A stretch of 64,000 bases of DNA. Source: Pseudothioclava arenosa. GTDB taxonomy: Bacteria; Pseudomonadota; Alphaproteobacteria; Rhodobacterales; Rhodobacteraceae. The position numbers and the translations under genes were made by a program. Numbering within the stretch: the stretch's first letter is position 1; each line of letters opens with the position of its first letter. The stretch covers positions 310,001 to 374,000 of the forward strand of contig NZ_NTJD01000003.1 in assembly GCF_002358085.1 (NCBI RefSeq). Reading direction: 5' to 3'. The notes below the pieces were generated by a model, which did not search any database, was not told the DNA's origin, and worked only from the letters and a program-made list of their open reading frames with translations. Positions 1 to 64,000 of the stretch are shown here, piece after piece.

Positions 1-377
1 AACCCACGGAAGAAGTTGTGGATCTGCTCGTGCAGCATGGTGTGGCGGGTGATACGGAATTCGAAATCTTCCATTTGCTGGCGGTTCGGCAGTTCGCCGT
101 TCAGCAGCAGGTAGCAGACTTCGAGATAGTGCGATTTCTCGGCCAGCTGGTCGATCGGATAGCCGCGATACAGCAGCTCGCCCTTGTCGCCGTCGATATA
201 GGTGATCGCCGAGTCACAGGCCGCGGTCGAGGTGAAACCGGGATCGTAGGTGAACACGTCGCCCTGGGCGTAGAGCTTGCGGATATCAAGGCAATCCGGG
301 CCCACGGTGGGCGAAAGGATCGGAAGTTCGACCGTCTTGCCTTCGAAGGTAAGCGTCGCGGTTCTTTGTTCAGCCAT
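1..377 (-). CDS. gltA: Citrate synthase, N-terminal part (cut by window edge)
   Basis: Citrate synthase condenses acetyl-CoA and oxaloacetate in the first step of the TCA cycle. Only the first 125 codons lie in the window; the gene runs off the left edge. The reverse-strand translation starts [19 protein letters not shown] and continues through a segment with [33 protein letters not shown] and [13 protein letters not shown], which is the characteristic N-terminus of the long type II (gram-negative) citrate synthase. The start ATG is at 377-375, preceded by a GAGGGA ribosome-binding site. It follows gltX on the same strand with an 80-bp gap that holds a weak CCGGG/CCCGG hairpin. The identification is firm even though the catalytic residues lie outside the window. 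Confidence 0.93.
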
Positions 378-457
378 GGCAGTCCCTCTCTGTCGTCCGG
401 CGGGGCCGCGCCGGGAAGTCATCCGGGAAAACCCCGGGTGGCACCGGCGGCCAGGCC

Positions 458-1858
458 TCAGGCCGCCTGTTCCTGGAGCCGGGCAAGAGTTTCCTCCTGT
501 CCCAGAACCAGCATCATGTCGAAGACGCTCGGCGTTGCCGCACGTCCGGCAAGTGCTGCACGCATCGGGGCTGCAAGCTTGCCAAAGCCGATTTCATGAG
601 CTTCGGCCACGCCGTTTGCACATTGTTCCAGCTTGTCTCGCGTCCAGCTAGCATTTTGCAGCTGCGACGTCAATTCATTCAGTATACCACGGGATACCGG
701 ATCAAGTGCCTTGGCCGCCTTTTCCTCGATCTCGAGAGGCCTCTCGGCGAAGATAAAGTGAGCTTTCTCAAGGAGTTCCGGGAAGGTCTTGGCGCGCTCC
801 TTAAGGCAGTAAAGCCCCTTTGCAAGCCGCTCACGCTGCAACTCGGTCAGGGAGGGGCGTTCGGAAGCCGTGATAAATGCCTCAATTTCAGGCAGAAGGG
901 TTTCATCCGCGCTGGCCGCGATGTGCTGACCACAGATATTTTCCAGTTTCTTGAAGTCGAGCCGCGCCGGCGAGCGCCCGATTCCCTTCAGGTCGAACCA
1001 TTCGAGCGCCTGCGCGTCGGTGAAGAATTCATCATCGCCATGGCTCCAGCCGAGGCGGCAGAGGTAGTTGCGCATCCCCGCCGCCGGGTAGCCCATGGCC
1101 TGATATTGTTCGAGCCCCACCGCGCCGTGGCGCTTCGACAGTTTCTTGCCGTCGGGGCCGTGAATCAGCGGGATATGGGCGAACACCGGGATCTTCCAGC
1201 CCATCGCGTTATAGACCTGAACCTGCCGCGCGGCATTGGTCAGGTGGTCATCCCCCCGGATCACATGGGTCACGCCCATGTCGAAATCATCGACGACAAC
1301 GGCCAGCATGTAGGTGGGGGTACCATCCGAACGTAAACACACCATGTCATCGAGCTGGTCGTTGCGGAAGGTCACGTCGCCCTGCACCTCGTCCTGAATC
1401 ACCGTGGCGCCTTCGCGCGGGGCCTTGAGGCGGATCACATAGGGCGCGTCGGGATGGGTCGCCGGGTCGGCGTCACGCCAGGGCGACTGGAACAGCGTCG
1501 AGCGCCCTTCGGCGCGGGCGGCCTCGCGGAAGGCCTCGATTTCTTCCTGCGTCGAAAAGCACTTATAGGCCGCGCCACGGGCCAGCATCTCGCGGGCGAC
1601 CTCGGCATGGCGGTCGCGCCGGGCAAACTGGCTGATCGGCTCGCCGTCGAAATCGAGCCCGAGCCACTGGATGCCCTGCAAGATCGCGGCGGTCGCTTCG
1701 GGGGTCGAGCGTTCGCGGTCCGTATCCTCGATGCGCAGCAGGAACTTGCCGCCGCGCCCGCGCGCGTAAAGCCAGTTGAACAGCGCCGTGCGCGCGCCGC
1801 CGATATGCAGATAGCCGGTCGGCGAGGGGGCGAAGCGGGTGACGATTTGGTCGCTCAT
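458..1858 (-). CDS. gltX: Glutamate--tRNA ligase
   Basis: This class I aminoacyl-tRNA synthetase charges tRNA-Glu (and often tRNA-Gln in alphaproteobacteria, as a substrate for the amidotransferase). The 466 residues match the usual bacterial GluRS length. Seen: the HIGH-type signature HIGG at residues 18-21 inside [13 protein letters not shown], and the KMSKS-type signature KLSKR at 239-243. The anticodon-binding helical domain fills the C-terminal part (about 300-466). It is divergent from comEC, with about 115 bp between the start codons for both promoters, and lies upstream of gltA on the same strand. Many alphaproteobacteria carry two gltX copies; this window cannot show which type this is. 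Confidence 0.95.
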
Positions 1859-1975
1859 CGAAGCAGCCTTTCCTGCGCCCTTAACCTTTGCTCAGGCGCA
1901 TTAACCTTTCGGAAACCTTGTAGCCCGTAGGCTCTCGGAGTGGATGCATACGCAGGCTTGCGCGGAGAAACAAGC

Positions 1976-4105
1976 GTGGGACGGGAATATCAGGCGGCAC
2001 CGGGGGCGGTGAGGCGCCCGCGCGCCTCCGGGCGCGGTGCCGCGCGATTGCACGCGTGGGCCCGGGCGGCCGTGGCGGGGCTGGACGATCTGCCCGCTGC
2101 GATGGCACGCGCGCAGCTCGATCTGGTGCTCTGGATGCCGGTGGCGCTGGGGCTCGGGATCGGGCTCTATTTCCTTGCGCCGCAAGAGCCGGGGCCGGTG
2201 GTCTATGCTGTCGCGGCGGTGCTGTGCATTCCCACTGGCTGGAGTTGGCTGCGCGGGCCCGAGGGGGCGCGTTTTCCGGCGGCGCTGGTCACGCTGGCGC
2301 TGCTGGGGTTCGTGCTGGCGGGGCAACGTGCGCATCAGGTCGGCGCGCCGGTTCTTGGCTTTCGCTATTACGGTCCGATCGAGGGGCGGATCGTCGCCAT
2401 CGACCGCTCGGGGAGCGACCATTTGCGCCTCACGCTGGACCAGCTCCGCCTGGACCGCATCGCGCCCGAGCGGCGGCCCGGCAAGGTTCGGGTCTCGCTC
2501 CATGGCGATCAGGCGCATCTGCACCCCGAGCCCGGCCAGCGCGTCGCCCTGACCGGGCATCTGCAGCCGCCGAACGGCCCCGCCGAGCCGGGGGGCTTCG
2601 ACTTTCGCCGCCTTGCCTGGTTTCAGGGACTGGGCGCGGTGGGCTACACGCGCAGCCCGGTCCTGCAACTCGCGCCGCCTGACCCGTCGGACTGGCAGCT
2701 GGCGGGGCACCGGCTGCGCATGCGGTTGTCAGCCGGCCTTCAGGCGCAACTGCCGGGGCAGGCGGGGGCGGTCGCCGCAGCCTTGCTGACGGGCGACCGC
2801 TCGGGGATTTCGGACGCGACGATGCAGGCGATGCGCGATTCGAACCTTGTGCATGTGATCTCCATCTCGGGACTGCACATGGGGATGGTCGCGGGGTTTG
2901 TCTTTGCGGCGGTGCGCCTTGCGCTGGTGGCGGCGGGGCGTGTGGCGCTGGTCTGGCCGGTGAAAAAGATCGCTGCCTGCGCCGCCCTCGTGGCCGCGAC
3001 GCTTTATCTTTGGGTCGCCGGGCCGCAGGTCGCCACGCAGCGCGCCTATATCATGGCGGCGGTGATGCTGCTGGCGGTGCTGCTGAACCGGCGCGCCTTC
3101 AGCCTGCGCACTCTGGCGCTGGCCGCGGTGATCCTGCTTGTCTGGGAGCCCGAGAGCCTGACCGAGCCGGGGTTCCAGATGTCCTTCGCCGCGACCATCG
3201 CGCTGGTGCTCAGCCTCGGGCCATGGGCACAGATCGGGCCACGCCTGCCGAAATGGGTGCGCCCGATGGCAATGCTGGTGCTGACCTCGGTCGTGGCGGG
3301 GCTGGCAACGGCGCCAATCACCGCCGCGCAATTCCATCGCATCTCGGAATACGGATTGCTCGCAAACCTGCTGGCGGTGCCGGTGATGGGGGTGCTGGTG
3401 ATGCCGATGGGGGTGATCGCCGCAGTCGTGGCGCCGCTGGGGCTCGAGGCCTTGCCGCTCTGGCTGATGGGGCAGGGTGTGGCCTGGATGATCGCCGTGG
3501 CCGAAGGCGTCGCGGCGCTCGACGGCGCGGTGGTCGCCATCGCAGCTCCGGCACGCGCGGTGCTGCCGCTTCTGGGGTTTGGCGCCTGCATCGCGGTCTT
3601 GGCGCGCGGGGCAGGCAGCAGCTTCGGCGTCCTGATCCTGATCCTCGGCGCGCTCCTGTGGTTCACGACACCGCGCCCCTTCCTCCTGATCGCGCCCGAA
3701 GGTGAACTGGTCGGGGTGGTGACCGACGAGGGCCGCGCGCTGTCCAAATCGGGCGCAAGCTTCATCGCCGGGCGCTGGCTCGAGGCCGATGGGGATGAAG
3801 CCTCGGCCGAAGACGCCGCGGCGCGCCCGGGTTTCGAGGGGCCGCGCGGCGCGCGCAAACTGCAGGTCTTTGGACGTCGACTGTGGCATCTGACGGGGAA
3901 ATCTGCGGGGGCGGTACTCCTCGAAGCCTGTACCGCAGACGCGCTTGTTATCCTCGATCGCGCGGCCCCGGAGGGTGATTGGCGCGGCTGTGACTTATGG
4001 GACCTGCCGCGCTTGCGTCGGAGCGGAGCGCTGGCCTTTGACGCGGAGGGCCTCCCAACCACCGCCAATCAGGCCGTAGGGCAGCGGCTCTGGAGTGGGC
4101 GTTAA
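1976..4105 (+). CDS. comEC: ComEC/Rec2-family membrane protein without metallo-beta-lactamase domain
   Basis: ComEC-family proteins form the inner-membrane channel for DNA uptake in competent bacteria. Seen: an N-terminal DUF4131-like region with membrane segments and an OB-like stretch (about residues 60-220), then the competence domain with HVISISGLHMGMVAG, followed by many hydrophobic helices. The C-terminal 150 residues lack the HxHxDH metal-binding motif of the lactamase-like domain of longer ComECs and end in a short soluble tail. A GTG at 1976 has GGAG eight bases upstream; an in-frame GTG at 1940 lacks a good site, so 1976 was chosen (709 aa). It is divergent from gltX and convergent with lexA. 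Whether it supports transformation here is unknown. Confidence 0.88.
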   Translation: MGREYQAAPGAVRRPRASGRGAARLHAWARAAVAGLDDLPAAMARAQLDLVLWMPVALGLGIGLYFLAPQEPGPVVYAVAAVLCIPTGWSWLRGPEGARFPAALVTLALLGFVLAGQRAHQVGAPVLGFRYYGPIEGRIVAIDRSGSDHLRLTLDQLRLDRIAPERRPGKVRVSLHGDQAHLHPEPGQRVALTGHLQPPNGPAEPGGFDFRRLAWFQGLGAVGYTRSPVLQLAPPDPSDWQLAGHRLRMRLSAGLQAQLPGQAGAVAAALLTGDRSGISDATMQAMRDSNLVHVISISGLHMGMVAGFVFAAVRLALVAAGRVALVWPVKKIAACAALVAATLYLWVAGPQVATQRAYIMAAVMLLAVLLNRRAFSLRTLALAAVILLVWEPESLTEPGFQMSFAATIALVLSLGPWAQIGPRLPKWVRPMAMLVLTSVVAGLATAPITAAQFHRISEYGLLANLLAVPVMGVLVMPMGVIAAVVAPLGLEALPLWLMGQGVAWMIAVAEGVAALDGAVVAIAAPARAVLPLLGFGACIAVLARGAGSSFGVLILILGALLWFTTPRPFLLIAPEGELVGVVTDEGRALSKSGASFIAGRWLEADGDEASAEDAAARPGFEGPRGARKLQVFGRRLWHLTGKSAGAVLLEACTADALVILDRAAPEGDWRGCDLWDLPRLRRSGALAFDAEGLPTTANQAVGQRLWSGR

Positions 4106-4106
4106 C

Positions 4107-4142
4107 CCTTTCATCGAGCCCCAAATACTCCCGCCGAAGGCG
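4107..4142 (-). repeat. Copy of short intergenic repeat (GTATTTGGGGCTCGATGAAAGG type)
   Basis: Read on the minus strand this contains GGGAGTATTTGGGGCTCGAT followed by GAAAGG, nearly identical to a copy at about 63575-63600. It lies between the convergent comEC and lexA genes, just beyond the lexA terminator. Related elements occur at 15421-15485, 40881-40945, 53389-53417, 59643-59664 and 63575-63631. Confidence 0.6.
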
Positions 4143-4153
4143 CCGCGCGCATG

Positions 4154-4177
4154 AAAAAGGCGCCCGTCAGGGCGCCC
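4154..4177 (-). terminator. Intrinsic terminator of lexA
   Basis: On the minus strand, a GGGCGCC / GGCGCCC stem with a 4-base loop is followed directly by TTTTT. It starts 22 bp after the lexA stop codon. Confidence 0.85.
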
Positions 4178-4198
4178 GTTCCAAGCCTTCGCAATCAT

Positions 4199-4888
4199 TC
4201 AGTAGCTGCGGATCAGCCCCACGAGCCGCCCTTGCACCTTGACCTGATCGTCGCGCAAGAGCCGCGTTTCATAGGCCGGGTTCGCCGCTTCCAGCGCGAT
4301 CATCCCGTTGCGGCGATAGAACCGCTTCAGCGTCGCCTCATGGTCTTCGACCAGCGCCACCACGATATCGCCATTATCGGCGGTGGATTGTGTGCGGATC
4401 ACCACCACATCGCCATCGTTGATCCCTGCCTCGATCATGGAATCGCCTTTGACTTCAAGGGCATAATGCTCGGCGCGCCCCGAGACCATCGAGCCCGGCA
4501 CCGCCACATGATGCGAGACCTCGGAAATCGCCTCGATCGGCACGCCCGCCGCGATCCGGCCCATCACCGGCAGCTCCAGCGCGCCTGCGGCTTCGACCGC
4601 CAGCGCCCCGCGCGGCGGATCGACCTTGTCGCCTTCGATCACGCGCGGCGCGAAGCCGGTCTTTTTCTCAAGCGCCTCGGGCAGTTTCACGATCTCGATC
4701 GCGCGGGCGCGATGCGCCAGCCGGCGGATGAAACCCCGCTCTTCGAGCGCGGTGATCAGCCGGTGAATCCCCGATTTCGAGCGCAGATCCAGCGCGTCCT
4801 TCATTTCGTCGAACGAAGGCGGAACGCCATCCCGGTCCATCCGCTTCTGAATGAATTCCAGCAATTCCAATTGCTTGCGCGTGAGCAT
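4199..4888 (-). CDS. lexA: LexA repressor (SOS regulator)
   Basis: LexA represses the DNA-damage regulon and cleaves itself when activated by RecA filaments. Seen: an N-terminal winged helix-turn-helix (about residues 1-65), the Ala114-Gly115 cleavage site in [11 protein letters not shown], catalytic Ser150 in GDSMIEAGI and catalytic Lys188 in EATLKRF. The 229-residue length fits the alphaproteobacterial LexA, which is longer than the E. coli protein (202 aa). It follows the trpGDC-moaC-moeA chain on the same strand, but a 90-bp gap carries its own promoter overlapped by three GTTC half-sites, so it should be autoregulated independently of the operon. The start has GGAGG nine bases upstream. 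Confidence 0.96.
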
Positions 4889-4919
4889 CGACAGTCCTCC
4901 GAAGATTGGCCGCCCAAAG

Positions 4920-4959
4920 GTTCACTTGATGTTCTAAAGCTGTTCCGTTTTCGTGTCAA
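4920..4959 (-). promoter_or_regulatory. lexA promoter overlapped by a tandem SOS box (three GTTC half-sites)
   Basis: Plus-strand GTTC occurs at 4920-4923, 4931-4934 and 4942-4945, each pair separated by exactly seven bases. GTTC-N7-GTTC is the known LexA-binding motif of alphaproteobacteria such as Rhodobacter. On the minus strand a TTGACA (-35, 4959-4954) and TAGAAC (-10, 4936-4931) are spaced by 17 bp, so the middle half-site overlaps the -10 and another sits in the spacer. Inferred role: negative autoregulation of lexA. Confidence 0.85.
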
Positions 4960-4978
4960 CAACGCCCTGCGCGTAGCC

Positions 4979-6163
4979 TTAACGAAGCGGCAGATACTCG
5001 ACAATCTCGCCCGCCTTGCGCGGCCCGTCGCCCAAGGGGCGGATCAGGAGCGCGTCGGCCTCGGCGAGGACGCTCAGCATCGCCGAATCCTGATTGGCGA
5101 AAGCGGTGATTTCGGGAAGTCCCTCGGTTTCGCGCAGGCGCGCGCGCATGAAGTGGGTGCGCGGGCCGGTCGGGCCGACATCCTCCGCCAGCATCGCGCG
5201 GCGCGGCGCGTGGGTGGCGGGCAGGCCCTGCATCTTCTGCAGCATCGGCACCAAGAACAGATGCGCGCAGACCGTGGCCGAGACCGGGTTGCCGGGCAGG
5301 CCTAGCATTGCGGCCGCGCCCATCTTGCCCGCCATCAGCGGCTTGCCGGGCCGCATCGCGATCTTCCAGAAACTGCGTTCCAGCCCCAGTTCGGCCGCGA
5401 CCTGCCCGACCAGATCGTGGCTGCCGACCGAGGCGCCGCCCGAGGTCACAACCAGATCGGCGCCCTCGGCCAGCGCAAACACCCCGCGCAGGCTGTCCTC
5501 GGTGTCGCGCGCGATCGGCAGCATGCGCACGCGCGCACCCGCGGCCTCGGCGATGGCGCCGACGACGAAATTGTTCGAGCAGAGGATCTGGTCCGGGCCC
5601 GGTGCCTCGCCCGGCATCACCAGCTCGTCGCCGGTGGCGATCAGCGCGATTTCCGGGCGGCGATAGACCGAGACCTCGGCCACGTTCATCCCCGCCAGAA
5701 GCCCCAGATCGGCGGGCGTCAGCGGGCGGGCGGGGCAGAATTCGGCGCCTTCGGCGAAATCCTGGCCGCGCGGGCGGATGTTGTCGGTCTCGGCAAGGGT
5801 GTCGGGCAGGGTGATCGCGTCGCCCGCGCGGGTCACGTTTTCCTGCAAGACCACGGTGCCGCCATCAGCGGGCACGGGTGCGCCGGTGAAGATGCGGATG
5901 CACTGGCCTGCGGCCAGCGTGCCGCCAAAGCTGCGCCCGGCGGCGGATTCGCCTACCACCGTCAGCGTCGCGCCGGGGCGGTGATCGGGGGCGGCCAGCC
6001 AGTAGCCATCCATCGCCGAGGCGGAAAACGGCGGCTGCGTCAGCCCCGCGCGTGCGGGCGCGGCCATCACCCGGCCAAGGGCCGCGCGCAGCGGCACGGT
6101 TTCGGCAGGCAAGGGCCCGACCAGTTCCAGAACCTTGGCCAGCGCCTCTTCGACCGAAATCAT
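4979..6163 (-). CDS. moeA: Molybdopterin molybdenumtransferase MoeA
   Basis: MoeA inserts molybdate into adenylylated molybdopterin, the last step of molybdenum cofactor synthesis. Seen in the 394-residue protein: the SAMDGY motif at 49-54, TGDEL at 177-181, SGGASVG at 241-247, RPGKP at 271-275 and GLPGNPVS at 288-295, the full set expected of the MoeA domain, followed by the C-terminal domain IV. It lies 14 bp after moaC and is probably translated from the same message that begins at trpG. The ATG has GGAGAGGGCG upstream. Cytoplasmic; no oddities seen. Confidence 0.95.
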   Translation of the reverse strand: MISVEEALAKVLELVGPLPAETVPLRAALGRVMAAPARAGLTQPPFSASAMDGYWLAAPDHRPGATLTVVGESAAGRSFGGTLAAGQCIRIFTGAPVPADGGTVVLQENVTRAGDAITLPDTLAETDNIRPRGQDFAEGAEFCPARPLTPADLGLLAGMNVAEVSVYRRPEIALIATGDELVMPGEAPGPDQILCSNNFVVGAIAEAAGARVRMLPIARDTEDSLRGVFALAEGADLVVTSGGASVGSHDLVGQVAAELGLERSFWKIAMRPGKPLMAGKMGAAAMLGLPGNPVSATVCAHLFLVPMLQKMQGLPATHAPRRAMLAEDVGPTGPRTHFMRARLRETEGLPEITAFANQDSAMLSVLAEADALLIRPLGDGPRKAGEIVEYLPLR

Positions 6164-6177
6164 CGCCCTCTCCTTCG

Positions 6178-6651
6178 TCAGTCCGCCTCGTAGCGGCCCG
6201 ATTTGCCGCCATCTTTCAGGGTCACGCGGATGCCTTCGATCCGCATGGATTTCTCGACCGCTTTCAGCATGTCATAGACCGTCAGCGCCGCCGCCGAGAC
6301 GGCAGTGAGTGCCTCCATCTCGACGCCGGTCTGGCCCGAGGTCTTTACCGTCGCCGAGATCCGCACGCCCGGCAGTTCGGCATCGGGCGTCAGATCGAGC
6401 GCGACCTTGGTGATCGGCAGCGGGTGGCAGAGCGGGATCAGATCGGAGGTCTTTTTCGCCGCCATGATCCCCGCGACCCGCGCGATGCCCAGCACATCCC
6501 CCTTTTTCGCGGTGCCTTGCAGCACGTAGTCCAGCGTCTCGGGGGCCATCACCACGCAGCCCTCGGCGGTCGCTACGCGGTCGGTCACCGACTTGCCCGA
6601 GACATCGACCATATGCGCCTGACCCTGTTCGTCGAAATGCGTCAGGCTCAT
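6178..6651 (-). CDS. moaC: Cyclic pyranopterin monophosphate synthase MoaC
   Basis: MoaC converts the MoaA product (3',8-cyclo-7,8-dihydro-GTP) to cyclic pyranopterin monophosphate, an early step of molybdenum cofactor synthesis. The 157 residues are the normal family length. Seen: MVDVSGK near residue 14, the active-site segment LCHPLP at 74-79, and GVEMEAL at 109-115 followed by YDMLKA with the conserved Asp127. The start codon overlaps the trpC stop by 4 bp (ATGA), suggesting translational coupling, and moeA follows after 14 bp. Pairing of moaC/moeA with trpDC is a common alphaproteobacterial arrangement. Confidence 0.95.
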
Positions 6652-7436
6652 GCCAGCAGCTCCTTGGTGGCGGCTGCGACATCGGCCTGCCGCATCAGGC
6701 TTTCGCCGATCAGGAAGCGGCGCGCGCCGACACCGGCCATGGCGGCGAGGTCTGTAGGCGTGAAAATCCCGCTCTCGCAGACCAGATCGCGCCCTTCGGC
6801 GAGGATCGTGGGCGCCAGCTGGCGCGTCACATCGAGCGTCACCTCGAAGGTCTTGAGGTTACGGTTGTTCACCCCCAGGAGCGGCGATTTCGTGACCTTC
6901 AGCGCACGGTCCAGCTCTTCGGCGTCATGCACCTCGACCAGCACATCCATGCCCCAGTCATTGGCGGCGGCCTCCAGTTCGGTGGCCAGAGTATCCTCGA
7001 CCGAGGCCATGATGATCAGGATGCAATCGGCGCCCCAAGCGCGGGCCTCGGCGACCTGATAGGTGTCATAGAGGAAATCCTTGCGCAGCGCCGGGAGCGT
7101 GCAGGCCGCGCGCGCGGCGATCAGGAACTCGGGCGCGCCCTGAAAGCTGGGCGTGTCGGTCAGCACCGAGAGGCACGCCGCGCCGCCCTGTTCATAGGCT
7201 TGCGCCAGCGCGGGCGGGTCGAAATCGGGGCGGATCAGCCCTTTCGAGGGCGAGGCCTTCTTGATCTCGGCAATCAGCCCATAGCCGGTTTCGGCCTTGG
7301 CACTCAGCGCGCGGGCAAAGCCGCGGGTGGAGGCCTGCGCGCGGGCCTCGGCCTCGATGCTCGCCAGGGGGCGCGCGGCCTTGGCGGCGGCGATTTCCTC
7401 AAGCTTGTAGGCCTTGATCTTGTCGAGAATGTTCAT
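6648..7436 (-). CDS. trpC: Indole-3-glycerol phosphate synthase
   Basis: TrpC closes the indole ring: it converts carboxyphenylamino-deoxyribulose phosphate to indole-3-glycerol phosphate in tryptophan synthesis. The 262 residues are a monofunctional TrpC, not fused to TrpF. Seen: the N-terminal [15 protein letters not shown], the catalytic segment IKKASPSKG at 58-66, [23 protein letters not shown] and the phosphate-binding [12 protein letters not shown]. The start overlaps the trpD stop by 4 bp and the end overlaps moaC by 4 bp, so it is the middle of a tightly coupled chain. Confidence 0.96.
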
Positions 7437-8455
7437 GCGCGCGCCTCTTGCGTGATCCGCGCCAGCGTCTCGACCGCGCGGGCGGCAGCGCCACTGTCGA
7501 TGGCGGCGGCGGCGATTTCGACGCCCGATTTCAGGTCCGCGGCCTTGTCGGCCACCACCAGCGCCGCAGCGGCATTCAGCAATACGGCATCGCGATAGGC
7601 CGATTTTTCGCCCGCAAACAGCGCGCGGATCGCGGCGGCGTTTTCCGCAGGCGTTCCGCCCACGATGTCCTTGAACGGATGCACCGGCAGGCCGGCATCC
7701 TCGGGGTGGATCGTCATCCCGGTCACCTTGCCAGCATCCAGCACCGCGACTTCGGTCGTGCCGGTGATGGTGATCTCATCGGTGCCGTCCGAGCCATGCA
7801 CAAGCCAGGCCTTTTCCGAGCCCAGCATCCCCAGCGTTTCCGCCATCGGAAAGATCAGATCGGGCGCGAAGGCCCCGGTCAGCTGGCGCTTCACGCCTGC
7901 CGGGTTGGTCAGCGGCCCGAGGATGTTAAAGATCGTCTTGCAGCCCAGCTCCATCCGCACCGGCATCACGTGTTTCATCGCCGGATGGTGGATCTGCGCC
8001 ATCATGAAACCGATATTCGCCTCGGCAAGGCCACGCTCGGTGGCGGCGGGGCCGGCCATCACGTCGATGCCGAGTTCCGTCTGCACATCGGCTGTGCCCG
8101 AGCGCGAGCTGGCCGCGCGGTTGCCGTGTTTCGCGACGGGCACGCCCGCGCCCGCGACGACGAAGGCGGTGGCGGTCGAGATGTTCAGCGTATGCATGCC
8201 GTCGCCGCCGGTGCCGACGATATCCATCGCGCCCTCGGGCGCCGTCACCGGCACGCATTTCGCGCGCATCGCGGCGGCTGCGGCGGCATATTCGGCAACG
8301 GATTCGCCCCGCGCGCGCAGCGCCATCAGCAGCCCGCCGATCTGCGCGGGCGTCGCCTCGCCGTTGAACAGGATCTCAAACGCGGCCTCGGCCTGGGCGC
8401 GCGACAGTGGGCCTTCGGAGGCAGCAAAAATCAGCGGTTTCATCGCATCGCTCAT
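7433..8455 (-). CDS. trpD: Anthranilate phosphoribosyltransferase
   Basis: TrpD joins anthranilate to PRPP, the second step of the tryptophan branch. In the 340-residue protein the PRPP-binding GTGGDG is at 81-86, NIST at 91-94 and [12 protein letters not shown] at 109-120, all hallmarks of the family. It overlaps trpG upstream and trpC downstream by 4 bp each. It is a separate protein rather than a TrpGD fusion. Cytoplasmic homodimer in known members. Confidence 0.96.
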
Positions 8456-9039
8456 GCGCGCACCTTCACTTTCGCTTCGTCGAGGAAATTACGGATCATC
8501 TGGTGGCCATGTTCCGAGGCGATCGACTCGGGGTGGAACTGCACGCCCTCGATCAGCTTTTCGCGGTGGCGCAGCCCCATGATCATGCCGTTTTCCAGCC
8601 AGGCGGTGACCTCGAGGCAATCGGGCAGGGTTTCGCGCTCGACGATCAGCGAATGGTAGCGCGTGGCCTCGAAGGGCGAGGGCAGGCCGCGGAACACGCC
8701 TTTGCCCTCGTGATAGATCGTGCCCATCTTGCCATGCACTATTTCGCCCGCGCGCACGACTTTGCCGCCAAAGGCCTCGCCGATGGTCTGGTGGCCAAGG
8801 CACACGCCCAGGAGCGGCAGGCCTGCCTCGGCGGCGGCCAGCGTCAGCGGCAGGCAGATCCCCGCCTGCGCCGGATCGCAGGGTCCGGGCGACAGCACGA
8901 TTGCCTCGGCGCCCATGCCCATCGCCTCCTGCACGTCGAGCGCATCATTGCGCACCACCTTCACATCGGCGCCCAGTTCGCCGAAATAATGGACAAGATT
9001 ATAGGTGAAGCTGTCGTAATTATCGATGAGCAGCAGCAT
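8452..9039 (-). CDS. trpG: Anthranilate synthase component II (glutamine amidotransferase)
   Basis: TrpG supplies ammonia from glutamine to TrpE for anthranilate formation; homologues may also serve 4-amino-4-deoxychorismate synthesis (PabA role). Seen in 195 residues: N-terminal [14 protein letters not shown], the nucleophile Cys80 in LGVCLGHQ, and His169/Glu171 in VQFHPES, completing the class I amidotransferase triad. It is the first gene of the leftward chain trpG-trpD-trpC-moaC-moeA, and its partner trpE lies 1.7 kb upstream on the same strand, separated by an oppositely oriented gene. No pabB is visible here. Confidence 0.94.
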
Positions 9040-9122
9040 GGCGTCGGCTTTCGTCTGGCCCGCGGGCGCGGAATGGGGGAGCCTCGGTATTTCAGGGGTG
9101 AACCGGGCTTTCGGTCGCGCTA

Positions 9123-9152
9123 TAGATGTTCAGAGGCCCGCGCCGGGGTCAA
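9123..9152 (-). promoter_or_regulatory. Possible promoter of the trpG operon
   Basis: On the minus strand TTGACC (9152-9147) precedes CATCTA (9128-9123) with 18 bp between them, about 85 bp upstream of trpG. The -10 match is weak. No leader peptide rich in Trp codons was seen between it and trpG. Confidence 0.3.
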
Positions 9153-9220
9153 GGGCAGAAGCCCCGCAAGCGCGCGGAAGAGCAGGCTGAAGGGCCGGCA
9201 CGTCAGAGGCAGGGGAAACG

Positions 9221-10666
9221 ATGCGTGGTCTGATTGCGGGAATGGTGAGTGGTGGCGTCGTGGCGGCACTGGGTCTTGGGGCGGTGTCGATGGTGACGCC
9301 TCTGCCCGAAACGCCGGGCGCGCATCTGGCGTCCGTTCTGGCCGCAGGGCGCGCGCCGCAACTGGTGCCGCCCGCCGAGACGCCCGCGCCGCAAGTCGTG
9401 GCGCAGGCGGAACCTGCACGCGAACCCGCGCCCGAGCCCGCCCCGCAACCCGCGCCGGAACCGGCTCCTGCGCCGGAACCCGCGATGCCTGAAACGAGCC
9501 CGGCGCCGCAGCCTATGCCCGTCGAGGAGCCCGCTCCGGCCCCTGTTGCCGAGACCCCGGAGCCCGCTGCGCCGGAGGCTCCCGCGCCGGAACCCCGCGA
9601 AGTCGCGCAATTGCCCGAGGCCGCGCCTCCGGCTGAGCCGGTGCTTCCGATCGAGCCCGAGGTCGCGCCCGAGCCCGCGATGCCTGAGCAAGAAACGCAG
9701 GCCGAGGTTGTGCCCGAACCCGAGCCCCAAGATGAACCTGCCGCCGAAGCGGCCCCGGAACCCGAACCCGCTCCCGAAAAGCCGCGTATCTTCGCGGCGG
9801 GGGAAAATCGCATGGCGCTGGGGCAGAAATCCGCGGGCTTCGGTCAGCCTGCCGGGGCGATGCCGCAAGGGGCCGAGCCCGGCGCGAAACCGGCGGTAAT
9901 CTCGGGGCGGCTGCCGCAGATCGGTGGCAAGGGGGGCGACGCGGGCAAGCGCCTTGAGGCGCCCGGTGCCGCTGCTGGCGCCACGCCGCTTGCGCAGAAC
10001 GCGATGCCCTTTGTCGCGCCCGAGGGCGCGCTCCTTTATTCGGTCGTGCTGATCGATCCGGGCGTTGCCGCTGGCGGGCTGGACCGCGCTACGATCACCG
10101 CGCTCGGTTTTCCGATGACCATCGCCATCGACCCGACGCGCCCCGACGCGCCCGAGGCCGCGCGCGCCTTCCGCGACGCGGGGCTTGAGGTCGCGATCCT
10201 TGCCGCCGACATTCCCGAAAGCGCGAGCGTCACCGACCTTGAGGTGATCGTCGAGGCTTGGCGGCAGGCGGTGCCCGGTGCGATCGGCGTGGTCGACGGG
10301 CCAGCGGCGCAGTTCCGTCAGGACCGCGCGCTGGTGCAGCCGATGGTCGAGATCCTTGCGCGCGACGGGCTGGCGGTGATCGCGATGGAGGAAGGCCTGA
10401 ACCCGGCCGAGCATCTCGCGCAGGCGCAAAAGGCGGGCTACGTCGGGCTTTGGCGCGAGATCGACGCCGAGCGCGAGCGCGGCGCGGTGGTCGAACGGAT
10501 GCTCTCGCGCGCGGCCTTCGAGGCGCAGCGCAGCGGTGCGGTCGCGGTGGTGCTGAGCGCCTGGCCCGAAACCGTCGCCGGGCTGCAAAGCTGGGAGCCG
10601 GTGGCCTCGCGTTCGGTGACGCTGGCGCCGGTCTCGGCACTGGCGCTGCGCTCGCTCGCGCCCTGA
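9221..10666 (+). CDS. Divergent polysaccharide deacetylase-like protein with long Pro/Glu/Ala linker
   Basis: Seen: an N-terminal hydrophobic segment (about residues 4-24) that should act as signal anchor, then roughly 135 residues (about 50-187) made largely of Ala-Pro-Glu repeats such as PAPEPAPQPAPEP, then a globular domain from about residue 265 containing LYSVVLIDPGVA, GFPMTIAIDPTRPDA, GLEVAILAADIPESA and AIGVVDGPAAQF. This resembles the divergent polysaccharide deacetylase family (DUF610, YibQ-like), in which the classical metal site is often changed. The Pro-rich tether would span the periplasm so the domain can reach the cell wall (inference). AGGGGAAACG precedes the ATG. It points against trpG and trpE and splits the tryptophan genes. 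Confidence 0.8.
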   Translation: MRGLIAGMVSGGVVAALGLGAVSMVTPLPETPGAHLASVLAAGRAPQLVPPAETPAPQVVAQAEPAREPAPEPAPQPAPEPAPAPEPAMPETSPAPQPMPVEEPAPAPVAETPEPAAPEAPAPEPREVAQLPEAAPPAEPVLPIEPEVAPEPAMPEQETQAEVVPEPEPQDEPAAEAAPEPEPAPEKPRIFAAGENRMALGQKSAGFGQPAGAMPQGAEPGAKPAVISGRLPQIGGKGGDAGKRLEAPGAAAGATPLAQNAMPFVAPEGALLYSVVLIDPGVAAGGLDRATITALGFPMTIAIDPTRPDAPEAARAFRDAGLEVAILAADIPESASVTDLEVIVEAWRQAVPGAIGVVDGPAAQFRQDRALVQPMVEILARDGLAVIAMEEGLNPAEHLAQAQKAGYVGLWREIDAERERGAVVERMLSRAAFEAQRSGAVAVVLSAWPETVAGLQSWEPVASRSVTLAPVSALALRSLAP

Positions 10667-10690
10667 TCCAGACACGCAATCCGAAATGCA

Positions 10691-10718
10691 AAACGGCGCG
10701 GAATGCCCCGCGCCGTTT
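10691..10718. terminator. Bidirectional terminator between deacetylase-like gene and trpE
   Basis: A perfect 11-bp stem AAACGGCGCGG / CCGCGCCGTTT with a 6-base loop lies between two convergent stop codons. A and T runs at the outer ends let it work in both directions. Confidence 0.85.
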
Positions 10719-10738
10719 GCTGTTTCTGGCGTCCGCGC

Positions 10739-12247
10739 TTAGCTGTTGCCGTGGCGCACGAACAGGCCCGCATCCTCGGCCGCTTTGCGCAAGGCATTGG
10801 ACTTGTTGACGGTTTCCTGGAACTCGCCCTCGGGCGAGCTGTCATAGACCACGCCGCCACCGGCCTGGATATAAAGCGTCTGATCCTTGAGCACGGCCGT
10901 GCGCAGCGCGATGCACATGTCCATCTCGCCATTGGCGGCGAAATAGCCGACGCCGCCGCCATAGATGCCGCGCTTCTCGGGCTCGAGCTCGTCGATGATC
11001 TCCATCGCGCGCACCTTGGGCGCCCCCGACACCGTGCCCGCCGGCAGCCCGGCCAAGAGCGCCGACAGGGCGTCTTCGCCATCGGCCAGCTCGCCCACCA
11101 CGTTCGAGACGATATGCATCACGTGCGAATAGCGCTCGATGATGAATTTCTCGGTGGGTTTGACGGTGCCGATCTTGGCCACACGCCCGACATCGTTGCG
11201 CCCGAGATCCAGGAGCATCAGATGCTCGGCCAGTTCCTTCTGGTCCGAGAGCAGGTCTTCCTCCAGCGCCTTGTCCTCGGCGGGGGTGGCGCCGCGCGGG
11301 CGGGTGCCCGCGATCGGGCGGATCGTCACCTCACCCTCGCGCAGGCGCACGAGGATTTCGGGGCTTGCGCCGACGATCTGGAAACCGCCGAAGTTCAGAA
11401 AGAACATGAAGGGCGACGGGTTGGTGCGCCGCAGCGAGCGGTAGAGCGCGAAGGGCGGCAGCGGGAAATCGGCCGACCAGCGCTGCGCCGGGACAACCTG
11501 AAAGATGTCGCCCGCGCGGATATATTCCTTGGCCTTCTCGACCGCGGCCATATAGCCCTCGCGGGTGAAGTTGGACTTCATCTCGCCGACCTGCGCCACT
11601 TCGCCCAGATCGCGCTGTTGCGCGGGGGCACGGTCGAGGTCGCGTAGCGCGTCCATCACGCGCTCGGCGGCCTGCGCATAGGCCGCGCGCGCCGAGAGCC
11701 CCGAGCTTTGGAACGCGGGCGCACACAGGATCACATCGCCCTTCACGCCATCCAGCACCGCCACCAGCGAGGGGCGCATCAGCACCGCGTCGGGCACGCC
11801 GATCGGGTCGGGATTGACGTCGGGCAGATGCTCGACCAGCCGGATCATGTCATAGCCGAGATAGCCGAACAGCCCGGCGGCGGCCGAGGGCAGGCCCTCG
11901 GGCATCTCGATCCGGCTTTCGGCGATCAGCGCGCGCAGGCTCTCGAACGGATGGCCGGGCAGGTCGATGAAAGTCTCGTCAAAGCGGGCGTTGCGATTGA
12001 TCCGCGCGCGCTCGCCCCGGCATTCCCAGATCACGTCGGGTTTCATGCCGACGATCGAATAACGCCCGCGCACCTCGCCGCCGGTCACCGATTCCAGCAT
12101 GAACGAGTTCTTTTGCGCATCCGCCAGCTTGAGCATCAGCGAGACGGGCGTATCCAGATCGGCCGCGAGACGGGCGAAGACCAGCTGGTTCTCACCGCGC
12201 GCCCAGGCCGCTTCGAAGGCCTCGAAACTCGGGGACAGGGCAACCAT
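10739..12247 (-). CDS. trpE: Anthranilate synthase component I
   Basis: TrpE makes anthranilate from chorismate using ammonia from TrpG and is usually inhibited by tryptophan. In 502 residues: the allosteric-site motif MLES at 50-53 (LLES in many relatives), the chorismate-binding domain with PIAGTRPRG at 311-319, then DLGRNDVGRV, GLPAGTVSGAPKVRAME and GGGVGYF. The start codon is 11 bp after the ppiD stop, so trpE probably depends on a promoter upstream of ppiD. No attenuator or leader peptide fits between ppiD and trpE, so control at transcription would have to lie further upstream, or act through enzyme inhibition. Confidence 0.96.
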   Translation of the reverse strand: MVALSPSFEAFEAAWARGENQLVFARLAADLDTPVSLMLKLADAQKNSFMLESVTGGEVRGRYSIVGMKPDVIWECRGERARINRNARFDETFIDLPGHPFESLRALIAESRIEMPEGLPSAAAGLFGYLGYDMIRLVEHLPDVNPDPIGVPDAVLMRPSLVAVLDGVKGDVILCAPAFQSSGLSARAAYAQAAERVMDALRDLDRAPAQQRDLGEVAQVGEMKSNFTREGYMAAVEKAKEYIRAGDIFQVVPAQRWSADFPLPPFALYRSLRRTNPSPFMFFLNFGGFQIVGASPEILVRLREGEVTIRPIAGTRPRGATPAEDKALEEDLLSDQKELAEHLMLLDLGRNDVGRVAKIGTVKPTEKFIIERYSHVMHIVSNVVGELADGEDALSALLAGLPAGTVSGAPKVRAMEIIDELEPEKRGIYGGGVGYFAANGEMDMCIALRTAVLKDQTLYIQAGGGVVYDSSPEGEFQETVNKSNALRKAAEDAGLFVRHGNS

Positions 12248-12258
12248 TTCGCGTCTCC

Positions 12259-14112
12259 TTACTGCATCTGCGCCTGCACCGCGTTGATCGCGGCAGGGTC
12301 GAGCTGAATGCCGGCCTCGGTCTCGATGGCGCGGGCGTAATAGTCGAGCACATCGGCCGCGAGCGACTGCGAGAGCTGACGCTCGACGACATCGCGGATC
12401 TGCAGGACCCGGGCGTCTTCCATGTCGGCGGCATTGATCGACTTGAGTTCGACGATCGCGACGCGGCCCTGATCGGCGACGATCTGACGCTCGCCGGGCG
12501 CCTTCATCGCGAAGGCGAGATCGGCGATGCCTGCCGGGGCGCCGGGCACGAAGCCGCCGCGCGCCAGCTCGGGCTGTTGCGTCACGATCAGGCCGCTCGC
12601 GGCAAGATCCTTGCCCTCGCTGGCCAGCGTGGCCAGAAGTTCATCGGCGCGGGCGGTTTTCTGCTGCGCCAGCGCATCGGCGCGCCAGGCCTCGGTCACG
12701 GCCTCGCGGGCTTCGTCAAGCGGGATCACCGCTGCCGGGGTCACGCCATCGAGGCGCAGCGCAAAGACGCCGCCATCGTCGAGATTGCCGAGCTCGGGGA
12801 AGTCATCGGCGGTGGCCTTGGAGGCGGCCTCGCGGAACGCCTCGTAGCCCATGATGTCATCCTCGGCGGCAGGCCCGAACGACACGGTGCCCAGCTCCAT
12901 CGCGGTTTCCTCGGCCATCTGTTCGAGTGTGGCGCCGCCTGCCAGCAGGTCTTCGAGCGAGTCGGTCATGTCGCCGATCGCGCGGCGGGCACGGTCGGTG
13001 CCGACCTCGGCGCGCAGCTCGTCGCGGACCTCTTCGAAGGTGGTTTCCTGCGGTGCGATGATCACGTTCATCTGAAACAGTGCCGGGCCGAAATCGGTTT
13101 CGATCGGGCCGACGACGCCGGGCGTTTCCAGCGCGAAGACGGCTTCGCCCGCAGCGCCCAGATCGGCCTTGGTCGGCTCGCCCAGATCGGCGTCTTCCAG
13201 CGTCAGACCGCGCTCGGCGGCCAGATCGGCAAAGCTCGCGCCCGCCTCATATTTCGCCAGCGCCGCCTCGGCCTCGTCGAGCGTCGGATAGACCAGCCGC
13301 TCGACCATGCGCTTTTCGGGCTGCACGAACTCGTCGATGCGCGCGTCATAGGCGGCACGCAGCGTGGCCTCGTCGATCTCGATCTGCTCGAGCATCATCT
13401 GCGGCGTGAGCCAGAGATAGGTGATCTCGCGGGTTTCGGCGCGGGTGAACAGCTCGGGGTGGTCGGCGTGGAAGGCGGTCAGCTCGGCCTCGGTCGGCTC
13501 GGGCAGGGCCTCGGCCAGATCTGCCTCGGTCACTTCGGCCCAGGCGATGTCGCGGCTCTCGGCGATATAGCCCAGATAGGCCTCGGTCGCGGTATCCTGC
13601 GCCGGAACGCCCGCCGCCACCGCGCCTTGCACGATCGAGCGGCCGATATCGGCGCGCACGCGGCTTTCGAACTCGGCCTCGGTGAAGCCCTCTTGCTGGA
13701 TCGTCAGGCGATAGGCTTCGCGGTCGAACTTGCCGTCCATGCCCTTGAAGGCCTCGGCCGAGGTGATCTCGCGGTGCAGCTCCTGATCGCCCACCGAGAC
13801 GCCGATGCGGCGCGCGGCCTCGGTCAGCGCGGCCTCGCCGAACAGGAGCGCCTGCACGCGCTGTTCAAGGCCCATCGCGCGCGCCTCGGCCATGCCGATC
13901 GGGCGGCCCTGCTGGGCGCCCAGATCGTTCATCTGGCGCTGCAGCGCGCGGGCGTAATCGCGGGTGGAAATCTCGGTGTCGCCGACCATGCCGATGGCCT
14001 CGATGCGGCCGCCGAAATTGCTGATCCCGAAGCCCCCGAGGCCCAGCACCAGCATGCCCAGGAGCACCCAGACGATCATGTTTTTGCCGTGGCTGCGCAG
14101 CTTCAGGGACAT
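12259..14112 (-). CDS. ppiD: PpiD/SurA-type periplasmic peptidyl-prolyl isomerase
   Basis: PpiD-like chaperones are anchored in the inner membrane and help newly exported proteins fold. Seen in 617 residues: a cytoplasmic basic start MSLKLRSHGKN, one membrane helix (about 12-33), a SurA_N-like helical region (about 38-180), a parvulin-like region (about 235-365) and a C-terminal helical part. The parvulin segment is divergent, so isomerase activity is uncertain. It is followed after 11 bp by trpE; this ppiD-trpE pairing is typical of Rhodobacteraceae and has no obvious metabolic logic. The upstream gap to the aminotransferase gene is 65 bp. Confidence 0.88.
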   Translation of the reverse strand: MSLKLRSHGKNMIVWVLLGMLVLGLGGFGISNFGGRIEAIGMVGDTEISTRDYARALQRQMNDLGAQQGRPIGMAEARAMGLEQRVQALLFGEAALTEAARRIGVSVGDQELHREITSAEAFKGMDGKFDREAYRLTIQQEGFTEAEFESRVRADIGRSIVQGAVAAGVPAQDTATEAYLGYIAESRDIAWAEVTEADLAEALPEPTEAELTAFHADHPELFTRAETREITYLWLTPQMMLEQIEIDEATLRAAYDARIDEFVQPEKRMVERLVYPTLDEAEAALAKYEAGASFADLAAERGLTLEDADLGEPTKADLGAAGEAVFALETPGVVGPIETDFGPALFQMNVIIAPQETTFEEVRDELRAEVGTDRARRAIGDMTDSLEDLLAGGATLEQMAEETAMELGTVSFGPAAEDDIMGYEAFREAASKATADDFPELGNLDDGGVFALRLDGVTPAAVIPLDEAREAVTEAWRADALAQQKTARADELLATLASEGKDLAASGLIVTQQPELARGGFVPGAPAGIADLAFAMKAPGERQIVADQGRVAIVELKSINAADMEDARVLQIRDVVERQLSQSLAADVLDYYARAIETEAGIQLDPAAINAVQAQMQ

Positions 14113-14177
14113 GGGGGTCCTCCCGTATTTCAGGCCGTTTGAGGGTGTTTAGGGCTTTGGGCAGAGGGCCGCAAGGC

Positions 14178-15356
14178 TCAGCGCACGCGGGCGCGCAGCC
14201 TTTCGGCCAATTCCGCGATGCCGGTGGCGTCGATATTGGCGAAGGCGATGCGCATCTGGCGCCGCGCCTCGGGTGCGTCTTCGGGCATGAACATCGTGCC
14301 GGGAAGCATCAGAACACCCGCCTCGCGCACCAGAGCGCGGGCGAATTCGGGGGAGGGGCGCGGGTCGGGGTGGGTGGCATAGGCGAAATAGGCGCCGCAG
14401 CCCAACAGATACCAGCCGGGCAGATCGGCCATCGCGGCCTCCATCGCGGCACGCCGCGCGAGGATCTCGGCGCGTTCGCCCGCGAGCCAGTCGCCCAGGT
14501 TGCGCATCCCCCAAAGCGCGCCGATCTGGCCCAGCTGGTTCGGGCAGATCGCGACGGTATCGAGGAATTTCTCGACCTCGGCGAGGCGCGCGGGCGCGGC
14601 CACAATCGCGCCGACGCGGTGGCCGGTCAGGCGGTAGGCCTTGGAGAAGCTGTAAAGCTGGATCAGCACCTCGTCCCAGTCCGGGTCGGCGAACAGGTCA
14701 TGCGGCGCGCCCTCGCGCGCGTCGAAATCGCGATAGGTCTCATCGACGATCAGCGCGAGGCCGCGCGCCCGCGCCAGATCGAGGAAGGCCGCGACCAGCT
14801 CGGCGGGGTATTCCACGCCGCCCGGATTGTTCGGGCTGACCAGCACGATGGCGCGGGTACGCGGCGTGATGCGCGCCGCCGCCTCGTCGGGGTCAGGCAA
14901 GAGCCCCGCGCCGGGCGCCAGCGGAACGGCCCGCACCCCCGCCATGTCGAGCCACATTTTATGGTTGAAATACCAAGGTGTTGGCAGAAGAACTTCATCC
15001 CCCGCGCCGGCCAGCGTCGCCATCACGGCGCAAAAGGCCTGATTGCAGCCCTGGGTGATCGCGACCTGTTCGGGCGCGACCGCGCCGCCATAGGCGCGGC
15101 TCCACTGCCTCGCCACCTCGGCGCGCAATTCGGGCAGGCCCAGCACGGGGCCGTAAAGATGGGCGGCGGGGTTTTCCAGCGCGGCCTCGGCGATGGCGCG
15201 GCGCAGCCCTTCGGGGGGGGCGGCGACCGGCGCGGCCTGACTGACGTTGATCAGCGGGCGTTCGGGCGGAAAGGTCACCCCCTCGATCCAGCGCCGCGCC
15301 TCCATCACCGGCGGCGGGAAGGTGGCGGCAAAGGCAGGGTTGAGGGGCAGGGGCAT
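14178..15356 (-). CDS. Class I/II pyridoxal-phosphate aminotransferase
   Basis: A fold-type I aminotransferase of 392 residues. Seen: substrate-binding NPAAHLYGPVLGLPELR, SPNNPGG at 174-180, VDETY at 204-208, the PLP lysine 239 in YSFSKAYRLTGHRVG, and a C-terminal RRQMRIAF with the carboxylate-binding arginine. The start was placed at ATG 15356, preceded by GGAGAG; a longer frame to 15410 has no such site. The substrate cannot be read from sequence; aspartate/aromatic or branched donors are possible. It precedes ppiD-trpE on the same strand and follows gpt with an inverted-repeat element between them. Confidence 0.88.
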   Translation of the reverse strand: MPLPLNPAFAATFPPPVMEARRWIEGVTFPPERPLINVSQAAPVAAPPEGLRRAIAEAALENPAAHLYGPVLGLPELRAEVARQWSRAYGGAVAPEQVAITQGCNQAFCAVMATLAGAGDEVLLPTPWYFNHKMWLDMAGVRAVPLAPGAGLLPDPDEAAARITPRTRAIVLVSPNNPGGVEYPAELVAAFLDLARARGLALIVDETYRDFDAREGAPHDLFADPDWDEVLIQLYSFSKAYRLTGHRVGAIVAAPARLAEVEKFLDTVAICPNQLGQIGALWGMRNLGDWLAGERAEILARRAAMEAAMADLPGWYLLGCGAYFAYATHPDPRPSPEFARALVREAGVLMLPGTMFMPEDAPEARRQMRIAFANIDATGIAELAERLRARVR

Positions 15357-15420
15357 CGTGCTCTCCGGGGTTGCGGCGCCCAGATCAGCACCCCGCGCGC
15401 GGCTTGGCAAGCGGGGCTGT

Positions 15421-15485
15421 GCGTATTTTCGCCAAGAAGAAGGGGGCCCAGAAAGCCCCCCGGTTTCTTCTTGGTCTAAATACGC
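15421..15485. repeat. Long inverted repeat of the intergenic repeat family
   Basis: GCGTATTT-N3-CCAAGAAGAA at 15421-15441 is mirrored by TTCTTCTTGG-N3-AAATACGC at 15465-15485, around a central GGGGGC/GCCCCC stem. It lies between gpt and the aminotransferase gene on the minus strand and may terminate or process the gpt message. The same design recurs at 40881-40945. Confidence 0.75.
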
Positions 15486-15506
15486 CCCCGCCGGAGGCGG
15501 TGCGGC

Positions 15507-16010
15507 TCAGTCGGTGCCGCGATAGGGCTGGACGTATTGCAGCGCCATGTCCCACGGGAAGAAGATCCAGGTGTCCTGGCTGACTTCGGTGATGAAGGTG
15601 TCGACCTGCTCGCGGCCCTTCGGCTTGGCGTAGACGGTGGCGAAATGCGCCTTGGGATAGAGCTTGCGCACCAGTTCCAGCGTTTTGCCCGAGTCGACCA
15701 GATCGTCGACGATCAGGACCCCCTCGCCATCGCCCATCAGCTCGGCCTGCGGTTCCTTGGTGACCAGTGCCTCTTTCTGGGTCTGGTGCGAGTAGCTTTT
15801 TACCGAGATCGTGTCGACGACGCGGATATCAAGCTCGCGCGAGACGATCGCCGCCGGCACGAGGCCGCCACGGGTGATGCCGACGACCGCTTTCCACTGG
15901 CCGTTGTCCGGGCCCTTGCCGTCGAGCCGCCACGCCAGCGCGCGCGCGTCGCGATGCAGTTGATCCCAGCTTACGTGGAAGCCTTTTTCATGGGGCAGAC
16001 GATCCACCAT
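15507..16010 (-). CDS. gpt: Xanthine-guanine phosphoribosyltransferase
   Basis: Gpt salvages guanine and xanthine by transferring phosphoribose from PRPP. The 167 residues match the E. coli Gpt type in length. Seen: the PRPP-binding loop [13 protein letters not shown] at 98-110, an upstream [10 protein letters not shown] (44-53) that binds pyrophosphate, and the C-terminal IFFPWD purine-binding stretch. The ATG has GAGGAGACAGAA before it and lies 10 bp after the LysE-family gene, so the two are probably co-transcribed. Confidence 0.94.
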
Positions 16011-16020
16011 TTCTGTCTCC

Positions 16021-16638
16021 TCAGGTCAATGCGAGTTTCAGGCCGAGCGCGGCCAGAAGACCGCCAAAGATGCGGTCGATCACGGTTTTCAGGTTCAGAT
16101 AGCCGCGCCGCGTGCGTTCGAGCGAAAAGATCCGCGCGACGATCACGTTCCAGCCGGCATCGTTGAAGAAGATGATGCCCAGAATCACCAGATAGACCCA
16201 GAGGGGCGCGACCGGGGGCACGAAAGTCAGGAAGATGGTGCCGAAGAACACCGCCGGTTTCGGGTTGGCCAGCTGCGTCGCGATGCCGAGCCACACAAGC
16301 CCCAGCGCCGAGCGCGGAGCGCGGCCTTCGGGCAGGGTCATGTCCATCGGTTCGGGCGCGTGGCGCCACATTTTCCAGGCCAGATAGAGCAGATAGGCGG
16401 CGCCCGCGAATTTCAGCGCGGTCAGCAGCGCCGGTGCGATCTTGAACAGAACCGCCAGTCCGAAGAAGGCCGCGACCGCCCAGATGCACGCGCCAAGGCC
16501 GATGCCCACCGCCAGCCAGGTGCCGCGGGCAAAGCCTTCGAGCAGGCTGGTGCGCGCGGCCAGCAGCACGGCGGGGCCGGGGCTGATCGCGGCGGCGAGA
16601 TGGACGAAATAGATCGCGGCAAAGGCGGCGAGCGTCAT
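16021..16638 (-). CDS. LysE-family amino-acid exporter
   Basis: An inner-membrane protein of 205 residues with about six hydrophobic helices. Seen: [21 protein letters not shown] near residue 15-36, the LysE/RhtB signature region with the GP motif, and a later [16 protein letters not shown]. Members export lysine, homoserine, threonine, leucine or related compounds; the substrate here cannot be told. It is likely co-transcribed with gpt (10-bp gap) and is separated from fabI by a terminator. Confidence 0.85.
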
Positions 16639-16679
16639 GGAAATCTCCGGAAAGGGGCCGGTGGCCCGCGGCGGACATG

Positions 16680-16703
16680 AAAAACGCGGCCCGAAGGCCG
16701 CGT
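16680..16703 (-). terminator. Intrinsic terminator of fabI
   Basis: On the minus strand ACGCGGCC / GGCCGCGT with a 4-base TTCG loop is followed by TTTTT, about 40 bp past the fabI stop codon. Confidence 0.85.
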
Positions 16704-16743
16704 CAAGCGCAAAGGCATCCGCCCGGGGGCGGGTGGTGCGCGG

Positions 16744-17565
16744 TCAGTCCTTGCGGCCGGTGACCACGTCGATGTCGGGCGCATCCACCGCCTTCATGCC
16801 GACGACGTGATAGCCCGCGTCCACATGCAGGTTTTCTCCCGTGGTGCCCGAGCCGAGGTCGGACAGCAGATAGAGCGCGGCTTTGCCGACCTCTTCCTGC
16901 GTCACGTTGCGGCGCAGCGGCGAGTTCAGCTCGTTCCACTTCATGATATAGCGGAAATCGCCGATCCCCGAGGCCGCCAGCGTCTTGATCGGACCGGCCG
17001 AGATCGCGTTGCAGCGGATGCCGACCTTGCCCAGATCCTCGGCGATATATTTGACCGAGGCCTCCAGTGCCGCTTTGGCCACGCCCATCACGTTATAATG
17101 CGGCATCACCTGCTCGGCGCCGTAATAGGTCAGCGTCAGGAGCGAGCCGCCCTCGGGCATCAGGGCTGCGGCGCGCTGGCACACGGCGGTGAAGGAATAG
17201 ACCGAGATGTCCATCGTCATCATGAAATTATCGCGCGAGGTGTCGACATAGCGGCCGCGCAGCTCGGCCTTGTCCGAGAAGCCGATCGCATGGACGAGGA
17301 AGTCGATCTTGCCCCAGCGTTTCTCGATCTCGGCAAAGAGCGCGTCGACCGAGGCCATGTCGGAGACGTCGCATTCGAGCAGGAAATCCGAGCGCAGCTG
17401 TGCCGCCAGCGGCCCGACGCGCTTTTTCAGCGCCTCGCCCTGGTAGGAAAAGGCCAGCTCCGCGCCCGCTTCGGCAAGCTGCGTGGCAATGCCCCACGCG
17501 ATGGATTTGTCATTGGCCAGGCCCATGATCAGGCCGCGCTTGCCGGCCATCAGGTTGTTCGACAT
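16744..17565 (-). CDS. fabI: Enoyl-[acyl-carrier-protein] reductase (NADH), FabI
   Basis: FabI performs the last reduction in each fatty-acid elongation cycle. In 273 residues: the divergent SDR cofactor motif GLIMGLANDKSIAWG at 11-25, the catalytic pair Tyr157/Lys164 in PHYNVMGVAKAAL (E. coli Tyr156/Lys163), and the C-terminal NLHVDAGYHVVGM. This is the triclosan-target FabI type, not FabV or FabK. It is divergent from pdxH. Upstream, a -35/-10 pair was found at 17629-17601. Essential in most bacteria that have only this isozyme. Confidence 0.96.
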   Translation of the reverse strand: MSNNLMAGKRGLIMGLANDKSIAWGIATQLAEAGAELAFSYQGEALKKRVGPLAAQLRSDFLLECDVSDMASVDALFAEIEKRWGKIDFLVHAIGFSDKAELRGRYVDTSRDNFMMTMDISVYSFTAVCQRAAALMPEGGSLLTLTYYGAEQVMPHYNVMGVAKAALEASVKYIAEDLGKVGIRCNAISAGPIKTLAASGIGDFRYIMKWNELNSPLRRNVTQEEVGKAALYLLSDLGSGTTGENLHVDAGYHVVGMKAVDAPDIDVVTGRKD

Positions 17566-17600
17566 GAGGCTTTCCCCGTTTCCCTAAAGTAAGTGCGAAA

Positions 17601-17629
17601 GCTTTATTGGAAAGCGCGCAGGGCATCAA
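17601..17629 (-). promoter_or_regulatory. Probable fabI promoter
   Basis: Minus strand TTGATG (17629-17624), 17-bp spacer, TAAAGC (17606-17601), about 36 bp upstream of the fabI start codon. Confidence 0.5.
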
Positions 17630-17715
17630 GGCTGTGAAACGCACAAGCCCCTGTGCTTTGACACTGGCGGTGTCCGGGGGGCGGTCCTATCTTGCTGGAA
17701 AGCAAGGAGGCCGAG

Positions 17716-18339
17716 ATGAGCGACAGACAGGGTATTTTCGCGGGCGACGACCCGTTCCGCATCGCGCAGGACTGGCTTGACGAGGCGACCGAGACCGAAC
17801 TGAACGACCCCAATGCAATCGCGCTGGCGAGCGTCGATGCCGAGGGGTTGCCGAATGTGCGGATGGTTCTGCTGAAAGAGATCGAGCCGAGTGTGGCGCC
17901 CTCGGGCGGGGCCTTCCTGTTCTACACCAATTACGGCTCGGCCAAGGGGCAGGAGATCGCGGCCTCGGGCAAGGCGGCTTTCGTGATGCATTGGAAAAGT
18001 TTGCGCCGGCAGATCCGTGTCCGGGGCATTTGCACCCGCGAAGAGGGGCCGCAGGCCGACGACTATTACGCCTCGCGTTCGCTCAAGTCGCGCCTGGGCG
18101 CCTGGGCCTCGCATCAGAGCCAGCCGCTGTCCTCGCGCACGGCCCTGATGGCCGAGGTGGCGCGTGTCACCGCCCAGCAGGGGCCGCTGCCGAAACGCCC
18201 TCCGTTTTGGGGTGGTTTCAGGATTTCGCCTTTGGAGATTGAGTTCTGGGCGGATGGCGCCTTCAGGTTGCACGATCGCTTCCGGTGGCGTCGCGTCAAT
18301 CTTGACGCACCCTGGGAGATCACCCGATTGAACCCTTGA
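17716..18339 (+). CDS. pdxH: Pyridoxamine/pyridoxine 5'-phosphate oxidase
   Basis: PdxH is an FMN enzyme that oxidises pyridoxine or pyridoxamine phosphate to pyridoxal phosphate. The 207 residues fit the family. Seen: [11 protein letters not shown] with the FMN-phosphate-binding arginine, [27 protein letters not shown] equivalent (here [14 protein letters not shown]), [11 protein letters not shown] and the C-terminal [13 protein letters not shown]...RLNP that is diagnostic for PdxH. The ATG at 17716 has an excellent AAGGAGG; an in-frame ATG at 17692 lies upstream of that site and was not used. It is divergent from fabI. Confidence 0.95.
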
Positions 18340-18397
18340 GATTTGCGGGTCGCAAATTGCGAGAGGTATGGATTTCCCTACTTTTCTACTTGAACCC

Positions 18398-18406
18398 TGT
18401 GGATAA
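18398..18406 (-). promoter_or_regulatory. Perfect DnaA box upstream of the cold-shock gene
   Basis: TGTGGATAA, the reverse complement of TTATCCACA, lies 42 bp upstream of the cold-shock-protein start codon. A 9-base match can occur by chance, but imperfect copies cluster 1.4 kb downstream before nrdJ. Confidence 0.45.
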
Positions 18407-18447
18407 ACCATGAGAGGGATGGGGCCGGAAACGGCATTGGTTGCAAA

Positions 18448-18990
18448 ATGAGAACGACGCAACAGGAGACCCTCGGGCAGATGCGAGTCGCAGGTAAAGT
18501 GAAGTGGTTCGACCCGGTGAAAGGGTTCGGTTTCATTATCGATCCCGAGGGCGGGGCGGACATCCTTCTGCACGCGAATGTGCTGCGCAACTTCGGGCAA
18601 TCCACGGTCGCGGATAATTCTCTGATCGACGTCACGGTGCAGACGACCCAGCGCGGTGTGCAGGCGGTCGAGGTGCATGCGATCGAGCCGCCGGCGGCCG
18701 AGGGGCTGGCGCCGCTTGATGCGCTGACCGACGCGACCCCCGAAGAGATCAGTGCGCTGCCTCTGGAACCCGCGCGGGTGAAATGGTTCGAAAAGGGCAA
18801 GGGCTTTGGTTTTGCCAATGTCTTTTCGCGCCCCGAGGATGTATTCATCCATATGGAAGTGCTGCGGCGCTCGGGCTTTGCCGATCTGGCGCCGGGCGAG
18901 GCGGTGTGTTTGCGCGTGGTTGAAGGTAAGCGCGGCCGGATGGCGGCGCAGGTGTTGTCATGGGACGCAGCCCTGAAGGACAAGGACTGA
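18448..18990 (+). CDS. Cold-shock protein with two CSD domains
   Basis: A nucleic-acid-binding protein of 180 residues. Seen: the first cold-shock domain at about 14-80 with KWFDPVKGFGFI (RNP1, 19-30) and ILLHA (RNP2, 39-43), an acidic linker (about 81-108), and the second domain at about 109-173 with KWFEKGKGFGFA (112-123) and VFIHM (132-136). Double-CSD proteins of about this size are common in alphaproteobacteria and act as RNA chaperones; they need not be cold-inducible. The long AU-containing upstream region and a DnaA box at 18398-18406 precede it. The DUF192 gene begins inside its last 31 bases. Confidence 0.92.
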   Translation: MRTTQQETLGQMRVAGKVKWFDPVKGFGFIIDPEGGADILLHANVLRNFGQSTVADNSLIDVTVQTTQRGVQAVEVHAIEPPAAEGLAPLDALTDATPEEISALPLEPARVKWFEKGKGFGFANVFSRPEDVFIHMEVLRRSGFADLAPGEAVCLRVVEGKRGRMAAQVLSWDAALKDKD

Positions 18991-19481
18991 GCCGCGGCTT
19001 TGGCCGTGGGCTGGCGCCTCTGGCGCTGGTCGTGGCCTTGTGCGGCGCGGGGCAGGCGGGGGCGGGGCCCATCACCTGCCGCGAGGATCGCGCGCTTCTT
19101 GTCTATCCGGCCGGGCAGGCGCAATTCACCGTCGAAATTGCCGATACCGAAGAGGAACGCGCGCGCGGGCTGATGCAGCGCGCCTCGATGCCGCGTTCGG
19201 AGGGGATGCTGTTCATCTATCCCGATGAGGCCGAGCGTGCCTTCTGGATGAAGAATACGCTGATCCCGCTCGACATCCTGTTCTTCGATGAGGCGGGGGT
19301 GCTGGTCGGCCTGCAGGAAAATGCGCGCCCCTTCGACCTGACGCCGCTGCGCTCGAACGGGGCGGCGCGTTTCGTGCTTGAGATCAACGGCGGGCTGGCG
19401 GCGAAGCTGCGGATCGCCAAGGGCGCGCATCTCGCCCATCCGGCGATTGACCCCACCGTCGCCGTTCAGCCCTGCGAGTGA
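18960..19481 (+). CDS. DUF192 family protein with signal peptide
   Basis: A secreted or periplasmic protein of 173 residues. Seen: an N-terminal signal sequence (about residues 1-36, hydrophobic [19 protein letters not shown]), then the DUF192 fold with [21 protein letters not shown] and the signature [18 protein letters not shown]. The biochemical role of DUF192 proteins is not established. The start codon lies 31 bp inside the end of the cold-shock gene in another frame, and no better downstream start exists before the signal peptide, so the two genes are translationally overlapping. tRNA-Pro follows 48 bp after the stop. Confidence 0.85.
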
Positions 19482-19529
19482 TCCGAGAGGGCTTTTCCTC
19501 GGCCCGTGCGCCCGCTAGAGAGAGCCTGT

Positions 19530-19606
19530 CGGGGCGTAGCGCAGCCTGGTAGCGCGTCTGTTTTGGGTACAGAAGGTCGTGAGTTCGAATCTCGCCGCCC
19601 CGACCA
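19530..19606 (+). tRNA. tRNA-Pro (anticodon TGG)
   Basis: A complete cloverleaf can be folded: acceptor CGGGGCG/CGCCCCG, D stem GCGC/GCGC, anticodon stem TCTGT/ACAGA with loop TTTGGGT (anticodon TGG), T arm GTGAG-TTCGAAT-CTCGC, and an encoded 3' ACCA. It reads CCA and, with wobble modification, other proline codons. Confidence 0.95.
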
Positions 19607-19770
19607 TCCCCTGAAAGATTACTATATCTTGTGTGTTTGGCCCGGTTTCATGGCTGGAGTCGGGCTTATTTGGGGTATTGCCTAAAATTTGGGCGAACTT
19701 GTCCCTGCGACAGTTTTTTCATGCCGCGACGCGGCGCGATTCTGCTGCACTGCAGGGTCGGCTCGGAGCC

Positions 19771-19910
19771 TGTGGATAGTTTCTCTGTGGGCGGCGGACA
19801 AATCCCAGAAAAAACCGCAGTTTGGCAAGGAATCCTCAGGCTTCGCGCAGGGCGTCATCCACAGCCTCGATTGTGGATGAATCGAAGGGTTAATTCCGGG
19901 TTTTTCCACA
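19771..19910. promoter_or_regulatory. Cluster of four DnaA-box-like sites
   Basis: Matches of 8/9 to TTATCCACA or its complement: TGTGGATAG at 19771-19779, TCATCCACA at 19855-19863, TGTGGATGA at 19872-19880 and TTTTCCACA at 19902-19910. DnaA control of ribonucleotide reductase genes is known for E. coli nrdAB; a role here is inferred. Confidence 0.5.
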
Positions 19911-20005
19911 CCTCCCCCGTCAACCGAAAAAACCGGTTTTTCACTATCAAAGATTTGTTGACCCTCTTGTGAACCTACGTCAGGTTGTGGGGGTCAGCCA
20001 TGAAG

Positions 20006-20021
20006 CCACCAGATATAGTGG
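20006..20021. promoter_or_regulatory. NrdR-box-like palindrome
   Basis: CCACCAGATATAGTGG fits the NrdR consensus ACACWATATATWGTGT at 12 of 16 positions, inside a GCCAC-N8-GTGGC inverted repeat, 145 bp upstream of nrdJ. NrdR boxes normally occur in pairs about 31 bp apart; no clear second box was found. Confidence 0.4.
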
Positions 20022-20165
20022 CGAAGGTCGACGGGGGGACATACCCAGTATCCATACCGATTCTCGGATCGCACGGCTCACCTCGGACGCAACTCCGGGG
20101 CTCCGTATGTCTTTGCCCGTCCCATGGCTTTTGGGTTTTTGAGAAAGATTGACGGGACAGGGCAG

Positions 20166-23100
20166 ATGAAAATCGAACGCAAGTTCACCTCGGCAGACAG
20201 CGGCGCCTATGGCGAGATCGAGTTTACCACCACCGCTTCGGAAATTCGTAATCCCGACGGCAAGATTGTGTTCCGCAACGACTCGGTTGAGGTGCCCGAA
20301 GGCTGGTCGCAGGTGGCCTCGGACGTTCTGGCCCAGAAATACTTCCGCAAGGCGGGGGTTCCGGCGGCGCTGAAGCGCGTCAAGGAAAAGGGCGTGCCCG
20401 AGTTCCTGTGGCGCTCGGTCCCCGATACCGCGGCGATGGCGGGCCTGCCCGAAGAGGCGCGTTTCGGCGGTGAAACCTCGGCCAAGCAGGTGTTTGACCG
20501 TCTGGCCGGTGCCTGGTGCTACTGGGGCTGGAAGGGTGGCTATTTCACCACCGAGGAAGACGCGCGCGCCTATTACGACGAGATGCGCTTCATGCTGGCC
20601 GAGCAGATGGCCGCGCCGAATAGCCCGCAATGGTTCAACACCGGCCTGCACTGGGCCTATGGCATCGACGGTCCGTCGCAGGGCCATTATTACGTCGATC
20701 ATACCACCGGCAAGCTGACCAAATCGGCCTCGGCCTATGAGCACCCGCAGCCGCATGCCTGCTTCATCCAGTCGGTGCGCGACGACCTCGTGGGCGACGG
20801 CGGGATCATGGATCTCTGGGTCCGGGAAGCGCGCCTGTTCAAATACGGCTCGGGCACGGGCACGAACTTCTCGTCGCTGCGCGCCGAGGGCGAGGCGCTC
20901 TCGGGTGGCGGCAAATCGTCGGGCCTGATGGGCTTTCTGAAAATCGGTGACCGCGCGGCGGGCGCGATCAAGTCGGGCGGCACCACGCGCCGCGCCGCCA
21001 AGATGGTGATCTGCGACATGGATCACCCCGATATCGAGCAATTCGTGAACTGGAAGGTGATCGAAGAGCAGAAGGTGGCGAGCCTCGTCGCGGGCTCCAA
21101 ACTCCACGAGCGCGAGCTGAACAAGATCTTTGCCGCGATCCGCCAGTGGGATGGCGCGAGCGAGGATTCGGTCGATCCGGCGAAAAACCCGGCGCTGAAA
21201 GAGGCGATCAAATCCGCCAAGCGCGTGATGATCCCGGAAACCTATGTGAACCGCGTGCTGCAATATGCGCGTCAGGGCTATTCGAGCATCGAATTCCCGA
21301 CCTATGACACCGATTGGGACAGCGAAGCCTATGTCACCGTGTCGGGCCAGAACTCGAATAACTCGGTGCGCGTGACCAATGCCTTCCTGCAGGCGGTCAA
21401 GGACGATGCCGATTGGGAGCTGATCCGCCGCACCGACGGCAAGGTCGCGAAAACCGTGAAGGCGCGCGAGCTTTGGGATCAGGTCGGGCACGCCGCCTGG
21501 GCCTGTGCCGATCCGGGCATCCAGTTCCACGACACCGTGAACCAGTGGCACACCTGCCCCGAAGACGGCGAGATCCGCGGCTCGAACCCGTGCTCGGAAT
21601 ACATGTTCCTCGATGACACGGCCTGCAACCTTGCCTCGATGAACCTCTTGACCTTCTTCAAGAATGGCGAGTTCGACGCCGAGGCCTATGTGCACGCGAC
21701 CCGTCTGTGGACGGTGACGCTGGAGATCTCGGTGCTGATGGCGCAATTCCCGTCCGAGGAAATCGCGCAGCGGTCCTATGATTTCCGCACGCTGGGTCTG
21801 GGCTACGCCAATATCGGCGGTCTCCTGATGAACATGGGTCTGGGCTATGACTCGGACGAGGGCCGGGCGCTTTGTGGCGCGCTGACCGCGGTGATGACCG
21901 GCGTGAGCTACGCCACCTCGGCCGAGATGGCGGCGGAGCTGGGCGCCTTCCCGGGCTATGCCAAGAACGCGGCCCATATGCTGCGCGTGATCCGCAACCA
22001 CCGCACCGCCGCCTATGGCAAGACCGAGGGCTATGAAGGGCTGGACGTTAAGCCGGTCGCGCTCGATCTGGTGAACTGCCCCGATCCGACGCTGGTCGTG
22101 CTGGCCAAGCAGGCCTGGGACGAGGCGCTGGAGCTGGGCGAGAAACACGGCTACCGCAACGCGCAGGTCTCGGTGATCGCGCCGACCGGCACCATCGGCC
22201 TCGTGATGGATTGCGACACCACCGGCATCGAGCCCGATTTCGCGCTGGTGAAATTCAAGAAGCTCGCGGGTGGTGGTTACTTCAAGATCATCAACCGCTC
22301 GGTTCCTGCCGCGCTTGAGGCGCTGGGCTATGGCTCGGCCCAGATCGAGGAAATCATCTCCTACGCGGTGGGCCACGCCAGCCTCGGTAACTGCCCGCAT
22401 ATCAACACCACCTCGCTGATCGGCCACGGGTTCGGCGCGGCGGAGCTTGCGAAGGTCGAGGCTGCGCTGCCGACCGCCTTCGACATCCGCTTCGTCTTCA
22501 ACCAGTGGACGCTGGGCGAGGAGTTCTGCACCAAGACGCTGGGCATCCCGGCCGAGAAGCTGAACGACCCGACCTTTGACATGCTGCGCCATCTGGGCTT
22601 CACCCGCGCGCAGATCGAGGCGGCGAACGACCACGTTTGCGGCACGATGACCCTTGAGGGCGCGCCCTTCCTGAAGGACGAGCATCTGACCGTCTTCGAC
22701 TGCGCCAACCCCTGCGGCAAGAAGGGCAAGCGCTACCTCTCGGTCGAAAGCCACATCACGATGATGGCGGCGGCGCAGAGCTTCATCTCGGGCGCGATTT
22801 CCAAGACGATCAACATGCCGAACTCGGCCTCGATCGAGGAAACGCTGGCGGCTTACGAACTCAGCTGGTCGCTGGGCATCAAGGCCAACGCGCTTTACCG
22901 CGACGGCTCCAAGCTCAGCCAGCCGCTGGCCGCGGCGCTGATCGAGGATGACGAGGAGGCCGAGGAAATCCTGGCGTCCGGCTCGGCGCAGGAAAAGGCC
23001 GCGGTGCTGGCCGAGAAGATCGTCGAGAAGGTGATCGTCAAGGAACTGGTGCGCTCGCATCGCGAAAAGCTGCCCGATCGCCGCAAGGGCTACACGCAAA

Positions 23101-23858
23101 AAGCCGTTGTGGGGGGCCACAAGGTCTATCTGCGCACCGGTGAATATGGCGATGGCTCGCTTGGCGAGATCTTCATCGACATGCACAAGGAAGGCGCGGG
23201 CTTCCGCGCGATGATGAACAACTTCGCGATCGCGGTCTCGGTGGGCCTGCAATATGGTGTGCCGCTTGAGGAATTCGTCGACGCCTTCACCTTCACCAAG
23301 TTCGAGCCCGCGGGCATGGTGCAGGGCAACGACTCGATCAAGAATGCGACCTCGATCCTCGACTATGTGTTCCGCGAGCTGGCCGTCAGCTATCTCGACC
23401 GCACCGACCTCGCCCATGTGAAGCCGCAGGGCGCGAGCTTCGACGATCTGGGCGGCGGCAAGGACGAGGGCAAGCGCAACGTCGAGGAGCCCTCGGAGGC
23501 GGCCGCGTCTAAATCGCTCGAGGTGCTGCGTCAGATCTCGTCGAGCGGCTACCTGCGCAAGCGCCTGCCGCAAGAGCTGGTGGTGCTGCAAGGGGGCGTG
23601 GGCGCGACCGCGCTGCATGGCGCCGCCGATCCGATCGCCGCGCTGAACACGCTGGTGCCGGAAACCGCCAAGGCCACCGGCACGGTGGGCTCGACCACGG
23701 CGCTGGCCACGGGCTCGGTGTCGATGGACGCGCGCGCCAAGGCGAAGATGCAGGGCTATGAGGGCGAGGCTTGCGGCGATTGCGGCAACTACACGCTCGT
23801 GCGCAACGGCACCTGCATGAAATGCAACACCTGCGGGGCGACCAGCGGTTGCTCCTGA
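20166..23858 (+). CDS. nrdJ: Adenosylcobalamin-dependent (class II) ribonucleoside-diphosphate reductase
   Basis: NrdJ makes deoxyribonucleotides using a B12-generated radical and works with or without oxygen. The chosen start (20166, MKIERKFTS, 1230 aa) follows AGGGCAG; a frame to 20124 adds 14 residues without a ribosome site. Seen: the active-site region with [12 protein letters not shown], the NPCSE motif near residue 475 ([18 protein letters not shown]), the glycine-rich [21 protein letters not shown], and a C-terminal zinc-ribbon-like tail with CGDCGNYTL and CMKCNTCG (about 1202-1225), whose cysteines probably relay electrons. This large form with the C-terminal cysteine tail is typical of Rhodobacterales. 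Two clustered regulatory motifs lie upstream. Confidence 0.96.
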
Positions 23859-23864
23859 GGGACA

Positions 23865-23890
23865 GGGGCCCCGGCAGTGCCCGGGGCCCC
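23865..23890 (+). terminator. GC-rich hairpin after nrdJ
   Basis: GGGGCCCCGG / CCGGGGCCCC with a 6-base loop begins 7 bp after the nrdJ stop. There is no T run, so it may be a weak terminator or a stabilising 3' hairpin. Confidence 0.5.
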
Positions 23891-23953
23891 GACGAATTCC
23901 GGGGTGACCCGGGGAATGACAGGGCCCCAGCGGGCCGAGGAACGGAGCGGATC

Positions 23954-24199
23954 GTGGAACTGATCGTCGGAAACAAGCGGGTCGTACCCGAGGCGTTGCA
24001 CCGGATCGCGGGCGGCGTCGAGGTGGAACTGGCGGGCGAGGCGCTGACCTCGCTGCTGGATGCGACCTTTGGCGGCGGCGGTTCGATCGAGCTGTGGGGA
24101 GAACATGGCCCCGAGGCGCTCGATGTTGCCGACATCCGCATGGTCGGTCGCGCCACCACGGTGACGCTGCACGCGCGCAAGGCGCTGGCCCTGCACTGA
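23954..24199 (+). CDS. Small conserved-looking protein downstream of nrdJ, unknown function
   Basis: A GTG at 23954 with GGAG six bases before it opens an 81-residue frame starting (M)ELIVGNKRVVPEALHRIAGGV and ending in TVTLHARKALALH. The sequence is balanced, with hydrophobic patches and a Gly-rich FGGGGSIELWG, and uses codons like its neighbours, so it is probably real. No known domain is recognised. It follows nrdJ by 95 bp behind a hairpin and may still be in the same transcript. Confidence 0.55.
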   Translation: MELIVGNKRVVPEALHRIAGGVEVELAGEALTSLLDATFGGGGSIELWGEHGPEALDVADIRMVGRATTVTLHARKALALH

Positions 24200-24297
24200 G
24201 ATCGGGGGCGGGTGCGCTCGCCCCAGACGCCAAGAAGGCCCAGGCAAAACGACGTAAGCTCGGGCGGTCAATGAACGAGCCTGATTGGCGAAACTGG

Positions 24298-24318
24298 CCC
24301 CCTCCGGCAAGGAGGGGG
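24298..24318. terminator. Hairpin between the small nrdJ-linked gene and the LysR gene
   Basis: CCCCCTCC / GGAGGGGG with a 5-base loop lies between convergent stop codons at 24199 and 24333. No long T run on either side; likely a shared terminator. Confidence 0.55.
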
Positions 24319-24332
24319 TCGCTTTCATTTCG

Positions 24333-25229
24333 TCACAGGATATGCGCGGTCTTGATGTCTTCGGCGGCGAACTCAATTAGCGCACGCAGCTTGCGGGGCA
24401 GGGCGCGCCCTTCGAGATAGACGGCGGCGAGGGGGGTGCTGGGGCCGTGAAACGCCTCCATCACCCGCACCAATCGGCCGCTGGCCAGCGCCTCGCCCAA
24501 TGCGAAACGCGGCGCATAGGCAATGCCCTGTCCGTTCTCGGTCAGCTGCACCACCGCGCGGGCGGAATTCACATGAAACCGGCCCTGCACCTGCACCACA
24601 TGCGGCGTGCCCTCGGCCTCCAGCGTCCAGCGCCGGGGCGCGCGCCGGTTGGTGTCGACGATGCAGGCGTGTCGGCTCAGCTCTTCAAGGGTTTCGGGCC
24701 TGCCCTGCGCGGCAAGATAGGCGGGGCTCGCCACCAGGATCGCGCGCGTGGCCCCAAGCTTGCGCGCCTTGAGCGAGAGCATCTCGGAGCGGCCCATGCG
24801 AAAGGCCAGGTCCAGCCCCTCTTTCGCCAGATCGTCATAGCGGTCGCTGAGGCGCAGATCGAAGGTCAGGCCCGGGTTTTCGCGCCCGAACCGATCCAGC
24901 ATCGGCGCGACATAGGTCTCGCCGAAAGTCACCGGCGCGGACAGCCGGATCACGCCGGAAAACCCGCGCGAGCCCTCGGCTACCTCGGCCAGGAGCCCGT
25001 CCAGATCATCCAGAAGCGCCGGCGCTCGTGCGAGCAGGTCTTCGCCCGCGGGCGTCATCCCGACCCGGCGCGTGGTGCGCTGAAACAGCCGAACGCCAAG
25101 CCGCGCCTCCAGCTCGGCCACATATTTCGAGGTCAGCCGGTTCGATACGCCCAGCTGCTCGGCCGCGGCTGTGAACGATCCGGTCTGGGCAGTGGCCACG
25201 AAGGCGCGCAACTCGTCAACGATATCCAT
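24333..25229 (-). CDS. LysR-family transcriptional regulator
   Basis: A 298-residue LysR protein. Seen: an N-terminal winged helix-turn-helix (about 1-60) with FVATAQTGSFTAAAEQLGVSN and the TSKYVAELEARLGVRLFQRTTRRV recognition region, then the periplasmic-binding-like effector domain (about 90-295). Of the CrgA/ToxR-like subgroup by overall pattern. It is divergent from the oxidoreductase-DoxX-dioxygenase operon, with about 120 bp between start codons containing TTGAA/TTCAA half-sites, so it is the likely regulator of that operon. The inducer is unknown; an electrophile, quinone or phenolic compound is possible. Confidence 0.92.
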   Translation of the reverse strand: MDIVDELRAFVATAQTGSFTAAAEQLGVSNRLTSKYVAELEARLGVRLFQRTTRRVGMTPAGEDLLARAPALLDDLDGLLAEVAEGSRGFSGVIRLSAPVTFGETYVAPMLDRFGRENPGLTFDLRLSDRYDDLAKEGLDLAFRMGRSEMLSLKARKLGATRAILVASPAYLAAQGRPETLEELSRHACIVDTNRRAPRRWTLEAEGTPHVVQVQGRFHVNSARAVVQLTENGQGIAYAPRFALGEALASGRLVRVMEAFHGPSTPLAAVYLEGRALPRKLRALIEFAAEDIKTAHIL

Positions 25230-25246
25230 GCTTAATTGCGAACGTT

Positions 25247-25285
25247 TTGAAGATAGTCATTCAATAAAGTCGCCATTTTGTTGAA
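25247..25285. promoter_or_regulatory. TTGAA/TTCAA half-sites in the LysR divergent promoter
   Basis: TTGAA at 25247-25251, TTCAA at 25260-25264 and TTGAA at 25281-25285 form inverted pairs with 8- and 16-bp spacers between the divergent start codons. Candidate binding sites of the LysR protein. Confidence 0.4.
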
Positions 25286-25352
25286 GGTCGTCAAGCGCTA
25301 GTTTCTTCTCATGACGAACAGGCCACAACGGGTGGCGCAAGAGGACAAAGAG

Positions 25353-25928
25353 ATGAAAATCGCTGTTATCGGAAATGGGAACATCGGCTCTGGCCTCGCC
25401 AATGTTCTTGGGAATGCGGGCCATGACGTGGAGGCTTTCGGGCGTGACGCGGATATCGCCGCGGCGGTCGCCCCGGCAGAAGTGATCATCCTGGCGACGC
25501 CCTATGGCGCGGCTGCCGGGCTGGCGGAACAGGCGGATTTCTCGGGTAAGGTGGTCGTTGACCTGTCGAACCCGGTCACCGCGGATTTCAGTGGCTTGCA
25601 GGTTGGCTTCGATACCTCGGCCGCCGAGGAAACCGCGTCGCTGCTCAAGGGCGCGTCGGTGGTCAAGGCCTTCAACACGATCTTCGCCCAGCACTATGCC
25701 TCGGGGTTGAAGCTTGGCGGCGTGCCGCTGCAAACCTTCATCGCCACTGATGACGATGCGGCGCGTTCCACCGTCGTGGCTCTGGCCAGCGATATCGGGC
25801 TGGAGCCCGTCGATGCCGGCCCGCTGCGCAACGCGCGTTACCTCGAGCCGCTCGGCTTCCTCAACATCCAATTCGGCTATGCGCTGGGCAAGGGCACGGA
25901 AATCGCGCCGCGCCTGCAGGCCGCCTGA
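25353..25928 (+). CDS. NAD(P)-binding oxidoreductase of the F420-reductase-like family
   Basis: Seen in 191 residues: a Rossmann start MKIAVIGNGNIGSGLANVLG with GxGxxG, then VIILATPYGAAAGLAE, VVVDLSNPVTADF and ASVVKAFNTIFAQHYASG, matching the NADPH-dependent F420 reductase/ NAD-binding 2 family. Homologues in non-F420 bacteria act on other substrates; this one is named in databases as NAD(P)-binding or DNA-binding by context and its substrate is unknown. The ATG at 25353 follows GAGGACAAAGAG; a longer frame to 25311 is less likely. It is the first gene of a three-gene operon facing away from the LysR regulator. Confidence 0.85.
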   Translation: MKIAVIGNGNIGSGLANVLGNAGHDVEAFGRDADIAAAVAPAEVIILATPYGAAAGLAEQADFSGKVVVDLSNPVTADFSGLQVGFDTSAAEETASLLKGASVVKAFNTIFAQHYASGLKLGGVPLQTFIATDDDAARSTVVALASDIGLEPVDAGPLRNARYLEPLGFLNIQFGYALGKGTEIAPRLQAA

Positions 25929-25949
25929 CCCCATCACAGGAGAAACGAC

Positions 25950-26372
25950 ATGACCAACTACACCAAATCCGACTATGCCGCCCTTGTTCTGCGTGTTTCG
26001 AGCGGCGTGCTGTTCCTTGCCCACGGGCTGCTCAAGGTGAACGTGTTCACCATAGCGGGCACGGTGGGCTATTTCGAAAGCCTCGGCCTGCCGGGTATCT
26101 TCGCCTATCTCACCATCTTCGCCGAGCTGGCGGGCGGTGCGGCGCTGATCCTCGGGGTTGCGACGCGGCTGGTGTCGCTTGCGCTGATCCCGGTGCTGCT
26201 GGGCGCGACCTGGGTGCATGCGGGCAATGGCTGGCTGTTCTCGAGCGAGGGTGGCGGCTGGGAATTCCCGCTGTTCTGGGCGATCATTCTGGTGGCGATC
26301 GCTCTGCAGGGCGCGGGTGCCTATGCGCTGCGTATCCCGGTTCTGCAAAAGACGCTGGGCCAGTTCGCCTGA
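25950..26372 (+). CDS. DoxX-family membrane protein
   Basis: A 140-residue inner-membrane protein with four hydrophobic helices. Seen: RVSSGVLFLAHGLLKVNVF, AYLTIFAELAGGAALILGVATRLVSLALIPVLLGATWVHAG and a C-terminal FWAIILVAIALQGAGAYAL, typical of DoxX. Members take part in thiosulfate:quinone oxidoreduction, or accompany oxidoreductases in stress responses to thiols and electrophiles. It sits 21 bp after the oxidoreductase gene with AGGAGA ahead of the ATG, and a strong hairpin separates it from the dioxygenase gene. Confidence 0.88.
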   Translation: MTNYTKSDYAALVLRVSSGVLFLAHGLLKVNVFTIAGTVGYFESLGLPGIFAYLTIFAELAGGAALILGVATRLVSLALIPVLLGATWVHAGNGWLFSSEGGGWEFPLFWAIILVAIALQGAGAYALRIPVLQKTLGQFA

Positions 26373-26384
26373 TCCGAAACTACC

Positions 26385-26407
26385 GGGCCGCCCTTCGGGG
26401 GCGGCCC
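26385..26407 (+). terminator. Hairpin between DoxX gene and dioxygenase gene
   Basis: GGGCCGCCC / GGGCGGCCC with a 5-base TTCGG loop, no T run. Within an operon such a hairpin may attenuate or stabilise the upstream message. Confidence 0.5.
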
Positions 26408-26432
26408 GCGTGCCCGACCAAGGAGGACCGAC

Positions 26433-27257
26433 ATGAGCACCCTTTCCGATCTGCACGCTCTGCGTGACCGGTTTTCGCCCTCGCAGCGGATGCCTTTGGT
26501 ATTTCTGGGCCATGGCAGCCCTATGAACGCGATCGAAGACACGGCCTTTTCCCGCGCCTGGTCCGATCTGGGCCGCAGCCTGCCGCGCCCGAAGGCGATT
26601 CTCGTGGTCTCGGCGCATTGGATGACCAAGGGCACGACCTTGGTCGATGTGTCGCGGATGCCGCGCACGATCCACGACTTCTACGGCTTCCCCGAGGCGC
26701 TTTACGCGCAGACCTATCCGGCGCCGGGCGCCCCTGAACTGGCGCGCGAAGTTGCGACGCTTCTGGCCAGCCATCACGGTGCCGAGGACGACCGCTGGGG
26801 CCTCGATCACGGGGCCTGGACGATCCTCAAATTCCTCTATCCCGAGGCCGATGTGCCGGTGTTCCAGGTCTCGATCGACATGTCGCGCGGGCTCGAACAC
26901 CAGCTGGAAATCGGGCAGGTGCTGTCGCAACTGCGCGACCGGGGGGGGTTGATCCTTGGCTCGGGGAACGTGGTGCATAACCTGCGGGCGATGCGCCCGG
27001 GCGGCCAGCCCCTTGATTTTGCGCTGGAATTCGACACGCTCTTTGCGGATCGGCTGGAGGCGCGCGACTTTGCGGCGCTGACGGATCGCGATAGCCTCGG
27101 TTCTCTGCTGCGGATGGCGCATCCGACCGTTGACCACTACCTGCCGGCGCTGACCATCGCGGGTGCCTCGAATGAGGGCGACGAGCTGCGTTTCATGACC
27201 GACGCGATTGATCTGGGGTCTGTGTCGATGCGCTCCTTCGTGTTTCACGCCGCCTGA
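26433..27257 (+). CDS. ygiD: Class III extradiol dioxygenase of the YgiD/LigB family
   Basis: These zinc- or iron-dependent enzymes cleave catechol-like rings; E. coli YgiD and plant homologues act on L-DOPA (4,5-extradiol cleavage). Seen in 274 residues: FLGHGSPMNAI with His27, VVSAHWMT with His62, GSGNVVHNL with His182 and HPTVDHYLP with His235, which keep the spacing of the E. coli metal and catalytic histidines. AAGGAGG precedes the ATG. It is the last gene of the LysR-controlled operon, suggesting a response to catechol or quinone-type compounds (inference). Confidence 0.88.
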   Translation: MSTLSDLHALRDRFSPSQRMPLVFLGHGSPMNAIEDTAFSRAWSDLGRSLPRPKAILVVSAHWMTKGTTLVDVSRMPRTIHDFYGFPEALYAQTYPAPGAPELAREVATLLASHHGAEDDRWGLDHGAWTILKFLYPEADVPVFQVSIDMSRGLEHQLEIGQVLSQLRDRGGLILGSGNVVHNLRAMRPGGQPLDFALEFDTLFADRLEARDFAALTDRDSLGSLLRMAHPTVDHYLPALTIAGASNEGDELRFMTDAIDLGSVSMRSFVFHAA

Positions 27258-27268
27258 GCGTAATTCTG

Positions 27269-27292
27269 CAGGGCTGCCCGCGGGCGGCCCTG
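27269..27292 (+). terminator. Terminator-like hairpin after the dioxygenase gene
   Basis: CAGGGC-T-GCCC / GGGC-G-GCCCTG, 12 bp after the stop codon, followed by TGTCTTTGG. Confidence 0.6.
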
Positions 27293-27443
27293 TGTCTTTG
27301 GCATATCCCAATTGCGAAAAGCGCCGGACCTTGATCAAAGTCGTTCTGGCGCGGTGGTAATAATGGTAAACGGCTTCCATGACGCGCGGGTTTTCGGACT
27401 TGCGGCATGGCGTTTTTGACGATGCGCGGAGGACCCCGCTTCG

Positions 27444-27662
27444 ATGATTTCAGTTCTCGTGATGCGTTCGGCACGTGGAAAAGTGTCGTTTGTGCAGGCC
27501 CGTGAACTCGGGCTTCTGGCGTGGCAGGACAAGCGCCGCCTCTCGCCCGATACCCCCGCGATTTCCGCTTTCACGCAGGATCTGCTGCGGGCCGAAGTTC
27601 GGCTGCGCCTCGATCTGCTGCATTGCCATCGCGCCTCGAGCGATCAGCGCGGGGTGGTGTGA
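27444..27662 (+). CDS. Small hypothetical protein
   Basis: A 72-residue frame beginning MISVLVMRSARGKVSF, with GGAGG 11 bases upstream of the ATG (a little far) and a second in-frame ATG at 27462. Third codon positions are GC-rich like the neighbours, and the frame ends before a strong terminator, so it may be a real gene; no family is recognised. A weak FNR-type site lies about 100 bp upstream. Confidence 0.45.
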   Translation: MISVLVMRSARGKVSFVQARELGLLAWQDKRRLSPDTPAISAFTQDLLRAEVRLRLDLLHCHRASSDQRGVV

Positions 27663-27699
27663 CGCCGGACCCGGCGATCTTCATCGCGGGCGGACATGA

Positions 27700-27736
27700 A
27701 AAAGGGCAGGGCGAAGAAGATCGCCGCTGCCCTTTT
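27700..27736. terminator. Bidirectional terminator after ilvN
   Basis: AAAAGGGCAG / CTGCCCTTTT outer stem with an inner GGCGA/TCGCC stem, flanked by A and T runs. Serves ilvN (minus) and the small gene on the plus strand. Confidence 0.85.
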
Positions 27737-27755
27737 CTAATCTTTCGCTCGGGGC

Positions 27756-28316
27756 TCAGGCGCCGCGCGGCAGGGCGGCAACGCCGGTGCGTGCCACGTC
27801 CTTGAGGCCCAAGGGGCGCATCAGCTCGGCGAAGGCGTCGATCTTGTCGGGCGTGCCGGTGATTTCGAAGACGAAGCTTTCCAGCGTCGAGTCGACCACA
27901 TTGGCGCGGAAGATCTCGGCAAGGCGCAGCGACTCGATGCGTTTCTCACCCGTCGCGGCCACCTTGAACAGCGCCAGTTCGCGCTCGACCGGCTGCGCCT
28001 CGGTGGTCAGGTCGATGACCTGATGCACCGGCACGATGCGGCCGAGCTGCGCCTTGATCTGGTCGATCACCGCCATCGTGCCGCGCGTCACGATGGTGAT
28101 CCGTGAGCGGTGGCCCTTGTGGTCGACCTCGGCCACGGTGAGGCTGTCGATGTTGTAGCCCCGGCCCGAGAACAGCCCGATCACGCGGGCCAGAACGCCC
28201 GCCTCGTTGTCCACGAGCACCGCCAGCGTGTGCGAGCTTTCCACTTCCGAGTGGAAATCGCGCAGGTCGTAGGCCGAATGGCTGGTGGCGCCTTTCTTGA
28301 TGTTCAGAGCGGCCAT
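27756..28316 (-). CDS. ilvN: Acetolactate synthase, small regulatory subunit
   Basis: The small subunit confers valine feedback control and full activity on acetolactate synthase. Seen in 186 residues: an N-terminal ACT domain with HTLAVLVDNEAGVLARVIGLFSGRGYNIDSLTV, and the C-terminal AHAS-small domain with VHQVIDLT and ERELALFKV. The ATG at 28316 follows AAGGAGAG; a frame to 28394 overlapping ilvB by 4 bp has no comparable site. It follows ilvB (74-bp gap) and shares its attenuator-controlled promoter. This is the IlvH-like long form. Confidence 0.95.
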   Translation of the reverse strand: MAALNIKKGATSHSAYDLRDFHSEVESSHTLAVLVDNEAGVLARVIGLFSGRGYNIDSLTVAEVDHKGHRSRITIVTRGTMAVIDQIKAQLGRIVPVHQVIDLTTEAQPVERELALFKVAATGEKRIESLRLAEIFRANVVDSTLESFVFEITGTPDKIDAFAELMRPLGLKDVARTGVAALPRGA

Positions 28317-28390
28317 TGCCTCTCTCCTTTTCTGCGTCTTCCGACGTGTTCCAGTTCCTGCGGGGGGCGGGCGGGCCGCCCCCGATCCGA

Positions 28391-30136
28391 TCACACGAGC
28401 GCCGCGCCCGACGAGAAGGCCGCAGCATCGGCCGCCAGCAGCATCTCGTTATGCGGCTTGCCCGACGGGATCATCGGGAAGCAGTTCTCGTGCTTCTCGA
28501 CGAGGCAGTCGAACAGCACCGGCCCGTCGTAATTGATCATTTCCATGATCGCATCGTCCAGATCCTTCGGATCGCTGACCGAGATGCCCTTCCAGCCGAA
28601 GCTTTCCGCGAGTTTCACGAAATCGGGCAGGCTGTCGGACCAGCTGTGCGAATAGCGCCCGCCATGCAGCAGGTCTTGCCACTGGCGCACCATGCCGAGG
28701 CGTTCGTTGTTCAGGATGAACTGTTTCACCGGGGTGCAGAACTGGGTCGCGGTGCCCATTTCCTGCATGTTCATCAGCCACGAGGCTTCGCCCGCGACGT
28801 TGATGACCAGCGCGTCCGGGTGCGCGATCTGCACCCCGATCGAGGCCGGGAAGCCATAGCCCATCGTGCCCAGCCCGCCCGAGGTCATCCAGCGGTTCGG
28901 CGCCTCGAAGCCGAGGAATTGCGCGGCCCACATCTGGTGCTGGCCCACTTCGGTGGTGATGTAGCGGTCGCGGTCCTTGGTCAGGGCCTCAAGGCGCTGC
29001 AGCGCGTATTGCGGCTTGATGACCTTGTCCGAGTTGGTGAAGGCGAGGCAGCGCACCTTCTTCCATTCCTCGATCTGGGCCCACCACTTGGCCAGCCCTT
29101 CCTTGTTCACCTTGCGCCCGCGCGCCTTCCAGATCTTCAGCGCGTCTTCGAGAACATGCGCCACGTCGCCCACGATCGGCAGGTCGACGGGAATGATCTT
29201 GTTGATCGAGGAGGCGTCGATATCGACATGCACCTTGGTCGATTTCGGGCTGAAATCGGCGATGCGGCCGGTGATCCGGTCGTCGAACCGCGCGCCGAGG
29301 TTGATCATCAGGTCGCAGCCATGCATCGCGAGGTTGGCCTCGTAGAGACCGTGCATGCCCAGCATCCCGAGCCAGTTCTTGCCCGAGGCCGGATAGGCGC
29401 CAAGCCCCATCAGCGTCGAGGTGATCGGGAAGCCGGTGGCATCGACCAGTTCGCGCATCAGCTGGCTGGCGGCGGTGCCCGAGTTGATGACGCCGCCGCC
29501 AGTGTAGAACACCGGCTTCGCGGCGGTTTCGATCAGCTCGACGAGCTTGGTCACCGCCTCGATGTCGCCCTTCACCTTGGGCTGGTAATGATCGACGCGC
29601 GCGGTTTTCGGCTCGGTATAGCGGCCGTTAGCGAATTGCACGTCTTTCGGCAGGTCGATCAGCACCGGACCGGGGCGACCCGAGGTCGCCACGTGGAACG
29701 CCTGATGGATGGTTTCCGCCAGCTTGTCGGTGTCTTTCACCAGCCAGTTATGCTTGGTGCAGGGGCGGGTGATGCCCACGGTGTCGGCTTCCTGGAAGCC
29801 GTCGGTGCCGATCATGAAGGTCGGCACCTGGCCCGAGAACACCACCAGCGGGATCGAGTCCATCAGCGCGTCGGTCAGGCCGGTGACGGCGTTGGTCGCA
29901 CCCGGGCCCGAGGTCACCAGCGCGCAGCCGGGTTTCCCGGTCGAACGGGCATAGCCCTCGGCCATGTGGATCGCGGCCTGCTCGTGGCGCACGAGGATGT
30001 GCTTGATCTCGTTTTGCTGGAAGATCGCGTCATAGATCGGAAGCACCGCGCCGCCAGGATAGCCGAAAATAACTTCGACCCCGTGGTCCTTGAGCGCCTG
30101 CACCACCATTTCCGCGCCGGTCATCTGCCGTGCCAT
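28391..30136 (-). CDS. ilvB: Acetolactate synthase, large catalytic subunit
   Basis: The TPP-dependent enzyme makes acetolactate (valine, leucine) and acetohydroxybutyrate (isoleucine). Start MARQMTGAEM at 30136 has GGAG seven bases upstream; a longer start at 30148 is possible. Seen: the TPP-activating Glu52 in VRHEQAAIHMAEGYA, SGPGATN, FAD-binding segments near GARFDDRITG, and the C-terminal TPP/Mg site. That site reads GEASWLMNMQEM near residues 443-454, where most homologues have GD in place of GE. Glutamate could still bind magnesium, but it is unusual. 581 residues. The message carries a leader peptide and attenuator. Confidence 0.95.
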   Translation of the reverse strand: MARQMTGAEMVVQALKDHGVEVIFGYPGGAVLPIYDAIFQQNEIKHILVRHEQAAIHMAEGYARSTGKPGCALVTSGPGATNAVTGLTDALMDSIPLVVFSGQVPTFMIGTDGFQEADTVGITRPCTKHNWLVKDTDKLAETIHQAFHVATSGRPGPVLIDLPKDVQFANGRYTEPKTARVDHYQPKVKGDIEAVTKLVELIETAAKPVFYTGGGVINSGTAASQLMRELVDATGFPITSTLMGLGAYPASGKNWLGMLGMHGLYEANLAMHGCDLMINLGARFDDRITGRIADFSPKSTKVHVDIDASSINKIIPVDLPIVGDVAHVLEDALKIWKARGRKVNKEGLAKWWAQIEEWKKVRCLAFTNSDKVIKPQYALQRLEALTKDRDRYITTEVGQHQMWAAQFLGFEAPNRWMTSGGLGTMGYGFPASIGVQIAHPDALVINVAGEASWLMNMQEMGTATQFCTPVKQFILNNERLGMVRQWQDLLHGGRYSHSWSDSLPDFVKLAESFGWKGISVSDPKDLDDAIMEMINYDGPVLFDCLVEKHENCFPMIPSGKPHNEMLLAADAAAFSSGAALV

Positions 30137-30187
30137 GTCTTTCTCCATCCGATCGGTCGCACGCGCGACCCGCCTTCACTTCGCAAC

Positions 30188-30215
30188 AAAAAGCCCTCGC
30201 GTTTTCGGCGAGGGC
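30188..30215 (-). terminator. Attenuator terminator in the ilvB leader
   Basis: Minus strand GCCCTCGC / GCGAGGGC with a 7-base loop, followed by TTTTT, 52 bp upstream of the ilvB start and just downstream of the leader peptide. It can end transcription before ilvB. Confidence 0.85.
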
Positions 30216-30257
30216 GCATGGGAACCATCATGGTCAACCGTTACCGGCCCATGCGCC
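30213..30257 (-). promoter_or_regulatory. Competing antiterminator hairpin of the ilvB leader
   Basis: RNA segment GGCGCATGGG (30257-30248, inside the leader-peptide codons) can pair over 10 bp with CCCATGCGCC (30222-30213). The second arm shares 3 bases with the terminator stem, so the two folds compete. A ribosome stalled early in the leader peptide would leave the first arm free; one reaching the stop codon would cover it. Confidence 0.7.
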
Positions 30258-30288
30258 AACTCCCAACTACGACAAGAATCGCATCCAT
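30241..30288 (-). CDS. ilvB leader peptide (15 aa, Ile-Leu-Val-Val-Val)
   Basis: ATG at 30288 opens MDAILVVVGSWRMGR and stops at TAA. Five consecutive branched-chain codons (ATT CTT GTC GTA GTT) make it a sensor of charged Ile, Leu and Val tRNAs. AGAAGG lies nine bases upstream of the ATG. Together with the terminator at 30188-30215 and the competing hairpin it forms a classical translation-dependent attenuator. Confidence 0.85.
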   Translation of the reverse strand: MDAILVVVGSWRMGR

Positions 30289-30319
30289 CTCGGTGCCTTC
30301 TGAATTTGCGTTGCGGCGG

Positions 30320-30348
30320 ACATTATGTGCCGGGGCAGGGGGCGTCAA
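30320..30348 (-). promoter_or_regulatory. ilvB promoter
   Basis: Minus strand TTGACG (30348-30343), 17-bp spacer, TAATGT (30325-30320); a start near 30312 would place the leader peptide ATG about 25 bases into the message. Confidence 0.7.
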
Positions 30349-30711
30349 TGCCAAATGGGTGCATTTTATGTCGCAGGCGGGCAAAAAACCTTTCCGAAAG
30401 TTGCGCGACCCTCTTCTGGCGGGAAATATTCCGAAAATCGCAGGGCGGTTCTCCGCGTCGCGTGCCGGGGGTCTGCTAAACTGCCGGATTACCTCGCGTT
30501 TCGCTTTATTTTCAGGGGGTTTCCGCCTAGCGTGAGGAGGATTGCCAGAGGACGGCAACGAAGAAGAGGTGAGAAAATCACTGCGGCCTTTGGTAAGAAA
30601 ACAGAACCAATAAGCCAAAAAGCTTGACCTCTACGCGAGGCTCGGCCAAGGAAAACTATCAGCCGCGCCCGTGACTGGGCGTGGGGAGGAAACGGGAAGG
30701 GGAGGAGTGAA
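30349..30711. other. 363-bp gene-free stretch between ilvB promoter and TRAP operon
   Basis: No gene is recognised. The right half should hold the promoter of the TRAP operon; a TTGACC at about 30626 has no convincing -10. A CGCCC-N6-GGGCG hairpin lies near 30665-30685, just before the GGGGAGGAG ribosome site of the first TRAP gene. Confidence 0.5.
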
Positions 30712-31281
30712 ATGGGGGCGTTGATTACCCTCTCGCGCCTGATTGACCGGATTACCGAAGTGATCGGAAAGAGCGTCTCGTGGCTCATTCTGGTTTCGGT
30801 GCTGGTCTCGGCCGCGAATGCCACTATCCGCAAGGTGTTCAACACATCGTCGAACGCCTGGCTTGAACTGCAATGGTATCTGTTCGGCGCGGCGTTCCTG
30901 CTCGCGGCGGCCTATACGCTGAAGCAGAATGAACATATCCGCATCGACATCGTCTATGGCGCGTTCTCGCGTAAGGTGCAGCACTGGATCGACCTGTTTG
31001 GGCATGTCGTTTTCCTGATGCCCTTCGTGGTGCTGATGCTTTGGCTGCTGGGCCCCTATGTCACCAAGTCGGTGATCTCGGGCGAGGTTTCGACCAACGC
31101 GGGCGGGCTGATCATCTGGCCAGCCAAGGCGCTGCTACTGGCGGGCTTCTCCTTGCTGTTCGCGCAAGGGGTCTCCGAGATCATCAAGAAGATCGCAGTG
31201 ATGCGCGGGCTGATCGAAGACCCCCATCCGCAGACCGGGCATCATGGTCATGACATGATCGCCGAAGAGGAGGCGCTGTGA
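30712..31281 (+). CDS. TRAP transporter small membrane subunit (DctQ/TakQ type)
   Basis: TRAP transporters use a soluble binding protein and the ion gradient to import organic acids; this is the small four-helix subunit. Seen in 189 residues: four hydrophobic helices (about 22-42, 52-70, 93-113, 134-158), the conserved ELQWYLFGAAFLLAAAYTLKQNEHIRIDIVYG segment read in parts, and a His-rich tail near HPQTGHHGHDM. Strong GGGGAGGAG before the ATG. The large subunit follows with a 4-bp overlap. The matching binding protein may be the convergent TakP-like gene at 33693-34796. Confidence 0.92.
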   Translation: MGALITLSRLIDRITEVIGKSVSWLILVSVLVSAANATIRKVFNTSSNAWLELQWYLFGAAFLLAAAYTLKQNEHIRIDIVYGAFSRKVQHWIDLFGHVVFLMPFVVLMLWLLGPYVTKSVISGEVSTNAGGLIIWPAKALLLAGFSLLFAQGVSEIIKKIAVMRGLIEDPHPQTGHHGHDMIAEEEAL

Positions 31282-33038
31282 TGATGGAGCTCATCGCACA
31301 GAACATGGCGCCGATCATGTTTGTCTCGCTGATCGTGTTCCTGCTGCTGGGCTATCCGGTGGCGTTCTCGCTTGCGGCGAACGGCCTGCTGTTCTTCATC
31401 ATCGGGGTCGAACTCGCGCCGCTTTCCAATGGCTCGATCTTCCTCGACTGGGCGCTTCTGGGGTCGTTGCCCGACCGCTTCTGGGGGGTGTTGAGTAACG
31501 ACACGCTTCTGGCCATTCCATTCTTCACCTTCATGGGGATCGTGCTGGAGAAATCCGGCATGGCCGAAGACCTTCTCGACACGATCGGCCAGCTCTTTGG
31601 CCCGGTGCGCGGCGGTCTGGCCTATGCGGTGATCATCGTGGGCGCGCTTCTGGCGGCGACCACGGGGGTGGTTGCGGCCTCGGTGATCGCGATGGGGCTG
31701 ATCTCGCTGCCGATCATGCTGCGCTATGGCTATGACCGGCGGATCGCCTCGGGCGTCATTGCCGCCTCGGGGACGCTGGCGCAGATCATCCCGCCGTCCC
31801 TCGTGCTGATCGTTCTGGCCGACCAGCTCGGCCGTTCGGTGGGCGACATGTACAAGGGCGCGCTGATCCCGGGACTGGTGCTGACCGGCATCTACCTCGG
31901 CTATGTCGCGCTGATGTCGATCCTCAAGCCCAAGTCCATGCCCGCCCTGCCGCTTGAGGCGCGCACGCTGGGCTCGGGGGTGATGTCGCTGTTCGTCGCG
32001 CTGGGCGTGACGGTGGGGGTGTTCATCTTTGCCGAACGCTGGCTCGAAGCGAACCACGATCCGAACGACGCGGGCATCCTGGCTGCGGCGCTGGCGGTGA
32101 TCCTGGTTTACACGGCGGCGGTGCTCGACAAGACGCTGAAGACCAATGTGATGAGCCGGCTGACGCAGCAGGTGATCATCGTGCTGATCCCGCCGCTGGC
32201 GCTGATCTTCCTCGTGCTCGGCACGATCTTCCTCGGCGTTGCGACGCCGACCGAAGGCGGTGCGATGGGTGCTGTGGGTGCGCTGTTCCTGTCGGCGGTG
32301 AAACGGCGGCTGAGCTTCCCGGTGGTGCGTGATGCGCTGGCGGCGACGACGCGGCTCTCGGCCTTCGTGCTGTTCATCCTGATCGGGGCGCGGGTGTTCT
32401 CGCTGACCTTCTACGGCGTGAACGGGCATCTCTGGGTCGAGCATCTGCTGACCTCGCTGCCGGGCGGCGAGATGGGCTTCCTGATAGTGGTGTCGCTGCT
32501 GGTCTTCTTCCTCGCCTTCTTCCTCGATTTCTTCGAACTGGCCTTCATCATCGTGCCGCTTCTCGCGCCTGCCGCGGAAAGCCTTGGCATCGACCTGATC
32601 TGGTTCGGGGTGATCCTGGGGGTGAACATGCAGACCTCGTTCATGCACCCGCCCTTCGGCTTCGCGCTGTTCTTCCTGCGCTCGGTGGCGCCCAAGTCGC
32701 CCTATGTCGACAAGCTGACGGGCAAGACGATGGAGCCGGTGAAGACCTCGCAGATCTACTGGGGGGCGGTGCCCTTCGTCTTCATCCAGATCATCATGAT
32801 CGGCATCGTGATCGCCTTCCCCGGAATGGTGATGCATTACAAGGGGCCGGTCGTCGATGTGTCGAATGTCGAGATGAAGCTGCCGCAGATGCCGGGCTTC
32901 GGTGCGCCGGGCGGTGGCGGCGGCCTCGCCCTGCCGAACTTCGGCGGAGCCGCGCCGGGCGCGGCCCCGGGTGGAGCGCCAGCGGCGCCTGCCGCACCGG
33001 GCGGCCTGCCGCTGCCGAATTACGGCGGCAGCAACTGA
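31278..33038 (+). CDS. TRAP transporter large membrane subunit (DctM/TakM type) with low-complexity tail
   Basis: The large subunit is the ion-coupled transport channel. Seen in 586 residues: over a dozen hydrophobic helices, GIVLEKSGMAEDLLDTIGQ, IPPSLVLIVLADQLGRSVGDMYKGALIPG and GVATPTEGGAMGAVGAL, all conserved DctM features. The C-terminal 50 residues (about 537-586) are Gly/Ala/Pro-rich with repeated LPNFGG / LPNYGG, an unusual addition of unknown use. It starts with GTG-ATG-ATG overlapping the small-subunit stop by 4 bp, so exact start choice does not change the frame. Confidence 0.93.
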   Translation: MMMELIAQNMAPIMFVSLIVFLLLGYPVAFSLAANGLLFFIIGVELAPLSNGSIFLDWALLGSLPDRFWGVLSNDTLLAIPFFTFMGIVLEKSGMAEDLLDTIGQLFGPVRGGLAYAVIIVGALLAATTGVVAASVIAMGLISLPIMLRYGYDRRIASGVIAASGTLAQIIPPSLVLIVLADQLGRSVGDMYKGALIPGLVLTGIYLGYVALMSILKPKSMPALPLEARTLGSGVMSLFVALGVTVGVFIFAERWLEANHDPNDAGILAAALAVILVYTAAVLDKTLKTNVMSRLTQQVIIVLIPPLALIFLVLGTIFLGVATPTEGGAMGAVGALFLSAVKRRLSFPVVRDALAATTRLSAFVLFILIGARVFSLTFYGVNGHLWVEHLLTSLPGGEMGFLIVVSLLVFFLAFFLDFFELAFIIVPLLAPAAESLGIDLIWFGVILGVNMQTSFMHPPFGFALFFLRSVAPKSPYVDKLTGKTMEPVKTSQIYWGAVPFVFIQIIMIGIVIAFPGMVMHYKGPVVDVSNVEMKLPQMPGFGAPGGGGGLALPNFGGAAPGAAPGGAPAAPAAPGGLPLPNYGGSN

Positions 33039-33055
33039 TCCGGACGAAACGCAAG

Positions 33056-33085
33056 ACGGCGCCCTTCGGGGCGCCGTTTTCTTTT
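33056..33085 (+). terminator. Terminator of the TRAP membrane-subunit operon
   Basis: ACGGCGCCC-TTCG-GGGCGCCGT followed by TTTCTTTT, 18 bp after the large-subunit stop. Confidence 0.88.
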
Positions 33086-33217
33086 GGGCGCGGGAAATTC
33101 CAAATCGCTGCCGTCGTGCTACCTTGCAGGCCAAACCCGGAGGCGGGAGGGCCGCGCCTCGGGGATCATGACTGGGGGCGCTAAGCCGCTCTGTTTAAAC
33201 GAATGAAGGCGAGAGAG

Positions 33218-33625
33218 ATGAAACACCTGGCGTCAGGAAGCTGTCTGTGCGGAGCCGTGAAGTTCGAACTCGATGGTGTGTTCGAGCATTTCTTTCTGTG
33301 TCACTGCTCGCGCTGCCGCAAGGATAGCGGCTCGGATCACGCGGCCAATCTGTTTTCGTCGCAGGCCGGGATCAGGTGGATTTCAGGGCGGGACAAGGTG
33401 AAGACCTTTCAACTGCCTGAAACCCGGCATGCCAAGAGTTTCTGCAAGGACTGCGGTTCGGCTTTGCCGACGCTTCAGATGAATGGCGCCTTGCTGGTTG
33501 TGCCCGCGGGGGCCCTGGATACTGAGGTCGACATTCGGCCCGACGCGCGGATCTGTTACGCGAGCCGTGCGGGCTGGAGCGACCGGCTCGATACCATCAG
33601 AACGCTCGACGGCCTTCCCGGCTGA
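33218..33625 (+). CDS. GFA-family (CENP-V/GFA domain) zinc protein
   Basis: Members of this family include glutathione-dependent formaldehyde-activating enzyme; most are of unknown substrate. Seen in 135 residues: the zinc ligands in GSCLCGAVKFEL, CHCSRCRKDSGS and FCKDCGSALPTL. The start MKHLASG at 33218 was preferred to an ATG five codons earlier because AAGGCGAGAG lies before it. It sits alone between the TRAP membrane subunits and the convergent binding protein. Formaldehyde detoxification is possible but not shown by context. Confidence 0.85.
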   Translation: MKHLASGSCLCGAVKFELDGVFEHFFLCHCSRCRKDSGSDHAANLFSSQAGIRWISGRDKVKTFQLPETRHAKSFCKDCGSALPTLQMNGALLVVPAGALDTEVDIRPDARICYASRAGWSDRLDTIRTLDGLPG

Positions 33626-33645
33626 GAGTGCGTGTTGGTCATGCA

Positions 33646-33673
33646 AAAGGCCCCGGGTTTCCCCGGGGCCTTT
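33646..33673. terminator. Bidirectional terminator between GFA gene and takP
   Basis: Perfect 12-bp AAAGGCCCCGGG / CCCGGGGCCTTT stem with a 4-base loop between convergent stop codons; A and T runs at the ends. Confidence 0.88.
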
Positions 33674-33692
33674 CCCTGTCCGGTGTGCCGGA

Positions 33693-34868
<1,176 letters not shown>

Positions 34869-35004
34869 TTAACTATCCAGTTTGACCTGTCCAGCCATTC
34901 CTTGCGTCGATTTTGCCGCAGGAGCGCTTTTTTGCGGGTCGGCGTTTCGGGTGTCAAAAACTGCCGTAACGGCAAGCGTTTGCCGCTGTTTTGCGCAGGG
35001 CTGA

Positions 35005-35835
35005 TCAGCCGAAACGGCTCTCGGGGAGCTGAATCCGCGCCACCTGCTCCGAGATCGGATCGACCGAGAGCGGGTGGGTTTCGCTGCAATGGTCTTCGGG
35101 GCTGCCCAGATCGACCCATTCACCGCCCTTGAAGATTTCGAGCGCCGAGAAATTCGCCTTGTAGCCCATCTTGCGCGAGCCGGGCACCCAATAGCCGAGG
35201 TAGACATAGGGCAGGCCCATGCCGCGCGCGATCTCGACATGGTCGAGGATCATGTAGGACCCCATCGAGTGCTTGTCGCGGTCGGGGTCGAAGAAGGAAT
35301 AGACCATCGACAGCCCGTCATCGAGCACATCGGTCAGGCAGACGCCGACCAGCGCGCGCATCGAGTCGGGCGTGGCGTCGGTCTCGCGATATTCGACGAC
35401 GCGGGTGCGGATCGGGGTTTCCTCGATCATCGCGGCGAATTCGAAGATGTCCATGTCGGCCATACCGCCATCGGCGTGGCGGGTGTCGAGATAGCGGCGG
35501 AACAGGGCGTATTGCTCTTCGGTGGCCCAGGGGCTGGTCGCGGTGCGCTCAAGGTCGCTGTTGCGGCGCGTCACCCGGCGCTGGCTTTTCGAGGGCTCGA
35601 AATCCGCCACCCGGATCCGCGCCGAGAGGCAGGCGGTGCAATCGGCGCAGGCGGGGCGATAGAGCACGTTTTGCGAGCGCCGGAACCCCTGCCGCGACAG
35701 CGCGTCATTCAGCCGTTCGGCGTCTTCTCCCTGAAGCGCCGTGAACAATTTCCGCTCGGCCCGCCCTTCGAGATAGGGGCAGGGTTGCGGAGCAGTCACG
35801 TAAAACTGCGGGGCAAGCGGGAGCGAATGACGCAT
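35005..35835 (-). CDS. bpt: Aspartate/glutamate leucyltransferase (Bpt)
   Basis: Bpt (an ATE homologue) attaches leucine to proteins with N-terminal Asp or Glu and so marks them for ClpAP degradation (N-end rule). Seen in 276 residues: [16 protein letters not shown] near the N-terminus, the cysteine-rich [18 protein letters not shown], and the C-terminal [23 protein letters not shown] that is diagnostic of the family. Close ATE relatives use arginine in eukaryotes. It lies 208 bp upstream of takP on the same strand, with a short GC hairpin between them. Confidence 0.93.
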
Positions 35836-35932
35836 GGGGGTGAGATGGGGATGTGGCCGCGGGTTTCCAAGGGAAGGCTAGCAAACAGTTCCAACCCCGC
35901 CAAGCCCTTACATGGTCTTGCCCCAACGGCAA

Positions 35933-35954
35933 GGCCCCCGCTGGTGCGGGGGCC
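35933..35954 (-). terminator. Hairpin after the DUF2852 gene
   Basis: GGCCCCCGC / GCGGGGGCC stem with a 4-base loop, 24 bp beyond the DUF2852 stop; only a short T stretch follows. Confidence 0.6.
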
Positions 35955-35977
35955 GGGAAGGGGCGTGTCGGGTTTGC

Positions 35978-36454
35978 TCAGTAGGCGCCGGGTTTGCCGG
36001 TTTCCTCGGCGGGCTCGGTCGCCTCGGGCTCGGCCGGGGCGTCTTGTGCGGCGCGGGCGCGGTCGTCCATGTACTGGTCGAACTCGGCCTTGTCGCGGGC
36101 CTCACGCAGGCGCCCGAGGAAAGCCTCGAATTCGGCCTGCTCGCGTTCGAGCCGGGCGAGCGTATCGGTCTTGTAGCGGTCAAACGCCATGTTGCCGCTG
36201 GAGCGCGAGACATGCATGCGCATGCCGCAGGCCTGGAACCGCTCGGCGGTTGCGCGCCGGACCATCGCCCCGCGACGGCCAAAGCGGCCGGTCATCAGGA
36301 TGAAGCCCAGAACCAGCAGCCCCAGCGGGCCGCCGAAGACGAAAGAGCCGACCAGCACGATGACCCAGGAAATTGGGCCGCGCTCGTCGAGCCAGTTGAG
36401 CGTGCGCGCCACCGGACCGGGGCGGGCGGGGAAAGTCTCATAGGTGGCAGACAT
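35978..36454 (-). CDS. DUF2852 membrane protein
   Basis: A 158-residue protein of unknown function. Seen: an N-terminal cytoplasmic part, a hydrophobic hairpin (about 28-56, ISWVIVLVGSFVFGGPLGLLVLGFILMTG), a basic turn with FGRRGAMVRR, then a helical coiled-coil-like part with ARLEREQAEFEAFLGRLREARDKAEFDQYMDD that is the DUF2852 signature region, and an acidic tail. Upstream are two 23-bp palindromes that look like operators. It is read in the same direction as the YbaK-type gene (112 bp gap). Confidence 0.85.
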   Translation of the reverse strand: MSATYETFPARPGPVARTLNWLDERGPISWVIVLVGSFVFGGPLGLLVLGFILMTGRFGRRGAMVRRATAERFQACGMRMHVSRSSGNMAFDRYKTDTLARLEREQAEFEAFLGRLREARDKAEFDQYMDDRARAAQDAPAEPEATEPAEETGKPGAY

Positions 36455-36468
36455 CGGTGTTCCTCATC

Positions 36469-36491
36469 TAATGTGAATTGCTTTCACATAA
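36469..36491. promoter_or_regulatory. Operator-like palindrome 1 upstream of the DUF2852 gene
   Basis: TAATGT-N11-ACATAA with inner GAA/TTC symmetry (ATGTGAA-N5-TTCACAT), 15 bp upstream of the start codon. Same design and length as the second copy at 36528-36550. Confidence 0.6.
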
Positions 36492-36527
36492 CGAAAGATG
36501 GGGAAGCTTTCCGTCGCCTTCAAGAGG

Positions 36528-36550
36528 TAATGTAAAACTTTTTCACATTA
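36528..36550. promoter_or_regulatory. Operator-like palindrome 2 upstream of the DUF2852 gene
   Basis: TAATGT-N11-ACATTA, aligned with copy 1 over 23 bp; start-to-start distance is 59 bp. The protein that binds is unknown. Confidence 0.6.
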
Positions 36551-36565
36551 TCGGCCGCGCACCGC

Positions 36566-37033
36566 TCATTCGGTGAAATCGGCGGGCTGGGCGCCGGTGA
36601 TGTCCAGCAAGACACCGGGTTCGATCGCGAAGATATGGCGCGGCGTGCCGGCGGCGGCCCAGATGATTTCAAATTCCGACAGGCGCGGGTCGAAGAAGGC
36701 GCGCACCTTCGTCAGATGCCCGACCGGAGCCACGCCACCGATGGCAAAGCCCGTTTCGGAGCGCACCAGCGCCGCATCGGCCTTGCCGAGCGGTTCGCCC
36801 GCCAGCGCGCTGGCCTTGTCGGCGCAGACCCGATTTCCGCCCGCGGTCAGGAACAGCACGACATGGCCGCTGTCCTCGCCACGGAAAATGATGGATTTCG
36901 CGATTTGATCGACATCGCAATTGGCTGCTTCTGCCGCCTCGATTGCGGTGCGGGCCTGTCCGACCTCGCGGACCACTGCCGCCACGCCTGCCGCGTCCAA
37001 TGCGGCTTCGACCCGTTCTACGGATGTGCTCAT
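36566..37033 (-). CDS. YbaK/ProX-type aminoacyl-tRNA deacylase
   Basis: Free-standing YbaK/ProX editing proteins hydrolyse mischarged tRNAs such as Cys- or Ala-tRNA-Pro. Seen in 155 residues: N-terminal helices, DVDQIAKSIIFRGEDSGHVVLFLTAG, the invariant Lys (KSIIF) and the C-terminal substrate loop ETGFAIGGVAPVGH, then FFDPRLSEFEIIWAAAGTP. This is the common single-domain form. It is divergent from glnE with 119 bp between the starts, and precedes the DUF2852 gene. Confidence 0.9.
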   Translation of the reverse strand: MSTSVERVEAALDAAGVAAVVREVGQARTAIEAAEAANCDVDQIAKSIIFRGEDSGHVVLFLTAGGNRVCADKASALAGEPLGKADAALVRSETGFAIGGVAPVGHLTKVRAFFDPRLSEFEIIWAAAGTPRHIFAIEPGVLLDITGAQPADFTE

Positions 37034-37152
37034 CGCCCCCTCCTGACGCTGACCAACACCCTATTTTACCGCTACGGCGCGGCGGGTGCAAAGTCTTTCC
37101 ACCGCATCCGCTTGCCCATTGACCGCGCCTTGGCGGCGGCTAGTCTGGCGCC

Positions 37153-39927
37153 ATGAGCTTTGCATCCCGCCTGACCCGCTGCCCCATTCCCTTTGATGCC
37201 GACCGCGGTCGCGATGCCGTCTCGGCCTTTGCCGATCTGCCGCCCGAGTTGCGCGCGCTGATCGAGGGCGTGGGCGGCTGTTCGCCCTATCTGTCGGAAC
37301 TGCTGCGCAAAGAGGCCGAATGGATTCGCGGCCCGCTTTCGGGCGACCCCGAGGCGGCGCTGGCGGCGGAATTCGACCGGTTGCGCCCGGTGCCTCTGGA
37401 CGATCTGCCCTCGGAACTGCGCCGGGCGAAGCGCCGTGTCGCGCTTCTGGCGGCGCTGGCCGATCTGGGTGGGGTCTGGCCGCTGGAGATGGTGACCGGC
37501 GCGCTGACCGATCTGGGCGATCTGGCTGTGGATCTGGCGCTGAAGCGCCTCGTGGCCGAGGAAATCCGTCGCGGCAAGCTGCCCGGCGCCACGCCCGACG
37601 ATGCCGAGACCGCAGGCGGGATGGTCGCGCTCGCGATGGGCAAGATGGGCGCGCATGAACTGAATTATTCCTCGGATATCGACCTGATCTGCCTGTTCGA
37701 CGAAACCCGGTTCGATGCCGACGACCGGATGGATGCGCGGATGTCTTTTGTCCGCGCCACGCGCAAGATGGCGGCGATGCTGTCGGACACGACGGGCGAG
37801 GGCTATGTGTTTCGCACCGATCTGCGGCTGCGCCCCGATGCGAGCGTGACGCCGGTCTGCATCTCGATGGCCTCGGCCGAGCTGTATTACGAGGCCGAGG
37901 GCCGCACATGGGAACGCGCCGCCTATATCAAGGCGCGGCCCTGCGCGGGCGACCTTGCGGCGGGGCAGCGGTTTCTCGACACGCTGCGCCCCTTCGTCTG
38001 GCGCAAGCATCTCGATTTCGCGGCGATCCAGGACGCCTATGACATGCGACTGCGCATCCGCGAGCATAAAGGGCTGGGCGGGGCGCTGTCACTGCCCGGC
38101 CACAACATGAAACTGGGGCAGGGCGGCATCCGCGAGATCGAGTTCTTCACCCAGACCCGCCAGTTGATCGCCGGCGGGCGCGACCCCGAGTTGCGCGATC
38201 GTACGACGGTTGGCGGGCTCGCGAAACTGGCCGAGAAGGGCTGGGTCGAGCCCGATGTCGCGCGCGAGCTGACCGACCATTACCGCGAGCACCGCGAGAT
38301 CGAGCATCGCATCCAGATGGTCAATGACGGCCAGACCCATGACCTGCCCAACTCCGACGAGGGCATCGCGCGGATCGCGGCGATGATGGGGGCCTCGGAT
38401 GTCGAAGCCTGGCGCGCGCGCCTGCTGGAGCGGCTGGCGCGGGTCGAAGACCTGACCGGCGCTTTCTTCGCCCCCAGTCAGGCGCAGGAACGCCCGCCCT
38501 TGTCCGATGCGGCCGAGGCGACCGTCGCGGGCTGGTCGAGCTATCCGGCGCTGCGCTCGGAACGTGCGCGCGCGATCTTCAAGCGGCTCGAACCCGAATT
38601 GCTGACCCGGCTGTCCAGCGCCGCCAATTTCGATGAGGCGCTGGGCCAGTTTGACGGGTTCCTGTCGCGCCTGCCTGCTGGGGTGCAGCTGTTTTCGCTC
38701 TTTGAGGCAAACCCGCAGCTGATCGACCTGATCGTCGATATTTGCGCTACCGCGCCGGGGCTGGCGACCTATCTGTCGCGCAATGCGGGCGTGCTGGATG
38801 CGGTTCTGGGAGGGAGTTTCTTTGAACCCTGGCCGGGTGCCAAGCCGCTGGCCGAAAGCCTCGGCGCCATGCTCGACGCGCAGCCCGATTACGAGAAAAA
38901 GCTCGATGCGGCGCGGCGCTGGGCCAAGGAATGGCGCTTCCGCGTCGGCGTGCATCACTTGCGCGGACTGATCGACGCGATGGAGGCGGCGCGCCATTAT
39001 GCCGATGTGGCGAGCGTTGTGCTCGAATGCCTCTGGCCCGCGGTCGTCGCCGAATTTGCGCGCAAATACGGGCCTCCGCCGGGGCGTGGCGCGGTTGTGC
39101 TGGGCATGGGCAGTCTGGGCGCCGAGCGGCTCAATGCGTCGTCCGACCTCGACCTGATCGTGATCTATGACGCTCAGGGCGCCGAGATGTCCGATGGCCC
39201 CAAGCCCTTGGCGACCAAACCCTATTTTGCGCGTCTCACGCAGGCCCTGATCACAGCGATCACCGCGCAGATGCCCGAGGGGCGGCTCTATGAGGTCGAT
39301 ATGCGGCTGCGTCCCTCGGGGCGGCAAGGCCCGGTGGCGACCTCGCTCGAGGCATTCCGCGCCTATCAGATGGACGAAGCCTGGACCTGGGAGCATCTCG
39401 CGCTGACGCGGGCGCGGCCGGTGGCGGGCAATCCCGAACTGGCGGCGGATCTGGAGGCGGTGCGGCTCGAGGTGCTGCGCGCCAAGGGGGGCGACGCCAA
39501 GGTGATGCCCGATCTGGCCGAGATGCGCCAACGCATCTTTGCCGCCAAGCCCGCCGATGGCGAGTGGGAGGCCAAGATCGGTCCCGGCCGCCTGCAGGAT
39601 ATCGAGCTTCTGGTGCAAAGCTTCGCGCTGCGCGCGGGCGATCCTGCGCGCCGCGTCGAGGCGCAGCTGCGTGTCGGTCCTCGCTCCGGGCTGGTCGAAA
39701 AATCCGAAGCCGAGGCCCTCGCCTCGGCCTATCGGTTCTTGTGGCGGTTGCAGGCGGGCGGGCGGCTCCTGACCGATAAGCCGCTGGATATGGAGGCGAT
39801 CGGCGCGGGCGGGCGGGCCTTCTTGCTGCGTGAGGTCGATCAGCTGGATCTGCCCGCTTTGGCGGAGCGTCTGGCGGAGGCCACCGGGCAAGTCGCGGCG
39901 ATCGTCGATCGCGCGTTGGAGGGCTGA
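37153..39927 (+). CDS. glnE: Bifunctional glutamine synthetase adenylyltransferase/deadenylase
   Basis: GlnE adds AMP to glutamine synthetase and removes it, under control of PII signalling. Seen in 924 residues: two nucleotidyltransferase domains, the N-terminal deadenylase with GKMGAHELNYSSDIDLICLFDE (about 163-184) and the C-terminal adenylyltransferase with GMGSLGAERLNASSDLDLIVIYD (about 651-673), each with the GXGxxG..D.D pattern. A helical regulatory region separates them and a C-terminal helical domain follows. Full length for the family. It is divergent from the YbaK-type gene and is followed 4 bp after its stop by a small gene. Confidence 0.96.
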   Translation: MSFASRLTRCPIPFDADRGRDAVSAFADLPPELRALIEGVGGCSPYLSELLRKEAEWIRGPLSGDPEAALAAEFDRLRPVPLDDLPSELRRAKRRVALLAALADLGGVWPLEMVTGALTDLGDLAVDLALKRLVAEEIRRGKLPGATPDDAETAGGMVALAMGKMGAHELNYSSDIDLICLFDETRFDADDRMDARMSFVRATRKMAAMLSDTTGEGYVFRTDLRLRPDASVTPVCISMASAELYYEAEGRTWERAAYIKARPCAGDLAAGQRFLDTLRPFVWRKHLDFAAIQDAYDMRLRIREHKGLGGALSLPGHNMKLGQGGIREIEFFTQTRQLIAGGRDPELRDRTTVGGLAKLAEKGWVEPDVARELTDHYREHREIEHRIQMVNDGQTHDLPNSDEGIARIAAMMGASDVEAWRARLLERLARVEDLTGAFFAPSQAQERPPLSDAAEATVAGWSSYPALRSERARAIFKRLEPELLTRLSSAANFDEALGQFDGFLSRLPAGVQLFSLFEANPQLIDLIVDICATAPGLATYLSRNAGVLDAVLGGSFFEPWPGAKPLAESLGAMLDAQPDYEKKLDAARRWAKEWRFRVGVHHLRGLIDAMEAARHYADVASVVLECLWPAVVAEFARKYGPPPGRGAVVLGMGSLGAERLNASSDLDLIVIYDAQGAEMSDGPKPLATKPYFARLTQALITAITAQMPEGRLYEVDMRLRPSGRQGPVATSLEAFRAYQMDEAWTWEHLALTRARPVAGNPELAADLEAVRLEVLRAKGGDAKVMPDLAEMRQRIFAAKPADGEWEAKIGPGRLQDIELLVQSFALRAGDPARRVEAQLRVGPRSGLVEKSEAEALASAYRFLWRLQAGGRLLTDKPLDMEAIGAGGRAFLLREVDQLDLPALAERLAEATGQVAAIVDRALEG

Positions 39928-39931
39928 AAGG

Positions 39932-40213
39932 ATGGGACGCAGGATGCTGGAACTGAAACAGGCCGACCCGAAGGGGCTGATCCGCGAAAGCTACCGGATC
40001 GAGGGGATCTCGGAGGCGGAATGCCGGTCGATCTTCATGGATTGGGCGCTGAGCCTCGCGCCCGGCACCAACACGACCGAGGCGATGCGCACCGTGCTCG
40101 CGCTCTATGAGGCGCCTGCCGACCACCCAATGAGCCTGATCCTGGCCGAGGGGCTGACCCGGCCCGCGCCGGGCACGCAACGCCGGGGCGGGGCCGCCGG
40201 GCGCCGGCTTTAA
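39932..40213 (+). CDS. Small protein downstream of glnE, unknown function
   Basis: A 93-residue frame with a ribosome site (GAAAGG) and ATG at 39932; an ATG at 39944 is the alternative. It contains LKQADPKGLIRESYRIEGISEAECRSIFMDWALSLAPG and a basic C-terminal tail. It looks like a compact helical protein common next to glnE in Rhodobacterales; no function is known to me. It probably shares the glnE message. Its TAA stop overlaps the eda stop codon on the other strand, so no terminator fits between them. Confidence 0.75.
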   Translation: MGRRMLELKQADPKGLIRESYRIEGISEAECRSIFMDWALSLAPGTNTTEAMRTVLALYEAPADHPMSLILAEGLTRPAPGTQRRGGAAGRRL

Positions 40214-40851
40214 CGCGGCAGCGCGGCCGCTTCACGCGCGAGCGCCTCGATCCCGGCCCAGTCGCCTGCCGCCATCAGCTCGGGCGGCGCAACCCAGCTT
40301 CCTCCCGCACAAAGAACGTTCGGCAAGCTCAGGTAATCATTCGCATTTTTTAGACTTACGCCACCCGTCGGGCAGAAGGTCGCCTGCGGCAGCGGCCCGC
40401 CGAGCGCCTTGATCGCCGCTGCCCCGCCCGAGGTCGCGGCGGGGAAGAATTTCAGCATGTCATAGCCCCATTCGAGCGCGCGCATCACCTCGGAGGCGGT
40501 CACTGCGCCGGGCAAGAGCGGCAGCGCTTCGTCTTCGGCGGCGCGCACCAGTCGTTCTGTCAGCCCGGGCGAGACGCCGAAACGCGCGCCCGCGGCCTTG
40601 GCGGCCTTCACGTCGGCGGGGGTGAGCAGCGTGCCCGCGCCGACCACGCCGCCTTCGACCTCGGCCATGGCGCGGATTGCATCGAGCGCGCAGGGCGTCC
40701 GAAGCGTGACCTCAAGCGCCGGAAGCCCGCCTGCCACCAGCGCGCGCGCGAGCGGCGCGGCATGGGCCAGTTCCTTGACCACGATCACCGGCACGATCGG
40801 CGCCATCGCGCAGATCGCGCGGGCAGCGGCGGATTGCTGTTCGGGGGTCAT
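40210..40851 (-). CDS. eda: 2-keto-3-deoxy-6-phosphogluconate aldolase
   Basis: Eda splits KDPG into pyruvate and glyceraldehyde 3-phosphate, the last step of the Entner-Doudoroff pathway. Start ATG 40851 follows AAGGGAGAGCCCG; a long upstream extension is noise. In 213 residues: [10 protein letters not shown], catalytic Glu47 with Arg51 in [11 protein letters not shown], and the Schiff-base Lys134 in [15 protein letters not shown] (E. coli Glu45/Lys133). edd lies 104 bp upstream on the same strand, with a large inverted repeat between them. Confidence 0.96.
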
Positions 40852-40880
40852 CGGGCTCTCCCTTGCTCGGATGGGGCCTC

Positions 40881-40945
40881 CGGCGCGCGTATTTGGGGCC
40901 AGGAAGAAGGCGCGGGGTTTCTTCTTGGCGCAAATACGCGCGCCG
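40881..40945. repeat. Long inverted repeat between edd and eda
   Basis: CGGCGCGCGTATTTG (40881-40895) is perfectly mirrored by CAAATACGCGCGCCG (40931-40945), with inner CCAGGAAGAA / TTTCTTCTTGG arms. A member of the repeat family also seen at 15421-15485. In the edd-eda message it would form a strong hairpin that could tune eda expression or protect the edd 3' end. Confidence 0.8.
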
Positions 40946-40955
40946 CAGGCAAGTC

Positions 40956-42782
40956 TCAGATCACCACGGCCGCGCCTTCGGGGGCGGGGCCGACATTGCG
41001 GCGGAAGGCCTCGAAGAGCTCGCGCCCGAGGCCGTGGGTGTTGGCAGAGAGGTCGGCCGTCGCGGGCGTGCGAGCCTCGAACCCGTCTTCGAGGCATTCG
41101 AGCCGCCCTGTCGTCGCATCCAGCCGCAGCCGGTCGCCGTCGCGCAGTTTCGCGAGCGGGCCGCCCGCGGCGGCCTCGGGGCTGACATGGATCGTGGCGG
41201 GCACTTTGCCCGAGGCGCCCGACATCCGCCCGTCGGTGACCAGCGCCACCTTGAGGCCGCGATCTTGCAGTACCGAGAGCACCGGCGTGAGCGAGTGCAG
41301 TTCGGGCATGCCATTGGCCTGCGGGCCCTGAAAGCGGACCACGACGATCGTATCGGCAGTAAACTCGCCGCGCTGGAAGGCCGCCTTGACCTCCGCCTGA
41401 TCGGTGAAAATGCGGGCGGGGGCCTCGATGACATGGCGCTCAGGCGCGACGGCCGAAACCTTGATCACCCCGCGTCCGAGGTTGCCTTGCATCTGTTTTA
41501 GTCCGCCCGAGGGGGCGAAAGCATCGCCGCAGGGGCGCAGGATGCGGTCGTTCTCCGAGCGCGTGGCGCCCTCGCGCCAGCTGAGCTGGCCGTCCTCCAG
41601 CACCGGCTCGCGCAGGTAATCGGCGAGGCTGTTGCCGACCACGCCGCGCACGTCGCCATGCAAAAGCCCCGCGCCCAGAAGCTCGCGGATCATGAATTGC
41701 AGCCCGCCCGCGGCGTGGAAATGGTTCACATCGGCCAGGCCGTTCGGATAGACCTTGGCCATCAGCGGCGTGACCTCGGAAATCTCGTCGAAATCCTCGA
41801 GATCGAGCAGGATGCCGGCGGCGCGCGCCATCGCGGGCAGGTGCAGCACGAGGTTGGTCGAGCCGCCCGTCGCCATCAGCCCGACCAGCCCGTTGACGAA
41901 GGCGCGCTCGTTCAGGATCTCGCCGACCGGGCGGAAATCATTGCCGAGCGCGGTGATCTCGGCGGCGCGGCGCGCGCCCGCTTCGGTCAGGGCGCGGCGC
42001 AGGTCGGTGCCGGGGTTGACGAAGCTTGCGCCCGGCAGGTGCAGGCCCATCACCTCCATCAGCATCTGGTTGGTGTTGGCGGTGCCGTAAAAGGTGCAGG
42101 TGCCCGGGCCGTGATAGCTGGCCATCTCGGCCGCCATCAACTGGTCGCGCCCGATCTGGCCGGTGGCGAATTGCTGGCGCACCTTGGCTTTTTCGTCGTT
42201 CGGCAGGCCCGAGGTCATCGGCCCGGCGGGCAGGAACACCGCCGGGATATGGCCGAAGCTTGCGGCGGCGATGACGAGGCCCGGCACGATCTTGTCGCAG
42301 ACACCAAGGTAAAGCGCCGCGTCGAAGCAGTTGTGTGACAGCGCGATGCCCGCCGCCAGTGCAATCACGTCGCGCGAGAACAGGCTCAGCTCCATCCCCG
42401 GCTGGCCCTGCGTCACGCCATCGCACATCGCGGGCACGCCGCCCGCGACCTGCGCGGTGGCGCCGACCTTGTGCAGCGCCTCGCGGATCAGCGCGGGGTA
42501 GGTTTCATAGGGCTGATGCGCCGAGAGCATGTCGTTATAGGCGGTGACGATGCCGATGTTGGGCGCGCGCCCCGCAGCCAGCGCGGGCTGGTCGGCGCCC
42601 ATCGCGGCATAGGCATGGGCCTGATTGCCGCAAGACAGATGCGCGCGCGCCGGGCCTGCCTGTGCCAGCGCCCGCATCCGCGCGAGATACTCCGCGCGCG
42701 TCACCGCCGAGCGCTGCCGGATTCGCTCGGTCACACGTGCGATGGTGGCGTTGAGGGGCGGGGTAGTCTTTGCGTCGGGCAT
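40956..42782 (-). CDS. edd: Phosphogluconate dehydratase
   Basis: Edd dehydrates 6-phosphogluconate to KDPG, the committed step of the Entner-Doudoroff pathway. It is an iron-sulfur enzyme of the IlvD/Edd family. Seen in 608 residues: [22 protein letters not shown] with Cys120, [20 protein letters not shown] with Cys162, [17 protein letters not shown] with Cys229, and the C-terminal [13 protein letters not shown]. These cysteines are the probable cluster ligands. AAGGAAAGG lies upstream of the ATG. The promoter carries a perfect palindromic operator between -35 and -10. eda follows. Confidence 0.96.
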
Positions 42783-42819
42783 CGACTCGGGGCCTTTCCT
42801 TGGGCGGGCTGTTCAGGCC

Positions 42820-42848
42820 CGTATAGTCAGTTAGCGCTAACGGATCAA
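42820..42848 (-). promoter_or_regulatory. edd promoter with an internal LacI-type operator
   Basis: Minus strand TTGATC (42848-42843), 17-bp spacer, TATACG (42825-42820). The spacer contains the perfect 12-bp palindrome GTTAGCGCTAAC (42830-42841), the shape of LacI/GntR-family operators with a central CG. A repressor bound there would block RNA polymerase directly; the repressor gene is not in this window. Confidence 0.75.
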
Positions 42849-42994
42849 TGGCCCGCCCACGAGATGTCCTGCGGCGATGGGACCCGGGGCAGGGGGATTT
42901 CCCCCGAAATGATCCGTAATTTGCCTTGTTCTGCCATAATTTATCGGCAAATTCGCCGCAACTGGAGAGACATCCGGATCGGAAGGGTCGAGCG

Positions 42995-43690
42995 ATGAAG
43001 ATGATGCAATCGGGGTTTCTGTGCGGGGCCGTCCTGCTGCTCGCGGCATGTGGGTTCAACGAACCCGCCTCGCGGGGGCTGACCGATCCTGTGCCGCTGA
43101 ACCTTGCCGGGCCGGCGGCCACTGCGCAAGCCGAAGCCGAGACAGTTCTGGCCCTGCCGCGCTTTGCCGTGCGCTCGATTCAGGTGCGCGCGCCGCGCGA
43201 GCTGAGCGTTTCCGAGGCCAACAGCTACAAGCCGCGCGCCGATATCGTCTGGCGCGGCGATGCCTTTGGCAACCGCCATGCGCAGGTCGAGGCGATCGCG
43301 CTGGCGGGGGCGAGCCTTGGCACTGAGGAAATGCAGGCGGGCGTGCCGGTCGATCTTGAGATCGAGCTGCGCCGCTTTCACGCGCTGACCGAGAAGGCGC
43401 GCTATTCCGCGCCCTTCGGCACCGAGTTCGAATTCGAGGCGATCGTGACGCTGCGCGATGCCGAAACCGGCGCGATGATCGGTGCGCCGCGCTATGTGAA
43501 ACGCGACTTCCCCGCCGCTTCGGGCCGCGAGGCGCTGGCCGAGGAAGCGCGCGGTATCACGCAGAAAACGGTGATCACCCAGAATTTCGGCCAGATGATC
43601 CGCGACGAGCTGTCGCGCCCGATCTGGATGACCGCCGAAGAGTTCGCCGCGCTTTCAGCCGTGCCCGCGCCCGAGAGCCCTGCGCTCTGA
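42995..43690 (+). CDS. Conserved lipoprotein (DUF6778-like)
   Basis: A secreted lipoprotein of 231 residues. Seen: a short lipoprotein signal with hydrophobic core and lipobox LAAC with Cys19, then a soluble domain containing RFAVRSIQVRAPRELSVSEANSYKPRADIVWRGDAFGNRHAQVEAI read in parts and RFHALTEKARYSAPFGTEFEF. It looks like the DUF6778 lipoproteins of Rhodobacteraceae (recall, moderate certainty). GGAAGGG precedes the ATG; a start at 42926 would fall inside the promoter region shared with edd. Probably exported to the outer membrane or periplasm; function unknown. Confidence 0.78.
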   Translation: MKMMQSGFLCGAVLLLAACGFNEPASRGLTDPVPLNLAGPAATAQAEAETVLALPRFAVRSIQVRAPRELSVSEANSYKPRADIVWRGDAFGNRHAQVEAIALAGASLGTEEMQAGVPVDLEIELRRFHALTEKARYSAPFGTEFEFEAIVTLRDAETGAMIGAPRYVKRDFPAASGREALAEEARGITQKTVITQNFGQMIRDELSRPIWMTAEEFAALSAVPAPESPAL

Positions 43691-43720
43691 GCCTTTCGCA
43701 CCATCGCCATTCGCGCTAGA

Positions 43721-43741
43721 GGGGGGCAACAGCCCCTTTTT
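43721..43741 (+). terminator. Terminator after the lipoprotein gene
   Basis: GGGGC-AACA-GCCCC followed by TTTTT, 30 bp after the lipoprotein stop and only 12 bases before the presumed rlmI start codon. Confidence 0.75.
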
Positions 43742-43752
43742 CCGTGAGTGCG

Positions 43753-44967
43753 ATGACCGACATCTCTTCCAGCCCCGCCACCGATCGTCCTGTCGTGCGC
43801 CTGCGCCCCAAGGCCGAGGCCCGCGCGATCCGGCACGGCTTCCCTTGGGTCTATGCCGATGAGCTGGTGACCGATCGGCGCACGCAAAAGCTGGCGTCGG
43901 GGGCCATTGCCACGCTCGAAGACGCTGAGCGTCGGCCGCTGGCGACCGTCACCGTCAATGCGAATTCCAAGATCATCGCGCGGGTGCTGGATCGCGACCC
44001 CGAGGCGGTGATCGACCGGGCCTGGCTGGTTGCGCGGATCGCGCGCGCGCTTGACCTGCGTGCGCGGCTTTTCGAGGCGCCGTTCTACCGGCTGATCCAT
44101 GCCGAAGCCGACGGCCTGCCGGGCGTCATCATCGACCGCTTCGGCGGTGCGGCGGTGATCCAGCCGAACGCCGCCTGGTCCGAGGCGATGATCGACGATC
44201 TGGCCGGGGCGCTGGCCGAGGTGACGGGCGTCACCACCATCGTCAAGAACGGCTCGGGGCGCGCGCGCGGGCTTGAAGGCCTGCCCGAAGAGACGGTTCT
44301 GATGTCCGGCGTGCTTGATGGCCCGATCGAGGTGCCGATGAACGGCGCGATCTACATGGCCGACCTGATGGGCGGGCAGAAGACCGGGCTGTTCTATGAC
44401 CAGCGCCCCAACCACGCCTTTGCCGCGCGGCTGGCGCAGGGGGCGCGGGTGCTTGACGTGTTCAGCCATGTGGGTGGCTTTGCGCTGGCCTGCCTTGCGA
44501 ACGGGGCGCAAAGCGCGGTTGCAGTCGATGCCTCGGCTGCGGCGCTGGATCTGGCAGTGCGCGGCGCGGCGGCGATGGGGGCGGGCGCGCGTTTCTCGAC
44601 GCGCCAAGGCGATGCTTTCTCCACGCTTGAGGCGCTGGCGTCGGAAGGTGCTCAATTCGACGTGGTGATCTGCGACCCGCCCGCGTTCGCGCCTGCGAAA
44701 CCCGCGCTGCAGGCGGGGCTGCGCGCCTATGAGCGCCTCGCGCGCCTCGCCGCGCCGCTGGTCGCGCCGGGCGGTTATCTTGCGCTTTGCTCGTGCAGCC
44801 ACGCGGCTGACCTCGTGCAATTCCGCGCGGCCTCTTCGCGCGGCATCGGCAAGGGCGGGCGGCGCTCGCAGCTCTTGCACACGGGCTACGCCGGGCCCGA
44901 CCATCCGATGCTGCCGCAGCTTGCCGAAAGCGGCTATCTGAAATCGCTGTTCTTCCGGCTCGACTGA
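43753..44967 (+). CDS. RlmI-like class I rRNA methyltransferase
   Basis: RlmI-type enzymes make 5-methylcytidine in 23S rRNA. Seen in 404 residues: an N-terminal PUA-like domain (RLRPKAEARAIRHGFPWVYADEL), an EEHUD-like central part, and the Rossmann methyltransferase domain with FSHVGGFALACLANGAQSAVAVDASAAALD, FDVVICDPPAFAPAK and the LALCSCSHA motif. The ATG at 43753 was chosen; GTG 43744 is in frame. The start is only 12 nt past a T run of a terminator hairpin and has no clear ribosome site. The PIN-domain gene follows, overlapping by one base. Confidence 0.88.
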   Translation: MTDISSSPATDRPVVRLRPKAEARAIRHGFPWVYADELVTDRRTQKLASGAIATLEDAERRPLATVTVNANSKIIARVLDRDPEAVIDRAWLVARIARALDLRARLFEAPFYRLIHAEADGLPGVIIDRFGGAAVIQPNAAWSEAMIDDLAGALAEVTGVTTIVKNGSGRARGLEGLPEETVLMSGVLDGPIEVPMNGAIYMADLMGGQKTGLFYDQRPNHAFAARLAQGARVLDVFSHVGGFALACLANGAQSAVAVDASAAALDLAVRGAAAMGAGARFSTRQGDAFSTLEALASEGAQFDVVICDPPAFAPAKPALQAGLRAYERLARLAAPLVAPGGYLALCSCSHAADLVQFRAASSRGIGKGGRRSQLLHTGYAGPDHPMLPQLAESGYLKSLFFRLD

Positions 44968-45545
44968 TGAAGCTCCTGCTCGACGCCTGCGTGCTCTACC
45001 CGACCGTCCTGCGCGAGATCCTGATCGGTGCGGCGCGGGCGGGGTTTTATCAGCCGCTCTGGTCCGAGCGTATCCTTGAGGAATGGGCGCGCGCCGCCGC
45101 GCGTCTTTCCCCGCCCGATGAGGTGATCGCGCGGGGCGAGATCGCGCTTCTGAAGGCCGAATTTCCCGCCGCCTGCGTCACGCCCCGCGCGGGGCTCGAG
45201 GCGCGGCTGCACCTGCCCGATGAAAACGACATCCACGTGCTGGCCGCCGCGATCGCGGGGGGCGCCGAGGCGATCGTCACCGAGAACCGCGCCGATTTTC
45301 CGCGCGGGGTTCTGGCGGGCGAGGGGCTGGACCGGCGCGACCCCGACGGGCTCTTGTGGCAGTTCTGGTCCGAGCGCCCCGAGGCCATGGCCGCGGTGGT
45401 CGAGCGCGTGCGCGTCCGCGCCGAGGCCCTCTCGGGGCAGCCGCAGCCGGTGCGCGCGCTGTTGAAACGCGCGCGTTTGCCGCGTCTGGGCAAGGCTCTG
45501 GGCGCTGGACCAGGGCCTGCACGCGGGGGCATGAACGGGCGATGA
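44967..45545 (+). CDS. PIN-domain protein (RSP_2648-like family)
   Basis: PIN domains are RNase H-like nucleases. Seen in 192 residues: the start MKLLLDACVLYPTVLREIL with the first acidic residue Asp6, ILEEWARA, and a later LPDENDIHVLAAAI with conserved Asp residues, then VTENRADF. Many stand-alone PIN proteins are toxins (VapC), but no antitoxin gene lies next to this one and the family is conserved beside the rlmI gene in Rhodobacteraceae, so an RNA-processing role is as likely. The C-terminal 50 residues are Arg/Gly-rich. It starts in the rlmI stop (TGATG) and overlaps the next gene by 4 bp. Confidence 0.8.
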   Translation: MKLLLDACVLYPTVLREILIGAARAGFYQPLWSERILEEWARAAARLSPPDEVIARGEIALLKAEFPAACVTPRAGLEARLHLPDENDIHVLAAAIAGGAEAIVTENRADFPRGVLAGEGLDRRDPDGLLWQFWSERPEAMAAVVERVRVRAEALSGQPQPVRALLKRARLPRLGKALGAGPGPARGGMNGR

Positions 45546-46051
45546 TCGGGTTTTTCACCACCACGCAAAGCGGACTTGCGGATCGGCTGATGGCCGATCT
45601 GGCCGACCGGCTTCTGGCCGAGGGGCGCCCGGTTCTGGGCATGGTGCGCGCCGAGATGCCGGTCGATGCTCCGAACCAGGGCATGTGTGAGATGTACCTG
45701 CGGCTTTTGCCCGAGGGGCGCATTCACGGCATCACCCAAGACCTTGGCCCCGGCGCCGAGGGCTGCACGCTGGATGCGGGCGCGCTCGAAGAGGCGGTGA
45801 TGGCGGTCGGGCAGGGGCTTGAGGGCGCTCAGCCCGAGACGCTGGTGCTGTTCAACAAGTTCGGCAAGCAGGAGGCCGAGGGCCGTGGCTGTCGCGACCT
45901 GATCGCCGAGGCGGTGGCGCGCGGGCATCGCGTGCTGATCTCTGCGCCGCCGCAGACCCGCGCCGAATTCCTGGCCTTCGCGGGTGACTACGCCACCGAA
46001 TTGCCGCCCGAGCCCGGTGCGCTGGCCGCTTTCGCATTTGCAAATCTTTGA
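45542..46051 (+). CDS. DUF2478 protein (P-loop-NTPase-like)
   Basis: A 169-residue protein resembling DUF2478, which looks like nucleoside-triphosphatase/P-loop folds but usually lacks a clear Walker A. Seen: MIGFFTTTQSGLADRLMADLADRL, TLVLFNKFGKQEAEGRGCRDLIAEAV and a C-terminal VLISAPPQTRAEFLAFAGDYATELPP. Function unknown; relatives often sit near molybdenum or metal genes, which is not the case here. The ATG overlaps the PIN stop by 4 bp (ATGA), so rlmI, PIN and this gene form one translationally linked set. Confidence 0.75.
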   Translation: MIGFFTTTQSGLADRLMADLADRLLAEGRPVLGMVRAEMPVDAPNQGMCEMYLRLLPEGRIHGITQDLGPGAEGCTLDAGALEEAVMAVGQGLEGAQPETLVLFNKFGKQEAEGRGCRDLIAEAVARGHRVLISAPPQTRAEFLAFAGDYATELPPEPGALAAFAFANL

Positions 46052-46192
46052 TCTGACACGATCTTGCCCCGGCTCCTGCGAGTGTTAGACTTGCCAGGTC
46101 AGACGACGTTCGGCCGTGATCGCGCCGAGCCGGTTCTGCCGCTGTCCGCGCGCTGAGGCTTCGTGCCCCGTGTGCCTGTTACGGAGCAAGAA

Positions 46193-47668
46193 ATGGTCTC
46201 GCGCGTCATTCCGGTGGATCCTTTCGATCTGGTCGTCTTCGGCGCGACCGGCGATCTGGCCAACCGCAAGATTCTGCCGGGGCTTTACCGGCGCTTTTTC
46301 GCGGGGCAGATCCCCGAGAAATCCAAGATCATCGGCGCCGCCCGCTCCGAGATGGATATCGAGGCTTTTCGCGCGCAGGCCCGCGCCGCGATCACCGATC
46401 ACGTCGGCAAGGCCAAGCAGGTGCCCGCCCAGATCGAGGCCTTCCTGCGCGTGCTCGACTATGTCGCGATCGACGCGCAGGGCGATGCGGGTTGGGATGA
46501 ACTGGCCGCCAAGGTCGATTGCGCGCGGGTGAACGCGTTTTATTTCTCGGTGGCGCCGGCGCTGTTCGGGCCGCTGGCCGAGCGGTTGCATCGCTACCAG
46601 ATGGCCGGCCCCGAGGCGCGGATCGTCGTCGAGAAACCCTTTGGTCGCGATCTGGCCACGGCGCGCGCGCTCAATGCCACGCTCGCGGCCCATTTCGACG
46701 AGCATCAGATTTACCGGATCGACCATTACCTCGGCAAAGAGACGGTGCAGAACCTGATGGCGGTGCGCTTCGCCAATATCCTCTTCGAGCCGCTGTGGAA
46801 TGCGCAATATGTCGATCATGTGCAAATTACCGTGGCCGAAACCGTCGGCGTGGGCGGGCGCGGGTCGTATTATGATAAGTCGGGCGCGATGCGCGACATG
46901 GTGCAGAACCACATGATGCAGCTCCTGTGCCTGATCGCGATGGAGCCGCCCTATCACTTCGACCCGGATGCGGTGCGCGATGAAAAGCTCAAGGTGATCC
47001 GCGCGCTGCAACCCGTCCAGCCCGCCGATATTGTGCGCGGTCAATACCTCGCGCATCGCCATTGCGCCGACGAGGGTGCGCTGCGCGGATACCTTGAAGA
47101 TGTCGAAAATCCGAACTCGCGCACCGAGAGCTATATCGCGCTGAAATGCCATATCGCGAACTGGCGCTGGCAGGGCACGCCGTTCTATTTGCGCACCGGC
47201 AAGCGGCTGCGCGCGCGGACCTCGGAAATCGCGATTACCTTCCGCCAGCCGCCGCATTCGATCTTTGACGAGACCGATGCCTCCTGGCGCGAGAACGTGC
47301 TGGTGATCCGGTTGCAGCCGAATGAGGGGATGAACCTCAAGGTGATGATTAAGGAGCCGGGGCCGGGCGGCATGCGTCTGGTGCAGGTGCCGCTCGACAT
47401 GTCCTTTGCCGAGGCGCTGGGCGAGGACGGGGCCGATATTCCCGACGCCTACGAGCGGTTGATCATGGATGTGATCCGGGGCAATCAGACGCTGTTCATG
47501 CGCGGTGACGAGGTCGAGGCAGCCTGGGCCTGGACCGATCCGGTAATCGCGGGTTGGGACGAGCGCGGCGAGCGCCCGCAACCCTATGATTCCGGCTCGT
47601 CCGGCCCTGAGGATGCGCTGATGCTGATGCATCGCGATGGTCGTCGCTGGCGGGAGATTCGCGAATGA
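46193..47668 (+). CDS. zwf: Glucose-6-phosphate 1-dehydrogenase
   Basis: Zwf oxidises glucose 6-phosphate to 6-phosphogluconolactone and makes NADPH; it feeds the Entner-Doudoroff and pentose-phosphate routes. The ATG at 46193 follows ACGGAGCAAGAA. Seen in 491 residues: FGATGDLANRK (16-26) coenzyme motif, EKPFG (147-151), and the catalytic RIDHYLGKE (175-183). It heads a zwf-pgl-pgi operon: pgl overlaps by 4 bp and pgi starts one base after pgl. It lies 141 bp after the DUF2478 gene. Confidence 0.96.
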   Translation: MVSRVIPVDPFDLVVFGATGDLANRKILPGLYRRFFAGQIPEKSKIIGAARSEMDIEAFRAQARAAITDHVGKAKQVPAQIEAFLRVLDYVAIDAQGDAGWDELAAKVDCARVNAFYFSVAPALFGPLAERLHRYQMAGPEARIVVEKPFGRDLATARALNATLAAHFDEHQIYRIDHYLGKETVQNLMAVRFANILFEPLWNAQYVDHVQITVAETVGVGGRGSYYDKSGAMRDMVQNHMMQLLCLIAMEPPYHFDPDAVRDEKLKVIRALQPVQPADIVRGQYLAHRHCADEGALRGYLEDVENPNSRTESYIALKCHIANWRWQGTPFYLRTGKRLRARTSEIAITFRQPPHSIFDETDASWRENVLVIRLQPNEGMNLKVMIKEPGPGGMRLVQVPLDMSFAEALGEDGADIPDAYERLIMDVIRGNQTLFMRGDEVEAAWAWTDPVIAGWDERGERPQPYDSGSSGPEDALMLMHRDGRRWREIRE

Positions 47669-48336
47669 ACCTCATCACTTACCCGGATCGGGAACTGATG
47701 ATGATCGCCCTTGCGGACCTTCTGGCGAGTGAGCTGCGCGCCGCGATCGAAACGCGCGGGCGGGCGACGCTTTGCGTGCCGGGGGGCAGCACGCCGGGGC
47801 CGGTGTTCGACATCCTCTCGGGGCTCGATCTGGCCTGGGACAAGGTCGCGGTCTTGCTCAATGACGAACGCTGGGTGTCCGAGGCCAGCCCGCGCTCAAA
47901 CACGCGCCAGTTGCGCGCGCGGCTCTTGCGCGACAAGGCCGCGGCGGTGGAGCTCTTGCCGATGTATGCGCCGACCGAGACCCCCGAGGAGGCGCTCGCG
48001 GCGCTGGCCGAGGGCATCGCGCCGCATCTGCCGATCGATGTGCTGCTGCTGGGGATGGGGGGCGACATGCACACGGCCTCGCTGTTTCCGGGGGCCGACC
48101 GGCTAGAGGAGGCGCTGGCCGATGACGCTCCGATCCTGATCGCCCTGCGGGCCGAGGCCGCGGGCGAGCCGCGCATCACGCTCAGCGCGCCGGTCCTGCG
48201 CGACGCGATGAACATTCATCTGTTGATTACGGGGCCGGAAAAGCGTGCGGCGCTTGAGCGGGCGGTCGACCTGCCCGAGACCGAGGCGCCGGTGCGCATC
48301 ATCCTGAAATCCGCCACCATTCATTGGGCCGAATGA
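47665..48336 (+). CDS. pgl: 6-phosphogluconolactonase
   Basis: Pgl opens the lactone made by Zwf. The 223-residue DevB/SOL-type enzyme shows [26 protein letters not shown], a [10 protein letters not shown] segment ([14 protein letters not shown]) and [10 protein letters not shown], all typical. The start overlaps the zwf stop by 4 bp (ATGA), so it is translationally coupled; pgi begins one base after its stop. The partner 6-phosphogluconate dehydratase (edd) is 5 kb upstream on the other strand, so this operon supplies substrate for that pathway. Confidence 0.95.
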
Positions 48337-48337
48337 C

Positions 48338-49945
48338 ATGCACCTGTGGAACGAACTGATCGTTCGAGCGAAATCCGTCGAGGCGCGGCCAATCCTCGAG
48401 TTGTTCGAAAACCCCGATCGCGCCGCCGGATTCAGCGCGGAATTCGGGCCGTTCCTGTTCGATTACTCCAAGACCAACCTCGATGCCGAGACCCGCACGC
48501 TGCTCGTGCAACTGGCTGAGCATGCCGGGCTCGCAGCCGCGCGCACGGCGATGTTTTCGGGGGCGAAGATCAACGAGACCGAGGGGCGAGCGGTCTTGCA
48601 CACAGCGCTGCGCAACCTTGAAACCGATGTCTTCGTCGATGGCGTGAATGTCATGCCCGAGGTTCGTGCGACCCATGCGCGGATGCAGGATTTTGTGCGC
48701 GATCTGCGCGCGGGGCGGATCGCGGGGCAGGGCGGGGCGATCACCGATGTGGTGAATATCGGCATCGGCGGGTCCGACCTCGGGCCGGCGATGGCCACGC
48801 TGGCGCTGGCGCCCTATCACGACGGTCCGCGCTGCCATTTCGTCTCGAATGTGGACGGGGCGCATATCCATGACACACTGCGTGGGCTGAACCCGGAAAC
48901 CACGCTGGTGATCGTCGCCTCCAAGACCTTCACCACGATCGAGACGATGACCAATGCCGAGACCGCACGGGCCTGGCTGGCGGCGCGCGTGGCGGATCCG
49001 GGGGCGCAATTCGCCGCGATTTCCACCGAGCCCGAGCGCACCGCCGCCTTTGGCATTGCGCCCGAGCGGGTCTTCGGCTTCGACGATTGGGTGGGCGGGC
49101 GCTATTCGGTCTGGGGCCCGATCGGGCTGAGCCTGATGCTGGCGATCGGGCCCGAGCGGTTCGACGAGATGCTGGCGGGCGCGGCCGCGATGGACGCGCA
49201 TTTCCGCGTGGCCCCGCTGGCGCAGAATCTGCCAGTGCTGCTGGCGCTGGTCGGGGTTTGGCACAACCAGTTCTGCGGCCATGCCACGCGGGCGGTTTTG
49301 CCCTACGATCAACGGCTTGCGCGGTTGCCGGCCTATCTGCAGCAGCTTGAGATGGAATCGAACGGCAAGCGCGTGGCGATGGATGGCACGAGCTTGCCTT
49401 ACAATTCGGGTCCGGTGGTTTGGGGCGAGCCCGGCACCAACGGGCAGCACGCGTTCTACCAGCTTTTGCATCAGGGTACGCGGATCGTGCCTTGCGAATT
49501 CATCGTCGCCGCGAAGGGGCACGAGCCCGAGCTGGCGCATCAGCACCGGCTCTTGGTGGCCAATTGCCTGGCGCAATCCGAGGCTCTGATGCGCGGCCGG
49601 TCCCTGGACGAGGCGCGCGCCCGCATGGCGGCCAAGGGGCTCGAAGGCCCCGAACTGGAGCGTCAGGCCCGCCACCGCGTGTTTCCGGGCAGCCGCCCCT
49701 CGACCACGCTGCTGTACCCGCAGCTTACCCCCGAGGTTCTGGGTGGGCTGATCGCGCTTTATGAACACCGGGTGTTTGTCGAAGGCGTGATCCTCGGGAT
49801 CAATAGCTTCGATCAATGGGGCGTTGAGCTGGGCAAGGAACTGGCGCTGGCCTTGGAACCGGTGCTGGCAGGCCGCGATCCGGGGCAGGGCAAGGATGGC
49901 TCGACGCTCGCCCTTGCCGCGCGGGTGCGGGGGCTGCAGGGCTAA
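48338..49945 (+). CDS. pgi: Glucose-6-phosphate isomerase
   Basis: Pgi interconverts glucose 6-phosphate and fructose 6-phosphate. Seen in 535 residues: [27 protein letters not shown], the signature [17 protein letters not shown] (about 247-263) and a C-terminal active-site region around GVELGKELA with the catalytic His in the [14 protein letters not shown] segment. It is last in zwf-pgl-pgi. It ends two bases before the stop of the convergent HNH gene, so the two messages overlap tail to tail. Confidence 0.96.
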
Positions 49946-49947
49946 GC

Positions 49948-50538
49948 TTAAGCCTCCAGCTCGGTATCCCAGTACAGGAAATCCATCCAGCTTTCGTGCA
50001 GGTGACCGGGCGGGAAGCGGCGGCCGGTGGCGTGCATTTGCGAGGCCGATGGTTCGCGCGCGGGTTTCATCAGCCGCAGCCCCGAGCGGTCCAGCGGCTT
50101 GTTGGCCTTTTTCAGGTTGCAGGGCGCGCAGGCGGCCACGACGTTTTCCCAGCTCGTCACGCCACCGCGCGAGCGCGGGATCACGTGATCGAAGGTCAGT
50201 TCGCCCTCGCAGCCGCAATACTGGCAGCGGAATTCGTCCCTCAGAAAAAGATTGAAGCGCGTGAAGGCCACGCGCTTCTGGGGTCGGACGAATTCCTTGA
50301 GCACCACAACCGAGGGGATCCTGATTTCCCGGCTCGGCGAACGGACGACCTCGTCATATTCCGCCAGGATCTGCACCCGGTCGAGACAGACCGCCTTGAT
50401 CGCCTCCTGCCAGGGCCAGAGCGAAAGCGGATAGTAGCTCAGCGGCCGGAAATCCGCGTTCAGGACCAGCGCGGGGTAGCGTTTGAGCGCCGCCGGCTCG
50501 CGGGTGAACTGCGTTCGAAAATCGCCTTGGTCCAGCAT
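49948..50538 (-). CDS. HNH endonuclease-family protein
   Basis: A 196-residue HNH protein. Seen: FRTQFTREPAALKRYPALVLNADFRPLSYYPLSLWPWQEAIK, then the HNH zinc core CQYCGCEGELTFDHVIPRSRGG with a following CAPCNLKKANKPL (second CxxC). This is the free-standing HNH type widespread in alphaproteobacteria, not part of a restriction or homing system that I can see. The ATG at 50538 follows GGAGTCACCC. Its target is unknown. It has a good promoter and a GC-rich leader hairpin. Confidence 0.88.
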   Translation of the reverse strand: MLDQGDFRTQFTREPAALKRYPALVLNADFRPLSYYPLSLWPWQEAIKAVCLDRVQILAEYDEVVRSPSREIRIPSVVVLKEFVRPQKRVAFTRFNLFLRDEFRCQYCGCEGELTFDHVIPRSRGGVTSWENVVAACAPCNLKKANKPLDRSGLRLMKPAREPSASQMHATGRRFPPGHLHESWMDFLYWDTELEA

Positions 50539-50577
50539 GGGTGACTCCATCCTCGCCCTGTCGCTCCGGTTCCGAGC

Positions 50578-50637
50578 CAGGGGCGGGGTCCGCCCCTGCC
50601 GTAACTGAAACTATATATCGCGTTCGATCTCTGACAA
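50578..50637 (-). promoter_or_regulatory. HNH gene promoter and leader hairpin
   Basis: Minus strand TTGTCA (50637-50632), 16-bp spacer, TATAGT (50615-50610). Downstream in the leader, CAGGGGCGG / CCGCCCCTG (50598-50578) folds into a 9-bp hairpin with a 3-base loop, some 40 bases before the start codon. Confidence 0.6.
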
Positions 50638-50705
50638 GCCCCTTGATCTGGGATCGGCCTGTCAGGTCCAGTGCTGCCATGCGGATGCGACAAAGGTATG
50701 ACGGC

Positions 50706-50724
50706 CTGCCTGAAATTCAGGCAG
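50706..50724. repeat. 19-bp palindrome between HNH and hydrolase genes
   Basis: CTGCCTGAA-A-TTCAGGCAG, perfect 9-bp arms. It may be the 3' hairpin of the hydrolase message (33 bp after its stop) or an operator about 70 bp upstream of the HNH -35. Confidence 0.5.
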
Positions 50725-50756
50725 ACGTGGGATGGAACGGGGTCGGATGGGGGCGG

Positions 50757-51419
50757 TCAGCCCGGCAGTTTCGCCTTGAGGAAGCCAAGCGCCGCCGAGA
50801 GCCCGTCGGGCGAGATGCCGTGGGGCGTGTTTTTCATGACATGGGCGTAGGTCTCGAAGCCCGCCGAAACCAGCGCGTCGCCCGCCAGCCCCATGTCGGC
50901 GAAGGGCACGACCGGGTCTGCATCGCCATGCGCCAGGAGGACAGGCGGCTTGCAGAGCGCCTCTTCGGCCAGCGCCTCGGGGCGCAAGAGCCGCCCCGAG
51001 AAGGCGACGATCCCGGCCACCGGATCGGCCCGGCGCGGAAAGGTCTCCAGCGCCATCATCGTGCCTTGCGAAAACCCAATAATTCCAAGTTGTGAATGGG
51101 TTAGCGCGTTTTCTTCAAGCACCTCATCGACAAAGGCATTGAGGTCGGCGACGGCGGCCTGCATTCCGGCAGCAGCCTCGGCCTCGCTCGAACCATCAAG
51201 CCACGGGATCGGGAACCACTGCCGCCCGAACGGGTTGCCGGTGCAGGGCTCGGGCGCGTCAGGGGCCAGAAACAGCGTGTCGGGCAGGTGCGGGCCAAGC
51301 GGGTCGGCAAGGCCCAAAAGGTCGTTGCCATCGGCGCCATAGCCATGCAGGAAAATCACCGCCGACTTCAGTTGGCCCGATTTCGGCCCCTTGCGGCCCA
51401 CTTCCAGTTTCCGCGTCAT
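50757..51419 (-). CDS. Alpha/beta-hydrolase (phospholipase/carboxylesterase family)
   Basis: A 220-residue cytoplasmic esterase of the acyl-protein thioesterase/carboxylesterase type. Seen: AVIFLHGYGADGNDLLGLA, the nucleophile Ser117 in GIIGFSQGTMMA, Asp168 in LLAHGDADPVVPF and His200 in NTPHGIS, a complete triad. The ATG at 51419 overlaps the stop of the DNA glycosylase gene (ATGA), and GGAAGGGG precedes it; a frame to 51500 is an artefact. Substrate unknown. Confidence 0.9.
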   Translation of the reverse strand: MTRKLEVGRKGPKSGQLKSAVIFLHGYGADGNDLLGLADPLGPHLPDTLFLAPDAPEPCTGNPFGRQWFPIPWLDGSSEAEAAAGMQAAVADLNAFVDEVLEENALTHSQLGIIGFSQGTMMALETFPRRADPVAGIVAFSGRLLRPEALAEEALCKPPVLLAHGDADPVVPFADMGLAGDALVSAGFETYAHVMKNTPHGISPDGLSAALGFLKAKLPG

Positions 51420-52048
51420 GGCGCGACCCCTTCCCGTTGTTTGCGATAGGCGTAATAGGCCCAAAGTCCGCGTGCCGCAACCGCGCGCCAGGGCGACCAA
51501 CTGGCCGAAAGCACGTTGAATTCCTTGCGTTTGGGCCGTTCGGGCAGGTCAAAGAGCATGCGCGCGCCCTCGGCCAGCGCGAGGTCGTCGACGGCAAAGA
51601 CATCGGCGCGGCCAAGCGCAAAGATCAGATACATCTCGACCGTCCAGCGTCCGATGCCGGGGATCGGCAAGAGCGCCTCGATCACCGCCTCGTCGGGCAG
51701 GGCGCGCAGCCCCTCGAAATCGACGCCCGAGCCCGCAAGCGCCTGCAGGTATTTCACTTTCTGCCGCGACAGCCCGCAGGCGCGCAGCGCCTCGGGGTCT
51801 GCCCCGGCGATCACCTCGGGCGCGGCAAATCCCGCGTCCAGCACCTTGGCGCGGATCGCCTTGGCCGCCGCCACCGAGACCTGCTGGCCGATGATCGCAT
51901 CACGCAGCGCCGCGAATCCGTCGTCGCGCCGGCGCAGCGGCCAGGGGCCGGTCAGCTCCAGCGCATGGGCAAAGCGGGGCTCGGCGCGTGCCAGCCAGTC
52001 CGCGCCGTCAAGGATGTCCTGTTCGGTTTCGATGATCCGTCCGTGCAT
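51416..52048 (-). CDS. DNA-3-methyladenine glycosylase II (HhH-GPD, AlkA-type)
   Basis: This enzyme removes alkylated purines from DNA. Seen in 210 residues: FAALRDAIIGQQVSVAAAKAIRAK, the helix-hairpin-helix LLPIPGIGRWTVEMY at 126-140 and the catalytic Asp (FAVDDLAL, Asp154 or 155). The short form lacks the AlkA N-terminal domain. It overlaps the hydrolase gene by 4 bp and is divergent from the MFS gene, with 64 bp between the starts. No LexA box of the GTTC-N7-GTTC type was seen upstream. Confidence 0.92.
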   Translation of the reverse strand: MHGRIIETEQDILDGADWLARAEPRFAHALELTGPWPLRRRDDGFAALRDAIIGQQVSVAAAKAIRAKVLDAGFAAPEVIAGADPEALRACGLSRQKVKYLQALAGSGVDFEGLRALPDEAVIEALLPIPGIGRWTVEMYLIFALGRADVFAVDDLALAEGARMLFDLPERPKRKEFNVLSASWSPWRAVAARGLWAYYAYRKQREGVAP

Positions 52049-52112
52049 GGGCGCAGACTGCCCGATCCCGTCGGCGCTTGCCAGCCTCTTCGGCGGGCGC
52101 TAGGGGTGGGCC

Positions 52113-53339
52113 ATGAGCGATACCCTTGCCCCCTCCCGCCACACGCCGGTCTGGCGTAACGTGATCGTCCTTGTGCTGGCGCAAGCCGTGCTCGGGGCGC
52201 AGATGTCGATGATCTTCACCGTGGGTGGGTTGTCGGGGCAGATGCTGGCGCCGAACCCGTGCTGGTCTACGCTGCCCCTGTCGCTGATCGTGCTTGGCTC
52301 GGTGCTTTCGGCGCAGCCGATGTCGGAATTCATGGTGGCCTACGGGCGGCGCGCGGGCTTTATCCTCGCGGTGATCGCAGGTGCTGCGGGGGCGGGGATC
52401 GCCGCCTACGCGCTCTGGATCGGGTCTTTCGCGGTGTTCATGGCGGGCTCGTTCCTGACCGGCATCTACATGTCGGCGCAGGGCTTCTACCGCTTTGCCG
52501 CAACCGATGGCGTCCCGCCCGAGTTCCAGCCCAAGGCGATTTCCTATGTGATGGCGGGCGGGCTTGCGGCGGCGATCATCGGCCCGCAGCTGGTCAAGGT
52601 CACGAGTCAGGCGATGGTTGTGCCCTTCATGGCGACCTATCTGGCGATCATCGGGCTGAACCTCCTGGGGCCGATCCTGTTCTCGTTCCTGCGCATTCCC
52701 GCGCCCGGGCGCCGCGCCAAGGGCGCCGCGCACCCGGGCCGCACCCGCAAGGAGTTGCTGAAAGACCCGGTGATCGCGGTGGCGATGATCTGTGGCATGG
52801 TATCCTACGCGCTGATGAACCTGGTGATGACCTCGACGCCGCTCGCCGTGGTGGGCTGCGGCTTCGACGAGGGCGATGCGGCCAATATCGTCTCGGCCCA
52901 CGTGCTGGCGATGTATCTGCCGAGCTTCTTCACCGGCCATCTGATCGCGCGGTTCGGGCGCGAGATGATCGTCGGCGTGGGCCTCGTGATCCTCGCGGCC
53001 TCGGGGGCGGTGGCGCTGATGGGGGTGGACCTCGAACAGTTCTACCTCGCGCTCGTGCTGCTGGGCATCGGCTGGAACTTCGGCTTCATCGGCTCGACCG
53101 CGATGCTTGCCTCGGCGCATAGCCCCGATGAGCGTGGCCATGTTCAGGGCATGAACGATTTCGTGGTCTTCGGCGGCGTGTTCCTCGCCTCGCTCAGCTC
53201 GGGCGGGCTGATGAACTGCTCCTCGGCAGGCGATCCGCAGGCCGGCTGGGAGGCCGTCAACCTTGCCATGCTGCCGTTCCTGACGCTCGCGGGGGCTGCA
53301 CTGATCTGGCTGGTGATGCGCCCGCGCGAGATGCGCTGA
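52113..53339 (+). CDS. Major facilitator superfamily transporter
   Basis: A 408-residue inner-membrane protein with about twelve hydrophobic helices and the MFS pattern of two six-helix halves around a charged loop near 205-220 (GRRAKGAAHPGRTRKELLKDP). Seen: LVLAQAVLGAQMSMIFTVGGLSGQML, AYGRRAGFILAVIAGAAGAG and later GHLIARFGREMIVGVGLVIL. The substrate cannot be told. Starts MSDTLAPSRHTPVWRN. It ends 27 bp before a strong terminator. Confidence 0.9.
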   Translation: MSDTLAPSRHTPVWRNVIVLVLAQAVLGAQMSMIFTVGGLSGQMLAPNPCWSTLPLSLIVLGSVLSAQPMSEFMVAYGRRAGFILAVIAGAAGAGIAAYALWIGSFAVFMAGSFLTGIYMSAQGFYRFAATDGVPPEFQPKAISYVMAGGLAAAIIGPQLVKVTSQAMVVPFMATYLAIIGLNLLGPILFSFLRIPAPGRRAKGAAHPGRTRKELLKDPVIAVAMICGMVSYALMNLVMTSTPLAVVGCGFDEGDAANIVSAHVLAMYLPSFFTGHLIARFGREMIVGVGLVILAASGAVALMGVDLEQFYLALVLLGIGWNFGFIGSTAMLASAHSPDERGHVQGMNDFVVFGGVFLASLSSGGLMNCSSAGDPQAGWEAVNLAMLPFLTLAGAALIWLVMRPREMR

Positions 53340-53365
53340 GCGGGCCTTCTCCCGGACAAACGATA

Positions 53366-53397
53366 CAAAAAAGGGGGCCACGCGCCCCCTTCATTTT
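53366..53397. terminator. Terminator between MFS gene and sulP
   Basis: AAGGGGGC / GCCCCCTT with a 5-base loop, flanked by a run of A on the left and CATTTTG on the right; usable from both sides. Confidence 0.8.
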
Positions 53398-53417
53398 GTC
53401 AGAAATATTCCGGGGGG
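53389..53417 (-). repeat. Copy of the intergenic repeat (CTTTCATTTTG..AAATATCCCGG type)
   Basis: CTTCATTTTG-N4-AAATATTCCGGGG closely matches 63605-63632, which reads CTTTCATTTTG-N4-AAATATCCCGGGG. Overlaps the end of the terminator after the MFS gene. Confidence 0.55.
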
Positions 53418-53451
53418 CGCCCGGCACGGGCGGGAGGCAGAGCCCCCTTCC

Positions 53452-54924
53452 TCAGTGGCCGGAAGCGCCTTGCCCCGACAGCCGGTCGATGATCGTCTCG
53501 GTCGCGTGGTTCATGCCGACGACCTTCGCCTCGATCCCGTTCGCGCGGAACTTGGCGATGGCGCGATCCAGCGCCGCGACCGAGGAAATATCCCAGATAT
53601 GGGCATGGGTCAGGTCGATCACAACGCGCTCCAGCGGCTCGCGGAAATCGAAGGCCTGATTGAAATCCTCGACCGAGGCGAAAAAGATCTGGCCCTTGAT
53701 GAAATAGGTGCGCAGGCCCTTGTCGGCGTTGAGGCGCGAGGTGATCTCGGTCAGGCGCGCGATCTTGCCGGCAAAGAAGATGCCCGACAGAAGCACGCCG
53801 ACCAGCACGCCGATGGCGAGGTTATGGGTGACCACGACAAAGCCCACGGTCGCCAGCATCACCACGTTCGAACTGCGCGGCAAGGTGCGCAGCTGCCCGA
53901 TCGAGGCCCAACTGAAGGTGCCGATCGAGACCATGATCATGATCGCGACCAGCGCCGGCATCGGGATCCGCCCCACCAGGTCGCCCAGCACCACGCAGAA
54001 CACCAGCAGCATCGCCCCCGCAGTAAAGGTCGAAAGCCGCCCGCGCCCGCCAGAGCGCACGTTGATCACCGATTGCCCGATCATCGCGCAGCCCGCCATG
54101 CCGCCGATGAAACCGGTGCAGAAATTGGCGATGCCCTGGCCATAGCACTCGCGCTGCCGCGACGAGGTGGTGTCGGTCATCTCGTCGACGATCTGCTGCG
54201 TCATCAGGCTTTCCAGCAGCCCCACCACCGCCACCGCGACCGAGTAGGGCAGGATGATTTCCAGCGTCTTCAGGGTAAAGGGCACGTCCGGGATCAGGAA
54301 GTTCGGCAGTTCCGAGGGCAGCTCGCCCATGTCGGCCACGGTACGCACCTCGGTCAGGCCAAGCCCCATCGTGATCGCCGACAGCACCACGATCGCGACC
54401 AGCGGCGAGGGGATGGTGCGGTTGAGACGCGGGAAGAGGTAGATGATCGCCAGCGCCAGCGCGACCAGCGCATAGGTCACCGGCGTGACGACGCGCGGGT
54501 CCAGCTCGGGCAGCTGCGCGAGGAAGATCAGGATCGCCAGCGCGTTCACGAAGCCTGTCATCACCGATTTCGACACAAACCGCATCACCTGCCCGAGGTT
54601 CAGCGCCCCGGCGGCCATCTGGATCACGCCCGCCAGCACCGTCGCTGCCAGCAGGTATTGCAGCCCGTGTTCGCGCACCAGCGTCCCCATCAGCACTGCC
54701 GTCGCCGCCGTCGCCGCCGAGATCATCGCCGGGCGGCCACCAAAGAAGGCCGTGATCACCGCGATCGAGAAGGAGGCATAAAGCCCGACCTTCGGGTCGA
54801 CGCCCGCGATCAGCGAAAAGGCGATCGCCTCGGGGATCAGCGCCAGCGCCACAACCAGCCCCGAAAGGATATCGGCGCGGGTATTGCCCAGCCAGTCGCG
54901 CTTCAGTGCGGCCGTGTCGATCAT
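53452..54924 (-). CDS. SulP-family anion transporter with STAS domain
   Basis: SulP proteins carry sulfate, bicarbonate or other anions. The ATG at 54924 has GGAGACACC upstream; a frame to 55008 is probably an artefact. Seen in 490 residues: DWLGNTRADILSGLVVALALIPEAIAFSLIAGVDPKVGLYASF and other transmembrane helices, and a C-terminal STAS domain (about 390-490) with VIDLTHAHIWDISSVAALDRAI. Substrate cannot be fixed; a cyanobacterial-type bicarbonate or sulfate role is possible. It lies 116 bp after DUF1638 and is preceded by a hairpin at 54945-54965. Confidence 0.9.
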   Translation of the reverse strand: MIDTAALKRDWLGNTRADILSGLVVALALIPEAIAFSLIAGVDPKVGLYASFSIAVITAFFGGRPAMISAATAATAVLMGTLVREHGLQYLLAATVLAGVIQMAAGALNLGQVMRFVSKSVMTGFVNALAILIFLAQLPELDPRVVTPVTYALVALALAIIYLFPRLNRTIPSPLVAIVVLSAITMGLGLTEVRTVADMGELPSELPNFLIPDVPFTLKTLEIILPYSVAVAVVGLLESLMTQQIVDEMTDTTSSRQRECYGQGIANFCTGFIGGMAGCAMIGQSVINVRSGGRGRLSTFTAGAMLLVFCVVLGDLVGRIPMPALVAIMIMVSIGTFSWASIGQLRTLPRSSNVVMLATVGFVVVTHNLAIGVLVGVLLSGIFFAGKIARLTEITSRLNADKGLRTYFIKGQIFFASVEDFNQAFDFREPLERVVIDLTHAHIWDISSVAALDRAIAKFRANGIEAKVVGMNHATETIIDRLSGQGASGH

Positions 54925-54944
54925 GGTGTCTCCGAAAATGATGC

Positions 54945-54965
54945 GGCCCGCTTTTGGGGCGGGCC
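54945..54965 (-). terminator. Hairpin between the DUF1638 gene and sulP
   Basis: GGCCCGC / GCGGGCC with a 7-base loop, followed on the minus strand by GCATCATTTTC. Located 20 bp upstream of the sulP start, so it could end the DUF1638 message or regulate sulP in its leader. Confidence 0.45.
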
Positions 54966-55040
54966 GGGCGTTCTTATTCGGGTCGGGCATAGCGCCGCAG
55001 CGCAGCAAATGGAAGCCTCAAGGCGGAATTTAAGGGGATT

Positions 55041-55727
55041 TCAGCCTTGCGTGGCCGATTTGCGCCCGGCCCCGGCCAGCGCGCTGGCCAGATCGCCATA
55101 GCCGGTGAAGCGCCGTTCATAGGCCAGCCCCAGCCGCTCGGCGGCTGTGCGGGCCTTGGCGTCCAGCGCCGGGTCGTCGGTCTGGGCCTGATAGATCAGC
55201 CGCTCGTAATTGCCGAACATGGTCGGGATCAGCTCGGGGTAGCGATCGAACCCCATCGGGCGCCAGACGAAGGCGTCGAACTGGCGCACGAGGAAGTCGG
55301 TGAGGTAGAAGGCGGTGATCTCGTCCTCGGCCTTGGCGGCAAAGGCGTCGTTGCCTTCGTAGAAGGAATAGCAATGCGGCCCGGCGATCATCTCGACGCC
55401 CAGCTCGGCGCAGCGCGCCTCAAGCTGGCCGCCGGTGCCGCAATCGGCATAGACGACGAAGGTGCTGTCATAGCCGGGGCCGCGGGTTTCCACGAGGCGG
55501 GTGACCTCGTCGGTGATCTTCTCAGGGAAGAGATGCAGCTTGGCGGGCAGGCAATGCAGGTCGAGGTGATCCCAGCCATTCGCGGATTTCAGCGCGAGGA
55601 TCTCGCGCGCGAGGGCGCCGCATGCGACCAGCAACACGCGACCGGTGCCGCGCGCCGTCAGCCCGCGTTCGGCCAGAACCTCGTCGGAGGGCAGGGGGGG
55701 CGGGGACGCCTCGGGGGTGTCGGTCAT
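55041..55727 (-). CDS. DUF1638 protein associated with corrinoid methyltransferases
   Basis: A 228-residue protein of the DUF1638 family, which in Rhodobacteraceae lies next to B12-dependent methyltransferase genes. Seen: VLLVACGALAREILALK, LHCLPAKLHLFPEKITDEV, YDSTFVVYADCGTGGQLEARC and PHCYSFYEGNDAF. As I recall, members are linked to methionine synthesis in Phaeobacter; the mechanism is unknown to me and reactivation of the corrinoid cofactor is a guess. The ATG at 55727 overlaps by 4 bp the stop of the 52-aa membrane gene. Cytoplasmic, no signal peptide. Confidence 0.85.
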   Translation of the reverse strand: MTDTPEASPPPLPSDEVLAERGLTARGTGRVLLVACGALAREILALKSANGWDHLDLHCLPAKLHLFPEKITDEVTRLVETRGPGYDSTFVVYADCGTGGQLEARCAELGVEMIAGPHCYSFYEGNDAFAAKAEDEITAFYLTDFLVRQFDAFVWRPMGFDRYPELIPTMFGNYERLIYQAQTDDPALDAKARTAAERLGLAYERRFTGYGDLASALAGAGRKSATQG

Positions 55728-55882
55728 TCGACGCGCGCCCAAAGCCGCGCGGCACCCGCCAGCCCCAGCCCCGCCAGCAGCAACAGCGGCAGCGGCAGGC
55801 CGGAAGCGGCCAAGGCCCAGACCGTGATCCCGGCGGCCACGATCAGAACGGCAATGAGCAACAGGAATTGCGGCAGCGTCAT
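55724..55882 (-). CDS. 52-aa membrane protein in the corrinoid cluster
   Basis: ATG at 55882 follows GGAGGGAAGG and opens a 52-residue frame, nearly all hydrophobic: MTLPQFLLLIAVLIVAAGIT then VWALAASGLPLPLLLLAGLG then LAGAARLWARVE. It probably spans the membrane twice. It overlaps the DUF1638 start by 4 bp, so the two are translated together. No known family is recognised. It follows a strong terminator after the corrinoid-protein gene, so it may be served by its own promoter. Confidence 0.7.
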   Translation of the reverse strand: MTLPQFLLLIAVLIVAAGITVWALAASGLPLPLLLLAGLGLAGAARLWARVE

Positions 55883-55927
55883 CCTTCCCTCCATTCCTCT
55901 GATAATGGGGCCGAAGCGGAAAAAGAA

Positions 55928-55960
55928 AAAGGCCCCGGACGCAGAATCCGGGGCCTTTTC
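55928..55960. terminator. Terminator after the corrinoid-protein gene
   Basis: Perfect 13-bp AAAAGGCCCCGGA / TCCGGGGCCTTTT stem with a 7-base loop, 24 bp past the stop; flanked by A and T runs. Confidence 0.9.
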
Positions 55961-55983
55961 GATCACATTCAGGCGTGTGGCGA

Positions 55984-56682
55984 TCACGCGCCCATCTGGT
56001 TGTGGCGGCGCGAGACCAGCGTCTTCGCGGTTTCCACGGCCACGGCGGCGTCGCGGCAATAGGCGTCCGCGCCGATCGCCTTGCCGAATTCCTCGTTCAG
56101 CGGCGCGCCGCCCACGAGCACGATATAGGTATCGCGCTTGCCCTGTTCCTTGAGCGCGTCGATCACCGTTTTCATGTAGGGCATGGTGGTGGTCAGCAGC
56201 GCCGACATCCCGATGATATCCGCGCCTTCGCGCTCGGCCGCCTCAAGGTAGCTTTCCACGGCATTGTTGATGCCCAGATCGACCACTTCGAAGCCCGCGC
56301 CTTCCATCATCATCGCGACAAGGTTCTTGCCGATGTCGTGGATGTCGCCCTTGACGGTGCCGATCACCATCTTGCCCATGCGCGGGGCGCCGGTTTCCAC
56401 CAGCAGCGGCTTGAGGATGGCCATGCCGCCCTTCATCGCGTTCGCGGCCAGCAGCACCTCGGGCACGAAAAGGATCCCGTCGCGGAAATCCGCGCCGACG
56501 ATCGTCATGCCGGCGACGAGCGCCTTGGTCAGGATGTCGTAGGGCGTCCAGCCGCGCTCGAGCAGGATCTCGACGGCCTCTTCGATCTCTTCTTTGAGGC
56601 CGTCATAGAGGTCGTCCATCATCTGCTGGACGAGTTCCTCGTCATCGAGTTCCGACAGGATGATATCGTCTTCGTCTGCCAT
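55984..56682 (-). CDS. Corrinoid-binding methyltransferase protein (MtbC/MetH B12-module type)
   Basis: A 232-residue cobalamin-binding protein that carries methyl groups between methyltransferases. Seen: an acidic N-terminal MADEDDIILSELDDEEL, a helical cap (about 20-95), and the B12-binding module with the lower-ligand motif GDIHDIGKN (112-120, His115), then GFEVVDLGINN and GMSALLTTTMPYM with the SxL region. The ATG at 56682 follows GGAG. It lies between bmt (112-bp gap) and the 52-aa/DUF1638 genes. It fits the central module of a split B12-dependent methionine synthase or betaine demethylation system. Confidence 0.93.
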   Translation of the reverse strand: MADEDDIILSELDDEELVQQMMDDLYDGLKEEIEEAVEILLERGWTPYDILTKALVAGMTIVGADFRDGILFVPEVLLAANAMKGGMAILKPLLVETGAPRMGKMVIGTVKGDIHDIGKNLVAMMMEGAGFEVVDLGINNAVESYLEAAEREGADIIGMSALLTTTMPYMKTVIDALKEQGKRDTYIVLVGGAPLNEEFGKAIGADAYCRDAAVAVETAKTLVSRRHNQMGA

Positions 56683-56794
56683 CGTCGTCTCCAAGAGCGT
56701 GCCGTTTTCCCCATTAGTGGCGAAATCGGCAGAAAGGTTTGGCGTTTTGCGACACGCGCCGCCGGAAAAACGGCGCGGAATAGGGAATTGCGGC

Positions 56795-57811
56795 TCAGCC
56801 GCGGCGGCGGGAGCGGCGTGCGCGGCCCGCGGCCTCGCCTTCGTCGCCCGTGCCGTCCGAATCCGAGGAGAACCCGCCGAGCTTCGCGGCGATCTCTTCG
56901 AGCGTCGGGCGCGGCCCGCGCGGGCGGGTTTCGAGCGCGGCGCGCATCGCGGCCAGGTGCACCGGCATGGTGCCGCAGCAGCCGCCGATGATCGTCGCAC
57001 CCGCGTCGCGCGCGAGGCAGGCGTAATCCGCCATCAGCTCGGGCGTGCCATCGTAATGGATGTGGCCGTCGTGATATTTCGGGATGCCCGCGTTGCCCTT
57101 GGCGATGATCGGGCGCTCGGAGCCGGCGGCGGCGAAGCCCATGATCGTGCGCATAAGGTCCGAGGCGCCGACGCCGCAATTGGCACCATAGGCGAGCGGC
57201 GGGTTCGGCAGTTTCTCGACCAACGCGGCCAGCTGCGCCGAGGTCACGCCCATCATCGTGCGCCCGGCAGTGTCGAAGCTCATCGTGCCGCACCAGGCCA
57301 TCCCGGCCAGGCGGCAGGCCTCGGCGGCGGCCTTGAATTCCTCGGGCGCCGAGATCGTCTCGACCCAAAGCACATCCGCGCCGCCCTCTTTCAGCCCTTC
57401 GGCCTGCTCGTGGAACATTTCCACGGCCAGTTCGTGGGTCATCGTGCCCATCGGGGCAAAGATCTCGCCGGTCGGGCCCATCGAGCCCGCGACCACCACC
57501 GGACGGCCCGCGGCATCGGCCACGTCGCGGCCGATTTCGGCGGCGAGGCGGTTGAGTTCACGCACGCGGTTCTGCGCGCCATGCAATTTCAGCCGCGAGG
57601 CGTTGCCGCCGAAGCTGTTGGTCAGGAACAGGTCCGAGCCCGCATCGACGGCAAGCGAATAGAGCTTCTTGATATTGGCGGGCTCGTCGGCATTCCACAG
57701 CTCCGGCGCATCGCCCGAGCTGAGCCCCATGTTGAACAGGTTGGTGCCCGTCGCGCCATCGGCCAGCAGCCAGTCGCGGGTCTCCAGGAGGCGGCTCAGT
57801 GCGTTGGTCAT
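56795..57811 (-). CDS. bmt: Betaine/homocysteine S-methyltransferase family protein
   Basis: These zinc enzymes transfer a methyl group to homocysteine. Seen in 338 residues: DWLLADGATGTNLFNMGL, TNSFGGNASRL, GPTGEIFAPMG, the zinc ligands Cys212 (GANCGVG) and Cys278-Cys279 (GGCCGTMP), then a low-complexity basic C-terminal tail (GRARRSRRRG). The start at 57811 follows GAGGGAAAGG. Adjacent is a corrinoid protein, so the methyl donor may be methylcobalamin on that partner (split methionine synthase) or betaine directly. No folate-binding (pterin) methyltransferase gene is seen in this window. Confidence 0.9.
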   Translation of the reverse strand: MTNALSRLLETRDWLLADGATGTNLFNMGLSSGDAPELWNADEPANIKKLYSLAVDAGSDLFLTNSFGGNASRLKLHGAQNRVRELNRLAAEIGRDVADAAGRPVVVAGSMGPTGEIFAPMGTMTHELAVEMFHEQAEGLKEGGADVLWVETISAPEEFKAAAEACRLAGMAWCGTMSFDTAGRTMMGVTSAQLAALVEKLPNPPLAYGANCGVGASDLMRTIMGFAAAGSERPIIAKGNAGIPKYHDGHIHYDGTPELMADYACLARDAGATIIGGCCGTMPVHLAAMRAALETRPRGPRPTLEEIAAKLGGFSSDSDGTGDEGEAAGRARRSRRRG

Positions 57812-57982
57812 GTCGGGGCCTTTCCCTCGATCGTTCTTGGAATGGAGTTCGGGCCGCACGGGTCGGGCGGCCTGTCGGCGCCCCTCCTGCCACGCGCGGG
57901 CGCGAATGGCAAATTCCTTCTGCTCATGATGATCTTGAGCGCGCTTCAGCAGGGCAGCCGCGCGCGGCCGGTGCGGGGCACG

Positions 57983-58014
57983 AAAAAGCCCGCCCTGCGC
58001 GGGGCAGGGCGGGC
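57983..58014 (-). terminator. Terminator of the DUF1476 gene
   Basis: Minus strand GCCCGCCCTGC / GCAGGGCGGGC with a 5-base loop, followed by TTTTT, 26 bp after the stop. Confidence 0.88.
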
Positions 58015-58039
58015 CATCGGATCAGCGCGGATCAGGCGC

Positions 58040-58351
58040 TTATTCTTCCATGAGCTGGCGCTTGGCCTCGGCGGCGCATTCCACCCGCTTGGCGCGGATC
58101 GCGGCCTCGTCGGCCTTGCCGTCCAGATCGGCGAGCAGTTTGCGGACCACGTCTTCGTGCCCGGCCTCCTCGAAATCGGCCTTCACCACCGAGGCGGCAT
58201 AGGCATCTGCATCGGCGCCGGTTTTACCCAAGAGCCCCGCGGCCCATTGGCCCAGAAGCTTGTTGGTGCGCGCATCGGCTTTGAACTGCAGTTCCTCGTC
58301 ATGGGCGAACTTCGCCTCGAACCCCTGTTCGCGTTCGTCAAAGGTGGTCAT
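58040..58351 (-). CDS. DUF1476 protein (zeta-type inhibitor of F1-ATPase)
   Basis: DUF1476 proteins of alphaproteobacteria include the zeta subunit that inhibits F1-ATPase in Paracoccus. Seen in 103 residues: FDEREQGFEAKFAHDEELQFKADARTNKLLGQWAAGLLG, with the inhibitory helix at the N-terminus, then a helical core. Small, soluble and acidic, as expected. GAGGGG precedes the ATG. It is divergent from purC with 240 bp between the starts. No F1 genes are nearby, which is normal for this family. Confidence 0.9.
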   Translation of the reverse strand: MTTFDEREQGFEAKFAHDEELQFKADARTNKLLGQWAAGLLGKTGADADAYAASVVKADFEEAGHEDVVRKLLADLDGKADEAAIRAKRVECAAEAKRQLMEE

Positions 58352-58432
58352 TTCTCGCCCCTCCCCTCGTTAGTAACTCCTCACCTTCATCATATGCCCC
58401 CGCCTGCGGGCCGGGGCAAGTGCCGTTAGCGT

Positions 58433-58452
58433 GCAAACTGTGCGAAGTTTGC
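58433..58452. promoter_or_regulatory. Inverted repeat GCAAACT-N6-AGTTTGC upstream of purC
   Basis: Perfect 7-bp arms, 28 bp before a likely purC -35. The half-sites recall PurR-type GCAAAC but with a wider gap than the known E. coli site. A purine-responsive operator is a guess. Confidence 0.4.
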
Positions 58453-58480
58453 GATTCCATGACGCTGGCGCGCCTTTGCC

Positions 58481-58509
58481 TTGCGGCGCGGGATGCCTTG
58501 CCCTATAGG
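58481..58509 (+). promoter_or_regulatory. Probable purC promoter
   Basis: TTGCGG (58481-58486), 17-bp spacer, TATAGG (58504-58509), about 82 bp before the purC start codon. Confidence 0.5.
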
Positions 58510-58591
58510 GGCGGGAAATGGGCCAGCGGTCTCGCGGGCTCGACCGGCCCCGCGCGCGGGGCGCGCACTCACTTTCCGGACGGAGCGGCCC

Positions 58592-59353
58592 ATGGCACCT
58601 CGGCGCAAGAAAATCTACGAAGGCAAAGCGAAGATTCTGTACGAAGGCCCCGAGCCGGGGACTCTGGTGCAGTATTTCAAGGATGACGCCACCGCCTTTA
58701 ACGCGCAGAAGAAAGCGACGATCGAGGGCAAGGGTGTGCTGAACAACCGCCTGTCCGAGTTCTTCATGCAGGGCCTCACCAATATTGGTGTGCCGAACCA
58801 CTTCATCCGCCGCCTGAATATGCGCGAGCAGCTGATCCGTCAGGTCGAGATCGTGCCGCTGGAAGTCATCGTGCGCAACTTCGCCGCCGGGTCGATCGCC
58901 AAGCGTCTGGGCCTCGAAGAAGGCACGCCGCTGCCGCGTCCGATCGTGGAATACAGCTACAAGAACGACGAGCTGGGCGACCCGCTCGTGCCCGAGGAAT
59001 ATATCATCGCTTTCGGCTGGGCGAACCAGCAGGACCTCGATGACATCGTCAGCCTCGCGCTGCGCGTGAACGATTTCCTCTCGGGCGTGTTCTTTGGCGT
59101 CGGTATCAAGCTGATCGACTTCAAGATCGAGATCGGCCGGGTCTGGGATGGCGATTTCATGCGCCTGATCGTCGCCGACGAGATCAGCCCCGACAGCTGC
59201 CGTCTGTGGGATGTGAAAACCGGCCAGAAGCTCGACAAGGACGTGTTCCGCCGCGACCTCGGCAGCTTGACCGACGCCTATACCGAAGTGGCGCGCCGCC
59301 TCGGGCTGATGCCCGAGAACACCGGCACGTCGAAACCGACCCTGATCAACTGA
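58592..59353 (+). CDS. purC: SAICAR synthetase
   Basis: PurC joins aspartate to CAIR in purine synthesis. The ATG at 58592 follows CGGAG; a frame to 58481 adds only noise. Seen in 253 residues: [20 protein letters not shown] with the ATP-binding loop, [30 protein letters not shown] and DFKIEIGR and [13 protein letters not shown]. Normal length. It heads a purC-purS-purQ run with gaps of 14 and 70 bp. Confidence 0.96.
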
Positions 59354-59367
59354 AAGGACCGCCCGCG

Positions 59368-59607
59368 ATGAAAGCCCGCGTTCATGTGATGCTCAAGGAT
59401 GGGGTTCTGGACCCGCAAGGCGAGGCCGTGCGCCACGCGCTGGGTCACCTGGGTTTCGGCGGCGTCGAGGCCGTGCGTCAGGGTAAGGTGATCGAGCTCG
59501 ACCTGGCCGGTACCGACAAGGCCGCGGCCGAGGCCGAGGTGCGCGAGATGTGCGAGAAGCTGCTCGCCAACACCGTGATCGAGAAATACACGATCGAGAT
59601 CGCCTGA
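59368..59607 (+). CDS. purS: FGAM synthetase subunit PurS
   Basis: PurS is the small structural subunit of the three-part formylglycinamidine synthetase (PurS, PurQ, PurL) found in alphaproteobacteria and gram-positives. Seen in 79 residues: [32 protein letters not shown], typical PurS fold start, and the C-terminal [21 protein letters not shown] precedes the ATG. It lies between purC and purQ; purL is not in the window, so the cluster is split in this genome or continues elsewhere. Confidence 0.95.
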
Positions 59608-59616
59608 TCCCGGCGG

Positions 59617-59664
59617 CCGGGGGCCTTGCCCCCGGACCCCCAGCGTATTTGGTCCAAGAAGAAG
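59617..59664 (+). repeat. Hairpin plus intergenic-repeat copy between purS and purQ
   Basis: CCGGGGGC-CTT-GCCCCCGG (59617-59635) is followed by GCGTATTTGGTCCAAGAAGA at 59643-59662, a single half of the repeat family at 15421 and 40881. The purQ ribosome site follows directly (AGGAG). Confidence 0.65.
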
Positions 59665-59677
59665 CAGGAGCCTTCCG

Positions 59678-60346
59678 ATGAAAGCCGCCATCATCACTTT
59701 CCCCGGTTCGAACTGTGACCGTGACCTCGCGATGGGCTTCGAGAAAGCCGGGGCCGAGGTGGTGCGGGTCTGGCACAAGGATACCGAGCTGCCGGCGGGC
59801 GTCGATGTGATCGGCGTGCCGGGCGGGTTTTCCTATGGCGACTATCTGCGCTGTGGCGCGATTGCGTCGCGCAGCCCGATCGGGCAGGCGGTCAGCGATT
59901 TCGCGGCCAAGGGCGGTTATGTGATCGGCATCTGCAACGGCTTCCAGATCCTGACCGAGATGGGGCTGTTGCCGGGCGCGCTGATGCGCAATGCCTCGCT
60001 GAAATACATCTGCCGTCCGGTGACGCTGAAGGTCGCGACGTCGGACAGCGCCTATACCGCGCCCTATGGCAAGGGCGCCGAGGTCGTGTTCCCGATCGCG
60101 CATCACGACGGCAATTTCCAGATCGACGCCGAAGGGCTGAAGGCGCTGCAGGGCGAAGACCGTGTGGCCTTCCGCTATGCCGAAAATCCGAACGGTTCGG
60201 TCGATGATATCGCCGGTGTGCTCTCGGCCAACCGCCGGGTGCTGGGCATGATGCCTCACCCCGAGCGCGCGATCGAAGATGCGCAGGGCGGTGCCGATGG
60301 GGCGGCGCTTTTCCGCGCGCTGGCCGCGATCGGCGTCGAGGCCTGA
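59678..60346 (+). CDS. purQ: FGAM synthetase subunit PurQ (glutamine amidotransferase)
   Basis: PurQ supplies ammonia from glutamine to PurL in the fourth step of purine synthesis. Seen in 222 residues: [18 protein letters not shown], the nucleophile Cys86 in [12 protein letters not shown], and His194/Glu196 in MMPHPERA, a complete class I triad. GCAGGAGCC precedes the ATG. It follows purS with 70 bp holding a hairpin and a repeat element. dctB follows 45 bp later on the same strand without an obvious terminator. Confidence 0.96.
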
Positions 60347-60391
60347 GCGCTTTCGCTTGTGAGCGCGGGGCGGCGTGGGTAGATTCGCGCC

Positions 60392-62194
60392 ATGCCCGAG
60401 CGTGATCCAATCTCTACCGGACCGATGATGGCGGCGCGGGATCGCCGCCGCCGCTCGCCATGGCCTTTGCGCCTGACGATGGTGGGGTTTGTCGCGCTGG
60501 CGATCGGGGTGATGTGGATCACCAACCTCTGGCTGACCGAGCGGTTCACTGAAACCACGCGGGTGCGCGCCGAGCTGCGACTGGCGCTCTACTCCGGGAA
60601 CATCATTTCAGAGCTTCAGCGTACCTCGGTGGTGCCGCTTTTGCTGGCGCGCGACCCCGAGCTGACCAATGCCTTGGGAAGCGGCGATTTTTCGCGCACC
60701 TCGGCGCGGCTGATCACGGCGCGCGATGAGATTGCCGCCGCCTCGATCCGGCTTGTGGACCTGAGCGGGCGGGTGGTGGCAGCGACCAACCGCAACCTGA
60801 TCGGCACGCATTATTCAAGCAATCCTTTCTTCGTCGAGGCGCTGCGCTCGCGCGATACGGTGTTTACCGCCGCGCAAAGCGACACCGGCGGGACCGAGTT
60901 CAACTATTCGCGCGCGCTTCTGGCGGGGGGCAAGCCCGCTGGGGTGATCGTCGTCGAGGCGGAACTGTCGAAATTCGAACGTTCCTGGGCGGGGATTTCG
61001 GATGCGGTGGCGGTGCTCGACAGCGAGGGGCGGATCATCCTGACCACCGAGCCGAAATGGCGCGGCCTGACGCTGAGCGAGGCGCTGAGCGTGCGCTCGG
61101 TGCCTTCGGCGCTGGAGCGGGCGTTGCAGGCGACGGCGGATTGGGCCAACGAGGCGCCCGACGCCTATCTGCGCGGCCAGGCGGTGATGCAGACCGAGAC
61201 GCGGATCCCGTTCCGGGGCTGGCGGATGATCGCCTTTACCTCCTATGCCTCGGTGCGCGAGCGGGTGAATGCGGTGCTGGCGCTGGAAATCATGGGCTTC
61301 GCGATCCTGCTCGCGGTCGGGTTCTACTGGCTGTCGCGGCGCGCGCGGGTGCAATCGGCCGTTTACCGCGCGGAATCCGCCGAGCTGCGGGCGCTGAACG
61401 CGCGGCTGTCGCGCGAGATCGCCGAGCGTGAGCGCGTGCAGAAGGACCTTGCCGTGGCCGAGCAGACGCTGGAGCAAAGCTCCAAGCTGGCGGTTCTGGG
61501 CGAGATGTCGGCGGCGGTCAGCCATGAGCTGAACCAGCCGCTGGCCGCGATGAAGACCTATCTGGCGGGGGCGCGACTGCTGTTGCAGCGCGGCCGGCCC
61601 GAAGAGGCGCTGTCGTCCTTCCAGCGGATCGACGACCTGATCGAACGGATGGGGGCGATCACCCGACAGCTCAAATCCTATGCGCGCAAGGGCGGCGAGG
61701 CCTTTGAGCCGGTCGACCTGCGCGCCTCGATTTCGGCGGCTCTGGCGATGATGGAGCCGCAGCTCAAGCATCGCACTGTGGCGATCACGCGCACCTTGCC
61801 GCGCCAGCCGGTGAAGGTGATGGCGGACCGTGTGCGTCTCGAACAAGTGATCATCAACCTGTTGCGCAATGCGCTCGATGCGACGAAGGCAGTGGCCGAG
61901 CCGCAGATCGAGATCCTGCTGACGGCCGGCGAAAGCGCGGTGCTGACGCTGCGCGACAACGGCCCCGGGATCACCGATCTGGAGAAGCTTTTTGAGCCGT
62001 TCTGGACGACCAAGAAGCCGGGCGAGGGGACGGGGCTGGGGCTGGCCATTTCCTCCTCGATCGCGACGGATCTGGGCGGGCGGCTCACGGCCCATAACGC
62101 GGAGGGCGGCGGCGCGGTGTTCGAACTGCAACTGCCGCTCCTGACCGAAGACACGAAAACGCCGCCAAAGCGCGGCATCAGAGCAGCGGAGTAG
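60392..62194 (+). CDS. dctB: C4-dicarboxylate-type sensor histidine kinase DctB
   Basis: A membrane histidine kinase of 600 residues. Seen: two membrane helices (about 27-47 and 295-315) around a periplasmic PAS/Cache-like sensor (about 50-290), a coiled linker, then the HisKA box with His378 in AVSHELNQPLAAMKTY, the N box LLRNALDATK and DNGPGI, and the G2 GTGLGLAIS. This arrangement is that of DctB, which senses C4-dicarboxylates in rhizobia. It is followed three bases later by dctD. Ligand unverified; other organic acids are possible. Confidence 0.92.
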   Translation: MPERDPISTGPMMAARDRRRRSPWPLRLTMVGFVALAIGVMWITNLWLTERFTETTRVRAELRLALYSGNIISELQRTSVVPLLLARDPELTNALGSGDFSRTSARLITARDEIAAASIRLVDLSGRVVAATNRNLIGTHYSSNPFFVEALRSRDTVFTAAQSDTGGTEFNYSRALLAGGKPAGVIVVEAELSKFERSWAGISDAVAVLDSEGRIILTTEPKWRGLTLSEALSVRSVPSALERALQATADWANEAPDAYLRGQAVMQTETRIPFRGWRMIAFTSYASVRERVNAVLALEIMGFAILLAVGFYWLSRRARVQSAVYRAESAELRALNARLSREIAERERVQKDLAVAEQTLEQSSKLAVLGEMSAAVSHELNQPLAAMKTYLAGARLLLQRGRPEEALSSFQRIDDLIERMGAITRQLKSYARKGGEAFEPVDLRASISAALAMMEPQLKHRTVAITRTLPRQPVKVMADRVRLEQVIINLLRNALDATKAVAEPQIEILLTAGESAVLTLRDNGPGITDLEKLFEPFWTTKKPGEGTGLGLAISSSIATDLGGRLTAHNAEGGGAVFELQLPLLTEDTKTPPKRGIRAAE

Positions 62195-62197
62195 ACC

Positions 62198-63532
62198 ATG
62201 GCGGGGATGATCAAGGTAGCGATCGTCGATGACGAAGAGGACATGCGGCAATCGGTCAGCCAATGGCTGGCGCTGTCGGGCTTCGACACGGTGACTTTCC
62301 CTTCGGCCGAGGAGGCGCTGCGCGAAATCGGCGCCGACTGGCCCGGCGTGGTGATCTCAGACATCCGGATGCCGGGCATGGACGGGATGGCCTTTCTGAA
62401 GCGGCTGATGGGCCTTGATAGCGGGCTGCCGGTGATCATGATCACCGGCCATGGCGACGTGCCGATGGCGGTCGAGGCGATGCGCCTTGGCGCGATGGAT
62501 TTCCTTGAAAAGCCCTTCGATCCCGACCGGATGAACGAGCTGGTCAAGCGCGCGACCCAGGCGCGGCGGACCACGCTCGACAATCGCGCGCTGCGCCGCG
62601 ACCTCGCGCAGGGCGAGCAGGTGATGGGCAAGCTGATCGGCACCTCCGATCCGATGGAGCGGCTGCGCGAAGATATCCTCGATCTCAGCCAGGCCGATGG
62701 CCATGTGCTGATCGACGGCGAGACCGGCACCGGCAAGACGCTGGTTGCGCATGCGCTCCATGCCACCGGCCCGCGCGCGGGCAAGAAATTCACCGTGATC
62801 TCCTGTGCGGCCTTCACCGATGACGCGCTGAGCGCGCGGCTTTTTGGCCCGGTCGAGGAGGGCGGGCTTCTGCCGCTTGTCGAGGAGGCGCGCGGCGGCA
62901 CGCTCTGCCTTGAGGATGTCGAGGCGCTCAGCCCCGCGCTGCAGGCCCGCCTCGTGCAATTCATCAACGATCAGGGCGCGCCGGCCGAGACCCGGATCAT
63001 CGCGATCTGCAATACCCATGGCGAAGGCCGCACCGTCGAGGACGCGCTGCGCCCCGACCTCTACTATCGTCTCGCCGCGCTCAAGATCACGCTGCCGCCG
63101 CTGCGCAGCCGTGGCGAGGATGTGCTCACGCTCTTCAATCGCATGGCCGAGCAATTCGCCGATGAATACGGCTGCGACGTGCCCGAGATCACCGCGCAAG
63201 AGGCCGCGCAGCTCTTGCAGGCGCCCTGGCCGGGCAATGTGCGCCAACTCATCAACGTGGCTGAGCGCGCCGTGCTGCAAGCGCGCCGCGGCACCGGCTC
63301 GATCGCGTCCTTGCTGATGAACGACGATGAAGACGCGGGCCCGCCCGCGATGACGACCGAGGGCAAGCCGCTCAAGGAATATGTCGAGAATTTCGAAAAG
63401 ATGTTGATCGACAATACGATGCGTCGTCACAAGGGCTCGATCGCGGCGGTGATGGAGGAGCTGTGCCTGCCGCGCCGCACGCTGAACGAGAAAATGGCGA
63501 AATACGGGCTGAGCCGCTCGGATTACATCTGA
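62198..63532 (+). CDS. dctD: DctD-like response regulator (AAA+ with changed sigma-54 loop)
   Basis: A 444-residue NtrC-family regulator. Seen: a receiver domain (1-120) with Asp55 and Lys105, an AAA+ domain (about 145-365) with Walker A GETGTGKT (174-181) and a Walker B-like GTLCLEDVE (234-242), and a Fis-type helix-turn-helix at the end (KGSIAAVMEELCLPRRTLNEKM). The loop that normally carries GAFTGA reads LFGPVEEGGLLP (215-226), so the sigma-54 contact is missing, and Walker B has ED in place of DE. It probably acts with another sigma factor, as R. capsulatus NtrC does, or not as a canonical activator. Paired with dctB. Confidence 0.9.
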   Translation: MAGMIKVAIVDDEEDMRQSVSQWLALSGFDTVTFPSAEEALREIGADWPGVVISDIRMPGMDGMAFLKRLMGLDSGLPVIMITGHGDVPMAVEAMRLGAMDFLEKPFDPDRMNELVKRATQARRTTLDNRALRRDLAQGEQVMGKLIGTSDPMERLREDILDLSQADGHVLIDGETGTGKTLVAHALHATGPRAGKKFTVISCAAFTDDALSARLFGPVEEGGLLPLVEEARGGTLCLEDVEALSPALQARLVQFINDQGAPAETRIIAICNTHGEGRTVEDALRPDLYYRLAALKITLPPLRSRGEDVLTLFNRMAEQFADEYGCDVPEITAQEAAQLLQAPWPGNVRQLINVAERAVLQARRGTGSIASLLMNDDEDAGPPAMTTEGKPLKEYVENFEKMLIDNTMRRHKGSIAAVMEELCLPRRTLNEKMAKYGLSRSDYI

Positions 63533-63536
63533 GGGG

Positions 63537-63556
63537 CAGGGGCTCCGCCCCCTTTG
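63537..63556 (+). terminator. Hairpin after dctD
   Basis: GGGGC-TCC-GCCCC followed by CTTTG, directly after the dctD stop. A likely terminator. Confidence 0.5.
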
Positions 63557-63574
63557 CCTTGCGGCAAATTCCCC

Positions 63575-63631
63575 CGGAGTATTTGTGGCTCGATGAAAGG
63601 CCAGCTTTCATTTTGCCCGAAATATCCCGGG
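63575..63631. repeat. Inverted pair of intergenic repeats after dctD
   Basis: CCGGAGTATTTGTGGCTCGA followed by TGAAAG is faced by CTTTCATTTTG-N4-AAATATCCCGG. The inner arms GATGAAAG/CTTTCATT form a stem. It contains both sub-types of the family in opposite directions. Confidence 0.7.
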
Positions 63632-64000
63632 GGTGAATGGCGAAGCCAGAGGGGGCAGGGCCCCCTTGCCCCTCCGGGCTGCGGCGTTCGTCAACCATGC
63701 CTTGACGAAAAACCGATTGTCTTCGCCCTGATTTCCCCGCTATTGTCGTGCACAGTCGGCAGAAGGCTGCGCTATTTCGCGCCCCTGCCCACCGAAATTC
63801 GCTGATTGCCGGGCGTTTGGACCTCTGAGGACATGTCCCGCTCTGGATCAACCGATTGGTCGAAAGACCGCCGCCTTGCCCGGCTTTCCCTCGGGAAACG
63901 GGTGAAACTTTGGGCGCAGCGCCGGACCCCGGTGTGAGCGCTTGGGAAAGAACCGCGATGACGCGATGCGCAGTTGCGAAGATGACGATGGGCGGGCCCT
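63632..64000 (+). other. 369 bp with no recognised gene; possible gene start at the right edge
   Basis: A GC-rich stretch. A 34-residue frame at 63833-63937 (MSRSGSTDWSKDRRLARLSL then GKRVKLWAQRRTPV) has GAGG only two bases upstream and is doubtful. A GTG at 63934 or ATG at 63958 (preceded by GGAAAG) opens a frame that runs off the edge, (M)SAWERTAMTRCAVAKM. It may be the start of the next gene; nothing can be identified. Confidence 0.3.

Follow-up and report, generated by a model that had tools for sequence, protein, structure and literature searches.

Transcription attenuation and its use at ilv operons are already known. Among alphaproteobacteria, attenuation of ilvBN has been described in Caulobacter (Tarleton et al., 1994, cited in PMC4117421) and leaders of ilvB and ilvIH have been predicted (Vitreschak et al., 2004, cited in PMC1273637 and PMC2573895), and both studies are considered here as they are represented in the citing articles. 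Theory holds that the control codons of such leaders should match the isoacceptors whose charging is most sensitive to starvation, the best Leu codon in Escherichia coli being CUA (PMC1183508). Here, the region upstream of ilvBN in Pseudothioclava arenosa is analyzed within a 64-kb window, the whole stretch of DNA that was studied, and compared with ilvB loci of relatives. We are highly confident that a ribosome-mediated transcription attenuator controls these genes, a regulatory role that is predicted from sequence, and the switch would very probably restrict synthesis of branched-chain amino acids to times when the cell is short of them.

Organization of the ilvBN leader

The original prediction had placed a promoter, a short leader peptide with branched-chain control codons, two antiterminator arms and an intrinsic terminator on the minus strand, and on re-reading every one of these elements was located at its predicted coordinates (Table 1), as were the three bases, GCC, said to be common to arm 2 and the terminator. 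The arms pair perfectly over 10 bp (30257-30248 with 30222-30213), and the terminator was recovered by a separate detection as well. The layout had been described as consisting of two hairpins, however, and here the description has to be amended, since a small third hairpin, which covaries among relatives, surrounds the leader stop codon and is nested between the two arms.

Matches to NCBIfam models identify ilvB and ilvN as the genes directly downstream of the attenuator. The large subunit of acetolactate synthase is the single one found in the genome by the search used, and shares 91% identity with IlvB of Sedimentimonas flavescens and 90% with that of Rhodobacter viridis. The plus strand at 30712-33038, divergent to ilvB, carries the large permease of a DctM-type TRAP transporter (TIGR00786) together with a short ORF. 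The leader region has no Rfam match at Rfam thresholds; the sole match in the window at the gathering threshold is a tRNA gene at 19530-19603 (plus strand).

Table 1. Features of the P. arenosa ilvBN leader and its genes (window positions), with the related leader loci upstream of transporter genes (locus positions).
Feature	Position	Strand	Basis
Promoter: TTGACG (30348-30343), 17-nt spacer, TAATGT (30325-30320)	30320-30348	minus	direct sequence reading
Shine-Dalgarno-like AGAAGG of the leader peptide	30296-30301	minus	direct reading
Leader peptide MDAILVVVGSWRMGR and stop, ATG 30288 to TAA 30241, 15 codons	30241-30288	minus	direct reading
Control codons ATT CTT GTC GTA GTT (Ile Leu Val Val Val), leader codons 4-8	30265-30279	minus	
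Antiterminator arm 1, GGCGCATGGG, within leader codons	30248-30257	minus	direct reading and fold
Stop-codon hairpin CCG-GUAA-CGG, nested between antiterminator arms	30238-30247	minus	fold and covariation
Antiterminator arm 2, CCCATGCGCC	30213-30222	minus	direct reading and fold
Intrinsic terminator GCCCTCGC-N7-GCGAGGGC (30215-30193), then TTTTT (30192-30188)	30188-30215	minus	
ilvB, acetolactate synthase large subunit (alternative upstream ATG at 30148 possible)	28391-30136	minus	NCBIfam NF006581, 1114.6 bits
ilvN, acetolactate synthase small subunit (coordinates of the open frame, with translation probably starting close to 28316)	27756-28394	minus	NCBIfam NF008864/TIGR00119
MFS-leader loci L131, L152-L156	around 1500-1620 of the locus		
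MFS-leader loci L336-L338, L344-L350			

Conservation among ilvB loci

Upstream regions of ilvB were sampled from 130 genomes of the family (Rhodobacteraceae) and from 79 named genomes, and were given a combined score for a leader ORF with a run of branched-chain codons, antiterminator-like pairing that reaches the terminator, and the terminator itself, with a cut-off of ≥50. By this score the complete device is present in 114 of the 130 family loci and in 77/79 of the named-genome loci. The cut-off was reached by 64% of 294 ilvB upstream regions, a set in which about 84 regions come from alphaproteobacteria other than Rhodobacteraceae and are almost all negative, as against 0 of 882 dinucleotide shuffles. 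Most family loci that fail the score are not simply empty, and six (L089, L109, L110, L123, L126, and L130) hold a leader, helix and terminator with different arms that fall below the numeric cut; on inspection, neither leader nor terminator was seen near ilvB in L106 and L098.

The individual elements are retained to a similar degree. All but one of 183 loci have a TTGAC sequence 43-82 nt (mostly 54-60) 5′ of the leader start, in most cases with TAATGT or a close variant after it at a spacing of 17, and a Shine-Dalgarno-like sequence precedes the leader in 170/184 relatives. The start, stop and Shine-Dalgarno sequence of the leader are kept, and the 15-aa frame ending in RMGR is kept in most of the 130 family loci. 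The stop codon and the terminator are separated by 26-32 nt in each of the 183 loci, so that the terminator would be free with a ribosome at the stop. The ilvBN leader is a genuine, strongly conserved switch of known type, and provides a family-wide, testable ilvB attenuator where Rfam has none, with more than 180 natural variants that show the tolerance of the mechanism.

Outside this family, the exact CGCATGGG/CCCATGCG hairpin of the arms was not detected beside ilvB in the sample of the alphaproteobacterial class. Exact matches to the hairpin elsewhere in the class were mostly palindromes with no IlvB match nearby, and were set aside. A conserved "uORF" containing RRYAKRQMTWFRHQ upstream of ilvB in other alphaproteobacteria (L240-L326) was likewise dropped, as it is presumably the C-terminal end of MiaA, whose gene we take to lie ahead of ilvB in many of these bacteria. 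Because this presumed MiaA tail looks like a leader peptide, scans for uORFs could be misled by it.

Control codons as the putative sensor

When the leader codons of 184 loci are numbered by alignment on arm 1, Ile, Leu, and Val together account for 96, 99, 95, 93, and 88% of residues at codons -8 to -4, and for 16% or less at every other position. These control codons are tandem and stand at a fixed distance before arm 1, and all three amino acids are represented in 157 of the leaders. Codon choice within the leader differs markedly from that of ilvB, with CTA (34% vs. 1%), GTA (55% vs. 4%), and ATT (49% vs. 11%) enriched, and CTG (6% vs. 65%) and GTG (9% vs. 53%) depleted. Rare codons are thus favored in the leader relative to ilvB, and attenuation theory predicts a preference for control codons with charging-sensitive isoacceptors (PMC1183508). 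Part of the bias could also stem from avoidance of unwanted RNA pairing. The rare control codons represent a natural test of selective tRNA charging beyond the gammaproteobacteria.

Helices and covariation

The original prediction had proposed asking whether the antiterminator arms covary in relatives, and the answer is mixed. The canonical arms (CGCATGGG/CCCATGCG) are nearly invariant across 105 loci, with a double change at two pairs, and because they hardly vary, covariation there is weak and uninformative. About eight divergent loci (L061, L070, L089, L109, L110, L123, L126, and L130) possess arms that are wholly different yet complementary to each other, such as GCGCAGTCGC/GCGACTGCGC (L061) and GCGCTTG/CAAGCGC (L123 and L130). 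In addition, codon -1 has G at its third position in 181/182 loci although the amino acid varies; this G pairs with a base common to the terminator, which shows selection for a pair that shares a terminator base. The codon -1 position and the complementary divergent arms lend support to the predicted antiterminator helix.

Among relatives, both sides have changed at five of the eight terminator pairs. The stop-codon hairpin covaries too (9 double-change cells vs. 1.4 in shuffles, 0/500), the signal collapses when the pairing is slid, and the hairpin is larger in divergent loci, such as CAGATGTGAGAAACATCTG in L130. By analogy, it likely plays the polymerase-pausing role of the first hairpin in classical attenuators. 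An extension of the antiterminator helix (GAG at 30262-30260 with CUC at 30212-30210) was rejected as a conserved feature after a test for coevolution, in which matched pairs folded no better than swapped ones and 841 of 2000 permutations were as good or better.

Possible mutual exclusion of antiterminator and terminator

The folding energy of the antiterminator helix is -25.0 kcal/mol, compared with -15.4 kcal/mol for the terminator. In a model that assumes a ribosome footprint of ∼13 nt ahead of the A-site codon, the mean probability of the antiterminator helix is 0.85-0.89 while codons -8 to -4 are occupied and 0 from codon -2 on, in agreement with the original model. Equilibrium folding of the whole leader was discarded as an exclusion test, because the probability of the terminator was high throughout even for the E. 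coli trp, his, thr, leu, ilv, and ilvBN attenuators; since it did not discriminate, folding of the RNA made before the 3′ arm of the terminator was used instead. In such pre-terminator RNA of the six E. coli controls, a ribosome at the control codons leaves ∼5-9 nt of the terminator 5′ arm sequestered; with the ribosome at the stop the value is ∼0 nt for trp, leu, thr, and ilv, ∼1 for ivbL, and 3.6 for his. The canonical leaders sequester on average 4.4, 3.4, 2.8, 2.5, and 0.3 nt along the five control codons and ∼2 at the stop, and the P. arenosa locus 6.7, 5.0, 3.9, 3.0, and 1.1 nt, with 4.0 at the stop.

The proposal that antiterminator and terminator exclude each other is supported in part, in that the two overlap by 2-3 nt in 177 of 183 canonical loci; it is qualified by the complete lack of overlap in some divergent loci and by sequestration below that of E. 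coli. Any mutual exclusion would be weaker than in the E. coli attenuators, and it may be that very little overlap is required or that a helix needs only to abut the terminator. The latter would be the same attenuator operating in a different manner, in which the stable helix lies against the 5′ base of the terminator and blocks its last pairs at the polymerase exit channel, such that overlap would be unneeded. Besides the small size of the canonical overlap, this arrangement is suggested by seven divergent loci (L061, L089, L105, L109, L123, L124, and L130) in which the helix ends ∼1-4 nt short of the terminator with no base in common, and by the last control codon, which specifies a branched-chain amino acid in 88% of leaders yet is a position at which almost no terminator bases are sequestered. 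The almost universal G at codon -1 points instead to selection for the shared base, and a small overlap can be adequate, given that the first two G:C pairs of the switch helix in a Mn riboswitch suppress strand invasion by the terminator (PMC11087558). The argument for abutment is one of geometry only, and we regard abutment as rather unlikely. The near absence of overlap poses the concrete question of how little competition an attenuator needs.

Proposed mechanism

The original interpretation of this region, a branched-chain amino acid attenuator of ilvBN, draws very strong comparative support from the conserved control codons, their codon bias, the arms, the terminator, the promoter, and the stop-to-terminator distance. 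Based on these parts and their conservation, together with the observed pairing and computed folding energies, a course of events can be proposed in which stalling, termination, readthrough, and the direction of the response are predictions. RNA polymerase would start from the TTGACG/TAATGT promoter and a ribosome would begin the 15-codon leader. If charged Ile-, Leu- or Val-tRNA were scarce, the ribosome would stall at codons 4-8, leaving arm 1, which starts about three codons downstream, free to pair with arm 2 (about -25 kcal/mol). The antiterminator would form ahead of transcription of the terminator 3′ arm and hold 2-3 bases at the base of the terminator stem, and it is proposed that polymerase consequently reads on into ilvBN. 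If the amino acids were plentiful, the ribosome would reach the UAA, melt the stop-codon hairpin and cover arm 1, whereupon the terminator (-15.4 kcal/mol) would form and transcription would end near 30188.

The near invariance of the arms would also be explained if the released leader RNA or peptide acted in trans as well, as has been reported for the trp attenuator RNA rnTrpL and the peptide peTrpL of Sinorhizobium meliloti (PMC10117765). Consistent with this analogy, the arm core is almost invariant in the 105 family loci, the Arg codon at +0 is CGC in 174/184 loci despite the synonymous choice available, and a related RNA, Atu_C8, is filed in Rfam as an sRNA. Divergent family members, however, replace the arms entirely, and the combined demands of coding, pairing and terminator overlap can yield invariance, such that an additional trans activity seems improbable. 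That the leader ORF is incidental, and the element a metabolite riboswitch or an ordinary constitutive terminator, is highly implausible: a terminator precedes the gene, as in riboswitches, but there is no match to any Rfam riboswitch, and the sole conserved feature outside the helices is the in-frame block of branched-chain codons, in a leader whose start, stop and Shine-Dalgarno sequence are retained.

A related leader upstream of an MFS transporter gene

The attenuator favored here for ilvBN appears to have relatives at a second gene. When compared with the Rfam family RF02502 (Atu_C8), the P. arenosa leader gives a full-length yet weak match (24.3 bits, E ∼0.004), below the gathering score of 50, and the alignment includes both the core helix GCGCAUGGGC/CCCAUGCGC and a leader-like 5′ part. 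In one alphaproteobacterial family, which may be Rhizobiales-like judging from the Rfam title only, all six of the Atu_C8 RNAs above the cut-off hold a Val-rich leader, such as MNGLLTIVVVGRRMGEAA, and each is located just 5′ of a gene for a Bcr/CflA-family MFS transporter. In the one family checked, Atu_C8 is this MFS leader.

A covariance model built from 105 ilvB leaders matches 56/61 genomes of the order and, in a sample of 385 taken outside the family, 10 genomes that represent nine families. All ten of these outside matches are directly upstream of a gene whose product is 45-60% identical to the MFS protein, and none is at ilvB. Their leaders include MNPKSVVVVVSRRCMVR, MTVTTVVVGAWRLDR, and MNTGVVLVGSRRMDR, and many keep the CCGGTAACGG stop hairpin. 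Some Rhodobacteraceae orthologs of the transporter gene have such leaders (L351, with MITVVVVVMRERRVDR, L355, and L381); in L360 a hairpin and terminator precede the MFS gene and the leader candidate is weak. Genome G491 contains both a strong match to the ilvB-leader model and a second, weaker one at the MFS gene (L381). Fourteen hand-picked MFS leader peptides contain 52 Val, 12 Ile, and 11 Leu residues. Judged by sequence, at least nine other families of alphaproteobacteria, as well as some Rhodobacteraceae, have a homologous Val-rich leader 5′ of the MFS gene.

In the MFS leaders of L336, L338, and L349, arm 1 has lost pairing positions (RLD or RPG in place of RMG) and arm 2 retains CCCATGCGCC, so that arm 2 looks more conserved than pairing alone requires.

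The evidence tips slightly toward a single attenuator lineage serving two unrelated genes, ilvBN in Rhodobacteraceae and the Bcr/CflA-family MFS transporter in many other families and in some Rhodobacteraceae. In this lineage the leader would be rich in Val, and contact between antiterminator and terminator would be more a matter of abutment than of overlap. If so, the Atu_C8 "sRNA" would be the terminated leader of a transporter gene, and the protein, more than a generic drug pump, would respond to valine supply or to slowed translation. Were the MFS leaders attenuators, the transporter would be induced when Val is limiting or when translation is slowed in any way, including by drugs. Its presence at this gene points to a possible function for an Rfam family classed as sRNA, and to a possible physiological role for a transporter commonly annotated as drug efflux.

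Comparison with known systems

Descriptions of the small overlap, the stop-codon hairpin and the link to a transporter were not found in the literature searched. The closest counterparts are the alphaproteobacterial ilvIH and ilvBN attenuators, which, as far as the accounts in the citing articles go and by description rather than sequence, share an acetolactate synthase operon, a leader with branched-chain codons, a terminator before the first gene and proposed ribosome stalling. The ivbL-ilvBN and ilvL-ilvGMEDA systems of E. coli likewise combine a leader rich in branched-chain residues, an antiterminator formed from sequence in or after the leader, and an intrinsic terminator; their leaders are 32 aa in length, compared with 15 here, and ∼6-9 nt of the terminator 5′ arm are taken up at the control codons, whereas in the present leaders the direct overlap is 2-3 nt and ∼4 nt are sequestered on average in folding. 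The uORFC-8-2 motif, a cysS attenuator of the Rhodobacterales (PMC8632094), resembles the ilvBN leader in having a short uORF in which codons for the amino acid being sensed stand in tandem, and in occurring in the same order, but has Cys codons, precedes cysS, and is a separate RNA. Atu_C8, the "Rhizobiales sRNA" of Rfam, has the GCGCAUGGGC/CCCAUGCGC helix in common with the ilvBN leader, as well as a leader peptide rich in Val that ends in RMG, and differs in that, in the family checked, it lies upstream of the MFS gene rather than ilvB.
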